44,217 nucleotides of DNA from Candidatus Zhuqueibacterota bacterium (GTDB taxonomy: Bacteria > Zhuqueibacterota > Zhuqueibacteria > Oceanimicrobiales > Oceanimicrobiaceae). The notes below the pieces were generated by a model, which did not search any database, was not told the origin of the DNA, and worked only from the letters and a program-made list of their open reading frames with translations. The first letter of the stretch is position 1; each line of letters opens with the position of its first letter. Below are positions 1 through 44,217 of the stretch, one piece after another. The stretch covers positions 1 to 44,217 of the forward strand of contig JAJDAE010000154.1 in NCBI GenBank assembly GCA_029262035.1, written 5' to 3'. The position numbers were made by a program, and so were the translations under genes.

Positions 1-1
1 G

Positions 2-574
2 ATAAGCCGAGTCACACAAATACCAATTCCGACAATGACACGCGATGTTACTGCCGTTGTCGATATCCACCCTCTTGCAGGTTCGCTTTCCAGTCTTGGG
101 ATTCTCGTCTGGTGTGCCTCTGCTTCTGTTTGTTTGTTCGCTGCCTTTTCATTTTTCAAAACCGAGCATGTCAAGGTGAGTCGGTTTCTACTTTCCTCCG
201 CCGGCCTGTCGACGTATTTGATGTTTGATGATTTATTTCAGATTCATGAATGGCTCGTTCCCAAGTACCTGAATATAAGTGAAGATTTTGTTGTCGCTGC
301 CCTGGCTGTTGCTATGCTTAGCCACCTAATAGGGTTTCGGGAAGTCATATTGCAAACCAATTATCTTTTATTACTGTTAGCGTTGGGAATGCTCGGTTTT
401 GCCGTTGTCGTTGATGTGCTTTTTCAGGAATGGCTGCATAAATCGAGGGATTGGGGATTTTTAATTGAGGACGGAGCCAAATGGTTGGGCATAGCAAGCT
501 GGGGCGGTTATCATGCAAACACATCGTTTTATTTATTGCACACTGAGCCGACTGAGAAGAGCAATGAACCCTAA
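2..574 (+). CDS. Polytopic membrane protein of unknown function, 5' end cut by window edge
   Basis: The reading frame is open to the left edge. The first ATG (position 35, 179 residues) is probably internal, because in-frame codons upstream still read as protein. The product has about five hydrophobic segments. Conserved-looking polar motifs sit at membrane borders: a DDLFQIHE stretch near residue 65, and an EDGAKWLGI...YH pattern near the C terminus. This spacing of acidic and histidine residues resembles uncharacterised multi-TM proteins I recall from cyanobacteria that begin with a TRDP/TRDV motif after the first helix. That supports loss of one N-terminal helix beyond the edge. I cannot assign a function. 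Metal-dependent chemistry at the membrane is only a guess from the D/E/H residues. The stop codon overlaps the start of the broken cohesin-like gene downstream, so the two were probably co-transcribed once. Confidence 0.6.
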   Translation: MSRVTQIPIPTMTRDVTAVVDIHPLAGSLSSLGILVWCASASVCLFAAFSFFKTEHVKVSRFLLSSAGLSTYLMFDDLFQIHEWLVPKYLNISEDFVVAALAVAMLSHLIGFREVILQTNYLLLLLALGMLGFAVVVDVLFQEWLHKSRDWGFLIEDGAKWLGIASWGGYHANTSFYLLHTEPTEKSNEP

Positions 575-789
575 CCTGATAATTATACCTAAAACCAGAA
601 CTAGTCAAGGTGCAATAAAACTTAGCAAAAAAACAATTCCCCTGATTGTGATGCTCCTGTTAACATCAGTCTTCGCACAAAATACAACCGTTATACCCGA
701 TAGCCAGCGAGACCATTTCGGGTTCAATCGAGATCAATAACGCCGATGCGTTTGTGGCGTTTCAAACCGATATTTTATTACCGCAGTAA
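564..789 (+). pseudogene. Broken secreted protein with cohesin-like domain start
   Basis: An ATG at 564 begins a frame with a signal-peptide-like segment (KKTIPLIVMLLLTSVFAQ) that stops at 739. Shifting by one base near 700-709 continues as ETISGSIEINNADAFVAFQT and then DILLPQ, ending in TAA at 787. The NNADAFVAFQ.D..LP pattern is typical of the first strands of cohesin-like domains in secreted proteins of FCB bacteria. The rest of the domain is missing, and the sequence runs straight into an IS3-type transposase remnant. The simplest reading is a secreted cohesin-domain protein destroyed by an insertion plus a frameshift. The frame assignment is visible; the family call rests on this short motif only. 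Confidence 0.55.
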
Positions 790-797
790 ACAACCTT

Positions 798-983
798 TCA
801 TGTCAATTCAGCTTTGCTTTCAGGTCTTTCTGCCAATGCTTTCCTCCAATGGAATATACTACCATTACTGATGCCCAAATCTCGTTCCACTTAATACGCA
901 CTCGGATCTTCTTCTACGACAGGTCGAACAACTTCTCGTTTAAACGATTCGTCATATTCACTGCGTGATAATGTTGATTTCAT
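798..983 (-). pseudogene. IS3-family OrfA (helix-turn-helix transposase subunit), decayed
   Basis: ATG at 983 preceded by AGAAGG. The translation runs MKSTLSRSEYDESFKREVVR, then VVEEDPSAY, an in-frame TAA at 891-893, and then VERDLGISNGSIFHWRKALA followed by ERPESKAELT and TGA at 798-800. The YDESFKREVV...VERDLGIS...HWRKAL pattern is the N-terminal DNA-binding half of IS3 OrfA proteins (HTH_Tnp_1). The in-frame stop splits the HTH, and the leucine-zipper end and OrfB are missing, so it is non-functional. Confidence 0.65.
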
Positions 984-1069
984 TGGCACACCTTCTGGTA
1001 AATATTATTTCAATGAGAATAATCAACTCTTTGAGTTTCGGTGTGTCCTTTTTTTAGGTGCAATTCACA
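798..1069 (-). mobile_element. IS3-family insertion sequence remnant (left-end fragment)
   Basis: On the minus strand, position 1069 starts TGTGAATTGCACC followed by an A-run and GGACACACC. This resembles IS3-family terminal inverted repeats (TG...CACC..AAA..GGACA). About 85 bases further in, after an AGAAGG ribosome site, lies a decayed OrfA. No OrfB (DDE integrase), right end or target duplication is visible, so the element is truncated and immobile. It interrupts the cohesin-like frame on the plus strand. Confidence 0.6.
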
Positions 1070-1112
1070 AACCACATCCAAGTATGTTAACTGATTGTAC
1101 AGGTGCAATCGG

Positions 1113-3929
1113 TCATTCTGAAATCAGCTCCGTCCCCAGTGTTTTGCCCTTCTTAACCGCAGGCACGCCATCCTTTAACCAGACCGGCGCCGGCGCTCCT
1201 TTCAAATAATGATCGAAAAATTGCTGCATACGCACCTGCCAATCCTTCTTTTTAGTAAACGTTGTCGGCCAGTGCGGTTCGTCGTTGTAGTTGATCATCC
1301 AGGCGGGTTTACCCAATCGCCTGAGCGCCACAAAAAGCTCGATACCCTGATACCAGGGCACATGGCCATCGTGGTCGTTGTGCATGAGCAACAGTGGCGT
1401 CTCGATCTTGTCTGCCCAGAAGATTGGCGAATTTTCGATGTAGCGCAATGGGTACTCCCACAGCGTTCCGCCGATACGGCTTTGCGTGCGCTCGTATTGA
1501 AACATCCGACTTAAACCGGTTCCCCAGCGGATGCCGCCGTAAGCGCTGACCATGTTCGAAACCACCGCACCGGCTTCAGCGGCTTTAAAAATATTTGTCC
1601 GGGTGATCATAAATGCTATTTGGTAGCCGCCCCAACTATGCCCTTGCACTCCGATATTTTTTTCATCGATAAAGCCCTGTTTAATTAAATCTGTCACGCC
1701 GGGAACCACTGCATTTATGGCGCTTTCTCCGGGGTAGCCAACGCGGTAAGGGATATCCGGCACAAAAACAACATAGCCCCGACTCGTATAAAAAGTTCTA
1801 TTGATAATTGAACGGTGTGCTTCGGGCGCCCAGTGGCGGTGCAGGTTATCTGAATCTTTGGAGTAAAAATAGACCATCATCGGGTATTTCTTTTCCGGGT
1901 CAAAATCTTCCGGTTTGTGTAAAATTCCCTGCAGGGGTTTGCCGTCGATAGAACGCCACTCCATCAATTCCGCTGTTCCCCACAGATAATCCGGTTGCTG
2001 CGGATTTGCATCGCTGAGTTTTTGCCTGTCACCTAACTCCAAATCACTCACCCACAAATCCGGAAACTCCGTAAAACTCGAACGGGCGTATAAAAACGCA
2101 TCGGCGTTTTTTGCTTTCGCTGGTCTGGAGAAACTCTTTTCTTCCAAAACCAGCGGGGTTAGCTGCTTTGTACCACTAACGCGGGTACGGAAAAAACCGC
2201 TCGCTTTGGTCTTGTAATGAAAGGTTGAAAGCAGCATCGATTGCTCCGGCTTGATGGCGCGTTCTTCCGGATCGAGGCGAATGTACCGGAAACGGAAATT
2301 GTCATCGCGCCCGAGTCCTTCGGTAATATTGCGGGGAGCCCGCTTGCCGGTGGGATCGGCGGCCCAGATATCGTGCTTGTCATAAATGAGAAAAAGCCGG
2401 TCATTTTCAGTCCAGCCGGCATTGCCGTATGGGCCGGGTTTATAGGCCAGGTCATGAAGTTCGTTGTAAACCGGATGCGGAATCCGTTTGCTCAGGCTCA
2501 CCGGGCTGCCGCCCTTTACCGCCAAGGCGTACCACGAAGAATCCTGACGTTCCCACCAGGTTAAATATTTTGATTCCGGCGAAAGCCTTGCCTTCGACTT
2601 CAATTTTTGCTTCACTAATCTGCGTTGACCGGTCTTGGTATTGATGATGTAAACATCATGATATTCCGGATAATCCCAGGAGATGAGCTGCCGGTACGGC
2701 ATATTTGAATTACCAACCGCAACATCCCCATTTCCCTTGCCACCGATCTTAACTTCGGGGATTTTTTCATCCGCCAGTTGTACCACTCGATTTTTGTCGA
2801 GATGAACCACGGTTAAATAGTTGCGCTTTTTTTCTTTTTCCAAATCTTTCACCTGCATTGGCTGCAAGTAAGGATCTTTCCAATGCCAGACCTCGACGTT
2901 GACTTTTTCGTCATCCAGTCTTTCATCCTCAGGTTCAGGGGCCGGACGCGGCGCAGTGCCAAAAAGCAGGCGCTTACCACTTTTTGAAAAAGACACTTTG
3001 GCATGTTCACTGACCCACCAGCCGGCCGAAATACCCGCCGTGTTCTCTGCGGCAAGCATCCCGGGAGCTTTTGAACCAATGCGCCAATGGTATAATTTAT
3101 AGGACGGTTGTTTGGCTTCTACGCTGTCACGGTTTGAGATAAAAGCCACTTGCGTCCCGGCTTCATCCATGGCAATATTTTTGTAATCGCCCTTACCGGC
3201 TAAAATAGTTGTCACGTTGCCGGTCTCAATTTCAACGGCGAAAACTCCATCAGCGGTACTGTCTTTATTTGATGCCGTGTAAACAAGCCATTTACCATTC
3301 TCGGAAAATTCGTAGGCCGTGACATCAGAATAAGCGCTATCTGAACCGGTCGCCAAGTTGCGCAGAATGAGCTGGGTGCCCTCAACTTTTTTCTTTTCCT
3401 TATCCTTTTTTTCTTTCTTAGCCTCAGTCATTTTTTCTTCCGCTTTCGTTGTGTCTTTCACATCTGACTTTTCAAGACGATAAGCGAGCCAGCCCCCGCT
3501 TTCTTTAGGTGTTTTGAAAGATTTAACCCGGGCAACTTTTGTAATCTCTCCAGTGCTCAAGTTGACAACCCCGAGAGAATCCTTGGGCATTTCCTCTTTT
3601 TTCTTTTTAGCCCGCTTGGCCTTTTTAACCGAGTCCTTTGGCGCTTTGATAAGAAACGCAGTAAATCCGGAGTTATAATCAAACTTAGCCGAAACCCCGC
3701 GCGGAAAAAGATAAGAAACATCACCCGCGACACTTTTTACTTTCAATGTCACGTCATTATCTTCAGGTCCAAGTGACCAAAGAACCCATTCGCCATCAAC
3801 TGAAATCGACTTTTCATTTATCTTATTCCAGATGTCAAAAGCATCATGATCCAAAGGTTTCCTCTGGGCAAAAACGCACAACGGTAACACCAACAAAGTA
3901 ACAAACATCAAACGACATATTCTTTTCAT
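1113..3929 (-). CDS. Secreted S9-family prolyl oligopeptidase / dipeptidyl aminopeptidase-like serine peptidase
   Basis: About 938 residues. A signal peptide (MKRICRLMFVTLLVLPLCVFAQ) leads into a long N-terminal beta-propeller region, followed by a C-terminal alpha/beta-hydrolase peptidase domain. The catalytic triad is legible: Ser in GHSWGGY at about residue 765, Asp in NDHDGHV at about 854 and His in DEPHW at about 886, the order expected for S9 peptidases. The start chosen is ATG 3929; GAGG sits five bases upstream. A GTG two codons earlier is less likely. Residues about 100-190 carry two very lysine/glutamate-rich insertions (KKAKRAKKKKEE and KKEKKDKEKKK) inside the propeller. The role is probably degradation of oligopeptides in the periplasm or outside the cell. 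It is larger than typical DPP-IV-like enzymes (about 650-750 residues). The gene stands alone, divergent from the AraC-type regulator gene. Confidence 0.88.
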   Translation of the reverse strand: MKRICRLMFVTLLVLPLCVFAQRKPLDHDAFDIWNKINEKSISVDGEWVLWSLGPEDNDVTLKVKSVAGDVSYLFPRGVSAKFDYNSGFTAFLIKAPKDSVKKAKRAKKKKEEMPKDSLGVVNLSTGEITKVARVKSFKTPKESGGWLAYRLEKSDVKDTTKAEEKMTEAKKEKKDKEKKKVEGTQLILRNLATGSDSAYSDVTAYEFSENGKWLVYTASNKDSTADGVFAVEIETGNVTTILAGKGDYKNIAMDEAGTQVAFISNRDSVEAKQPSYKLYHWRIGSKAPGMLAAENTAGISAGWWVSEHAKVSFSKSGKRLLFGTAPRPAPEPEDERLDDEKVNVEVWHWKDPYLQPMQVKDLEKEKKRNYLTVVHLDKNRVVQLADEKIPEVKIGGKGNGDVAVGNSNMPYRQLISWDYPEYHDVYIINTKTGQRRLVKQKLKSKARLSPESKYLTWWERQDSSWYALAVKGGSPVSLSKRIPHPVYNELHDLAYKPGPYGNAGWTENDRLFLIYDKHDIWAADPTGKRAPRNITEGLGRDDNFRFRYIRLDPEERAIKPEQSMLLSTFHYKTKASGFFRTRVSGTKQLTPLVLEEKSFSRPAKAKNADAFLYARSSFTEFPDLWVSDLELGDRQKLSDANPQQPDYLWGTAELMEWRSIDGKPLQGILHKPEDFDPEKKYPMMVYFYSKDSDNLHRHWAPEAHRSIINRTFYTSRGYVVFVPDIPYRVGYPGESAINAVVPGVTDLIKQGFIDEKNIGVQGHSWGGYQIAFMITRTNIFKAAEAGAVVSNMVSAYGGIRWGTGLSRMFQYERTQSRIGGTLWEYPLRYIENSPIFWADKIETPLLLMHNDHDGHVPWYQGIELFVALRRLGKPAWMINYNDEPHWPTTFTKKKDWQVRMQQFFDHYLKGAPAPVWLKDGVPAVKKGKTLGTELISE

Positions 3930-4175
3930 AATCACCTCGGTAATATTAACAAGTCAACCTTAAGTAGAAAAGATCTTCATTCTTTTTAAAAGCGTTTCAC
4001 TAAGTACCAGAACTTATAAGCTTTTCGTAGAGTTGCAATAAAAAAGTGATGAATGGATAGCCGGATTAGCCAAATGTAGAATCCTCTTGCGAAAGGCCTC
4101 TTAATTCTTTTATTTAGACGAAGTGATTTCTGATTATTCTCTGACAACCCTGCATTCTGACCAAAAGCACAACTT

Positions 4176-5336
4176 ATGCCACTAAACTTAGCTGATATTA
4201 TCCTCCTGCTTGGCGCTGCGCAAGGATTCCTGTTGGCCTTTTTACTTCTGCAGAAATACCGACATTTGTACGCCAACCGGTTTCTTGCGGCGGGAATGTT
4301 TTTCTATTCCATTATTTTGCTGGATTTATTGTTTGCCGAAATCGGGGCGTACAAAGCCAGTCCGCATGCCATGCTTACTCCGGCCGGCTTTGCATTCACA
4401 ATCCCTCCTTTACATTATCTCTATACAAAATTTCTGGTCGACCGCTCTAAAAAGTTCACTCGCTTGGATTGGTTGCATTTTCTTCCCTTGGTATTGTACA
4501 AATTGTATTTGATACCTGACTTTTTAAAGTCGGGCGAGGTTCTGTACGAAACCACCAGTAAATTGGAATATGAATTCCTGCCACTGCAGTTTCATATTTT
4601 CAATTGGATGATTGTCATTCAGGGAATTGTTTATCTCTCACTCTCAATTTTTATGATCCGGCGCTATTCCAGACAAATTAAAAATATTTTTTCTTCCATT
4701 GAAAAAATTAAAATGGACTGGTTGCAAACTATAACATATCTCGCATTATTCATGATAGCTGTTTTTGCAGTTGAAAATATTTTTTTGCTTGCCGGAACAA
4801 ACCTCTCAAACTATTTTAACTTCTCTTCAATTATGAGTGCGGTAAATATTTATGTGATGGGCTATCTTGGGCTTTATCGGTCAGAAGTTTTCGGCGAGTC
4901 AAAAATTGATCGCGCCTTAACACAAATCCCTATAGAAAATGAAAACAAGGATCCGGAAAAAAAATACGAAAAGTCCGGATTGACCCCGAAGAAAAACAAA
5001 CAATGTTTGAAAAATCTACACAATCTTATGCAGGAAGAAAAACCTTACATCGATAGTGAATTGACCTTGGGACGGCTCGCAGAAATGCTCGATATTTCAC
5101 CGCATAATTTATCTGAGATTATCAACAGCAGCCTGAATCAGAACTTTTTTGACTTCATCAATAAATATCGCGTAGAGGCCGTGAAGCAAAATTTGCTCGA
5201 TCCTTCCCAAAAACATTTCACCGTAATCGCGATCGCCTTTGACGCAGGCTTCAACTCTAAGACCGCCTTCAATACAATCTTCAAAAAACATACCGGCCAC
5301 ACACCCTCACAATTCCGGAAACAACATCTTCTCTAA
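4176..5336 (+). CDS. AraC-family transcriptional regulator with N-terminal 7TM-like membrane domain
   Basis: 386 residues. Residues 1-230 contain about six to seven hydrophobic helices starting with LADIILLLGAAQGFLLAFLL, as in membrane-anchored AraC regulators common in Bacteroidota relatives. A charged linker (about 235-280) leads to a C-terminal AraC DNA-binding region with two helix-turn-helices: LGRLAEMLDISPHNLSEII, and the HTH_18 signature IAIAFDAGFNSKTAFNTIFK ending in TPSQFRK. Membrane sensing coupled to DNA binding is inferred from this architecture. No clear ribosome site precedes ATG 4176. The gene lies 250 bases upstream of the TonB-dependent receptor on the same strand, making that receptor gene a plausible target. 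The intergenic DNA on its other side (3930-4175) is AT-rich and shows no gene. Confidence 0.85.
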   Translation: MPLNLADIILLLGAAQGFLLAFLLLQKYRHLYANRFLAAGMFFYSIILLDLLFAEIGAYKASPHAMLTPAGFAFTIPPLHYLYTKFLVDRSKKFTRLDWLHFLPLVLYKLYLIPDFLKSGEVLYETTSKLEYEFLPLQFHIFNWMIVIQGIVYLSLSIFMIRRYSRQIKNIFSSIEKIKMDWLQTITYLALFMIAVFAVENIFLLAGTNLSNYFNFSSIMSAVNIYVMGYLGLYRSEVFGESKIDRALTQIPIENENKDPEKKYEKSGLTPKKNKQCLKNLHNLMQEEKPYIDSELTLGRLAEMLDISPHNLSEIINSSLNQNFFDFINKYRVEAVKQNLLDPSQKHFTVIAIAFDAGFNSKTAFNTIFKKHTGHTPSQFRKQHLL

Positions 5337-5352
5337 TGCCATAGTATTCTGG

Positions 5353-5414
5353 TTCGTCTGAGTTTACCGAGACCCCAAGCTCCTCATCCTGATCGGAGTC
5401 GAAGGATGAACGAA
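5353..5414. repeat. REP-like imperfect inverted repeat in intergenic region
   Basis: Inner arms TCATCCT (5384-5390) and AGGATGA (5403-5409) are perfect complements around GATCGGAGTCGA. Outer arms TTCGT (5353-5357) and ACGAA (5410-5414) could extend the pairing. The CTTCGACTCCG core resembles dispersed palindromic repeats seen in many bacterial genomes. Only one copy was noticed here, so its repeat nature is not shown. The remainder of 5337-5585 shows no other feature. Confidence 0.3.
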
Positions 5415-5585
5415 CTCTCAAAAGTTACCAATCCGCTTTCGACCTAAAACAAAAAAGCTGGTTCTTCCCGATGGGACAGGGCGTTATTGGTTTTTCAGTT
5501 AATTATCTTGCTCACATCGAGAATGGCACTTTTAGGATACGCCATGACGCAGATTGAATTTGTTGAACTATAATTGGAGAACAAA

Positions 5586-7892
5586 ATGAACGCCCGTGTT
5601 TTAATATTCAGTATACTTTTTTCAATCACCGTTTTTATTCAACCCGGCTTTGGTAGTGATATAACCAAGGGCAAAATCAAAGGTCGTTTGTTAGATGCAG
5701 AAACAAAACTCCCCCTCATCGGCGCAAATGTGCTCATTGCAGGAACCCAATTGGGCGCTGCCTCCGACACCGAAGGCAACTTCCTAATCAAATCTATACC
5801 GGTTGGGAACTATTCGTTAAAAATCAGCTACATCGGCTACGAGACAAAAATAAAGCCGGATGTAATTGTCCGGTCGGAGCGTTTTACTTTTGTTGAGGCC
5901 GAATTAAAAACCTTGGCGCTTGAACTGGATCAGGTAGTGGTGACCGGTGGCTATTTTACTGAAACCGATGAACAAGTCAGCAGCATCACCAATTTTTCCT
6001 ATGAAGAAATTCGACGCGCGCCGGGAACTGCCGGGGATATCAGTCGTGTGGTTTTTAGTCTCCCGAGTCTTGCAAAAGTCAACGATCAGAGCAACGGCCT
6101 GATTGTCCGCGGCGGCAGCCCTATCGAAAACGCCTTTTTTGTAGATAACATCGAAATTCCGAATATCAATCATTTTCCCACCCAAGGTACTTCCAGTGGA
6201 CCAATTGGAATGCTAAATGTCGACTTTATCCGCGATGTGAATTTTTCGACCGGTGGGTTCTCTGCAATTTATGGCGACAAGTTATCTTCGGTGATGAATA
6301 TAAAGTTTCGCGAAGGCAACCGTGAAGAGTTCGACGGCCAGATCGATCTGAATTTCGCCGGTTTCGGTGGTGTGTTCGAAGGCCCGTTTTTCGGTGACTC
6401 CGGCTCTTACCTTATTTCTGTCCGGCGCAGTTTTCTCGACCTGCTTGTTAAAACTTTTGATGCAGGCACCAGCGTTGCCCCCGTCTATGGTGACGTGCAA
6501 TGGAAGCTTGCGTTCGATCTAAGTTCGCGTCACCAATTGAGTTTTCTTGGCATCTGGGGCGATGACCATAACAGCCCGGACTACGATACTGCTGTCGAAA
6601 ATGACATGCTGGTTTACGGCAACCAGGACATCAACGAAAACACAACCGGTTTAAACTGGCGTGCGGTCTGGGGAAAGATCGGTTACTCCAACACCTCGGT
6701 TTCGCACACTTCCACAAGATTTGATGAAAATTTTATTGAAACCGGCTCTCGGGAATTGCTGATTAAAAACCGTTCAACTGAACACAATTTTAAATTCCGA
6801 AATCTGAACAACCTGATTTTGTCTAAAAAAGTTGGCCTTGAGATTGGCCTGGAAGCCAAACATTTGATTTCCGATTATGACAATTTTTACGCTCAATACA
6901 CCGATGCGCTTGGTGAGATTATCCCGGAATCAACTTTGGATAAAAAAATAACCGGCAACAAATTTGGCGCATTTGCCAATTTTGAATTCGAGTTGTTGCC
7001 GGCGCTCACCACTAATTTCGGTGTGCGTACGGATTATTCCTCCATAACCGAAAACACGCACATCGCGCCACGATTTGGTTTTGAATACCGCTTCACCGAG
7101 CGGACTTCTTTGGTTGGTGCCACCGGTTTGTATCATCAAAGTTTACCATTGCTATTGCTGGCACAGAACTCCGCAAACAAAAACCTGAAGGATTTGCAGG
7201 CGAGGCATTATGTTCTCGGAATCCATCATTTTCTGAGCGACGATACTAAACTGAGTCTCGAAGTTTACCAAAAAGACTATGAAAATTTTCCGATTGATCC
7301 ATCGCAGCCTTCTTTGTTTTTAATGGATGAACTGTTTTACCGCTACGGCTTTTTCTTCAATCATGAAAACCTGACAGACAGCGGCCAGGCCAGCGCAAAA
7401 GGTCTGGAGGTAATCCTTCAAAAAAAACTGGCTAAAAACTTTTACGGCCTGGTAAGTGCGGCTTACTTCAGAACCAAATACACAGGTGGCGATGGCATCG
7501 AACGTAACCGCGTGTTCGATAATCGTTTTATTTTTAGCCTGGAAGGCGGGTACAAGCCCAACATTAAATGGGAATTTAGTATGCGCTGGATTTACGCCGG
7601 CGGCACGCCATTCACCCCATTTGACCTGAACGCTTCCCAGGCAATTAACCGCGGCGTACTCGACGAAAGCAGCATCAATGGCGAACGTTTACCTGCTTAT
7701 CATTCCATGAATATCCGCTTTGACCGACGGTTCTATTACCGCGGCTCGAATCTGGTTTTTTACCTGAGTGTGTGGAATGCCTACAACCGCGAAAACGTCG
7801 CTTCATACTTCTGGAACCAGGTAGAAAATAAACAAGACCGGCTCAATCAATGGACCATGCTGCCGATTTTTGGGTTGGAGTATGAGTTTTAG
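5586..7892 (+). CDS. TonB-dependent outer-membrane receptor with carboxypeptidase-regulatory-like N-domain
   Basis: About 768 residues. Start chosen at ATG 5586 because GGAGA lies six bases upstream; a TTG four codons earlier overlaps that site. A signal peptide (MNARVLIFSILFSITVFIQPGFG) is followed by a CarboxypepD_reg-like domain (about 30-110: KGRLLDAETKLPLIGANV and YIGYET). A plug domain (about 120-245) carries VVVTGGYF, GLIVRGGSPIENAFFVDNIE and FSAIYGDKLSSVMNI. The rest is a strand-rich barrel ending in FGLEYEF with a terminal aromatic residue. The architecture matches SusC-like/FCB-type importers energised by TonB-ExbBD, but the substrate cannot be read from sequence. No SusD-like partner is adjacent, and the size is below typical SusC (about 1000). 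The upstream membrane-AraC gene may control it. Confidence 0.85.
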   Translation: MNARVLIFSILFSITVFIQPGFGSDITKGKIKGRLLDAETKLPLIGANVLIAGTQLGAASDTEGNFLIKSIPVGNYSLKISYIGYETKIKPDVIVRSERFTFVEAELKTLALELDQVVVTGGYFTETDEQVSSITNFSYEEIRRAPGTAGDISRVVFSLPSLAKVNDQSNGLIVRGGSPIENAFFVDNIEIPNINHFPTQGTSSGPIGMLNVDFIRDVNFSTGGFSAIYGDKLSSVMNIKFREGNREEFDGQIDLNFAGFGGVFEGPFFGDSGSYLISVRRSFLDLLVKTFDAGTSVAPVYGDVQWKLAFDLSSRHQLSFLGIWGDDHNSPDYDTAVENDMLVYGNQDINENTTGLNWRAVWGKIGYSNTSVSHTSTRFDENFIETGSRELLIKNRSTEHNFKFRNLNNLILSKKVGLEIGLEAKHLISDYDNFYAQYTDALGEIIPESTLDKKITGNKFGAFANFEFELLPALTTNFGVRTDYSSITENTHIAPRFGFEYRFTERTSLVGATGLYHQSLPLLLLAQNSANKNLKDLQARHYVLGIHHFLSDDTKLSLEVYQKDYENFPIDPSQPSLFLMDELFYRYGFFFNHENLTDSGQASAKGLEVILQKKLAKNFYGLVSAAYFRTKYTGGDGIERNRVFDNRFIFSLEGGYKPNIKWEFSMRWIYAGGTPFTPFDLNASQAINRGVLDESSINGERLPAYHSMNIRFDRRFYYRGSNLVFYLSVWNAYNRENVASYFWNQVENKQDRLNQWTMLPIFGLEYEF

Positions 7893-7940
7893 GGAGCCTG
7901 GATTACACCATGCCCTCGAATAGATTTTTCAAAAAAGCGC

Positions 7941-7980
7941 TTGCTATTTCACATAACGATATGTACGTTATGTTGTACAA
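7941..7980 (+). promoter_or_regulatory. Promoter/operator of the yefM-yoeB operon
   Basis: A perfect inverted repeat CATAACG-N7-CGTTATG (7952-7972) is followed by the palindrome TTGTACAA (7973-7980). TGTACG (7962-7967) and TGTACA (7974-7979) cores are exactly 12 bp apart centre to centre. In E. coli the YefM-YoeB complex binds adjacent palindromes with TGTACA cores at this spacing. A possible TTGCTA (7941) / TACGTT (7964) promoter would be covered by the operator, consistent with autorepression. Binding is inferred. Confidence 0.6.
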
Positions 7981-7994
7981 GCAAAGAGGATGTT

Positions 7995-8246
7995 ATGGAC
8001 GCAATTTCTTACACCGCCGCTCGCCAAAACCTTGCCAAGACCATGGATAAAGTTTGCGATGATCACGAAACAATTATTATAACAAGGAGCAACCGACAAT
8101 CTGTTGTAATGCTCTCTCTCAGCGACTATAAAGCACTTGAGGAAACAGCTTATTTATTGAAAAGCCCTAAGAACGCTAAAAGACTTCTCGAGTCAATTCT
8201 GGAACTCGAAAATGGTAAAGGAAGTCAAAGAGAACTTTTAGATTGA
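7995..8246 (+). CDS. yefM: YefM-type antitoxin (Phd/YefM family)
   Basis: 83 residues from ATG 7995, preceded by AAAGAGGATGTT (GAGG at ideal distance). It starts MDAISYTAARQNLAKTMDKV and contains SNRQSVVMLSLSDYKALEET, the classic YefM fold that dimerises and binds operator DNA. The C-terminal part (YLLKSPKNAKRLLESILELE) is the toxin-neutralising segment that wraps around YoeB in known complexes. It pairs with the YoeB gene that starts inside its stop codon. The operator upstream matches autorepression by the antitoxin-toxin complex. An in-frame extension upstream to 7941 would run through the operator and is rejected. Family and pairing are clear; activity in this organism is inferred. Confidence 0.93.
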   Translation: MDAISYTAARQNLAKTMDKVCDDHETIIITRSNRQSVVMLSLSDYKALEETAYLLKSPKNAKRLLESILELENGKGSQRELLD

Positions 8247-8497
8247 AAATAATATTTTCCGAGCAGGCGTGGGAAGACTATCTTTATTGGCAGAAAACGG
8301 ACAAAAATCTACTCAAACGCATAAACAAGCTCATTAAAGAAGTAACTCGAGAACCTTTTGAAGGCATTGGTAAACCCGAACCCCTCAGACACGGTCTTTC
8401 CGGTTATTGGTCCAGAAGAATTAATGATGAACATAGGATTGTTTATAAAGCCCTCGATGATGCTTTATTGATTGCGCAGTGCCGTTATCATTATTAA
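8243..8497 (+). CDS. yoeB: YoeB-type mRNA endoribonuclease toxin
   Basis: 84 residues, the same length as E. coli YoeB. It starts with TTG at 8243, overlapping the antitoxin TGA by four bases (TTGA), so translation is probably coupled. The sequence follows YoeB throughout: MKIIFSEQAWEDYLYWQKTD, PFEGIGKPEPLRH, GYWSRRINDEHRIVY and C-terminal CRYHY. Residues known to be catalytic in E. coli YoeB are present at identical positions: Glu46, Arg65, His83 and Tyr84. The toxin is therefore probably intact: it would cleave ribosome-bound mRNA in the A site unless held by YefM. The gene is convergent with the SixA-like gene, only 12 bases apart. Confidence 0.95.
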   Translation: MKIIFSEQAWEDYLYWQKTDKNLLKRINKLIKEVTREPFEGIGKPEPLRHGLSGYWSRRINDEHRIVYKALDDALLIAQCRYHY

Positions 8498-8509
8498 ATG
8501 ATATCTACA

Positions 8510-9016
8510 CTAATTCTTCGGATAATCAAAAAACTTATATTTGCCTTGGGCTTGGGAGATTTCCTTCCAGGAATCGACGTTGAACTCAACGCAAAAAATG
8601 CTGCACGTCGGCATGTTATCAATTTTCAAATCAGAGAGAGAGTTGGCCAGCTCAGTAAAGCCGGGATTATGACCAATCAGCATTGCCGAACTATTTGCAT
8701 CATCGATGCTTAAGATAATATTCAGAATCTCTTTGGTTGAAGCAAGATAGAGTTTTCTGTTTTCTTTGATTTCTTCCTTATTAAAACCAATCGCCTGGGT
8801 GATAATTTTAGCGGTTTCAATAGCCCGTTTTGCCGTACTTGCGATAACGATGTCAGGGCTTGCGTCGCGCGCAGCAAGCCGTTTACCCATTATTGGCGCA
8901 TCTAGTTTGCCTTGCTCATTTAACTTTCGTTCAAAATCGGGAAAATCTTGTTGTCCCCAGTTTGATTCTGCATGGCGTAGCAGGTAGAGTTTTTTCGTAG
9001 AGTTCTTATTTTCCAT
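8510..9016 (-). CDS. SixA-like histidine phosphatase (phosphoglycerate mutase-like family)
   Basis: 168 residues. The N-terminal LYLLRHAESNW supplies the histidine-phosphatase signature (Arg14, His15 accepts phosphate). Further family residues are Arg64 in STAKRAIETA and His116 in GHNPG. The short single-domain form matches SixA, which removes phosphate from phosphohistidine of phosphotransfer proteins in E. coli. Many relatives have unknown or small-molecule substrates, so the exact target is open. It is the last gene of a minus-strand operon, 12 bases after the secreted esterase and two genes after DUF2333. Its stop lies close to the yoeB stop, with no obvious terminator between. Confidence 0.85.
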   Translation of the reverse strand: MENKNSTKKLYLLRHAESNWGQQDFPDFERKLNEQGKLDAPIMGKRLAARDASPDIVIASTAKRAIETAKIITQAIGFNKEEIKENRKLYLASTKEILNIILSIDDANSSAMLIGHNPGFTELANSLSDLKIDNMPTCSIFCVEFNVDSWKEISQAQGKYKFFDYPKN

Positions 9017-9028
9017 TTATTAGCAGCC

Positions 9029-10309
9029 CTATTTTACTAAAGTTAATCGTCTGGTTGAAACAAAACTTTCCGTTTTTAACTGATAGAAATAAATTCCTCC
9101 CGGTTGTGATTGAGCAAACCATTTAAATTTATGACGCCCGGCATTCAGATTACCTTCAAAAAGCGTGGCTACTTTCTGTCCCAGCAAATTGAAAATAACG
9201 AGTTCTGCGTACTCACTTTTCGGCAGAGAGAACTCAATACTTGTCGCAGGGTTAAACGGATTTGGATAGTTTTGTAACAGCGTGATTTTCACGGGAAAAG
9301 TCTCGTTCACAGCAACAGATACCGGGTTAGACTGAAAAACTGAATCGATGAATGCAAAAGATATTGGCGTTCTGAAAATCAATTGATCTGTATGGCCGCC
9401 GTCAAATGATTCAAATCGGTGGGTAATGCCAAGCCTGGTCAGCGTATCTGAAAAGGCAACATTAAAACCATGCAGCTTGAAATCATCCTGAAGTCCGCAG
9501 TCGAAATAAATCGCCATTTCATTTTCGGGGATGTAAATTGTGCTGGCTAACCGCGCCGGATTTTCCTGCTGCCAGCGTTGGAAAACATCATTAATAATAT
9601 TTCCGGATCTGTCCAGAAAAAAATCTACCTGATAAGGTTGCTTGGCCAAGTTCGGTGAAAAGGCCCCGGCCATGGTAAAACCAAACCTGCTGAAGCCACT
9701 TGCCGGCGTATAATTGTAAGGCGCGGCACCACCGCTTTCAGTCAGGATATTGGGTATCAATATTGGCAATTGATTGAAATCCTGAGGGCCGCTGTGTGCG
9801 GCAACCACCGAAAAAAGATCTGAATGTTTGAGAGCAATTTTCATGGCGCCGTATGCGCCCATAGAATGTCCGGCGATGGCACGTTTTTCTCTGGTAGCAA
9901 GCGTGTGAAAATTTGCATCAACATGGTTGATGACATCTTCAACAATGTAATCTTCAAAATTGCCGTATAACTCTGAATTGGTAAAAAAGCTGCCTTCAAA
10001 CGGACCGACCAGGCCATCCGGTAAAACAATAATAGCGAAATTGAGTATTGTGGTTATTGATGATAAAAGTTCAAGACCTTGAACATATGGCTCAACGCCA
10101 ACACTGCCGCCGTGCAAAAAATAAACGACCGGGTAGCGCGTTGAAGAATCTGCGGCATTATATCCCGGGGGGGTAAAAATTTCAACCCGACGCATTTCAC
10201 CAAGCGCTTCGCTATAAATGGAATCGATCTGTGTTGTTGCTCCTACCGCCAGAGACTGAGATTGAAAAATCGATACGGAAATTATAAACAGTATTTTTTT
10301 AAGCCGCAT
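9029..10309 (-). CDS. Secreted esterase (esterase-D-like) with T9SS-type/FlgD-like C-terminal domain
   Basis: 426 residues. A signal peptide (about 1-24) is followed by an alpha/beta-hydrolase of the putative-esterase family (about 28-325). HGG at 66-68 is the oxyanion region, Ser149 in GHSMGAYGAM is the nucleophile and GGHTDQ carries the likely catalytic His. The last about 83 residues begin LLQNYPNPFNPATSIEFSLP and end STRRLTLVK. This is the type A sorting/FlgD-like Ig domain by which FCB bacteria direct proteins to the type IX secretion system or the surface. The substrate may be an acyl or feruloyl-type ester on a polysaccharide, but this is a guess from relatives. AAAGGATA lies just before ATG 10309, inside the end of the DUF2333 gene (one base between genes), so the two are co-transcribed. 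Confidence 0.88.
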   Translation of the reverse strand: MRLKKILFIISVSIFQSQSLAVGATTQIDSIYSEALGEMRRVEIFTPPGYNAADSSTRYPVVYFLHGGSVGVEPYVQGLELLSSITTILNFAIIVLPDGLVGPFEGSFFTNSELYGNFEDYIVEDVINHVDANFHTLATREKRAIAGHSMGAYGAMKIALKHSDLFSVVAAHSGPQDFNQLPILIPNILTESGGAAPYNYTPASGFSRFGFTMAGAFSPNLAKQPYQVDFFLDRSGNIINDVFQRWQQENPARLASTIYIPENEMAIYFDCGLQDDFKLHGFNVAFSDTLTRLGITHRFESFDGGHTDQLIFRTPISFAFIDSVFQSNPVSVAVNETFPVKITLLQNYPNPFNPATSIEFSLPKSEYAELVIFNLLGQKVATLFEGNLNAGRHKFKWFAQSQPGGIYFYQLKTESFVSTRRLTLVK

Positions 10310-10310
10310 A

Positions 10311-11318
10311 TTATCCTTTGCTCAACAAATCTCTCAGATCAATAATACCGGCATTCGCACGGGAAATATAAGAAGACATCACCAAAGAGTAGTTGGCAAA
10401 AAAACCAAACCCCGAGCCATTTAAAACCATGGGACTCCATACTCCGCGCTGGGTGCCTTCAAGCTCTCGAATAATTTGTTGCAAACTGCGTGTGGCATTT
10501 TTTTTCTCCAAAACAGGCTTGAAGTCTATCTCGATTGCCTTAAGCAAATTGATAACTGCCCAACACGTACCACGGGATTCATACAACACATCGTCAATTC
10601 TGAGCCAGGGCGTTTTAATCGTCTGGACCTTGGATTGGTAGGTAGATTGCGTTGCGTCCGGCTCACCGGCTAAATCCGTGTTTATGCGTTCCTGGCCAAC
10701 ACTGGCGCTTAGTCTTTGTGAAAGACTGCCCAACCGGTTCGCAACGATTTTCAACCAATCGTTCAGATTGTCGGCGCGAGCATAAAATTGAGTCGTTGTA
10801 TTATTCGGATCTGTGAGTTGGTGCATGTATCTTTCTAACGCATCAATGCCTTCGCGGTACTCTGCTTCGGCCCGGGGAAACATCCAGGAACGACTGTCCA
10901 CGTTAAACTGTGGTTCTGCTTTCGCCAAATCCGGGTGCTCTTGCGATTGCGTTTGAGCGCGGCTTATTTCATTGCGAAGCGCTTTGGTGAAATCCCGCAC
11001 CTGAACCAACACTCCGAACTCCCAATTGGGCATGTCGTCCATAAATGCACTCGGCACCATCACATCATTGCTGAGGTAGCCGCCCGGCTTATCCAGCAAA
11101 GCGGAAGCAACATCGACCAGAGCGCTGGTCGTAACGTAACCGGTTACCAGCGTCTCATTGTTTGCATCGGCCTTTTTTGCAGCACTTTCATAGACATCCG
11201 ACAAATTTGGTGCGCTGCTCCAATAAAAAGTTAAAAAGGTAATTATCAAAAATATACATAAAATAATGATACCTATACCAATTGTTAATCCTCTTCGATC
11301 AGCGAATTTTTCGTTCAA
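10311..11318 (-). CDS. DUF2333-family inner-membrane protein
   Basis: 335 residues from a TTG start at 11318 (AAGGGA upstream). One N-terminal helix (about 13-33, TIGIGIIILCIFLIITFLTF) anchors a large extracytoplasmic domain. The stretch GYVTTSALVDVASALLDKPG, then GYLSND, and MPNWEFGVLVQVRDFTKALR are hallmarks of DUF2333, known mainly from Proteobacteria. Its function is unknown. The domain is largely helical, with RSWMFPRAEAEYREG and a DDVLYESRG...WAVINLLKAI segment near the C terminus. It is the first gene of an operon with the secreted esterase (one-base gap) and the SixA-like phosphatase. Its presence in an FCB-like genome suggests wider distribution of the family or transfer. Confidence 0.8.
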   Translation of the reverse strand: MNEKFADRRGLTIGIGIIILCIFLIITFLTFYWSSAPNLSDVYESAAKKADANNETLVTGYVTTSALVDVASALLDKPGGYLSNDVMVPSAFMDDMPNWEFGVLVQVRDFTKALRNEISRAQTQSQEHPDLAKAEPQFNVDSRSWMFPRAEAEYREGIDALERYMHQLTDPNNTTTQFYARADNLNDWLKIVANRLGSLSQRLSASVGQERINTDLAGEPDATQSTYQSKVQTIKTPWLRIDDVLYESRGTCWAVINLLKAIEIDFKPVLEKKNATRSLQQIIRELEGTQRGVWSPMVLNGSGFGFFANYSLVMSSYISRANAGIIDLRDLLSKG

Positions 11319-11341
11319 AACTTTTTCCCTTCATTTAAAAT

Positions 11342-11362
11342 ATGTGAAAAAATTTTCCACAT
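11342..11362. promoter_or_regulatory. Near-perfect palindrome upstream of the DUF2333 operon
   Basis: ATGTGAAAAA (11342-11351) and TTTTCCACAT (11353-11362) are complementary except for one position, around a single central base. It lies 24 bases upstream of the DUF2333 start codon. Placement and symmetry suggest a repressor or activator site; no regulator can be named. The rest of 11319-11674 is AT-rich with no gene that I can support. Confidence 0.3.
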
Positions 11363-11674
11363 TTAATTTACAGACACTCTCACCATTACGCAAATGTTTT
11401 GTTGTAAAAATACTTTACGGAAGAATAATCGGAGAGTTTTACAAAATATAAATCAAATTTATTTCATTGGCTTTTTGAGTTTCCGCCAGGGCTTGCCAGA
11501 ATCAACCTATTAAACTTAGCAACGAATGGAATACTTTTGTTATTGTTAATGTTACGTTCCTTACAGGCTTACCAACTAGAAGTTCAAGTGTTATTTATTA
11601 AAGATATTTTAACCAAAATAAAATTTACCACATTCACTCTTATGTGATTTTTTGAGGCAGGATAAGTTTTATAA

Positions 11675-11746
11675 AAGGAGGTGGTTATCAAAATTGGTTA
11701 ACGAGTTTTAATAACTAAAAATTTTATTCATTAATTTTAAGGAGGT
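11675..11746 (+). promoter_or_regulatory. 5' leader with two strong Shine-Dalgarno sequences before the cytochrome gene
   Basis: AAGGAGGT at 11739-11746 sits correctly for ATG 11750. A second, equally strong AAGGAGGTGG at 11675-11684 has no ATG behind it. Only a very short TTG frame (TTG 11694, five codons) follows, at poor spacing. The orphan site could mark a tiny leader peptide, or bind 30S subunits and shield the message, as STAB-SD elements do in Bacillus. Inference from position only. Confidence 0.4.
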
Positions 11747-11749
11747 TCT

Positions 11750-12367
11750 ATGAAACTCTTCACAAGTTTAGTTGCAACAGTACTTATTTGTTCGGTCGCT
11801 TTTGTCATAAATGCTCAGGAAAAAAAACATACTCCCAAGCACTTGACTATGGAACAAAAAATGATGATGAAAAATATGGCCATGAAAAATATGGACAAAT
11901 ATATGGCCAATATGGAAGCAATGACAAAAAAACTACCTATGGCTTTAAAAGATAGCCAGGAATCAACACTCGCTATGGGTGAAAAGCTATTCAACGATAC
12001 AAAAGCACTCAGTACAAATGGTCAATCTTGCGCAAGCTGCCATCCCGGCGGCGGCACCACAGGTGGGGAAGCTGAAACCCCAATGGCTAGTGAAGCCACC
12101 GGCAAGCCCTACAAACTACCAGTACCGACTCTTGTTGGAGCGGCTGCAACCTTCCCGAAATTCAAAGTTCCCAACGATCAGGTTATAGATTTGACAGATA
12201 TGCAAAATAACTGCATCATGATGTTTATGGCTGCGCAACCACCGGCCAAAAACAGCAAGCAAGCCAGAGCTTTGACCGCTTATGTTTCATCTTTAAGTAA
12301 TGATGATAAAGTCTCTGTTGGAAAAATGCCAGAGATGATGATGAAGATGATGAAAGCCAAAAAATAG
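11750..12367 (+). CDS. Secreted monoheme c-type cytochrome, methionine-rich
   Basis: 205 residues with a signal peptide cut near AQ at 22-23. One c-type heme site, CASCH, lies at 94-98. The following layout (PTLVGAAATFPKF, then a DMQNNCIMMFM segment and ALTAYVSSLS) is that of a class I cytochrome domain, with a distal Met probably in the MMFM stretch. The flanks are unusual: residues 34-58 read MEQKMMMKNMAMKNMDKYMA onward, and the C terminus is EMMMKMMKAKK. Such Met clusters can bind copper(I) in other proteins, which is suggestive beside a cupredoxin gene. Location is periplasmic. It is the first gene of a redox cluster, with a hairpin terminator between it and the triheme cytochrome. The strong AAGGAGGT supports the start and suggests high expression. 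Confidence 0.85.
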   Translation: MKLFTSLVATVLICSVAFVINAQEKKHTPKHLTMEQKMMMKNMAMKNMDKYMANMEAMTKKLPMALKDSQESTLAMGEKLFNDTKALSTNGQSCASCHPGGGTTGGEAETPMASEATGKPYKLPVPTLVGAAATFPKFKVPNDQVIDLTDMQNNCIMMFMAAQPPAKNSKQARALTAYVSSLSNDDKVSVGKMPEMMMKMMKAKK

Positions 12368-12390
12368 TCTTTCAATCTGAAGTTGAATTG

Positions 12391-12436
12391 AACGCGGTGT
12401 TTAATTCCCCAAAGGAATATTCACCGCGTTTCTTTT
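12391..12436 (+). terminator. Hairpin terminator after the monoheme cytochrome gene
   Basis: AACGCGGTG (12391-12399) pairs with CACCGCGTT (12422-12430). An inner ATTCC/GGAAT pairing and a T-rich run (TTTCTTTTG) follow the stem. It probably ends or attenuates transcription before the triheme cytochrome gene. Confidence 0.7.
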
Positions 12437-12474
12437 GTTCGTCGATATAATTATTCAAAAAATTTGATAAAACT

Positions 12475-13488
12475 ATGAATCGCTATTTCATTATACCTTT
12501 AATTGCACTGTACACTTTACTCCTAACCGGAGCCAGGTTTGTAACACCGGAAGATGATTGGACTGGAACCCCCCAGGCAGATTTTATGCAAAGTGAAATC
12601 GTTCAATCCTATCAATGCACAAGCTGCCATACCATCGGAGAAAGAGGTGGCACGGTGGGTCCAATTTTAAATTATGTTGGAAACCGTCGACCAAAAGACT
12701 GGTTAAAACGCTGGTTAGCCGATCCTCAGCTGGTTAAACCCGGAACTAAAATGCCCAGTTTTAATTTACCGCCGGCGCAATTGGAAATGACGGTTGATTA
12801 CTTAACGAGTATGAAGAAAAAATTTAACACAAAAGAAATTTTAGCGAAAAATATATCCCTGGAGAAAAAAGGGGAATTACTTTTCGAGGATTATAATTGT
12901 ATAGCATGTCACCGGGTTGGCTCGGAAGGAAGATTCGTAGGACCAGAGCTGACTTGGATAGGACTAAGAAAAACGCAAGCTTGGGAGAAAGAATGGCTCG
13001 CCGATCCACCGGCGTTCAAACCAAATACTTTCATGCCAAATTTTAATATCCCGGAAAAAGGAATAGAGGCACTTGCAGAATTCTTACATCTTCAACAAGG
13101 CCAGAAAAATGAAGACTCGCAGCGCTGGGAGTTCCGGACAAATTTTTTCTTGGGAAACACCGACAAAGAACGCGGTGAGTTAGTTTTTAAGCGTTTCGGG
13201 TGCTGGAGTTGTCATGGGGAAAGTGCAGGCGGTGGCGTTGAAAATCCAAACATGGCTCCGGATGAACTCATGCCTGCCTTAAAAAAAACCACCAATACGT
13301 TTTCTATGCAAGAGTTCGTAACAAGGTTGAAGAAAAAAAAATTTGTTAAACCCCTGGATGCCTCAAAGCCTGCACCGCCTTTTTTCTGCCCTGACTATGG
13401 AAACCATATGAATGAAACGGAAATAAGCGATTTGTACGCATACCTTAAATCGTTTGCGCCCAAGAAAAGCAAATGGAAATTTAAGTAA
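12475..13488 (+). CDS. Triheme c-type cytochrome
   Basis: 337 residues with an N-terminal export helix (about 4-20). Three heme-binding motifs are visible: CTSCH (48-52), CIACH (142-146) and CWSCH (243-247). The first two lie in clearly duplicated domains of about 95 residues. Each follows C..CH with G.xVGP, a W...WL.DP segment and a likely distal Met in TKMPSF (Met93) or FMPNF (Met187). The third domain diverges and ends NETEISDLYAYLKSF. This resembles chains of class I cytochrome domains that pass electrons in the periplasm or at the outer membrane. The partner oxidoreductase is not in the window. The cupredoxin gene follows after 20 bases, so the two probably share a transcript. A basic C-terminal tail (KKSKWKFK) is notable. 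Confidence 0.9.
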   Translation: MNRYFIIPLIALYTLLLTGARFVTPEDDWTGTPQADFMQSEIVQSYQCTSCHTIGERGGTVGPILNYVGNRRPKDWLKRWLADPQLVKPGTKMPSFNLPPAQLEMTVDYLTSMKKKFNTKEILAKNISLEKKGELLFEDYNCIACHRVGSEGRFVGPELTWIGLRKTQAWEKEWLADPPAFKPNTFMPNFNIPEKGIEALAEFLHLQQGQKNEDSQRWEFRTNFFLGNTDKERGELVFKRFGCWSCHGESAGGGVENPNMAPDELMPALKKTTNTFSMQEFVTRLKKKKFVKPLDASKPAPPFFCPDYGNHMNETEISDLYAYLKSFAPKKSKWKFK

Positions 13489-13508
13489 ACTTTATAAAGG
13501 AGATACAA

Positions 13509-14255
13509 GTGAAAATATTTCGAGTTGTTACAATTATAGCCTCGATAATTTTAGCTTTAATCAGCATTGTTTGGACTGATAGTTCTGTTGTTGCAACAGG
13601 GAAAGTTGTGATTACGGGAGATGGAACACTTTCCGGTATTGTCCGGTTTCCAGACGATTACCCGGAGCGAGAAAAAATTACCACCACCAAAGACCAGGCC
13701 ACTTGCGGTGCTTTCAAGTATTCCGAAACCTTCGTTGTTTCTGAAGATAATCACGGTCTGAAAAATGTTGTGGTGACAGTGGAAGGCGCTAAAGGTAAGA
13801 TTACGAACACCCAAACGGCCTTTAAAATCGAACAAGTCAAGTGTCAGTATATTCCTCACGTTCAAACCATGCCCGTGGGTTCTAAACTTGAAATATTTAA
13901 CAACGACGGTTTGCTGCACAATGTTCATGCATATTTTGATAATCTCGATCCCAAAAGTACAGTCTTCAATAAAGCTCAGCCGAAGTTCCTTAAGAAAATT
14001 ACTCAGACATTGGATAAAGTCGGCATGTACTATTTTAAGTGTGATGTCCACGACCACATGAGTGCATTTGTATCTGTAGTCGATCATCCGTTTAATGCAG
14101 TAACGAACGAAACGGGAGAGTTTTCTATTGAGAATCTACCTGCAGGTACCTACAACGTAAAGGCATGGCACGAGGCGCTGGGAACACTTGAGAAAACCGT
14201 GACCATTGAAGCCGGAAAAACGGCAGAAGCTAATTTTGATATTTTGCCAAATTGA
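13509..14255 (+). CDS. Secreted cupredoxin fused to a carboxypeptidase-regulatory-like domain
   Basis: 248 residues, GTG start with AAAGGAGAT upstream. An N-terminal export or anchor helix (about 4-22) comes first. The cupredoxin fold follows, with type 1 copper ligands plausible at His137 (GLLHNVH), Cys178, His181 and Met184 in KCDVHDHMSAFVSV. An N-terminal strand region contains TCGAFKYSE and VEGAKGK. From about 190 the chain becomes a carboxypeptidase-regulatory-like beta-sandwich (ETGEFSIENLPAGTYNVKAW onward). This plastocyanin-like plus CarboxypepD_reg layout is known from uncharacterised periplasmic proteins. With two cytochromes c directly upstream, it probably takes part in extracytoplasmic electron transfer; donor and acceptor are unknown. 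A strong bidirectional terminator follows. Confidence 0.85.
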   Translation: MKIFRVVTIIASIILALISIVWTDSSVVATGKVVITGDGTLSGIVRFPDDYPEREKITTTKDQATCGAFKYSETFVVSEDNHGLKNVVVTVEGAKGKITNTQTAFKIEQVKCQYIPHVQTMPVGSKLEIFNNDGLLHNVHAYFDNLDPKSTVFNKAQPKFLKKITQTLDKVGMYYFKCDVHDHMSAFVSVVDHPFNAVTNETGEFSIENLPAGTYNVKAWHEALGTLEKTVTIEAGKTAEANFDILPN

Positions 14256-14331
14256 TAGAACAAGGATATTAAATTATAGACTCTGATTAAAAGGGTCGAA
14301 TGACGATTATCTTTGTATATCCAAAAATTTG

Positions 14332-14360
14332 AAAAAACGCCATATAGGTGGCGTTTTTTT
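14332..14360. terminator. Bidirectional hairpin terminator between convergent genes
   Basis: AAAAAACGCCA (14332-14342) pairs perfectly with TGGCGTTTTTT (14349-14359) around TATAGG. T-runs occur on both strands, so it can end the cytochrome/cupredoxin transcript and the alpha/beta-hydrolase transcript. Confidence 0.85.
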
Positions 14361-14363
14361 TGC

Positions 14364-15323
14364 TTATTTTTCACCTTGACTTCCAGCCCCGCTACTCAGA
14401 AAATCAATCAAAAGCGGATTAAATTCCTCAGGTTTTTCATACAACATGAGATGCCCTGCTTCTTCAATTATATGAAATTGTATCTGGGGAATGAGCGTTC
14501 GCAGGGTATCGCTCAAGGCAAAGGGAACTATTTTATCTTCTCGCCCCCAAAGCAGTTGCACGGGTAAATCCCGCATTCCTAACTCACGGTATTCTTTCAC
14601 TGCATCCAAGCCGATAAAATTCCGTACCGTGGATAAAATTGCCCGACGATACCCCGTGTATTGTATCTGATCTTGAAATTTCGTATCCCAATCTTTGAAC
14701 TGTGCTCCTTTTTTAAAATGGCTTTGCTGGTAATCAGCCAGCTTTGGTAGTAAATAAACCGCAGCAAGGTACTCACCAACCAGAGGAATCTGCACGGGTG
14801 AAATTTCCTCCAGAGTTGGAGGGAACACCATGGGAGCCACCAATATCAACTTTGCAACCATCTCGGGATATCGATTCGTAAAAGTGGCCACAATTGGCCC
14901 ACCCATTGAAAGACCTGCCAGGTAAATGGGTTTGTTTATTTTCAACACTTTTAATAAACCTGCGAGTTGTTGTGAAAAAAAGTTGATTGTGTATTCAGCC
15001 TCAGGGCGGTCACTATAACCTCGGCCAAACAGATCAAAACACAGCACGCGATAACCGGAATCTACAAGGTCAGAAAAGGCTGGCTCCCATATATATGAGG
15101 GAACCGAAAGGCCGTGAACCAGCACCACTGTTTTTCCGGTATCCGGACCGGCAAGTTCATAATGTATTATTCCAAAAGGAGTTTTAATAAAGCTCCCGGG
15201 TAAGTTCTTTCGAACTTCGTCAGTCAGTTCAACATTCTCCTCATTTTGAAAGAAATAGGCAGAGGTAGCAACCAGGGCTCCCAATAAAATCAGGATAGTT
15301 GTAATTTTTAAAAAGAATTTCAT
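14364..15323 (-). CDS. Membrane-anchored alpha/beta-hydrolase
   Basis: 319 residues. An N-terminal hydrophobic helix (about 5-25) either anchors or exports the protein. The hydrolase core starts near 45. It shows the oxyanion motif VLVHGLSVPSYIW (about 67-79), nucleophile Ser139 in AGLSMGGP, Asp263 in WGREDKIVP and His291 in EAGHLMLYEKP. The fold and motif spacing match esterase/haloalkane-dehalogenase-like hydrolases; the substrate cannot be read. It lies 100 bases downstream of the TRAP permease on the same strand, so it may process or be co-regulated with the imported carboxylate. This link is inference. The shared terminator lies just past its stop. Confidence 0.82.
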   Translation of the reverse strand: MKFFLKITTILILLGALVATSAYFFQNEENVELTDEVRKNLPGSFIKTPFGIIHYELAGPDTGKTVVLVHGLSVPSYIWEPAFSDLVDSGYRVLCFDLFGRGYSDRPEAEYTINFFSQQLAGLLKVLKINKPIYLAGLSMGGPIVATFTNRYPEMVAKLILVAPMVFPPTLEEISPVQIPLVGEYLAAVYLLPKLADYQQSHFKKGAQFKDWDTKFQDQIQYTGYRRAILSTVRNFIGLDAVKEYRELGMRDLPVQLLWGREDKIVPFALSDTLRTLIPQIQFHIIEEAGHLMLYEKPEEFNPLLIDFLSSGAGSQGEK

Positions 15324-15423
15324 CGCTTCTCGCGGAGAGGAGTTTTAGGTTTAATTTCCAGAGCGGTGATATCAACCATGGGAAATCTTGGATATATCTC
15401 AGCTTCATCTCACAAAATTATGT

Positions 15424-17346
15424 TTATTTGCTTCTACTTCTCCAACTCAAAAATCCCACGGTCAAAAACCCACTCAAGCCTACAACCTGTAAAATCAAAT
15501 GAGAGGCTTGTGATTCGGTCATCAAGAAAATGAGAGCGGCTGCACCAAGCACCAACCGTTGCCATTGCGTAAGCGGCGTAAACAGATAACCGGTCACGCT
15601 GGCTGCGAGGGGTATAATCCCAATAACTGTGACGAAAACATTTGCAGCGATGGCAAAAATTGTGGCGGTTTCTCCGTCGGGTGCCAGCATCAACAATTCC
15701 GGTTTTAGTACAAACGCAAACGGCAGGGCAAAGCCAACCAAGGCAAAGCGGAACGCCGCAAAAGCGGATTGCATTATACCGGCTTTAGCAATTGCGGCGG
15801 CCGTGTAAGCCGCCAAAGCTACGGGCGGCGTCACCATGGACATCATACCAAAATAAAAAATAAACAAATGCGCCGCCATGGGAACTATGCCGAGTTTACC
15901 CAGCACCGGCCCAATCAGCGTTGCCATCAGCAAATAACAAACCGCAGAAGGCAGGCCCATACCCAGAATTATTGTAGAAACCATTATCAGCACCAATGCC
16001 AGCAGCAGACTGTTTTGCGCCAAAGGCAGAATGACACTCGGTAATTTCGCGCCAATTCCGGTCAACGTAACCACGCCCAGAATGATGCCGACACAGGAAG
16101 CAGCAGCAATCAACGAAACCCCACCACGGGCAGCGTTGACCATAGCGTCTTTTATATCCTGTAAATTAACGCGGGTGTGAATGCTAAACGCGCTCACTAT
16201 TAATATAATAATCAAACTAACGCTGACCGCACGAAAGGGAGTGTAGCCCAAAAGCAGCAACCCAATCAAGGCTGCAAATGCACCAAAAAACACAACCCCT
16301 TGAAATGGTTGGGTCGTTTTTAATTCATCGCCGGATGCCTGTTCGGCAGTAGCGCCCACGCGTTTTGCCTGAAAATGTACGATGAACAAAAGGGCGGTAT
16401 AGTATAAGATAGCAGGAATAAGTGCCGCTTTGATGATTTGTAGATAGGTCACGGCCGGTTCAATAATTTCGAGCATCATGTACGCGCCTGCTCCCATAAT
16501 CGGTGGAACCAGCGCACCACCTGAACTGGCGGCAGCTTCAACACCCGCTGCAGTAGCTGGTTTAAATCCGGCGCTGCGCATCATCGGAATAGTGAAAGTG
16601 CCGGTAGTTGCCGTATTGGCAACCGCACTGCCGGAAAGCGAGCCCATCATTCCGCTGCTAATTACAGCTACTTTGGCCGGTCCGCCGGGACTATTCTTAA
16701 AGAGATTGCGGGCAAAATTGATAATATAGCCGGTGGCTCCGGTTTTTTCCAGCACCGTTCCAAACAGGACGAACAGGAAAACATAAGTGAACATCACCTT
16801 CAGGGCGATGCTGAACACTCCCTGACTGTGCAGAAAGGTCTGACTGACAATACGCTCCCAGGGGTAACCCCGATGCGGAAAAAGCCAGTCGGGCATAACC
16901 TGGCCATAGGCGGCATACAAAATAAAAATGATTGCAAGAATAGGCAGAGTAAGACCAATGGCACGACGGGTTGCCTCCAAAACGATTATCAATCCCATAA
17001 AACCGATGACGAAATCAAACGGATGTTCATTGCCGGCCCGGTTTCCAAGCGGCTGACCTTTCAACCAAAATTTTGAAAAAAGCGGCTCAGTTTGAACGAC
17101 CACGTAAACAAAGCAAACCAGGGTCGCCAAAATTAAAAACGCATCCAACCCAAGTGAAAACGGTTTGTGCCGCAGTTTGGGATGCACCGGTTTGCTCAAA
17201 AAAACCAGCAACAAACCGAAAAGGCCGAACAGCGCCAACTGAGACTGTGGCGACATCAGCGGATAATTGACCTCACTCAGGACAAACAGACTTAAACCGA
17301 CCGCAAGGGTAGAATAGACCAACTGCTTCATTTTTTCTAAATTCAT
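15424..17346 (-). CDS. TRAP transporter fused permease (DctQ-DctM type, TAXI system)
   Basis: 640 residues with about 16-18 hydrophobic segments. The first about 130 residues are the small DctQ-like subunit (four helices). The rest is the large DctM-like subunit, with typical stretches such as SGSAVANTATTGTFTIPMMR, EAAASSGGALVPPIMGAGAY and GLPSAVCYLLMATLIGP. This fused 4TM/12TM form is characteristic of TAXI-type TRAP systems, which use sodium gradients to import carboxylates captured by a separate binding protein. The matching TAXI receptor gene ends eight bases upstream, so the transport system is complete here. The substrate is unknown; glutamate/2-oxoglutarate-type acids are reported for some TAXI systems. 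Confidence 0.92.
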   Translation of the reverse strand: MNLEKMKQLVYSTLAVGLSLFVLSEVNYPLMSPQSQLALFGLFGLLLVFLSKPVHPKLRHKPFSLGLDAFLILATLVCFVYVVVQTEPLFSKFWLKGQPLGNRAGNEHPFDFVIGFMGLIIVLEATRRAIGLTLPILAIIFILYAAYGQVMPDWLFPHRGYPWERIVSQTFLHSQGVFSIALKVMFTYVFLFVLFGTVLEKTGATGYIINFARNLFKNSPGGPAKVAVISSGMMGSLSGSAVANTATTGTFTIPMMRSAGFKPATAAGVEAAASSGGALVPPIMGAGAYMMLEIIEPAVTYLQIIKAALIPAILYYTALLFIVHFQAKRVGATAEQASGDELKTTQPFQGVVFFGAFAALIGLLLLGYTPFRAVSVSLIIILIVSAFSIHTRVNLQDIKDAMVNAARGGVSLIAAASCVGIILGVVTLTGIGAKLPSVILPLAQNSLLLALVLIMVSTIILGMGLPSAVCYLLMATLIGPVLGKLGIVPMAAHLFIFYFGMMSMVTPPVALAAYTAAAIAKAGIMQSAFAAFRFALVGFALPFAFVLKPELLMLAPDGETATIFAIAANVFVTVIGIIPLAASVTGYLFTPLTQWQRLVLGAAALIFLMTESQASHLILQVVGLSGFLTVGFLSWRSRSK

Positions 17347-17354
17347 ATTTCTGA

Positions 17355-18353
17355 TTATTCGCTAGCCGGCCAGATACCGATTTCTTTAAAATAACGAATC
17401 GCGCCCGGATGAAACGGCGTACCGGTGTCCCGGATTACGTTCTTCGGATTAATGGCTCTGCCTGCAGGGTGTATTTCAACAACCTGCGCCCGGTTTTCAT
17501 ATACAATTTTGGTGAAATTATACACGACGTCTTCTGAAACATTGGCTGAAGTTACGAAGTGCATGGAGCCAACATTCATACCGGCGTATTCACTTTCCTG
17601 GTTGCGGTAAGTTCCCGCCTTAATTTTTGCGGGGAAAAAGAAAGGATAATTTTCGAACAATTCTATTTTTGCACCTTCATCAAATGGAATAAAAAAAATG
17701 TCCTGAGAAGCTGACGCCTGCGTTATTGAAGCTGTAGGAACTGCTCCACCCAGGAATGCCGCAGCTGCAGAACCATCTGCAAGCATATCCACAGCGCCGG
17801 TTTGCGTATTATTGAGTGGAGTGAAATCGTCATAAGTTACACCGTGCGCACTCAAAATTGGCTTTAGAAAATATTCAAAGCCTGCACCTGCCGGACCGAC
17901 AACCACACGCTTTCCCTTTAAATCCGCAAGGCTTTTAACGGCGGATGATTTGGGCGTGATGAAAAGCGCCACATTGGGCGCCAGGGTCATAACTGCGCGT
18001 ACCGGATATTTTTTTTCCCATGCACCTTCACCGCGTACGGCAAAGTATGAAATCGCGGCATTGGCAAGGGCAAAGTCGAGCTCGCCTTTATCCAGCCGAC
18101 GGATGTTCTCTTGCGTGCCCTTGGTTGCTTCGGGCGAAACCTGCCAGTTTAATTCACCAAGATTATCACTGACCACTTGTGAAATGGCGCCGCCAACTAC
18201 AAAGAAGGCGCCGCCGGGAGGCGCAGTACCAACGCTTAAGAATTGTTTTTTACTACCTTGATCTGACGAGTCGCATCCCAACAAAACCAGTGAAGCGAGT
18301 ATAATAAAAAGCATACTCGTAGCGTACAATTTTCTATTCTCGATAGAAAACAT
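17355..18353 (-). CDS. TAXI-family TRAP transporter solute-binding lipoprotein
   Basis: 332 residues, AAGGGAGGA ahead of ATG. The signal peptide ends in a lipobox (LVLLGC, Cys27), so the mature protein is lipidated. Asp28 follows the Cys, which in E. coli retains lipoproteins in the inner membrane, next to the permease. The body follows TAXI binding proteins: SVGTAPPGGAFFVVGGAI at the start, then TKGTQENIRRLDKGELDFAL, DLKGKRVVVGPAGAGFEYFL and a C-terminal GAIRYFKEIGIW. It captures a small carboxylate and delivers it to the fused permease encoded eight bases downstream. Many TAXI receptors are free periplasmic proteins, so the lipid anchor is notable. Confidence 0.9.
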   Translation of the reverse strand: MFSIENRKLYATSMLFIILASLVLLGCDSSDQGSKKQFLSVGTAPPGGAFFVVGGAISQVVSDNLGELNWQVSPEATKGTQENIRRLDKGELDFALANAAISYFAVRGEGAWEKKYPVRAVMTLAPNVALFITPKSSAVKSLADLKGKRVVVGPAGAGFEYFLKPILSAHGVTYDDFTPLNNTQTGAVDMLADGSAAAAFLGGAVPTASITQASASQDIFFIPFDEGAKIELFENYPFFFPAKIKAGTYRNQESEYAGMNVGSMHFVTSANVSEDVVYNFTKIVYENRAQVVEIHPAGRAINPKNVIRDTGTPFHPGAIRYFKEIGIWPASE

Positions 18354-18469
18354 GATTCCTCCCTTAAATAATATTTAATGACTGTTGCAACGGTAAGAAT
18401 TTTTGATGTTTATAGCAAAGATTGATACGTGGAATATAAAAAAATGTTCAACTTTAAACCCTGTTGATA

Positions 18470-18805
18470 CTATAATAGCTTTTTGTTTTCCTGATGCCTC
18501 TTTTTGTCGCGTTCTGTCTTTTTCTCAAGATTTTTTTTCAGCGCTTCGGTCAAATCAATATCGGTCTGGTTGGCAATGCAGGTCACAACAAACAATACAT
18601 CTGCCAGCTCATCGGCGAGCTCCTTGTCAGCCTCCGACTCCTTGAAACTCTGATCCCCGTACTTGCGCGACATGATTCTGGCAACTTCACCGACCTCTTC
18701 AACCAATTGTGCCAGATTTGTCAACTCAGAAAAATAACGCACGCCAACAGTCTTAATCCACGTATCCACGTCATTCTGATATTGGCGGATGGTTGTATCG
18801 GGCAT
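18470..18805 (-). CDS. YpjD/MazG-like nucleotide pyrophosphohydrolase
   Basis: 111 residues from ATG 18805 (GGAG five bases upstream; a GTG two codons earlier is less likely). The all-helical MazG-like core shows EEVGEVARIMSRKYGD and, later, ADELADVLFVVTCIAN, giving the E-x-x-E and E-x-x-D magnesium-binding pairs. It reads closely like Bacillus YpjD. Such enzymes hydrolyse non-canonical or excess NTPs/dNTPs to the monophosphate and pyrophosphate. Proximity to thyA and folA on the same strand (with a glycosyltransferase between) hints at nucleotide-pool control, but the exact substrate is unknown. Confidence 0.85.
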   Translation of the reverse strand: MPDTTIRQYQNDVDTWIKTVGVRYFSELTNLAQLVEEVGEVARIMSRKYGDQSFKESEADKELADELADVLFVVTCIANQTDIDLTEALKKNLEKKTERDKKRHQENKKLL

Positions 18806-18858
18806 GTTCACTCCAGGTTATTAATTGTTTTTAGATGAAAAACCTTAGGATTAAAAAA

Positions 18859-20115
18859 TTATTTAACCGCTTGAGCTTTTATACTTTTAATCCAGGCCTG
18901 CATGGCTTCGGGCGTCATAACAGCCGGGTTGCCCAAATCCTGGTCCGAAGCGTTCTCCAATTCAGGCGGCAAGCGGTGAATCAAAATATCAAGGTCGGCT
19001 GAAGTATGAATTTCTTCATCAAGAACCCTGGCCATAGTCCGACTGTGAGGCTGCTGATGCTTGCGTACTGCTTTGACCAGTCCTTTGAGTAAGGTTTCCC
19101 AGGTGGTCATCGGGCCTTGGGTAATCGAAGCCGACTCAGCAAAAGAATCGATAAAGGCAAATGGCACCTTTACAAACGGCTCTTTCATGGCAATGGCCGC
19201 TAAGATCCAATCGGTGTCAAACGAAAAGTCATACACGGTGGGATTATGAATGATTTTTTGAAGAACGTCTCGTTGATATAACTTAAACGCTGCTTGCGTG
19301 TCAAGTATACCCCGGGAAAAAATAGCCTGTCCGATCATCCGTTGCATATGTCGTAATACTTTTATGCCAATTCCCCACCGGTTTTCTTGCTTAACCAATA
19401 CCGCATTCGGATCCTTCCGATTCCCCAAAACCACGCGGACATCATCTTCTATAAGTTTTTGCAGCAGCAATCCAGTTTGCCCCAAATGAACAGAGTTATC
19501 CGCATCGGTGCAAATTACAGCATCCACGCCATCCTCAATGGCTTGCATACAACCCAAAATCATTGCTCCACCTTTTCGTGAGCCATCAACCGAACTCAAA
19601 TCGGCCAACGGCCCTTGTTCAGTTGGAACAGCATCGGCCAAAAATAATACTTTCACTCTTTCACAAAGTGCGTGGTTGGAGGCGATTTTCCCGGCAATTT
19701 TACCACTGCCATTTGGGCAACCATCATCAACAGCATACAAAGTCCAGTCTACTGTAGAAGCTTGAGCGGCCCAGCTTAGTTGTTGCAGCTTTACACGCAA
19801 AACATCTTCGCCGTTTGGGTTATCAGTACTTTTGGGAAGCAACCGATGCTGCTCACCCCACATAGCAAAAACAATCCCTACTTTTACAGTTCGCTTGTTC
19901 TTCAGTAAAAACCTTTTTGACTCAACTAATTTTGCGGCCATTTTGAACTCAAGCGGTGTTTTTTCACCATTGGCGGCTTTCTGCAACTCGGCTAAGGAAA
20001 GATCTGACAGCTGCAAGAGTTCGGTGCTAAGCTTATACAGGCTTTCTTGATCTTCTGGTTCGGTTAAATCAAATTTTGTTTTTGCACCCTCAACAAGATT
20101 TTGGGGAACAGGCAT
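18859..20115 (-). CDS. Family-2-like (GT-A fold) glycosyltransferase
   Basis: 418 residues from ATG 20115, with AAAGGA six bases upstream; an in-frame start ten codons earlier lacks a site. An N-terminal helical region (about 1-75) precedes the GT-A core. This begins KVGIVFAMWGEQ, has AVDDGCPNGSG (about 128-138), GSRKGGAMILG (178-188) and the metal-binding CTDADNSVHLGQ (DxD at 204-206). The later ILDTQAAFKLYQRDVL and DFSFDTDWILAAIA stretches resemble polyprenyl-phosphate-type and GT2 sugar transferases. No transmembrane segment is evident, so the enzyme is probably cytoplasmic. Sugar donor and acceptor are unknown. It follows folA by about 120 bases on the same strand. Confidence 0.78.
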   Translation of the reverse strand: MPVPQNLVEGAKTKFDLTEPEDQESLYKLSTELLQLSDLSLAELQKAANGEKTPLEFKMAAKLVESKRFLLKNKRTVKVGIVFAMWGEQHRLLPKSTDNPNGEDVLRVKLQQLSWAAQASTVDWTLYAVDDGCPNGSGKIAGKIASNHALCERVKVLFLADAVPTEQGPLADLSSVDGSRKGGAMILGCMQAIEDGVDAVICTDADNSVHLGQTGLLLQKLIEDDVRVVLGNRKDPNAVLVKQENRWGIGIKVLRHMQRMIGQAIFSRGILDTQAAFKLYQRDVLQKIIHNPTVYDFSFDTDWILAAIAMKEPFVKVPFAFIDSFAESASITQGPMTTWETLLKGLVKAVRKHQQPHSRTMARVLDEEIHTSADLDILIHRLPPELENASDQDLGNPAVMTPEAMQAWIKSIKAQAVK

Positions 20116-20238
20116 TGTTTTTCCTTTCTTGGAAATAACATCCAATTTATTATAAATTTAGTGATTTATTGTGGCGGAGGCCCTTCCAAACACAAAACCA
20201 TCTTTGCGGTCGCATTACTTAAAACGATTAGGCACACA

Positions 20239-20760
20239 CTATTGTATTGTTTCACAAACCCAATACAGGCTAAGATAAGTCTCAAACCGAAAGCCTTTAT
20301 GCGGTTCACAGTGTTTAAGCTTGAAATTCTTTTTAAGCACTTCAACATATTCAGGAAAAAAAGCATCTCCCTTATAATGATCCTCTACCAAAGTCAATTC
20401 CATCCGGTCAGCAATTTTAAAGCCGGCCTTAAATAAACTTTCGCCACCGATAACGGCAACTTGTTGTTCATTCTGACAGGCGGCCAGGGCATCTTCCATC
20501 GAAGCAAATGTTTCGACATCTTGCAAATTGGGGTAAGTTTTAGATTTCGACAAAACCAAATTTCTACGTCCGGGCAGGGGTTTGCCGTTTCTTGCCAGAA
20601 TAGAATCAAAAGTTTTGCGTCCCATTAAAACCGGATGACCAAAAGTAAGCGCCTTGAAACGCTTGAGGTCTTCTGAGATGTGCCAGGGTAATTTATTTTC
20701 AATCCCAATTACGCGATTTTTCTCTGCGATGGCAGCAATAATAATAATTTCCGGCGGCAT
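20239..20760 (-). CDS. folA: Dihydrofolate reductase
   Basis: 173 residues from ATG 20760. The thyA stop and this start share one base (TGATG), so translation is coupled. DHFR features are complete: IIIAAIAEKNRVIGIENKLP, then PWHISEDLKRFK with the catalytic acid Asp31 (equivalent to E. coli Asp27), a PVLMGRKTFDSI NADPH-binding segment, PLPGRRNLVLS and VIGGESLFKAG. It reduces dihydrofolate to tetrahydrofolate with NADPH, regenerating the cofactor oxidised by thymidylate synthase encoded directly upstream. Length is normal for a monofunctional bacterial enzyme. Confidence 0.97.
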   Translation of the reverse strand: MPPEIIIIAAIAEKNRVIGIENKLPWHISEDLKRFKALTFGHPVLMGRKTFDSILARNGKPLPGRRNLVLSKSKTYPNLQDVETFASMEDALAACQNEQQVAVIGGESLFKAGFKIADRMELTLVEDHYKGDAFFPEYVEVLKKNFKLKHCEPHKGFRFETYLSLYWVCETIQ

Positions 20761-21617
20761 CAAACAGCCACTTCGAAGCGGATGGTTTCATGGTGCTGAT
20801 AATCGAGCAATTGAAAATCCTCGAAACACAAATCGAACAAAGGTTTGTGCGCAATTTCCAGTCTCGATAAAGGCAACGGTTCTCGTTTGAGCTGTTCCTT
20901 TAAATTGTCAATATGATTCACATAGATGTGCGCATCGATCAGCGTATGGGCGAATTCACCAACTTCAATTCCGACTTCCTGCGCAATCGCCTGGGTCAAC
21001 AGTGCGTAACAAGCCAAATTGAATGGCACGCCAAGGGCGATATCTGCACTGCGTTGTGTGAGATGGCAATTCAGTTTGCCGTTTTGCACATTCAGCGCCC
21101 AAAAAGCATGGCAAGGCGGCAATTTACTGATTGTCGCATTAGCCGGATGCCAGGCGTTAACAACGATTCTACGTGAGTTAGGGTTTGTTTTAAGCTCGTC
21201 AATCGCCCAGCCGACCTGATCAAAGGACAGTGCTCCATCTGACTCCCGACGAACATGTGGATGATTTTCGTCCACAAAAACTTCTCCACCTAATGCCACC
21301 CCGTGCTCTGGTACGGGATATCGGCGCCAATAACGACCGTATGCTGTCTCAAGGTTACCGTTTTCATCGGCCCAGGCATCCCATATTTTGGTATGCTTTT
21401 TCAACTCCTGGATATGGTCTTCACCTGAAAGATACCAGAAAACCTCGTGCAACATAGAATTAAAAAACGTTTTTTTTGTCGTTAAAAGCGGATATCCTTT
21501 GCTGAGATCGACTTTATAAAACTCGGCAAATGATGAAATAGTGTCGACACCGGTACGGTTCTCTTTATGAGTTCCATTTGTTAAAACACGGTCGACTAGG
21601 TCAAGATACTCGCGCAT
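20760..21617 (-). CDS. thyA: Thymidylate synthase
   Basis: 285 residues. It starts MREYLDLVDRVLTNGTHKEN, then RTGVDTISSF with the dUMP-phosphate-binding Arg. The active-site loop is LPPCHAFWAL with nucleophile Cys169, and QRSADIALGVPFNLACYALL is the dUMP/folate-binding stretch. The C terminus RFEVAV fits the family rule of a short hydrophobic tail closing the active site. It converts dUMP to dTMP using methylene-tetrahydrofolate and yields dihydrofolate, which the coupled folA product recycles. It is divergent from DUF92, with about 200 AT-rich bases between that must hold both promoters. No clear ribosome site is seen before ATG 21617. Confidence 0.98.
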   Translation of the reverse strand: MREYLDLVDRVLTNGTHKENRTGVDTISSFAEFYKVDLSKGYPLLTTKKTFFNSMLHEVFWYLSGEDHIQELKKHTKIWDAWADENGNLETAYGRYWRRYPVPEHGVALGGEVFVDENHPHVRRESDGALSFDQVGWAIDELKTNPNSRRIVVNAWHPANATISKLPPCHAFWALNVQNGKLNCHLTQRSADIALGVPFNLACYALLTQAIAQEVGIEVGEFAHTLIDAHIYVNHIDNLKEQLKREPLPLSRLEIAHKPLFDLCFEDFQLLDYQHHETIRFEVAV

Positions 21618-21765
21618 GAAAAGTACTTTTCTTTATGTGGATTAATTTCATTTTGAAAATAGTATAAAAAGACAAAACATGCAAATAAATCAAATGTTAT
21701 TAGCTTTCCTTCAATAATAATATATACCATAAAGAGCCTTTACCCAAATTAATGAAATCGAGATA

Positions 21766-21794
21766 TTGACTTTTTTTCGAAAATTTATTTAAAT
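21766..21794 (+). promoter_or_regulatory. Sigma-70-type promoter for the DUF92-ftsB-DUF502 operon
   Basis: TTGACT (21766-21771), a 17-base AT-rich spacer and TTAAAT (21789-21794) lie 26 bases before ATG 21821. GAGG precedes the start codon. Hexamers and spacing are good; the call is by eye. Confidence 0.5.
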
Positions 21795-21820
21795 ACCACT
21801 GTACTAAATAAGAGGTTTCG

Positions 21821-22615
21821 ATGACGTGGCTAGTTGCGGGGACTCTTTCGCTACTTTTGGCGGGTGTGGCATACAAAATCCGATTGTTGAGTTTAGATGG
21901 GGCAGTAGTCGCTTTTAGTATCGGTTTTCTTTTATACGGCATTGGCGAGTTCCCATTTAGCTTTTCGGTGCTTTACTTCTTTTTTACAGCTAATTTACTG
22001 GGTAAGTTTAAACGAAACCGACTTGGCATAACCAGCAAACATGAAAGTAGAAATAGTCTACAAGTTTTGGCGAACGGATTTTTGCCAATATTATTTGTAT
22101 GCCTGTGGGGCATTTTCAGTGAACCCGTATTCGTACTTTTTTTTCTTACTGCAATTTGTACTGCAACCGCCGATACCTGGGCAACAGAGCTTGGTGCACT
22201 CTCCAAAAAATATCCGCGCTCCATTCTAACTTTTAAAAAAGTTGAGCCTGGTGTATCCGGTGGAATAACCTCTTTGGGTACGGTGGCTGCCTGCCTGGGT
22301 GCTTTTTCAAATAGCTATTTTAGTGCTTATTTTTTTTCCAATCATTTCAATATTAACCTATCCTTGCCAAATATTTTAGTGATCGCTTTTTTAGCTGTCC
22401 TGGCTCAGTTTGTTGACAGTCTTCTGGGGGCTTGCTGTCAAGTCAGATATGTATGTGCGACATGTAGAAGGGTTGTCGAAGAAAGGCTCCATTGTCACAA
22501 ACCGACATTGGCAAAAAGTGGATTTCGCTGGCTTACTAATGATATGGTAAATTTCCTTTCCATTTTAGCGGGAATTTTTATACTTTGGATGTGTTTAAAA
22601 ATTTTTTACCTTTAA
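21821..22615 (+). CDS. DUF92 membrane protein (phytyl-phosphate kinase-like family)
   Basis: 264 residues with about six to seven hydrophobic helices. Family motifs are clear: an N-terminal LSLDGAVVAFSIGFLLYGIG, ADTWATELGALSKKYPRSIL, VEPGVSGGITSLGTVAACLG, and near the end CCQVRYVCATCRRVVEERLH followed by WLTNDMVNFLSILAG. DUF92 includes plant VTE6, a CTP/NTP-dependent phytyl-phosphate kinase, so a polyprenyl-phosphate kinase role in the inner membrane is plausible but unproven in bacteria. It leads a five-gene plus-strand run. The next gene, FtsB-like, starts four bases after its stop. Confidence 0.85.
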   Translation: MTWLVAGTLSLLLAGVAYKIRLLSLDGAVVAFSIGFLLYGIGEFPFSFSVLYFFFTANLLGKFKRNRLGITSKHESRNSLQVLANGFLPILFVCLWGIFSEPVFVLFFLTAICTATADTWATELGALSKKYPRSILTFKKVEPGVSGGITSLGTVAACLGAFSNSYFSAYFFSNHFNINLSLPNILVIAFLAVLAQFVDSLLGACCQVRYVCATCRRVVEERLHCHKPTLAKSGFRWLTNDMVNFLSILAGIFILWMCLKIFYL

Positions 22616-22619
22616 CCCA

Positions 22620-22925
22620 ATGAAAAAGAAAAAATCAAAAACCAATATAAAAACACGGCTCATCGTCATCGGCATATTGGGCATCCTTTCCTATGTTCTA
22701 TTTTGGGGAGAATATAATTTTTATCAGCTATATCAACTCAACAGAGAAAACAGTAAACTCAAGGCTGAAATTTTAACAACTGAAAGAGAAAGAGCAGCGC
22801 TTTACGAAGAAATTGAAAAACTAAAGAATGATTCAAACTACATCGAAAAAATCGCGCGGGAGCAATATTTAATGGGCAAGCAGGATGAAAAAATCTACAT
22901 TGTAAAATCGGGTGAAACAGAGTGA
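22620..22925 (+). CDS. FtsB/DivIC-like septum formation initiator
   Basis: 101 residues. A lysine-rich cytoplasmic tip (KKKKSKTNIKTR) is followed by one transmembrane helix (about 14-32, LIVIGILGILSYVLFWGEY). A periplasmic coiled coil (about 35-70, LNRENSKLKAEILTTERERA) comes next, then the family end motif SNYIEKIAREQYLMGKQDEK. FtsB/DivIC forms a complex with FtsL and FtsQ/DivIB that recruits and activates septal peptidoglycan synthesis. Size and layout are typical. Its stop overlaps the DUF502 start by four bases (GTGA). Linkage with DUF92 and DUF502 suggests an envelope growth operon. Confidence 0.9.
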   Translation: MKKKKSKTNIKTRLIVIGILGILSYVLFWGEYNFYQLYQLNRENSKLKAEILTTERERAALYEEIEKLKNDSNYIEKIAREQYLMGKQDEKIYIVKSGETE

Positions 22926-23602
22926 AACAAGGTTTAAAGGTGCCCGGTCGTCCAAAACGCCGCCTCCGTACTTATTTTTTTACAGGGCTTCTGGTCTTGG
23001 TTCCATTGGCGCTCACAGGCTATATTATTTGGAATCTGTTCCTGGCCATTGACGGGATATTGAATGGCTTTGTCAACCGGTTTATTGTAGACCAGTTTGG
23101 TTTCGCGCTCGGCCAAAAAGAAATTCCGGGAATAGGATTTTTTACGCTCGTAGTCATAATTCTTTTAACAGGCGCAATTGCTACTAACTATCTTGGCCGG
23201 AAAGTTGTTTCGTTTGGAGATAGCATTGTCCAACGCATTCCATTGATCAACCGCATTTACAGCGCCATTAAGCAAATCAGCCAGGCTTTTTTTTCATCAC
23301 AGCGAGAAGTTTTTGAGAAGGCAATACTATTTGAATACCCAAGACCGGGAATTTACTCCATTGGTTTTTATACACAGGATACACGAGGCCCGGTACAGGA
23401 TGTTCTACCCGAGGACGTGGTGAGTGTTTTTTTACCAACAACACCTAACCCAACCTCCGGCTTTTTACTTTTTGTACCTAAAACGCAAGTTATGGAGCTC
23501 GACTTAACGATTGAGGAAGCACTAAAGTTAGTCATTTCGGGCGGCGCTGTCGTTCCCAATAAACAAAAGGATGAGCCCTCAATAAATAAAGAATCGATAT
23601 AA
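22922..23602 (+). CDS. DUF502-family inner-membrane protein
   Basis: 226 residues from GTG 22922, overlapping the ftsB-like stop. Two transmembrane helices lie near 18-40 (FFTGLLVLVPLALTGYIIWN) and 67-90 (GFFTLVVIILLTGAIATNYL). Conserved stretches are RIPLINRIYSAIKQISQAFF, ILFEYPRPGIYSIGFYTQ, DVVSVFLPTTPNPTSGFLLF and EALKLVISGGAV, all DUF502 features. The molecular function is unknown; plant homologues (LCV/COV proteins) affect vascular patterning. The C-terminal soluble part probably lies in the cytoplasm. Gene packing suggests co-expression with the division protein and the following outer-membrane protein. Confidence 0.88.
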   Translation: MKQGLKVPGRPKRRLRTYFFTGLLVLVPLALTGYIIWNLFLAIDGILNGFVNRFIVDQFGFALGQKEIPGIGFFTLVVIILLTGAIATNYLGRKVVSFGDSIVQRIPLINRIYSAIKQISQAFFSSQREVFEKAILFEYPRPGIYSIGFYTQDTRGPVQDVLPEDVVSVFLPTTPNPTSGFLLFVPKTQVMELDLTIEEALKLVISGGAVVPNKQKDEPSINKESI

Positions 23603-23611
23603 CCGGGTGGG

Positions 23612-25513
23612 ATGAATTATAAAAAAACGGGATTTGTATTCCCGTTACTTTTTTTTAGCATGGTTGGGATAGTCTTTTCACAAGGGCAACAAGCTTTGGG
23701 CTATGGATCGTACTACCCGAGGTTTTCTAAAATAGGGTTTAGTCGGAATTTAAATGTCTTTGAATGGAATTATCGCTTGAACTATCAAAAACAAATAGAT
23801 AATAAACTACACTTCCAAGTCAGAGAAGATTTTCGCTCGACCCTGCAAAGCGTATTCTCAGGCGACAATTGGAAAGATGATCAGAACCTGGATATTGGTC
23901 TTCGGTTTTCAATTTCTCCCCAAATACAGGCAAGTACATCTTTCAATTCAAAAATTTTAATCGATCCGTTAGATAATACCTCAAGTCTTTCAACTGGTGA
24001 GAGCTTCGATAACGATTTTACCTCCACGGCCGGCAAAGTAGACTTTATATATAAACCCATTTCAAATCTCACCATCTCGCCGTCTGTAACCACGAAATGG
24101 CAAACTCAGTTAGAACAAAAAGACCACGGTTACGGTTTTGGGCTGGATGCAAACATAGACAGGTTTGATCTCGACAAGTCTAAAAACGATTTCTCTTTCT
24201 CCGGACAGTTGGTTTCTTTTCCACAAAGAAAAAACCATGACCTACATATAAAATATCGTATTGAACGGCAGTTTTATGAATCAACGGCTGACACCTTAAA
24301 TATTGTTGTTGACAGACTGCGGCGGGATAGCTTTGGCCTCGAAGACAATGAAGTTTTTGTTCGCAATCTTGTACAAACAAATCGTGGGTTTGAGAACAGA
24401 CTAAGTTACAGGATTGCTGAAGATGCAACCTTGTTTATCAACAACGCACTTTACGCCACCAGCTTTAGAATTAATAACTTAAAAAATGATGAGAACAAAC
24501 TTAAAAAAGATGACACCGGGTTTGAATCTAACAACTCATTTCGCTTTAATTATGCCAATAAAAATTGGTTTACGACTGTTGGGTGGGAATCACGGCTAAA
24601 AAACCGTGAAGATAACAGGGAAGATAAAACACCTGATCCATTTGGTCTTAATCCCACGGTTGGGTTCGGTACAGAGTCTGCTTTGGTAAAGTTGAGTGGA
24701 ATTGCCGGGGTAAAAATATCGAACAAGGACTCCCTCGGAGCAGCAGCCAGCGTGTCAAAATTTCAATACGAAACAACCAACGAAACCAATCCGAATGATC
24801 ACGATCAGCAAAAATGGCAGTTTACCCTGGCACATTCACACCAATTCAGTCGAGACTTGAAGCTCGTTTGGCGTGCGAGTGCTTTTCTAAACCACTTCGT
24901 TTTTATTTCCGGCAATATCAGTAGCGGCAATAACTGGGAAAGAAATTTTCAACTTGCACCCCAAGTTATCTATGAACCAAACAGCAAGTTTTATTTTCAG
25001 CAAAAGTTTACTGTACGGGCAAAATACCAGACTTTTGATTTTGATCAACAGGAAATAAGCAACCGCAACTCTGTAAGCCGACAATTTCTAGTAAACAATC
25101 ATAGCTTTTATCGTCTGTCCCACCAAAATCGGATTGAACTTGCTTTTAATTATGAACTTGCTGAACAGGGAAAGTTTTTCTTTGACTTGTGGCGGCAGAC
25201 ACTTGCGCTTTCCTGGCATAGCATCGAAACTCAATTACTCTACAAACATCGCTTTAATAACGGACTATATTTTTCTACCGGTGCACACGTTTTTCAACAA
25301 ACTCGGTGGCAACACAAACAAAAAACTTCTGGTGAATCAGAAAAAAATGTACAATCAAAGCACACAAACTACGGTCCTATAGTTGAAATATCCTACAAAC
25401 CCGATAATACAATGGAAGTTGTCTTGTCTGGAAACGTTCAAATTTCCGAACCCTTTCAGCGAAAAAGAGAATACATACAAAATTACGATATCAATTTAAA
25501 CTGGTTTTTTTAA
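23612..25513 (+). CDS. Exported, probable outer-membrane beta-barrel protein, unrecognised family
   Basis: 633 residues with a signal peptide (MNYKKTGFVFPLLFFSMVGI then VFSQ). After it, the chain shows alternating polar/hydrophobic stretches rich in Asn, Asp, Phe and Tyr. These are separated by turns, for example FNWRLNYQ-like strands, SLSTGESFDNDFTSTAGKVD, and repeated W/F-ended segments. It closes with YDINLNWFF, whose terminal Phe is typical of barrel proteins inserted by BamA. No plug, TonB box or catalytic motif is visible. I do not recognise the family. It follows the DUF502 gene by nine bases and precedes the RsbW-like gene by 17, so all are probably one operon. A cell-envelope role is therefore likely but unproven. 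Confidence 0.7.
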   Translation: MNYKKTGFVFPLLFFSMVGIVFSQGQQALGYGSYYPRFSKIGFSRNLNVFEWNYRLNYQKQIDNKLHFQVREDFRSTLQSVFSGDNWKDDQNLDIGLRFSISPQIQASTSFNSKILIDPLDNTSSLSTGESFDNDFTSTAGKVDFIYKPISNLTISPSVTTKWQTQLEQKDHGYGFGLDANIDRFDLDKSKNDFSFSGQLVSFPQRKNHDLHIKYRIERQFYESTADTLNIVVDRLRRDSFGLEDNEVFVRNLVQTNRGFENRLSYRIAEDATLFINNALYATSFRINNLKNDENKLKKDDTGFESNNSFRFNYANKNWFTTVGWESRLKNREDNREDKTPDPFGLNPTVGFGTESALVKLSGIAGVKISNKDSLGAAASVSKFQYETTNETNPNDHDQQKWQFTLAHSHQFSRDLKLVWRASAFLNHFVFISGNISSGNNWERNFQLAPQVIYEPNSKFYFQQKFTVRAKYQTFDFDQQEISNRNSVSRQFLVNNHSFYRLSHQNRIELAFNYELAEQGKFFFDLWRQTLALSWHSIETQLLYKHRFNNGLYFSTGAHVFQQTRWQHKQKTSGESEKNVQSKHTNYGPIVEISYKPDNTMEVVLSGNVQISEPFQRKREYIQNYDINLNWFF

Positions 25514-25530
25514 AACAAAGGGAACACCTC

Positions 25531-25947
25531 GTGGCAGAAAAAAAAGATGTCAAACTTGTTATTCCAAGTAGCCTGAACCAGATTGAAATAGTTGAAAAAG
25601 CCACTGAAAAAACTGCCGATAAAATGAATTTTACAGAAGAGGAAAAGGATAGCCTGGCCATTGCAGTTACCGAAGCAGTGAACAATGCCATTTTACATGG
25701 AAACAAGCAAGACAAAAATAAAAAGGTTACTGTAACTTTTCAACTAGAGGAAAAAAGGCTGGTGGTCCGCATTAAAGACGAAGGACCCGGGTTTAACCCT
25801 GAACAGGTAAGCGACCCATTAGCGCCGGAAAATCTATTGAAGGAAAGTGGGCGCGGCATTTTTATTTTATCTTCTTTAATGGACGAAATCAAATATGATT
25901 TTGATGAAAATGGTACTGAAATTATTTTGGTAAAAAATAAGTCCTGA
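25531..25947 (+). CDS. RsbW-like serine kinase / anti-sigma factor (HATPase_c_2)
   Basis: 138 residues from GTG 25531 with AAGGGA upstream. The GHKL ATP-binding motifs are present: N box in TEAVNNAILHGN (Glu48, Asn51-52), G1 in KDEGPGF (Asp83-Gly87) and G2 in SGRGIFIL (107-113). Proteins of this size either bind a sigma factor or phosphorylate a STAS anti-anti-sigma protein in partner-switching systems. Two RsbU-type phosphatases that could reverse such phosphorylation lie 3-6 kb downstream; no STAS protein or sigma factor is in the window. The 3' 208 bases, including the G1 and G2 codons, are overlapped antisense by the end of the LysM gene. It is the last gene of the DUF92 operon. Confidence 0.88.
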   Translation: MAEKKDVKLVIPSSLNQIEIVEKATEKTADKMNFTEEEKDSLAIAVTEAVNNAILHGNKQDKNKKVTVTFQLEEKRLVVRIKDEGPGFNPEQVSDPLAPENLLKESGRGIFILSSLMDEIKYDFDENGTEIILVKNKS

Positions 25948-26963
25948 GCGCCCGAAACAACAGTCACGTCTCCCAAAACTACTTCTTCACTCTTTTCTTT
26001 GTATTTATCCCGCTCACCGGTTTCAAAGACTAATTCTGCCAAAGAGACGTTTGTCGGCTGCAAATCATTCTCAGCAACAATTTTCTCTGATTGTTCTAAC
26101 TCCGGTATCAACAAAACCTGTCCCGGATAGATTAGATCAGCATTTTTTAGTATCTTTCGATTGGCATCAAAAAGAATGGCATACTTCAACATATCGCCAT
26201 AATACCTCAGAGCAATTTTTGAAAGCCAATCTCCTTTTTTTACTTTATACTCAGCAATAATGCCTTTGGGTATAATCTCTTCAATGGAAAGCTCCGCAGC
26301 TGAAGAGCTTTCTTCTTCTTTCTTTTGATGAACTCTTTTGTTCTGTGACCGCTTATTCATGATTTTTGAATTCTGCTCCGGGATGCTGTTTGGGGTACTA
26401 AAGTAAGATTGCTTAGATACCAAATCATTCTGTGCAAGCAGTCTCTTGGCTGTAACATCACGCGTTCTTATTCCCGACCTATTCTCCTGGCCTGGAATTA
26501 AAGTAATTTGTTTGTTTCGATTCACTGAGACTGTGAACTTGGAAACATAATCAAGGAGGTTAGTCGCGATTTTTACTCCGGAAACATTAGATTCATCAAA
26601 ATACTTTACAGCAACAATTGCTTTATATTGGCCAAGTTTCAGGCCCGTCAATGGAATATCAACTGTGCTTTCTGTCCCGGGAACGATAAAAGCTTCCGTG
26701 ACAAACCGGTTATGGTAAATATTTCCATTAGTATAAATCTCTGCCCAGATCCGTGGTGCAAAGTCAGTCTTGCCCGTATTCCTAAGCCTAATTCGCAGGG
26801 CAATATCGGAATCGTTTTGGATTGGGAAACTATCAACTATTTCCAAGTTTTTGGCAAAGTTGAATAATGTTTCTTTGTGCACTTGAAAACCAAGAAGTCT
26901 GCTCTGTGTGCACAAAGAAACAAGTAGAACGATTAAATGAATGTGCTGTAGCTGCTGTCTCAT
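25740..26963 (-). CDS. Exported LysM-domain protein with antisense-overlapping tail
   Basis: 407 residues. An N-terminal signal-like helix (about 8-25) is followed by a beta-rich domain (about 40-150) resembling an Ig/CARDB-type fold (IALRIRLRNTGKTDFAPRIW and then VPGTESTVDIPL). A basic, low-complexity linker (about 195-225) leads to one LysM domain (239-289: YKVKKGDWLSKIALRYYG to YPGQVLLIPEL), which binds peptidoglycan or similar glycans. After about residue 338 the frame runs antisense through the RsbW-like gene for 69 codons. This tail looks non-homologous and serine-rich, so the ancestral stop was probably lost or the tail is incidental. Function may be envelope scaffolding; it is not a recognisable enzyme. 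Confidence 0.72.
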   Translation of the reverse strand: MRQQLQHIHLIVLLVSLCTQSRLLGFQVHKETLFNFAKNLEIVDSFPIQNDSDIALRIRLRNTGKTDFAPRIWAEIYTNGNIYHNRFVTEAFIVPGTESTVDIPLTGLKLGQYKAIVAVKYFDESNVSGVKIATNLLDYVSKFTVSVNRNKQITLIPGQENRSGIRTRDVTAKRLLAQNDLVSKQSYFSTPNSIPEQNSKIMNKRSQNKRVHQKKEEESSSAAELSIEEIIPKGIIAEYKVKKGDWLSKIALRYYGDMLKYAILFDANRKILKNADLIYPGQVLLIPELEQSEKIVAENDLQPTNVSLAELVFETGERDKYKEKSEEVVLGDVTVVSGAQDLFFTKIISVPFSSKSYLISSIKEDKIKMPRPLSFNRFSGANGSLTCSGLNPGPSSLMRTTSLFSSS

Positions 26964-27465
26964 GATGAAGTCGAATTGTTTAGCAAGTTAGAATTTCCCG
27001 GTGTAAATTTTCACTCTTTTAGGCAAGAGATGTGCCATAAACCTTTCTTCAAAAAACGATTTCAATAAACATTATTGTGAAAGCACGGGAAAATGTAGGT
27101 TTTAGCAAAAATGATAAAATTGGTTAGTTTTTATCCACTTTCCTGGTAAGTGGACAACTTTAGGGCTATTTTGGGCAAAATTTGCATCTTATTATTATAA
27201 TTTCATAAAATATTTGACTCTTATGAGAATTTTTTACATGATCTTGAAGAAAAGTATTCTTACGTTTTTTTACATCATCACTGGCGGGAAAATAGCACCG
27301 CAACAACCAAAACTCGAAGAACAACACAATAGTGTACCCCACTTCTTAACATCCTATTTTACAACAAACAATTATCAACACTATTCTGTTTAAATCATCC
27401 GGACAACGGGGTCAACAAAAAACTTCTGCTATCATTTTTTGAATGAATAATTCTGAATTTATAAG
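26964..27465. other. AT-rich intergenic region with one perfect inverted repeat
   Basis: No gene is supported here. TCCACTT (27134-27140) and AAGTGGA (27148-27154) form a perfect inverted repeat around TCCTGGT, a possible operator. A TTGACT-N17-CATGAT promoter-like pair (27215-27243) precedes a 51-residue frame (27238-27393) with no convincing ribosome site or recognisable protein features, which I do not call. Confidence 0.35.
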
Positions 27466-27494
27466 TTGATTTAGACTAAAAAATATCTTAAAAT
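27466..27494 (+). promoter_or_regulatory. Sigma-70-type promoter of thiC
   Basis: TTGATT (27466-27471), 17 bases and TAAAAT (27489-27494). The predicted start of transcription near 27501 coincides with the first base-paired element of the TPP riboswitch, which supports the assignment. Confidence 0.65.
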
Positions 27495-27501
27495 TCAAAC
27501 A

Positions 27502-27583
27502 AGCTATAGGGGCGCTGATAAAAAATTGGCTGAGACTTGTCCCTTAGAACCTGATCCAGGTAATTCTGGCGAAGGGAATGGCT
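27502..27583 (+). ncRNA. TPP riboswitch (THI element)
   Basis: The conserved THI-box parts are in order: GGGGCGC, then GGCTGAGA, then CCCTTAGAACCTGATC, then GGTAATTCTGGCGAAGGGA. Closing stem P1 is AGCTAT (27502-27507) with ATGGCT (27578-27583). It sits directly upstream of thiC, the usual target. Thiamine pyrophosphate binding would stabilise P1 and free the downstream terminator. Confidence 0.95.
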
Positions 27584-27602
27584 CAATTCTATTTTGCTTA
27601 TT

Positions 27603-27649
27603 AAGCCGTTTTTCCGTCCCACTATCCGGTTTGGAAAAATGGCTTTTTT
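27603..27649 (+). terminator. Riboswitch-controlled terminator before thiC
   Basis: AAGCCGTTTTTCC (27603-27615) pairs with GGAAAAATGGCTT (27633-27645), with one G-U pair, and is followed by a T-run. The alternative pairing of AATGGCT (27577-27583) with AGCCGTT (27604-27610) would destroy both P1 and this stem, giving an OFF-when-bound switch. Confidence 0.88.
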
Positions 27650-27664
27650 ATTCATATTTTTTAG

Positions 27665-29089
<1,425 letters not shown>

Positions 29090-29100
29090 ATTCTATATTT

Positions 29101-29136
29101 AAGCCGGGTTCAAAAATGAACCCGGCTTTCATTTTA
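29101..29136 (+). terminator. Intrinsic terminator after thiC
   Basis: AAGCCGGGTTCA (29101-29112) pairs perfectly with TGAACCCGGCTT (29117-29128) around AAAA, followed by a T-rich run. It starts 12 bases after the thiC stop. Confidence 0.92.
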
Positions 29137-29283
29137 TTCAAACTCCCGTTTTAAAACCTGACGAAAAAATTACAGAAAAGGATCTAAAAGCAATAACTTA
29201 AACTGTTTTTTTTCGTTTACAAAGACTATTCACTTTCTTAACTTTATCTTAATCCGGTCAATTCATCTTTCCATGTATCATTT

Positions 29284-31719
29284 ATGGCTACAAAAAAGTC
29301 GATAATTATTACTGTTATTTTGGGAATGCTGAGCGCTGCTATCTTCTTTTCACTATACCTCGATTATGCGCCGCAGGCATCGGTGGATTTAAAATATTCG
29401 CGCCAGGAGGTTATTGCCCTGGCAAAAAAATATTTGGCAGAACTTGGATACGATACATCCAGGTTAACCAGTGACGCCAACTTCAGGTTTGACTCTGGCG
29501 GCGCCTTCTATCTAGACCATTCAATCGGTCTTAAACAGGCCAACAGAATCTTTCGCTCAGACTCACTATTGCTGCATTCCTGGGACATCTATTTTTATGA
29601 CAAAAAACTTGCCCCCAGCCGAATGACCGATCAGTTCAACGTAACGGTTTCACCGACGGGCAAAGTTTTTGGTTTTCGGCATCGCCTTACTGACTCAACG
29701 ACATCTGCCTCGGTAAGTCAGATGGAAGCACGATTATTGGCAGAAAAGTTTCTTCAGGAACAGGGTCATAAAATTAACCGGCTGGAGTTACAAAAGTCCT
29801 CGGTCAACGAGCTGTCCTCACGCAATGATTACACGTTTCACTGGACTTCCAAGGATTCCATGTTCAATATGTTGCCTCAAATATGGGTTGATATTCATGG
29901 CAACAAAATCGGCCGGTATCAATTCAACCTACAGGAACCCGAGGCTTTTCGACAGAATTTCAGCAGCTCACAAACAACCGTCACCTACATCGTAGTCGCA
30001 TCCTCCATAGCCGCTTTTGTACTTTTAATTTTTATTATTACTGTATTTTTGAAAAAATATCACGATGGTGAAGTTGGTGTCAAAACCGGCATTTACATCT
30101 TTGCGGTGCTTTTCGGTATTATTCTATTGGAGCTGTCTCTGCGGTTTACAACAATCGGCTATGGCACCGGGATAGGAGATGTAAATCGTTTTAATGTTAG
30201 AGTTCTGGTATTCATCCTAACTGCATTTATTGTGCAGGCTTTTCTGGCAGCAATGGTTTTCGCAGGGTGGAGTGTCGGCGAGTCTTCTGCACGGCGCGGT
30301 TGGTCTGACAAATTAAAAGCCATAGATGGTTTTATTTTTAAAAAACCGTTTACCTTTGAATTTGCTAATTCCATTCTCAGAGGTTATAGTTTCGGCTTCA
30401 TTATTCTTGCAATTATTACCAGTTTAGTTGCAGTAATAGATTTACGCTCAAACATTGGCATGTTCTTTTTGGGATTTAGCGGCATACCCGAATCTTTTTT
30501 TCCTTCTCTCAGTGCCATTTTACTGGCACTGAGAATTTCGCTCTTAAATGAAATTGTATTTCGTTTCTTCTTTATTGCCTGGCTAAGAGAAAAAACCAAA
30601 AAGACATGGCACGGCATCATTATTTCTTCTTTTCTTTGGATGCTCATCGCTTTCAATTTATGGGACTCACCATTTGGATTTACTAATTTCACTTTTCTGT
30701 TTCCTGCTTATTTTGGATTAAGTCTTATCTTTGGACTAATCGTTGTAAAGTATGACCTGCTAACGTCAATCGTTACAAATTTCATTATTTTGCTATTTGG
30801 CTACGCTGCCCCTATTCTGATTTCATCATCGCCAATCTATCAAACACAAGAGTGGTTTCTTTATTTTTTCCTGGCCATTCCACTAATTGCTGCAGCCATT
30901 GCCATCTTTAAAAAACAAAATTTCTCTTTTTCAGTGGAACTGACTCCCACGCATATCAAAAGAATATCTGAGCGTGAACGCATGGCAAAAGAACTCGAGA
31001 TTGCCCGAAATGTACAAATGAGCCTGCTGCCGAAACAAACCCCACTTGCAGAAGGCTATGACATCGCCGGAATTTGTATCCCCGCTTTAGAGGTCGGCGG
31101 TGATTATTATGATTTTTTTAGTCTGGGCAATAATTGTCTGGGCATTGCAATCGGTGACGTTTCCGGCAAGGGTGTTCCCGCAGCAATATATATGACCCTG
31201 ACAAAAGGTATTCTGCAATCGCATGCAAGCGAGAGTCTCTCCCCAAAAGATGTTCTCAACAAACTGAACCGGCAGATGTACCAAAACATTGAGCGAAACA
31301 GTTTTGTGAGTTTATTTTACGCAGTGCTTGATATGAAGAAGAACAAAGTTTGCTTTTCCAGGGCAGGACACAACCCCGCAATACTTGTCCAGCAAAGTAC
31401 CAACAAGAGTACGACAATTCAACCCAATGGGCTGGCTGTAGGCTTGGAGTCGGGCACACAGTTTAACTCTTTTTTGGAAGAACATGAACTGCCACTTCAA
31501 AGCGGTGATATTATGGTTTTTTATACCGATGGCTTTACTGAAGCCAGCAACGAAAACGGAGAAGAGTTTGGTGAGGAAAAACTTGAAAAAATTATATCTG
31601 AAAACAAAAACACATCAGCAAATGGATTAATACAAACCGTGGTTCGTTCCGTAAAGGGTTTTGTTGGCAACCACCCCCAACATGACGACATGACGATGGT
31701 TGTCGTGAGAGCACTATAA
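29284..31719 (+). CDS. CPBP-like membrane domain fused to SpoIIE/RsbU-type PP2C phosphatase
   Basis: 811 residues. One N-terminal helix (about 6-27) precedes an extracytoplasmic region with two PepSY-like repeats (EVIALAKKYLAELGYDTSRL and EARLLAEKFLQEQGHKINRL). Then about eight helices (230-555) include LLNEIVFRFFFIAWLREKTK, resembling the first motif of CPBP (CAAX protease-like) proteins. The expected second Glu and later His residues are not evident, so proteolysis is doubtful. A helical linker (ERERMAKELEIARNVQMSLL) leads to the phosphatase: GGDYYD (605-610), GDVSGKG with Asp625, GHNP (695-698), YTDG with Asp749 and HDDMTM (800-805). All metal-binding acids are present, so it can probably dephosphorylate a STAS protein. 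The second phosphatase gene starts 13 bases downstream. Confidence 0.88.
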   Translation: MATKKSIIITVILGMLSAAIFFSLYLDYAPQASVDLKYSRQEVIALAKKYLAELGYDTSRLTSDANFRFDSGGAFYLDHSIGLKQANRIFRSDSLLLHSWDIYFYDKKLAPSRMTDQFNVTVSPTGKVFGFRHRLTDSTTSASVSQMEARLLAEKFLQEQGHKINRLELQKSSVNELSSRNDYTFHWTSKDSMFNMLPQIWVDIHGNKIGRYQFNLQEPEAFRQNFSSSQTTVTYIVVASSIAAFVLLIFIITVFLKKYHDGEVGVKTGIYIFAVLFGIILLELSLRFTTIGYGTGIGDVNRFNVRVLVFILTAFIVQAFLAAMVFAGWSVGESSARRGWSDKLKAIDGFIFKKPFTFEFANSILRGYSFGFIILAIITSLVAVIDLRSNIGMFFLGFSGIPESFFPSLSAILLALRISLLNEIVFRFFFIAWLREKTKKTWHGIIISSFLWMLIAFNLWDSPFGFTNFTFLFPAYFGLSLIFGLIVVKYDLLTSIVTNFIILLFGYAAPILISSSPIYQTQEWFLYFFLAIPLIAAAIAIFKKQNFSFSVELTPTHIKRISERERMAKELEIARNVQMSLLPKQTPLAEGYDIAGICIPALEVGGDYYDFFSLGNNCLGIAIGDVSGKGVPAAIYMTLTKGILQSHASESLSPKDVLNKLNRQMYQNIERNSFVSLFYAVLDMKKNKVCFSRAGHNPAILVQQSTNKSTTIQPNGLAVGLESGTQFNSFLEEHELPLQSGDIMVFYTDGFTEASNENGEEFGEEKLEKIISENKNTSANGLIQTVVRSVKGFVGNHPQHDDMTMVVVRAL

Positions 31720-31732
31720 AAGGAAGTTTAAT

Positions 31733-34315
31733 TTGTCTACAGGAAACTTTTCCATTCTGTCCAGATATTCTGAGCTTTGGTCGCGACTGTCAGAGCTAAA
31801 AACCAATCCGAAAATTGCATTACTTGATGCAATAGTGTGGTTTGTAACTTTCCTTGCCTACCTTTACCCCCTGGATGCGTTTTCGGCTCTCCGACCTTTT
31901 CTGATTATAGTCAATATCTATTTTCTAATCAGGTTAGCAGTTTTTGTTGACAAAACTATCAGACCACCGACCGAAATATTGCTCACACTCTTTTTTCTAC
32001 TAGCATTCTGCGATACCTTAATTATAAAATCTTGTCTAACCAACACTATTCTGTATCCTGCTTTTTTTCCTAAGATAATCCACCTGTTACTGGTTTCCTT
32101 TTTAGCTTTAATTTTTAGTTTGATCCTGGTAACAAACTCCAAGGGCAAGGGAGGTGTTTTAATTGTCGCATTCCTAATTTGTATACCTGCTTTGGAAGTA
32201 TTAGGAAGCCAACACTTTTTCCTTCTAATTGCGCTTCAGGTAGCCTTGTTTTTATACTTACTGAAAAAAACATCCTGGCTGGAAGAATTAACTAAAGCCG
32301 AACTCTATATTTCACTTCCACTTTTATATTTCGTTTTCACTGGTTTTACGAATTTAAATATTTATGCTTTTCAATCCGAGCCGTTTTCTGAGCTTACCTT
32401 GTGGTATGCCTGGCCAAGACTGCTACACATCGCCTTTAAGATTTATCTGGTGGTACTTTTTCTTAAAATTCCAATTGTTTTAATTTATAATTTTGCCAGC
32501 TTATCGAGAAAGTTAAGAATCTCCGGGATATTTCAATCAACCTTACCGCAATTAATACAGTTAAGCCTTTTACTGCTTATCTTTTATGCATTTCTTGCCG
32601 GGTGGCAGGCCGAAAAAACCCGAAAGGCTATTTGGACTACTTTTGATAAAATAACTTCGGGAGAGGTGAAGTCCGCAGTTTTTAACAGAAGCTTCCGGGC
32701 CTTGCGCTCCAGATCTATTCAAATTCCCGGATACAAGCCCTTTTTTTTACCAGAAGACAGAAGCGACCAAGGAATTATTCAATTGGATATTCTTCCCGGG
32801 TATAAGTCATCCAATTTCTTTTTATTCAGAGAAGCAGAAAACGACGCCGGGGAATCTAAAATCACATATATAAAAATTGATTCTGTTTTCATGCAAATTT
32901 GTTCGGAAAATACTTTTGTACTTGCCGGCACCCATTTGTTGGGTTACCCATATAGTCCCGGAAAAGTGGAGAATTACTTTTATAGACTTATCACCAAAAT
33001 GCCTGTACATATGGGGGAGCGAAATGACAAAAATTTTTACATATTTCCTTTCGGCTTAATACCACACAAACCTGAATGGCAAATACAAGCAGCCCTGAGA
33101 GAATACGAGCAGAATACGCCGGACTTAACGCTGCGGGTTAACAATCAAACAATCTCGAAAAGTTATATCCCGGCAGGCAGATTAATTACACCAATATTCG
33201 ACTCTTCATTCAATAAAAACGGCTTCTTTGCATTTGATGTTTTATTTGTACCAAACCTTGACTTATTTACATCAACTTTATCCAGCTACGTTCTTCTGCT
33301 CATAATTTTGTTCTTTTTGATAAATACTGTGGTAACCAAAAGAATGATTACTTTTGGCGCAGAAATAAACAAAATGATTGTGCAAAAATTTGGTCAATTA
33401 AAGGATGGTATTCGTGAAATTTCCATGGGCAATCTTGACTACAAAGTAAAGGTTGAGGGCAGAGATGAATTTGTTGAACTTGCCGGACATTTCAACCAAA
33501 TGGGAGACAAATTAAAAGAATCTATTGCTGATGTCCGGGAAAAGGAACGGCTCGCTCATGAGCTAACTATCGCAAAAAAAGTTCAACTGGACTTACTGCC
33601 AAAGAAGTTGCCAAATGTACCCGGTTTTCAGGTAGCCGCAATATTGGAAACTGCGAATGAGGTCGGTGGTGATTTTTATGACGTCATTGAGCTGGACAAA
33701 AATCGCTTCCTGTTTACAATTGGTGATGTTTCCGGCAAGGGCACCTCTGCCGCTTTTTATATGGCTCAATGCATCAGCCTGATAAGATACTCTCCACAAT
33801 TCACAGATGAACCCGAAAAAATCGCTGTTAAATTAAATGAATACTTTTCAGGCTCCTTCATAGATAAACAGATATTTGTTACGGCAATCCTTGGAGTTAT
33901 TGACATCAAAAAAGAACTCATAACTTTTGTTCGAGCCGGGCACACAAAGCCTATTTTGGTTAAAGCCGATAAAGAAACTGATGTTTTGGAATTAAGTCAA
34001 AATGGAATCGGGCTGGGAATACAAAAAAATCGAGGCGAATTCACTAAAGCCCTCGAAGTTAGAGCGCAGAAATTTCAAGCCGGAGATTTAATGGTTTTTT
34101 ATACTGACGGAATTGAAGAGGCTGCTGTCGGCAAGCAAGGCGCTGGAGAAGAAGTATCTTACTATTCTATTGAGAGATTAAAAGGTAAGCTAAGTGATTC
34201 ACGAAGCATGACTTCAAAAAAAATTGTTGATGTTATTAAGGCAGATATAAAATCTTTTTATGGTGACGCCAGTCAAGTTGATGACTATACACTTTTAGTT
34301 ATTAAGAAAACTTGA
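31733..34315 (+). CDS. HAMP-linked SpoIIE/RsbU-type PP2C phosphatase with membrane sensor
   Basis: 860 residues from TTG 31733 (AAAGGAAG upstream). About eight helices (roughly 30-290) are followed by an extracytoplasmic domain (about 290-515). Then come a last helix (518-535), a HAMP domain (about 536-590, ending ELAGHFNQMGDKLKESI) and the phosphatase. Signature residues are intact: GGDFYD (645-650), GDVSGKG (664-670, Asp665), AGHTKP, YTDG with Asp792 and VDDYTLLV. Ligand sensing outside would be passed through HAMP to STAS-protein dephosphorylation; this is inferred from family knowledge. The gene is directly downstream of the CPBP-fused phosphatase. Its stop overlaps the convergent OmpA-fusion gene by 21 bases. 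Confidence 0.9.
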   Translation: MSTGNFSILSRYSELWSRLSELKTNPKIALLDAIVWFVTFLAYLYPLDAFSALRPFLIIVNIYFLIRLAVFVDKTIRPPTEILLTLFFLLAFCDTLIIKSCLTNTILYPAFFPKIIHLLLVSFLALIFSLILVTNSKGKGGVLIVAFLICIPALEVLGSQHFFLLIALQVALFLYLLKKTSWLEELTKAELYISLPLLYFVFTGFTNLNIYAFQSEPFSELTLWYAWPRLLHIAFKIYLVVLFLKIPIVLIYNFASLSRKLRISGIFQSTLPQLIQLSLLLLIFYAFLAGWQAEKTRKAIWTTFDKITSGEVKSAVFNRSFRALRSRSIQIPGYKPFFLPEDRSDQGIIQLDILPGYKSSNFFLFREAENDAGESKITYIKIDSVFMQICSENTFVLAGTHLLGYPYSPGKVENYFYRLITKMPVHMGERNDKNFYIFPFGLIPHKPEWQIQAALREYEQNTPDLTLRVNNQTISKSYIPAGRLITPIFDSSFNKNGFFAFDVLFVPNLDLFTSTLSSYVLLLIILFFLINTVVTKRMITFGAEINKMIVQKFGQLKDGIREISMGNLDYKVKVEGRDEFVELAGHFNQMGDKLKESIADVREKERLAHELTIAKKVQLDLLPKKLPNVPGFQVAAILETANEVGGDFYDVIELDKNRFLFTIGDVSGKGTSAAFYMAQCISLIRYSPQFTDEPEKIAVKLNEYFSGSFIDKQIFVTAILGVIDIKKELITFVRAGHTKPILVKADKETDVLELSQNGIGLGIQKNRGEFTKALEVRAQKFQAGDLMVFYTDGIEEAAVGKQGAGEEVSYYSIERLKGKLSDSRSMTSKKIVDVIKADIKSFYGDASQVDDYTLLVIKKT

Positions 34316-36976
34316 CACCTCTTTCGTCGAGCCATCCCATAGCTTAATCTCAACTCTACGGTTTTTTGCACGCGCTTTTTCTGTGTTACCCATTATGGTG
34401 GGTTGCGATTCACCAAAACCCGTTGCAAAAAGTCTATCCGGGACTATGTGATTCCTAATAAAAAAGTCTTTCACAGCATCAGCGCGTTTTTGAGAAAGCG
34501 CCAAATTATATTCCTCCGCACCCTTATCGTCTGTATGACCGATTATCTCGATTTTAGCGAGCCGGTTTTCATTTAAATAGGATACCACTTTTTTTAATGC
34601 ATTTCTTGTTTCGTCTGTTAAGCCAAAACTATCAAAGTCAAAACTAACCCTATCAGGATCAACTGCCGGAAAAGTTTTTTGCTCGGTATCAAACGCCTCC
34701 ACATGCCAATTGTTTTTTTCATTCGATTCGGCAATATAGTTTTCCTTGTCAACAACTGCGAGGATATAAGGTCTTGATTGATCGAATGGTATCTCAATAT
34801 TCAAACTATCTCCAGGAGCCAGTTTATCAACATTCACTATCTTTACACGTTTAGGAGCTATTGTACCATGGTCACTGCCGCTCTCAAAAAAAGCGAACAT
34901 ACCCTGACCTACATTATCTATCATCTGGTCGTCGATGGGACTCTCCAGACTATATACCGCCACTGAAAACATCCCGGCCTCTCTTCGTCCTATATTTATG
35001 AATTTAACAGACGCAATTTCTTCCTTCGAAGTGCGATTATCTTCAACTACATTTAGTTCAACTCTCCGGTTTTGAAAATGTACATCTGCTGAATTCGATA
35101 GTTTAAGCGGACTTGATTCTCCATAACCGTTGGCGGTTATTTGAGAAGTTCTGATTTTTTGAGAAGTCAACCAATTTACAATGCTCTGAGCCCGCAACAA
35201 AGACAATGCCTGATTATACTTTTTCCGATATGGCTCCGGGGGTGGCCCGGTTCTATCTGCATGACCAGCTGCCTCAAAAACGATGTCCGGGTTATCTGAA
35301 ATTATTGATTTCCACGTGGCAAGCAGTGCCCTGTTTTCAGATGACAGGCTTGAGCTGTCCGGTCTAAATCTTATGGGGTCGACCGGAAGTTGTAAGGGCT
35401 CCGGTGCTTTTTTTACAGTTCTTTTTGTTATTTTTATGGTCAGGTCTGGTTTCAGAACATGCTCCATTATAAAAGAACTAATCCTCGTATCCACATCTCC
35501 GATAAACCTGAAATGTTGATTGTTGTCGTATACCATAACCGACCAGAAATATTTGCCCGGAGCCAGACTTCTTTTATATCTAAAGTCTATATTTTTGGTT
35601 TCTTGACTATAAAATGCAAGTCTGTCAGCGGCTATTTTAGTTTCAATCGGCCGGATGGCGTCTGCCGATGTAAATTGGGGTTGCCCTATTACCACTTTTT
35701 GAACGCTCACGGAATCTAACTTTTGAGTCAGAGAAATATCATCAAAAATATCTATTTTCTGTTCTTCAATATCGTTTATTAGTTGCTCCAACACAAGACT
35801 GTCATCAAGGCTCTGAAAAAGAAAATAATTTACTTCATCATATAAGTCCGGATCGTCACTGCTTTTCCAGGATACCTTTGCGGGATTCAATTCAGAAAAC
35901 CGACTCCCATTGAGATCTAATTCGTCAAATTTTTCAGGTTGAATTGAGTAGTGCGCCACACTTCCCCTATAAACCGAAGAAAAGAATTCGCTGTTATCAA
36001 TAATTCCAAGATCCAGTTGCATGGCACTATTTCGGGGTGCTATCTTTTTTAACGGGAAAGCGGTGTAGTCATCAAGTCGGAAGCTTAAACCAAAACTGAC
36101 CTTACTAAATAAATCATTGTCAAAATTATAACCACCTCTTACATCAACCAGTCGTCCAACTCCCTTGTGAATAGGGCTGAAAAGATTTTTAATTTCAGCC
36201 CCGAAACTTAGTCTAAAATCCTCATCGCGAACCTTTAAAAGATCTGCAGCAAGCTGAACTTGCAAACCATCGTGTGTGCCCAAATTAAGAGCAGCGCCGG
36301 AGCGAAATGTGCGTGGCAGGGGAGTCTCGGCATTCAAGAACTTTAACGCCCGACCATTATGTAACAAACCAGCCCCAATCGACCAATACGCATATTTAAA
36401 CATATAACGCGTCAGTCCGGGCGCTTTGATCCGTTTGGACTTGTACAACAATCCAAAATCATAATTAAGTGATGAAGCATTAAATCCGGCTAGTTCACTC
36501 CTAAAATATTTTGTGGTAACTCCCCATGAAATATTTTTTGAAAGAATATTGATCGGGCTACCCAACGTGCCGGATAGTAGAAAATCTTTTGCTGAAGCCG
36601 GAGCTGCTGCGCCACGCGAACTATCAAATTCGCGGACTCCCTGATACTGAACGCCAATTGCAAAATTAAGGCGATCGCTGATGAGGCTATTAAAACGAAA
36701 CTGGCGCCCATATAATAATGAGGCATTAAATATATCTGCTATCCATTCTGTATATCCGGCCGACCATTGCCATTCACGGTAGAAACCAATGCTTCCCGGA
36801 TTCGCAAACAAAATATGTGTGTCGTCCAGCCCCCCAGTTAAACTGTTTGCAAGTCCTTGCTGTCGCGCGCCAGGCAGAACCTTTAGAAATGCCGCACCGG
36901 ATTGAATCTGCGCATTGAGCGCAGTAGTAAAAAGTATCAAGCCAAAGGCAGAAGTTTTCAAACGTGTCTTTATCAT
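34295..36976 (-). CDS. PorV/PorQ-like protein fused to two OmpA domains with a CARDB domain between
   Basis: 893 residues. After a signal peptide (about 1-22), residues 25-305 form a PorV/UPF0164-like barrel region (AAFLKVLPGARQQGLANSLT and FANPGSIGF). The middle (about 310-520) has no recognised domain. OmpA-like domain 1 (533-645) shows FRPDSSSLS, AAGHADRTG and NRRVELNV. A CARDB-type segment (about 650-760) ends VVDKENYIAESNEKNNW. OmpA-like domain 2 (773-882) shows FDFDSFGLT, IIGHTDDKG and KNRRVEIKLW. Peptidoglycan binding by both OmpA domains would make this an unusually strong outer-membrane-to-wall tether. Its start lies six bases after the stop of the giant DUF11 gene, so they are co-transcribed. 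T9SS shuttle-like activity of the PorV part is inference. Confidence 0.85.
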   Translation of the reverse strand: MIKTRLKTSAFGLILFTTALNAQIQSGAAFLKVLPGARQQGLANSLTGGLDDTHILFANPGSIGFYREWQWSAGYTEWIADIFNASLLYGRQFRFNSLISDRLNFAIGVQYQGVREFDSSRGAAAPASAKDFLLSGTLGSPINILSKNISWGVTTKYFRSELAGFNASSLNYDFGLLYKSKRIKAPGLTRYMFKYAYWSIGAGLLHNGRALKFLNAETPLPRTFRSGAALNLGTHDGLQVQLAADLLKVRDEDFRLSFGAEIKNLFSPIHKGVGRLVDVRGGYNFDNDLFSKVSFGLSFRLDDYTAFPLKKIAPRNSAMQLDLGIIDNSEFFSSVYRGSVAHYSIQPEKFDELDLNGSRFSELNPAKVSWKSSDDPDLYDEVNYFLFQSLDDSLVLEQLINDIEEQKIDIFDDISLTQKLDSVSVQKVVIGQPQFTSADAIRPIETKIAADRLAFYSQETKNIDFRYKRSLAPGKYFWSVMVYDNNQHFRFIGDVDTRISSFIMEHVLKPDLTIKITKRTVKKAPEPLQLPVDPIRFRPDSSSLSSENRALLATWKSIISDNPDIVFEAAGHADRTGPPPEPYRKKYNQALSLLRAQSIVNWLTSQKIRTSQITANGYGESSPLKLSNSADVHFQNRRVELNVVEDNRTSKEEIASVKFINIGRREAGMFSVAVYSLESPIDDQMIDNVGQGMFAFFESGSDHGTIAPKRVKIVNVDKLAPGDSLNIEIPFDQSRPYILAVVDKENYIAESNEKNNWHVEAFDTEQKTFPAVDPDRVSFDFDSFGLTDETRNALKKVVSYLNENRLAKIEIIGHTDDKGAEEYNLALSQKRADAVKDFFIRNHIVPDRLFATGFGESQPTIMGNTEKARAKNRRVEIKLWDGSTKEVSSFLNN

Positions 36977-36982
36977 TCTGTA

Positions 36983-39900
36983 TTAATGAACCACTATAAT
37001 TTTTTTATAACAAATCAACCCACCGGACTTAAAAGTAATAAGATAGGTACCACTTCCGACATCCAGGCCCTTTCTATTCTTGCCATCCCATTCAATAGAA
37101 TGCAGTCCCGGGGCAAAAAACTCCTTCCGTAAATTACCGATACGGTATCCGGATACATCATAAATGTCAATTTCGACTTGCCGCCCGGTACTCAATTCAA
37201 ACTCTATCTCGAGTCGTTCTCCACGTTGAGGAATAAGAACGTTTCGATCAAAAACAATACAATCGTTCTGCGGCCTTATTATAATAATTGATTGCGAAAA
37301 GTCGTTCCGGGAATTAATATCGTTTTCTGCAAAAATGCTGGCAAAGCTTGGAATTTCAAAAGGCGTCGTCGGTACAGAGTCCGGGGCCTGCGCAGCATAC
37401 TCAATTTCGAAAAAATCACCCGCCGACAGAGAATCAAACAGCCAAAACAAAGTGTCTTGTTGCGTGTAGTCCGGGCTTAAGCTAAAATCACTTGTTGGTG
37501 TAAGAGGGGATGGCAAATCCCAAAGAACAATCCGCTCAGCAACATCGCGTCCAATATTCTCGACTAGCAAAGAGTAGGCAAATGTACCGCCCTCATCAAC
37601 TGAATCAATACTAGCAGATTTAATAATTTGCAGGTCAGATCGTTTTCGAACAATATAATTTGTGACCGTTGACAAATCGTTTGAACTATTTATATCTCTT
37701 TTTGAAAAAACCATACCCGTGTTTGTAATTAAGCGGGGTAAACCCAGCTTCCCGGAATCAGCCCTTGCCTGAATGTCAAGTGTGAGCGTTTCGTTTGGGG
37801 CAACCCACATAATATCCCAAAACACGGAATCCGGAGTTATTCTTTGCGGTTGTGGTTCAAACTCAAGAAGTGCGGCAAGGTCTGGTACGACATCTTTTAC
37901 CTGAACCGACGATGCAGTATCTGGTCCTGCATTTAAAATTGACAGTGTATAACCAAAACCCTGGCCAGGAAAAACAGAATCCGCACTAGCTGTCTTTGTA
38001 ATTTGAATATCATAGCGCCGGGGTACAACCTTAACCAGGGCTGTGTCTTCATTATTATTTGGATTGGTATCATTTCCTGACTCCACGACAGCAACATTAG
38101 TCAAGACTGTCGGTACCGTAATTTTGCTCGTGTCGGCTTTTGCCCCGACTGTAAAAGTTTGGCGCTCCATTGCAGCAAGAGAGTCTATATGCCAAAAAAT
38201 ACTGTCGCCAACAATTTTTACCGGTGGGGGTTCATAAGAAAATGCAATGATGTTGTCGGACTTGATATCCATTACAGTTATATTGCTCGCCGTATCAGGG
38301 CCGACATTTTCTACTGTTATCCGGTAACTATAACTATGCTCTTTGAAAATTGAATCTTGACTCGAGGTTTTTTTCACAGATAAGTCATAGCGCCGGGGTA
38401 CAACCTTAACGAGGGCTGTGTCTTTATTATTATTTGGATTGGTATCATTTTTTGACTCCACAATAGCAACATTTGTCAAGACTGTCGGTACCGAAATTTT
38501 GCTCGTATCGGCTTTTGCTCCGACTGTAAAAATTTGGCGCTCCATTGCAGCAAGAGAATCTATATGCCAAAAAATACTATCGCCAACAATTTTTACCGGG
38601 GGGGGCTCATAAGAAAATGCAATGATGTTGTCGGGCTTGATATCCTTTACAATTATATGGCTCGCCGTATCCGGACCGGCATTTTCTACTGTTATCCGGT
38701 AATTATAACTATGCTCTTTAAAAATTGAATCTTGACTCGAGTTTTTTTTCACAGATAAGTCATAGCGCCGGGGTACAACCTTAACCAGGGCTGTGTCTTT
38801 ATTATTATTTGGGTTGGTATCATTTTTTGACTCCACAATAGCAACATTTGTCAAGACTGTCGGTACCGAAATTTTGCTCGTGTCGGCTTTTGCTCCGACT
38901 GTAAAAATTTGGCGCTCCATTGCAGCAAGAGAATCTATACGCCAAAAAATACTATCGCCAACAATTTTTACCGGGGGGGGCTCATAAGAAAAGGCGATGA
39001 TGTTGTCGGACTTGATATCCATTACAGTTATATTGCTCGCCGTATCCGGGCCGACACTTTCTACTGTTATCCGGTAACTATAACTATGCTCTTTAAAAAT
39101 AGAATCACGGCTGGCGGTTTTTACCAGGGACAGGTCGTAACGTCGGGGAACAACCTTAACAATTGCAGTATCTTCATTATTTAGGGGATTACTATCATTT
39201 TCCGATTCAATAATGGCAACGTTTGTTAGCTCGGCCGGCACAACGATTTTGTTTGTATCCGCCCTGGCACCAACGGTAAAAGTGCGCCGCTCGCCAATTG
39301 CAAGAGAATCTATATGCCAGAAACTACTGTCGCCCACTGTTTTCACCGGTGCAGGGTCATACGAAAATGCGATAATGTTATCCGGCTTTATGTCAGTCAA
39401 AGTTATATCTAAAGCAGTGTCCGGACCCAGGTTTTCCACCATCAACTCGTAACTATAACTATGCTCTTTGAAAATTGAATCTTGACTCGAGGTTTTTTTC
39501 ACAGACAAGTCATAGCGCCGGGGTACAACCTTAACTATGGCTGTGTCTTCATTATTACCGGGATTGGTATCATTTTCTGACTCCACGATGGCAACATTTG
39601 TCAAGACTGTCGGTACCGTAATTTTGCTCGTATCGACTTTTGCCCCGACTGTAAAAGTTTGGCGCTCCATTGCAGCAAGAGAATCTATACGCCAAAAAAT
39701 ACTATCGCCAACAATTTTTACCGGGGGGGGTTCATAAGAAAATGCAATGATGTTGTCGGGCTTGACATCCTTTACAATTATATGGCTCGCCGTATCCGGA
39801 CCGGCATTTTCTACTGTTATCCGGTAGCTATAACTTTGTTCCTTGAAAATTGAATCACGGTTGGTAGTTTTTTCCAAGGACAGGTCATAACGCCGGGGAA

Positions 39901-41581
39901 TGATATTTACAACTGCGCTATCTTGATTATTCGTAATATCCGGATCTACCTCACCCTCAACCTCTACTCGGTTTAAAAGTGTTAGCGGAGCGCCTATCTT
40001 GCTTGTATCGACTTTTGCACCAATGGTAAATTCTCTGGTTTCGTTAACTGCCAGCGTATCAATCTGCCAAAGAACAGTATCGCTCAGAATACTTGCGGCT
40101 TCAGGGGTTACAGACTGCACTATCAAGTTGGCTGGCATAAAATCTCTTAACACAATATTCGTAGCCGTATCTGGCCCGGTGTTTTGTACTGTTATTGAAT
40201 AGTTAAAACTTCTTTCCTTATATATAGAGTCCTGATCAGCGCTTTTTGTAACTGATAAGTCCGCCCGACGCGGTACGACCTTTACCGTTGCCGTTGCTTC
40301 ATCATTAACAGAGTTAATATCATTTTCAGATTCAATAATGACTTTATTTAAAACCTCTGCGGGTACGGTAAAGCCTGTAGCATTTACCCTTGCAAATACT
40401 TTAATTTTTACGGAATCGCCTACAGCAAGAGTATCTACTTGCCAATAAATGGAATCTGGCGTTATCCGTTGAGGTTGAAAGTCGGAATCCAGAAAAGACA
40501 GGTTTTGGTCTGCCAGGTCGACTATACTTATATTTACGGCTGTATCGGGGCCAGAATTTTTTAGTTGAATCTCAAACGTTACATCCTGTCCCCTGAAAAG
40601 AGAATCAGTTATTGTAGTATTTTTAACTTCCAAGTCGTAGAATATAGGAGGCAGAATGACAACGACTGAACTATCGAGGCCATTTATAGGGTTCATATCG
40701 CAACTGCCTGTAACCCACGCCTTGTTTACCAAGTCAAAAGGACGAATCGGCGGAGAGTCATCAACGCGTACATCAACGTCAACAATAATAGAATCACCCG
40801 AAGCCAAAGAGTCAAATACCCAAAATAAAGTATCGGAATCAAATGAAGCTGGCGGCAAAGAGTATGATATAGGAGTTACATAAGGCGGTAAAGCATTTTT
40901 CAAATTAACAAAATAAACACCAGATTTTTCAACATTTTTTACCGCAAGTCGATACTGATATTCTTCTCCCGGGTTCACCCTGGAGATATTTGCTGACTCC
41001 CTAACTTCTACATCGAAAACTTCGTCAACAAAGTCCACAACAATTGCTTTCATGTGAACACTCTGTGCGCCATCTATGGAATCAGGGCCATTAATAAAAC
41101 GTGGAAACTCATATGCTATTTTTGCATAATGTGTAACTGTTACAATGTTATCTCCCTGCGCCAAGTAAAAGGTTCCGGCATTTCTTACTGTTGTATCCGC
41201 AACATCTGTTTTATCCACAACGACATTAAACGGTCCCAAATTGGGATTACAGGGATTTTTGCAACTTGATGTTTGTTTATCGCAAACCTGGAAATAGTAG
41301 GACTCATTGTCCTGAGAATTGCTGTAGGAAACAACCGAGTTAATCCGGTAAAAGCCACTTTGCTGAACATTAATGCAGCCAATTACTTTAGTCTGGTTCT
41401 CCGGGATATCGGCACGAACAATAACATCTGTTTCAAACTTGAAAGTATCACTTAAAGATACAACATTGTAGATAATATCACATGTTTCCTGCGCTAACGC
41501 AGTCTTGACAAGGAGACAATTAATTACAAAAAAGAGTGTTAACAAGATTTTGCAACTAAACCGGAAACCCGATCTTTTCAT
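36983..41581 (-). CDS. Giant secreted DUF11-repeat protein with FlgD-like C-terminal domain
   Basis: 1532 residues. A signal peptide (about 1-30) precedes an N-terminal unique domain with a Cys-rich patch (CDKQTSSCKNPCNPN). Ten DUF11-like Ig repeats of about 125 residues follow (from about 190 to 1440), each ending near ND.NS.ND...V.V.PRR and carrying VENxGPDTA. Repeats 4-8 are nearly identical. The last about 95 residues (EIEFELSTGRQVEIDIYDVS to KKIIVVH) are a FlgD-like/T9SS-type sorting domain. The protein is probably exported to the surface as a long stalk or adhesin. It is co-transcribed with the PorV/OmpA fusion gene downstream, a likely anchor or secretion partner. No ribosome site is visible before ATG 41581. 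Confidence 0.88.
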   Translation of the reverse strand: MKRSGFRFSCKILLTLFFVINCLLVKTALAQETCDIIYNVVSLSDTFKFETDVIVRADIPENQTKVIGCINVQQSGFYRINSVVSYSNSQDNESYYFQVCDKQTSSCKNPCNPNLGPFNVVVDKTDVADTTVRNAGTFYLAQGDNIVTVTHYAKIAYEFPRFINGPDSIDGAQSVHMKAIVVDFVDEVFDVEVRESANISRVNPGEEYQYRLAVKNVEKSGVYFVNLKNALPPYVTPISYSLPPASFDSDTLFWVFDSLASGDSIIVDVDVRVDDSPPIRPFDLVNKAWVTGSCDMNPINGLDSSVVVILPPIFYDLEVKNTTITDSLFRGQDVTFEIQLKNSGPDTAVNISIVDLADQNLSFLDSDFQPQRITPDSIYWQVDTLAVGDSVKIKVFARVNATGFTVPAEVLNKVIIESENDINSVNDEATATVKVVPRRADLSVTKSADQDSIYKERSFNYSITVQNTGPDTATNIVLRDFMPANLIVQSVTPEAASILSDTVLWQIDTLAVNETREFTIGAKVDTSKIGAPLTLLNRVEVEGEVDPDITNNQDSAVVNIIPRRYDLSLEKTTNRDSIFKEQSYSYRITVENAGPDTASHIIVKDVKPDNIIAFSYEPPPVKIVGDSIFWRIDSLAAMERQTFTVGAKVDTSKITVPTVLTNVAIVESENDTNPGNNEDTAIVKVVPRRYDLSVKKTSSQDSIFKEHSYSYELMVENLGPDTALDITLTDIKPDNIIAFSYDPAPVKTVGDSSFWHIDSLAIGERRTFTVGARADTNKIVVPAELTNVAIIESENDSNPLNNEDTAIVKVVPRRYDLSLVKTASRDSIFKEHSYSYRITVESVGPDTASNITVMDIKSDNIIAFSYEPPPVKIVGDSIFWRIDSLAAMERQIFTVGAKADTSKISVPTVLTNVAIVESKNDTNPNNNKDTALVKVVPRRYDLSVKKNSSQDSIFKEHSYNYRITVENAGPDTASHIIVKDIKPDNIIAFSYEPPPVKIVGDSIFWHIDSLAAMERQIFTVGAKADTSKISVPTVLTNVAIVESKNDTNPNNNKDTALVKVVPRRYDLSVKKTSSQDSIFKEHSYSYRITVENVGPDTASNITVMDIKSDNIIAFSYEPPPVKIVGDSIFWHIDSLAAMERQTFTVGAKADTSKITVPTVLTNVAVVESGNDTNPNNNEDTALVKVVPRRYDIQITKTASADSVFPGQGFGYTLSILNAGPDTASSVQVKDVVPDLAALLEFEPQPQRITPDSVFWDIMWVAPNETLTLDIQARADSGKLGLPRLITNTGMVFSKRDINSSNDLSTVTNYIVRKRSDLQIIKSASIDSVDEGGTFAYSLLVENIGRDVAERIVLWDLPSPLTPTSDFSLSPDYTQQDTLFWLFDSLSAGDFFEIEYAAQAPDSVPTTPFEIPSFASIFAENDINSRNDFSQSIIIIRPQNDCIVFDRNVLIPQRGERLEIEFELSTGRQVEIDIYDVSGYRIGNLRKEFFAPGLHSIEWDGKNRKGLDVGSGTYLITFKSGGLICYKKIIVVH
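38011..39885 (-). repeat. Five tandem 375-bp coding repeats (DUF11 units 4-8)
   Basis: Unit borders recur at 38011, 38386, 38761, 39136 and 39511, exactly 375 bases (125 codons) apart; diverged units continue on both sides. Units 6, 7 and 8 agree over most of their length. Unit 7 shares its GPDTASHIIVKD part with unit 4, whereas units 6 and 8 share SNITVMDIKSDN, a mosaic pattern. Three units contain runs of eight G on the plus strand. Confidence 0.95.
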
Positions 41582-41782
41582 ATATCGACACTTTACAGTT
41601 AATGTGATGATCGAGATGATACTCTATATCTTTTCTCTAAGAAAAATACAATCGTCAGCCAAGTTTCGCAGATTATTTATTCGTTCGTTTTATTTAAAAC
41701 TCTCTTCTCCTTGTTTTTTATATGGTTTTTTTTACTTTCCTTTTTTCAAATCTTTACCAATAAACCTAGAAGGGAGCTTGAC

Positions 41783-42124
41783 ATGGAAAAAAGAACCTAT
41801 GCAACAAATATATCTGTAAGTACTGAAAAACAGATCTTGACTATTTTGTGGGCTGATAGTCACAAATCTATATACCCGCTTGAGGGATTGCGTCGTGCAT
41901 GTCCCTGCGTAGAGTGCGCTGGCGGACATGCCAACATGGGGAAGAAGGTAACGGCTGATATTTTCACATCGCCACACACAGAAACCTGGACCATTACACG
42001 GTTGGAGGAATTAGGGAATTATGCCATGCAAGTTTTTTGGGGAGATGGTCATGACACAGGTATATATAGATGGGAGTATTTACGAGACATTTGCCCTATA
42101 GAGAACGGGGTTCTTTCATTATGA
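41783..42124 (+). CDS. DUF971-family protein
   Basis: 113 residues from ATG 41783 (GGGAG upstream); longer in-frame starts read through AT-rich non-coding DNA. The family is the N-terminal domain of gamma-butyrobetaine hydroxylases, here free-standing. It shows LTILWADSHKSIYPLEGLRR, the metal-binding ACPCVECAGG (Cys40, 42, 45), YAMQVFWGDGHDTGIYRWEY and LRDICP. Single-domain DUF971 proteins are often linked to iron-sulfur protein maturation, but a role here is unproven. It is the first gene on the plus strand after the DUF11 gene and lies 79 bases before sthA. Confidence 0.9.
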   Translation: MEKRTYATNISVSTEKQILTILWADSHKSIYPLEGLRRACPCVECAGGHANMGKKVTADIFTSPHTETWTITRLEELGNYAMQVFWGDGHDTGIYRWEYLRDICPIENGVLSL

Positions 42125-42203
42125 TTATTAGTATACATTCTTAAGCCTTCTCTTTTTTTGTCGATTGAACTAGAAATCCTTTTCAAAGGAAATAGTTGAT
42201 GAA

Positions 42204-43670
42204 ATGAAAAATAAATACGAAATCATTATTCTTGGTGGGGGCCCAGGCGGCGAGGGAGCTGCACTACAAGCAGCAAAGAGTGGTAAAAAAGTAGCGCTTA
42301 TCGATGACCTTCCGGAAATTGGCGGAAATTGTACACACAAGGGGACGATTCCCAGCAAAGCTTTACGACACGCTGTTCAACAAGTAGCAGAGTCCAGAGA
42401 CCCCAAAGGCTCTACCTTCCCCCAGTTGCTAAAATCGGCGGAATTCGTAATTCGACAGCAAGTAGAAATGCGCAAAAGTTTTTACGGGCGAAATGGCATT
42501 GATATTATAAACGGTCGTGGTTACTTCATGGATGAAAATACCATTGAATTAAGTAGAGATGGTATGGATCCGGAGTTATACTATGCTGATTCCATGGTCG
42601 TTGCTACCGGATCAAGCCCAAGGCATCCGGACGATCTTGATTTCAGCAACCCAAGAATTCTAGATAGTGACTCTGTTTTAAGGCTAGAACAGAACCCACA
42701 AACAGTAACCATTTATGGCGCCGGTATAATTGGCTGTGAGTATGCCTGTATTTTCCGGGGGTTACAAATAAAAGTAAATCTGATTAATACCCGCCATCAA
42801 CTCCTATCTTTTTTGGATGATGAAATTATCGATGCCTTGAGTTACCACCTCCGTAACCAGGAGGTTCTTATTCGCCACAATGAGGAGTATGAAAGAGTTG
42901 AAGCGGATGAATATGGTGTATCCCTCCATTTAAAGTCCAATAAAGTCATTTATAGTGATGTCTTGCTGTGGGCACAAGGTCGGGCAGGAAATACGAACGA
43001 TATCGGTTTGGAAAATGCAGGGATTCGGATAAATAAACGTGGCGCCATTCAAATTAATAAGAATTATCAGACTGACACACCCAATATTTATGCAGTAGGA
43101 GATGTTGTGGGTTTCCCAAGTTTAGCAAGTGCGGCTTATGATCAGGGTCGTTTTGCAGCAACGCATCTCATTACAAATGAGTGTGAACACAGGCCGGTTG
43201 AAGACATTCCGACAGGAATTTATACCATCCCGGAAATCAGTTCCATCGGAGCAACCGAGAAACAGCTCACGGAAAAAAAAGTACCCTATGAAGTCGGACA
43301 CTCAACCTTCCGTCAGCTTGCCCGAGCTCAAATCACCGGCAGTACAACAGGCGTGCTCAAAATTCTCTTCCACCGTGAATCCCTGAAAATTCTTGGCATT
43401 CACTGTTTTGGTTATCAGGCATCGGAAATCGTGCATATTGGTCAGGCAATTATGGCACAAAAAGGTAAGGCCAATACATTACTTTACTTTATGAACACAA
43501 CCTTTAATTATCCAACAATGGCAGAAGCTTACAGGGTCGCCGCGCTCAACGGATTCAACAGAATACAACCCCCAAGCAAAAGTGTCGCTCAAAAAAGTGA
43601 TCCAAAAATTATTGAAACAAACAATGGTGATGTCGTGAGGATTGAAGAAAGTAGCGACTTAGAAAGTTAA
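42204..43670 (+). CDS. sthA: Soluble pyridine nucleotide transhydrogenase (Si-specific)
   Basis: 488 residues. The N-terminal FAD site is [20 protein letters not shown]. The key diagnostic is [17 protein letters not shown]: Cys43 is kept, but the partner Cys of disulfide reductases is Thr48, as in SthA and unlike lipoamide dehydrogenase. The nucleotide-binding [13 protein letters not shown] and the second FAD motif [20 protein letters not shown] are intact, and the dimerisation domain ends with [21 protein letters not shown]. It exchanges reducing equivalents between NADPH and NAD in the cytoplasm. A weak ribosome site (AAAGGA) is 14 bases from ATG and can pair with TCCTTT just before it. The C-terminal about 20 residues are a variable tail. 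Confidence 0.92.
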
Positions 43671-43764
43671 ATAGTTGTATACATATCAGTTTCTATTAAA
43701 GAGTTCGTCGTTGAAAAAGCTTTCGTCTTCCGGGTCGGGAGCAATTCAAATCAACACACCTCGC

Positions 43765-43908
43765 TCATTTGGAAAAAATCCTCTCTCTTTCTACAACGGC
43801 CTTAACACCGGACAAGGCCAATTCAGCCCAAGCAGCATACATTTTCCCTGACGGATGTAAACCATCTTTAGGCACAAGAAAAATATCCGCATCGGCCTGA
43901 CTTGTCCT
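43765..43908 (-). pseudogene. C-terminal fragment of an SGNH/GDSL-type hydrolase
   Basis: A stop-to-stop frame reads RTSQADADIFLVPKDGLHPS, then GKMYAAWAELALSGVKAVVE and RERIFSK, ending TGA at 43765. The DGLHPSGKMYAAWAE pattern is the C-terminal Asp-x-x-His block of GDSL esterases, with the catalytic Asp and His. No start or upstream body exists, so it is a leftover of a lost gene, between sthA and rho. The rest of 43671-43925 shows no gene. Confidence 0.6.
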
Positions 43909-43925
43909 TCAAATTTAGACTTTCT

Positions 43926-44217
43926 TTAAAACATCTTCGGTCGCTTTAGAAGTTCGGCGTTAGTGGGATCTGAATTGACAAGTCTCAACAAATTGTTCAT
44001 TCCGTCCTTAAGTTCCTTGTCGGCGAGATAGCGACGCAACGCCACAACTCCTTTCATTTCGTTCTCATTGAAAAGTAGATGTTCTTTACGCGTACCGCTG
44101 GCAGCAATATCAATCGCCGGAAAAATTCGGGAGTCGGCCAGTGACCGGTTCAAAACAATTTCGCTATTTCCCGTACCCTTAAATTCTTCAAAAATAAAAT
44201 CGTCCATGCGCGAACCG
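43926..44217 (-). CDS. rho: Transcription termination factor Rho, C-terminal end (cut by window edge)
   Basis: The frame is open to the right edge; 97 residues are visible. GSRMDDFIFEEFKGTGNSEI, LNRSLADSRIFPAIDIAASG and TRKEHLLF match the C-terminal part of the Rho ATPase domain, where EEFKGTGN and FPAID..SGTRKE are conserved in all Rho proteins. The end (NLLRLVNSDPTNAELLKRPK) is also family-like. Rho is the hexameric RNA helicase that ends transcription of untranslated RNA. The ATG inside the visible part is an internal methionine, not the start. The gene is convergent with sthA across the SGNH remnant. Confidence 0.95.
   Translation of the reverse strand, partial: GSRMDDFIFEEFKGTGNSEIVLNRSLADSRIFPAIDIAASGTRKEHLLFNENEMKGVVALRRYLADKELKDGMNNLLRLVNSDPTNAELLKRPKMF

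Follow-up and report, generated by a model that had tools for sequence, protein, structure and literature searches.

What do two adjacent genes accomplish together, if one encodes a giant repetitive surface protein and the other an outer-membrane barrel with a tail of OmpA domains? Such genes lie in the window, i.e., the whole analyzed stretch of 44,217 nucleotides, which is contig C62 of a genome of 5.3 Mb (96% complete) from KSB1, the phylum of the FCB group named Ca. Zhuqueibacterota. Type IX secretion is described in the literature as a Bacteroidota or FCB trait, and no treatment of it in KSB1 was found in the literature searched. An initial annotation of the window had suggested a dedicated secretion-and-anchoring pair and had regarded the combination as undescribed; the literature searched likewise contained no description of it. 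The best explanation, to which a probability of about 0.7 is assigned, is that the two genes encode one dedicated type IX substrate together with a carrier which is fused to its own peptidoglycan anchor.

Organization of the Locus

Both open reading frames are located on the minus strand; six bases (36977-36982) separate the stop codon of the giant from the ATG of its partner. The upstream gene (36983..41581) encodes a DUF11 surface protein of 1532 aa, the proposed type IX substrate. Its signal peptide (41492..41581) was recognized by eye from a hydrophobic core followed by TALA-QETC, and a lipobox cysteine is absent from the expected site. The following N-terminal domain (41009..41491) could be assigned to no family and obtained no NCBIfam match; with a single-sequence profile, a homologous stretch was found in a minority of the relatives. 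The largest part of the protein is an array of ten DUF11 stretches (37292..41014; Pfam, E 4e-156), which at the DNA level includes a tandem array of five copies of a 375-bp unit (38010-39898). The C-terminal domain (CTD) occupies 36986..37261. Two other contigs of the same genome (G000:C15:1-1287 and G000:C340:1-2418) each start inside a DUF11 giant, one with a C-terminal and one with an N-terminal part; these may be the halves of the giant of a second pair, the assembly having been broken at the repeats.

The downstream gene (34295..36976) encodes the proposed carrier and anchor, a protein of 893 aa which starts with a signal peptide. A PorV-family outer-membrane barrel together with the next conserved segment (residues 25-395; 35792..36904) is followed by a first OmpA domain (residues 539-643; 35048..35362), a CARDB domain (residues 657-758; 34703..35008; Pfam, 29.2 bits at a cut-off of 22.7) and a second OmpA domain (residues 779-873; 34358..34642), all on the minus strand. 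The 3' end of this gene shares 21 bases (34295-34315) with the end of a convergent plus-strand gene (31733-34315), which has the appearance of a PP2C/SpoIIE-like phosphatase. Scans for promoters, terminators and RNA families gave nothing above chance. Thus, the spacing of the genes, the ten repeats of the giant and the order of a PorV-like barrel and two OmpA domains with CARDB between them, all named in the initial annotation, were borne out, the last by Pfam, by NF033709 and by the predicted fold.

A PorV-Family Barrel Fused to Predicted Peptidoglycan-Binding Domains

The relation of the N-terminal domain to PorV, on which the proposed pair depended, was found by profile, by sequence and by fold. 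Against NF033709, the PorV/PorQ family with a cut-off of 90 bits, the window protein scored 89.7 bits as a protein and 91.5 bits in the genome scan, and four relatives (L040, L052, L185, and L190) reached 106-112 bits. A sequence search of the PDB with the barrel retrieved 6h3i (E 6e-11). The single-chain model of the whole protein combines a PorV-like barrel, with strands predicted up to about residue 344, and Pal-like OmpA domains in one chain, the CARDB domain and the linkers being of low confidence. In a Foldseek search with this model, the best match was PorV of Flavobacterium johnsoniae (8gl6_F, 6h3i_F; TM-score by target 0.62-0.68); after it came Pal/OmpA domains and the C-terminal domain of PorE. 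The protein is neither PorV proper nor PorE by the respective profiles. For the PorV equivalog NF033710, which asks for more than 250 bits, the relatives L052 and L190 scored 35.2 and 32.6 bits, and this family was not among the best 25 listed for the window protein. For PorE (NF052230, more than 600 bits over the full length) 119.5 bits were obtained, with the best stretch in the OmpA part. The TraA-TraB outer membrane exchange pair found no support either (TraB 86.7 bits at a full-length cut-off of 700), the best stretch again being in the OmpA part.

Peptidoglycan binding by the tail is predicted from an Asp and an Arg, the ligand residues in OmpA of A. baumannii. Both are present in both domains of the window protein (Asp574 and Arg595; Asp816 and Arg831), and 48 of 49 aligned sequences retain those of the first domain. 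Envelope and surface-layer proteins often contain DUF11 repeats. Together with the intact ligand residues of the two OmpA domains, this would suit a general tether between outer membrane and peptidoglycan, in which the pairing reflects a shared role in envelope integrity, the giant forms an S-layer-like coat and the secretion route is unrelated. Such a tether leaves unexplained why the barrel is of the PorV type and why the CTD of the giant is conserved next to a freely varying N-terminus and repeat array, and it is considered quite improbable.

A Private Type of C-Terminal Domain

The FlgD-like or type IX-like character first noticed at the end of the giant was recovered just below both curated cut-offs, with 24.8 bits for FlgD_ig (cut-off 27) and 21.9 bits for TIGR04183 Por_Secre_tail (cut-off 23). 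By score, the domain therefore falls short of type A membership, which is set at more than 23 bits in TIGR04183. By fold, it agrees with type A, as it is predicted with high confidence (pLDDT 91.6) to form a seven-stranded Ig-like sandwich and has a Lys close to the C-terminus, which is nearly invariant among the paired CTDs (K95 of the alignment). A search with the predicted fold retrieved the CTDs of PorZ and PorU as well as FlgD; since FlgD and domains of C5a peptidase score like type IX CTDs, the fold alone is no proof of a type IX signal. Another protein in the window (9029-10309, minus strand) carries an ordinary type A CTD, with 40 bits to TIGR04183.

The CTDs found in pairs share LDRNVF.P ... 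GSGVYLI ... KK.IIVR, and the proteins end there. Ordinary type A CTDs, of which the host genome contains at least 150, share NYPNPFNP, a signature which is absent from the paired CTDs; the latter number a few per genome. Profiles of the two kinds separated all 69 paired CTDs from all 56 sampled type A CTDs of the host genome, the profiles having been built from the same 69 and 56 sequences. For this reason, the separation was repeated with the family of the window held out. The 12 paired CTDs held out then scored at least 38 bits better with the paired profile, and the 28 type A CTDs held out at least 41 bits worse with it. Near 72-80 bits, the two kinds of CTD come close in score, and each borderline case was decided on its scores against both profiles; three apparent additional paired CTDs (L201-L203) scored higher as type A and were left out. 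Across the phylum, about 67 of 82 genomes contain one or more CTDs that reach the paired level, counted by best E-values below 1e-21. In the CTDs of the window and of L042, L043, L046, L050, and L078, two cysteines occur, one before LD.NV and one in CWKK, which are missing together in other CTDs; this covariation suggests an internal disulfide in one branch.

The alternative signal of type IX secretion, type B, does not apply to the window pair, because both profiles which define it were tried and neither matched. TIGR04131, the type B CTD, gave no NCBIfam match for the giant and none at the window locus in the genome scan. PorP_SprF (PF11751) gave no match for the 893-aa protein, and a weak one of 15.8 bits in the relative L085.

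Conservation and Co-Inheritance of the Pair

The 893-aa protein was matched in all 60 genomes searched, in some of them by the OmpA part only. For the analysis of gene neighborhoods, almost every listed place at which the barrel was substantially matched was taken, blind to its neighbors. In 69 of 71 barrels of the host class, the window included, an open reading frame with a homologous CTD lies directly upstream on the same strand, and most of these frames contain DUF11 repeats. One of the two remaining barrels is cut by a contig end and the other (L085 in genome G037) is a true orphan. On another contig of that genome lies an orphan giant whose CTD is of the paired type (L184), so that the pair may have been split there. 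Among regions chosen by the CTD from other classes of the phylum and from one additional family, 15 pairs and two orphan giants were found. The conserved pairing which the initial annotation had put forward for checking was thereby confirmed. A shorter PorV-OmpA family from the same genomes served as control, and in none of its five members was a paired-type CTD present upstream. These control proteins (L111-L115) measure about 640 aa, and the single member scanned has an AMIN domain; at four of the five loci, the neighbor is a different protein of 970-1020 aa, and both of the neighbors scanned contain NHL repeats. When named genomes were scanned with a profile of 16 barrels, 32 loci were obtained, partly overlapping the relatives already searched and labeled mostly candidate division KSB1, others being labeled Calditrichaeota, Caldithrix sp. 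or only bacterium.

The part of the giant that is conserved is the CTD, whereas the number of repeats and the N-terminus vary freely. The same type of CTD precedes nearly every homologous barrel in the phylum; the pairing is not due to chance, and it is real and old. Moreover, barrel and CTD are not exchanged between pairs. This was examined by a partner-swap test in 16 genomes with more than one pair, in which partners were shuffled 2000 times within genomes. The distance matrices of barrels and CTDs correlated at 0.772, a value which was reached by none of the 2000 shuffles (mean 0.400, sd 0.099); linked genes are co-inherited in any case, so that this correlation by itself is no proof of contact.

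Type IX Components in the Same Genomes

SprA_N was detected in 59 of 60 genomes, including the host (89.7 bits), and PorU exceeded its cut-off in 14 of 16 genomes, with 871 bits in the host. The search for GldM (TIGR03517) gave no match in 16 relatives and likewise none in controls, and is therefore uninformative. For GldK (TIGR03525), matches remained below the threshold and probably represent general sulfatase-like domains. That neither GldM nor GldK was recognized above cut-off is no sign of their absence, but it leaves the demonstration of a working type IX system incomplete. With SprA and PorU clear, this phylum may have a divergent or a different motor.

The host genome contains 12 PorV-family matches over cut-off, i.e., the window protein and 11 stand-alone barrels, several of which adjoin type A CTD genes. 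Because of these stand-alone barrels, the fused barrel was not regarded as the general carrier. Next to PorU, where true PorV was looked for in seven genomes, there was no barrel fitting the profile of the fused-barrel family. The presence of PorU and of so many stand-alone barrels could also be read in another way, in that the giant is an ordinary type A substrate of a stand-alone PorV and the fused protein merely a surface tether acting after secretion; the paired CTD, with its type A fold and its nearly invariant Lys at the C-terminus, fits this as well. Nevertheless, such a division of tasks is unlikely, given that the paired CTD has lost NYPNPFNP and forms a class of its own which tracks the fused barrel. 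Moreover, the fused barrel itself has the carrier fold of the PorV family, so that a separate carrier is not needed.

A different kind of pair is found elsewhere in the host genome (G000:C129, locus L142), where a type B CTD gene is followed within a few bases by a gene for a PorP-family barrel. Both assignments are below cut-off (28.6 and 46.9 bits, respectively), and no clear OmpA domain is present. In L142:2003-8385, the type B CTD protein, the PorP-family barrel with its long extension and a MotA/ExbB-like gene stand in a row on one strand; this row is a candidate for an unrecognized type IX motor or accessory. The window pair coexists in the host genome with the general type A route and with a type B pair.

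A Cysteine in the Second OmpA Domain

At the position of the ligand Asp of the second OmpA domain (window residue 816), 39 of 49 aligned sequences have a Cys within GHACAIGP. In a search of the alignment columns, no second cysteine proved to be shared by most of the barrel family, and in five class members this Cys is the only one from the barrel onwards. It is also present in most of the members from other classes examined (among L190-L200), while L185, L187, and L188 show GHTD in both OmpA domains. The window protein has kept the Asp and contains no cysteine at all. Reactive cysteines of carriers have a precedent in SprF and PorG, both of which are joined to GldK by disulfides (PMC12635249). 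By analogy, the phylum might possess a third class of type IX signal with a fused carrier-anchor, in which most carriers would be locked to a periplasmic partner by a disulfide, the Cys replacing wall binding, and the window protein would represent a branch with two wall-binding domains; this extension is rather doubtful.

The conserved periplasmic Cys in most relatives, together with the attachment of the SprF Cys to GldK (PMC12635249) and the combination of a giant repetitive protein with a cognate carrier, also brings to mind a mobile gliding adhesin like SprB-SprF, moved along a periplasmic track. Of all readings weighed, this is the least probable. GldK and GldM were not recognized above cut-off, and the window protein lacks any Cys and has both of its peptidoglycan-binding OmpA domains intact, which speaks for a static anchor.

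Comparison with Known Systems

Several features of the pair have counterparts in Bacteroidota. Type B substrates need cognate barrels encoded directly downstream (Flavobacterium johnsoniae; PMC12618676, PMC9143113), and SprB-SprF resembles the window pair in that a giant repetitive surface protein is followed directly by its barrel, in cognate pairs. Unlike here, where a type A-like signal meets an OmpA-fused PorV-family barrel, SprB-SprF comprises a type B signal and a PorP/SprF barrel. For F. johnsoniae, it has been proposed that the pairs whose neighboring gene encodes a PorE homologue are the static ones (PMC12618676), and static type B substrates are proposed to be tied to the wall by the separate PorE (PMC12618676, PMC9143113). 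Accordingly, PG1035-PorP-PorE of Porphyromonas gingivalis and five operons of F. johnsoniae with PorE homologues are alike in joining a substrate, a carrier barrel and a peptidoglycan-binding OmpA domain as the proposed static anchor (PMC9143113, PMC12618676). There, three separate proteins are involved, whereas carrier and anchor form one polypeptide in the window, and the window protein has neither the TPR nor the propeller domain of PorE.

With the PorV or type A pathway (8gl6, 6h3i; PMC10994853), the pair shares the barrel family, the CTD fold and the near-invariant Lys by the end of the CTD, a Lys near the C-terminus being described for type A CTDs (PMC10994853). PorV is a general carrier with many substrates, which are released or linked to LPS; here, by contrast, one substrate with a private CTD stands beside a barrel with a putative periplasmic anchor. 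The pair at L142 in the same genome has the same layout, in that the barrel gene starts within a few bases of the substrate gene and is extended by a long C-terminal part, but differs in its type B CTD and in its PorP-family barrel, to which no clear OmpA domain is attached. The private CTD subtype, the analogy to SprB-SprF and PG1035-PorP-PorE, the coexisting type B/PorP pair and the cysteine of the second OmpA domain in most relatives go beyond what the initial annotation contained.

Proposed Mechanism and Meaning

The reading of the two genes as a dedicated substrate and its anchored carrier can be put in the following steps. The signal peptide would direct the giant across the inner membrane; the outer membrane would then be crossed via the SprA translocon with the help of the private-subtype CTD. 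The PorV-type barrel of the partner would then take the CTD from SprA in place of the general PorV, and the OmpA domains on the periplasmic tail of the barrel would bind peptidoglycan. Because this tail with its peptidoglycan-binding OmpA domains belongs to the barrel itself, the carrier is proposed to be the anchor, too. The giant would be kept on the cell surface as an adhesin or a surface-layer component, involving neither release nor an LPS-linking sortase. The dedicated secretion-and-anchoring pair of the initial annotation is supported by the conserved pairing, by the co-inheritance and by the PorV-family barrel; as functional steps, we infer secretion by SprA, direct binding between CTD and barrel, peptidoglycan binding, surface retention and the adhesin role.

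What these results support as the best explanation is a cognate type IX substrate-carrier pair in which a PorV-type carrier is fused to a wall anchor and the substrate bears a private, type A-like signal. In Bacteroidota, pull-downs, crosslinks and operon order underlie the idea that carrier and PorE tie static type IX surface proteins to the wall (PMC9143113, PMC12618676). A carrier-type barrel naturally fused to peptidoglycan-binding domains beside its substrate throughout a phylum gives independent genomic support for carrier and anchor as one unit. Furthermore, the pair indicates that substrates with cognate carriers also exist outside the realm of type B signals and PorP barrels. In the paired CTDs, nature offers a set of private signals with which the choice of substrates by carriers can be studied.
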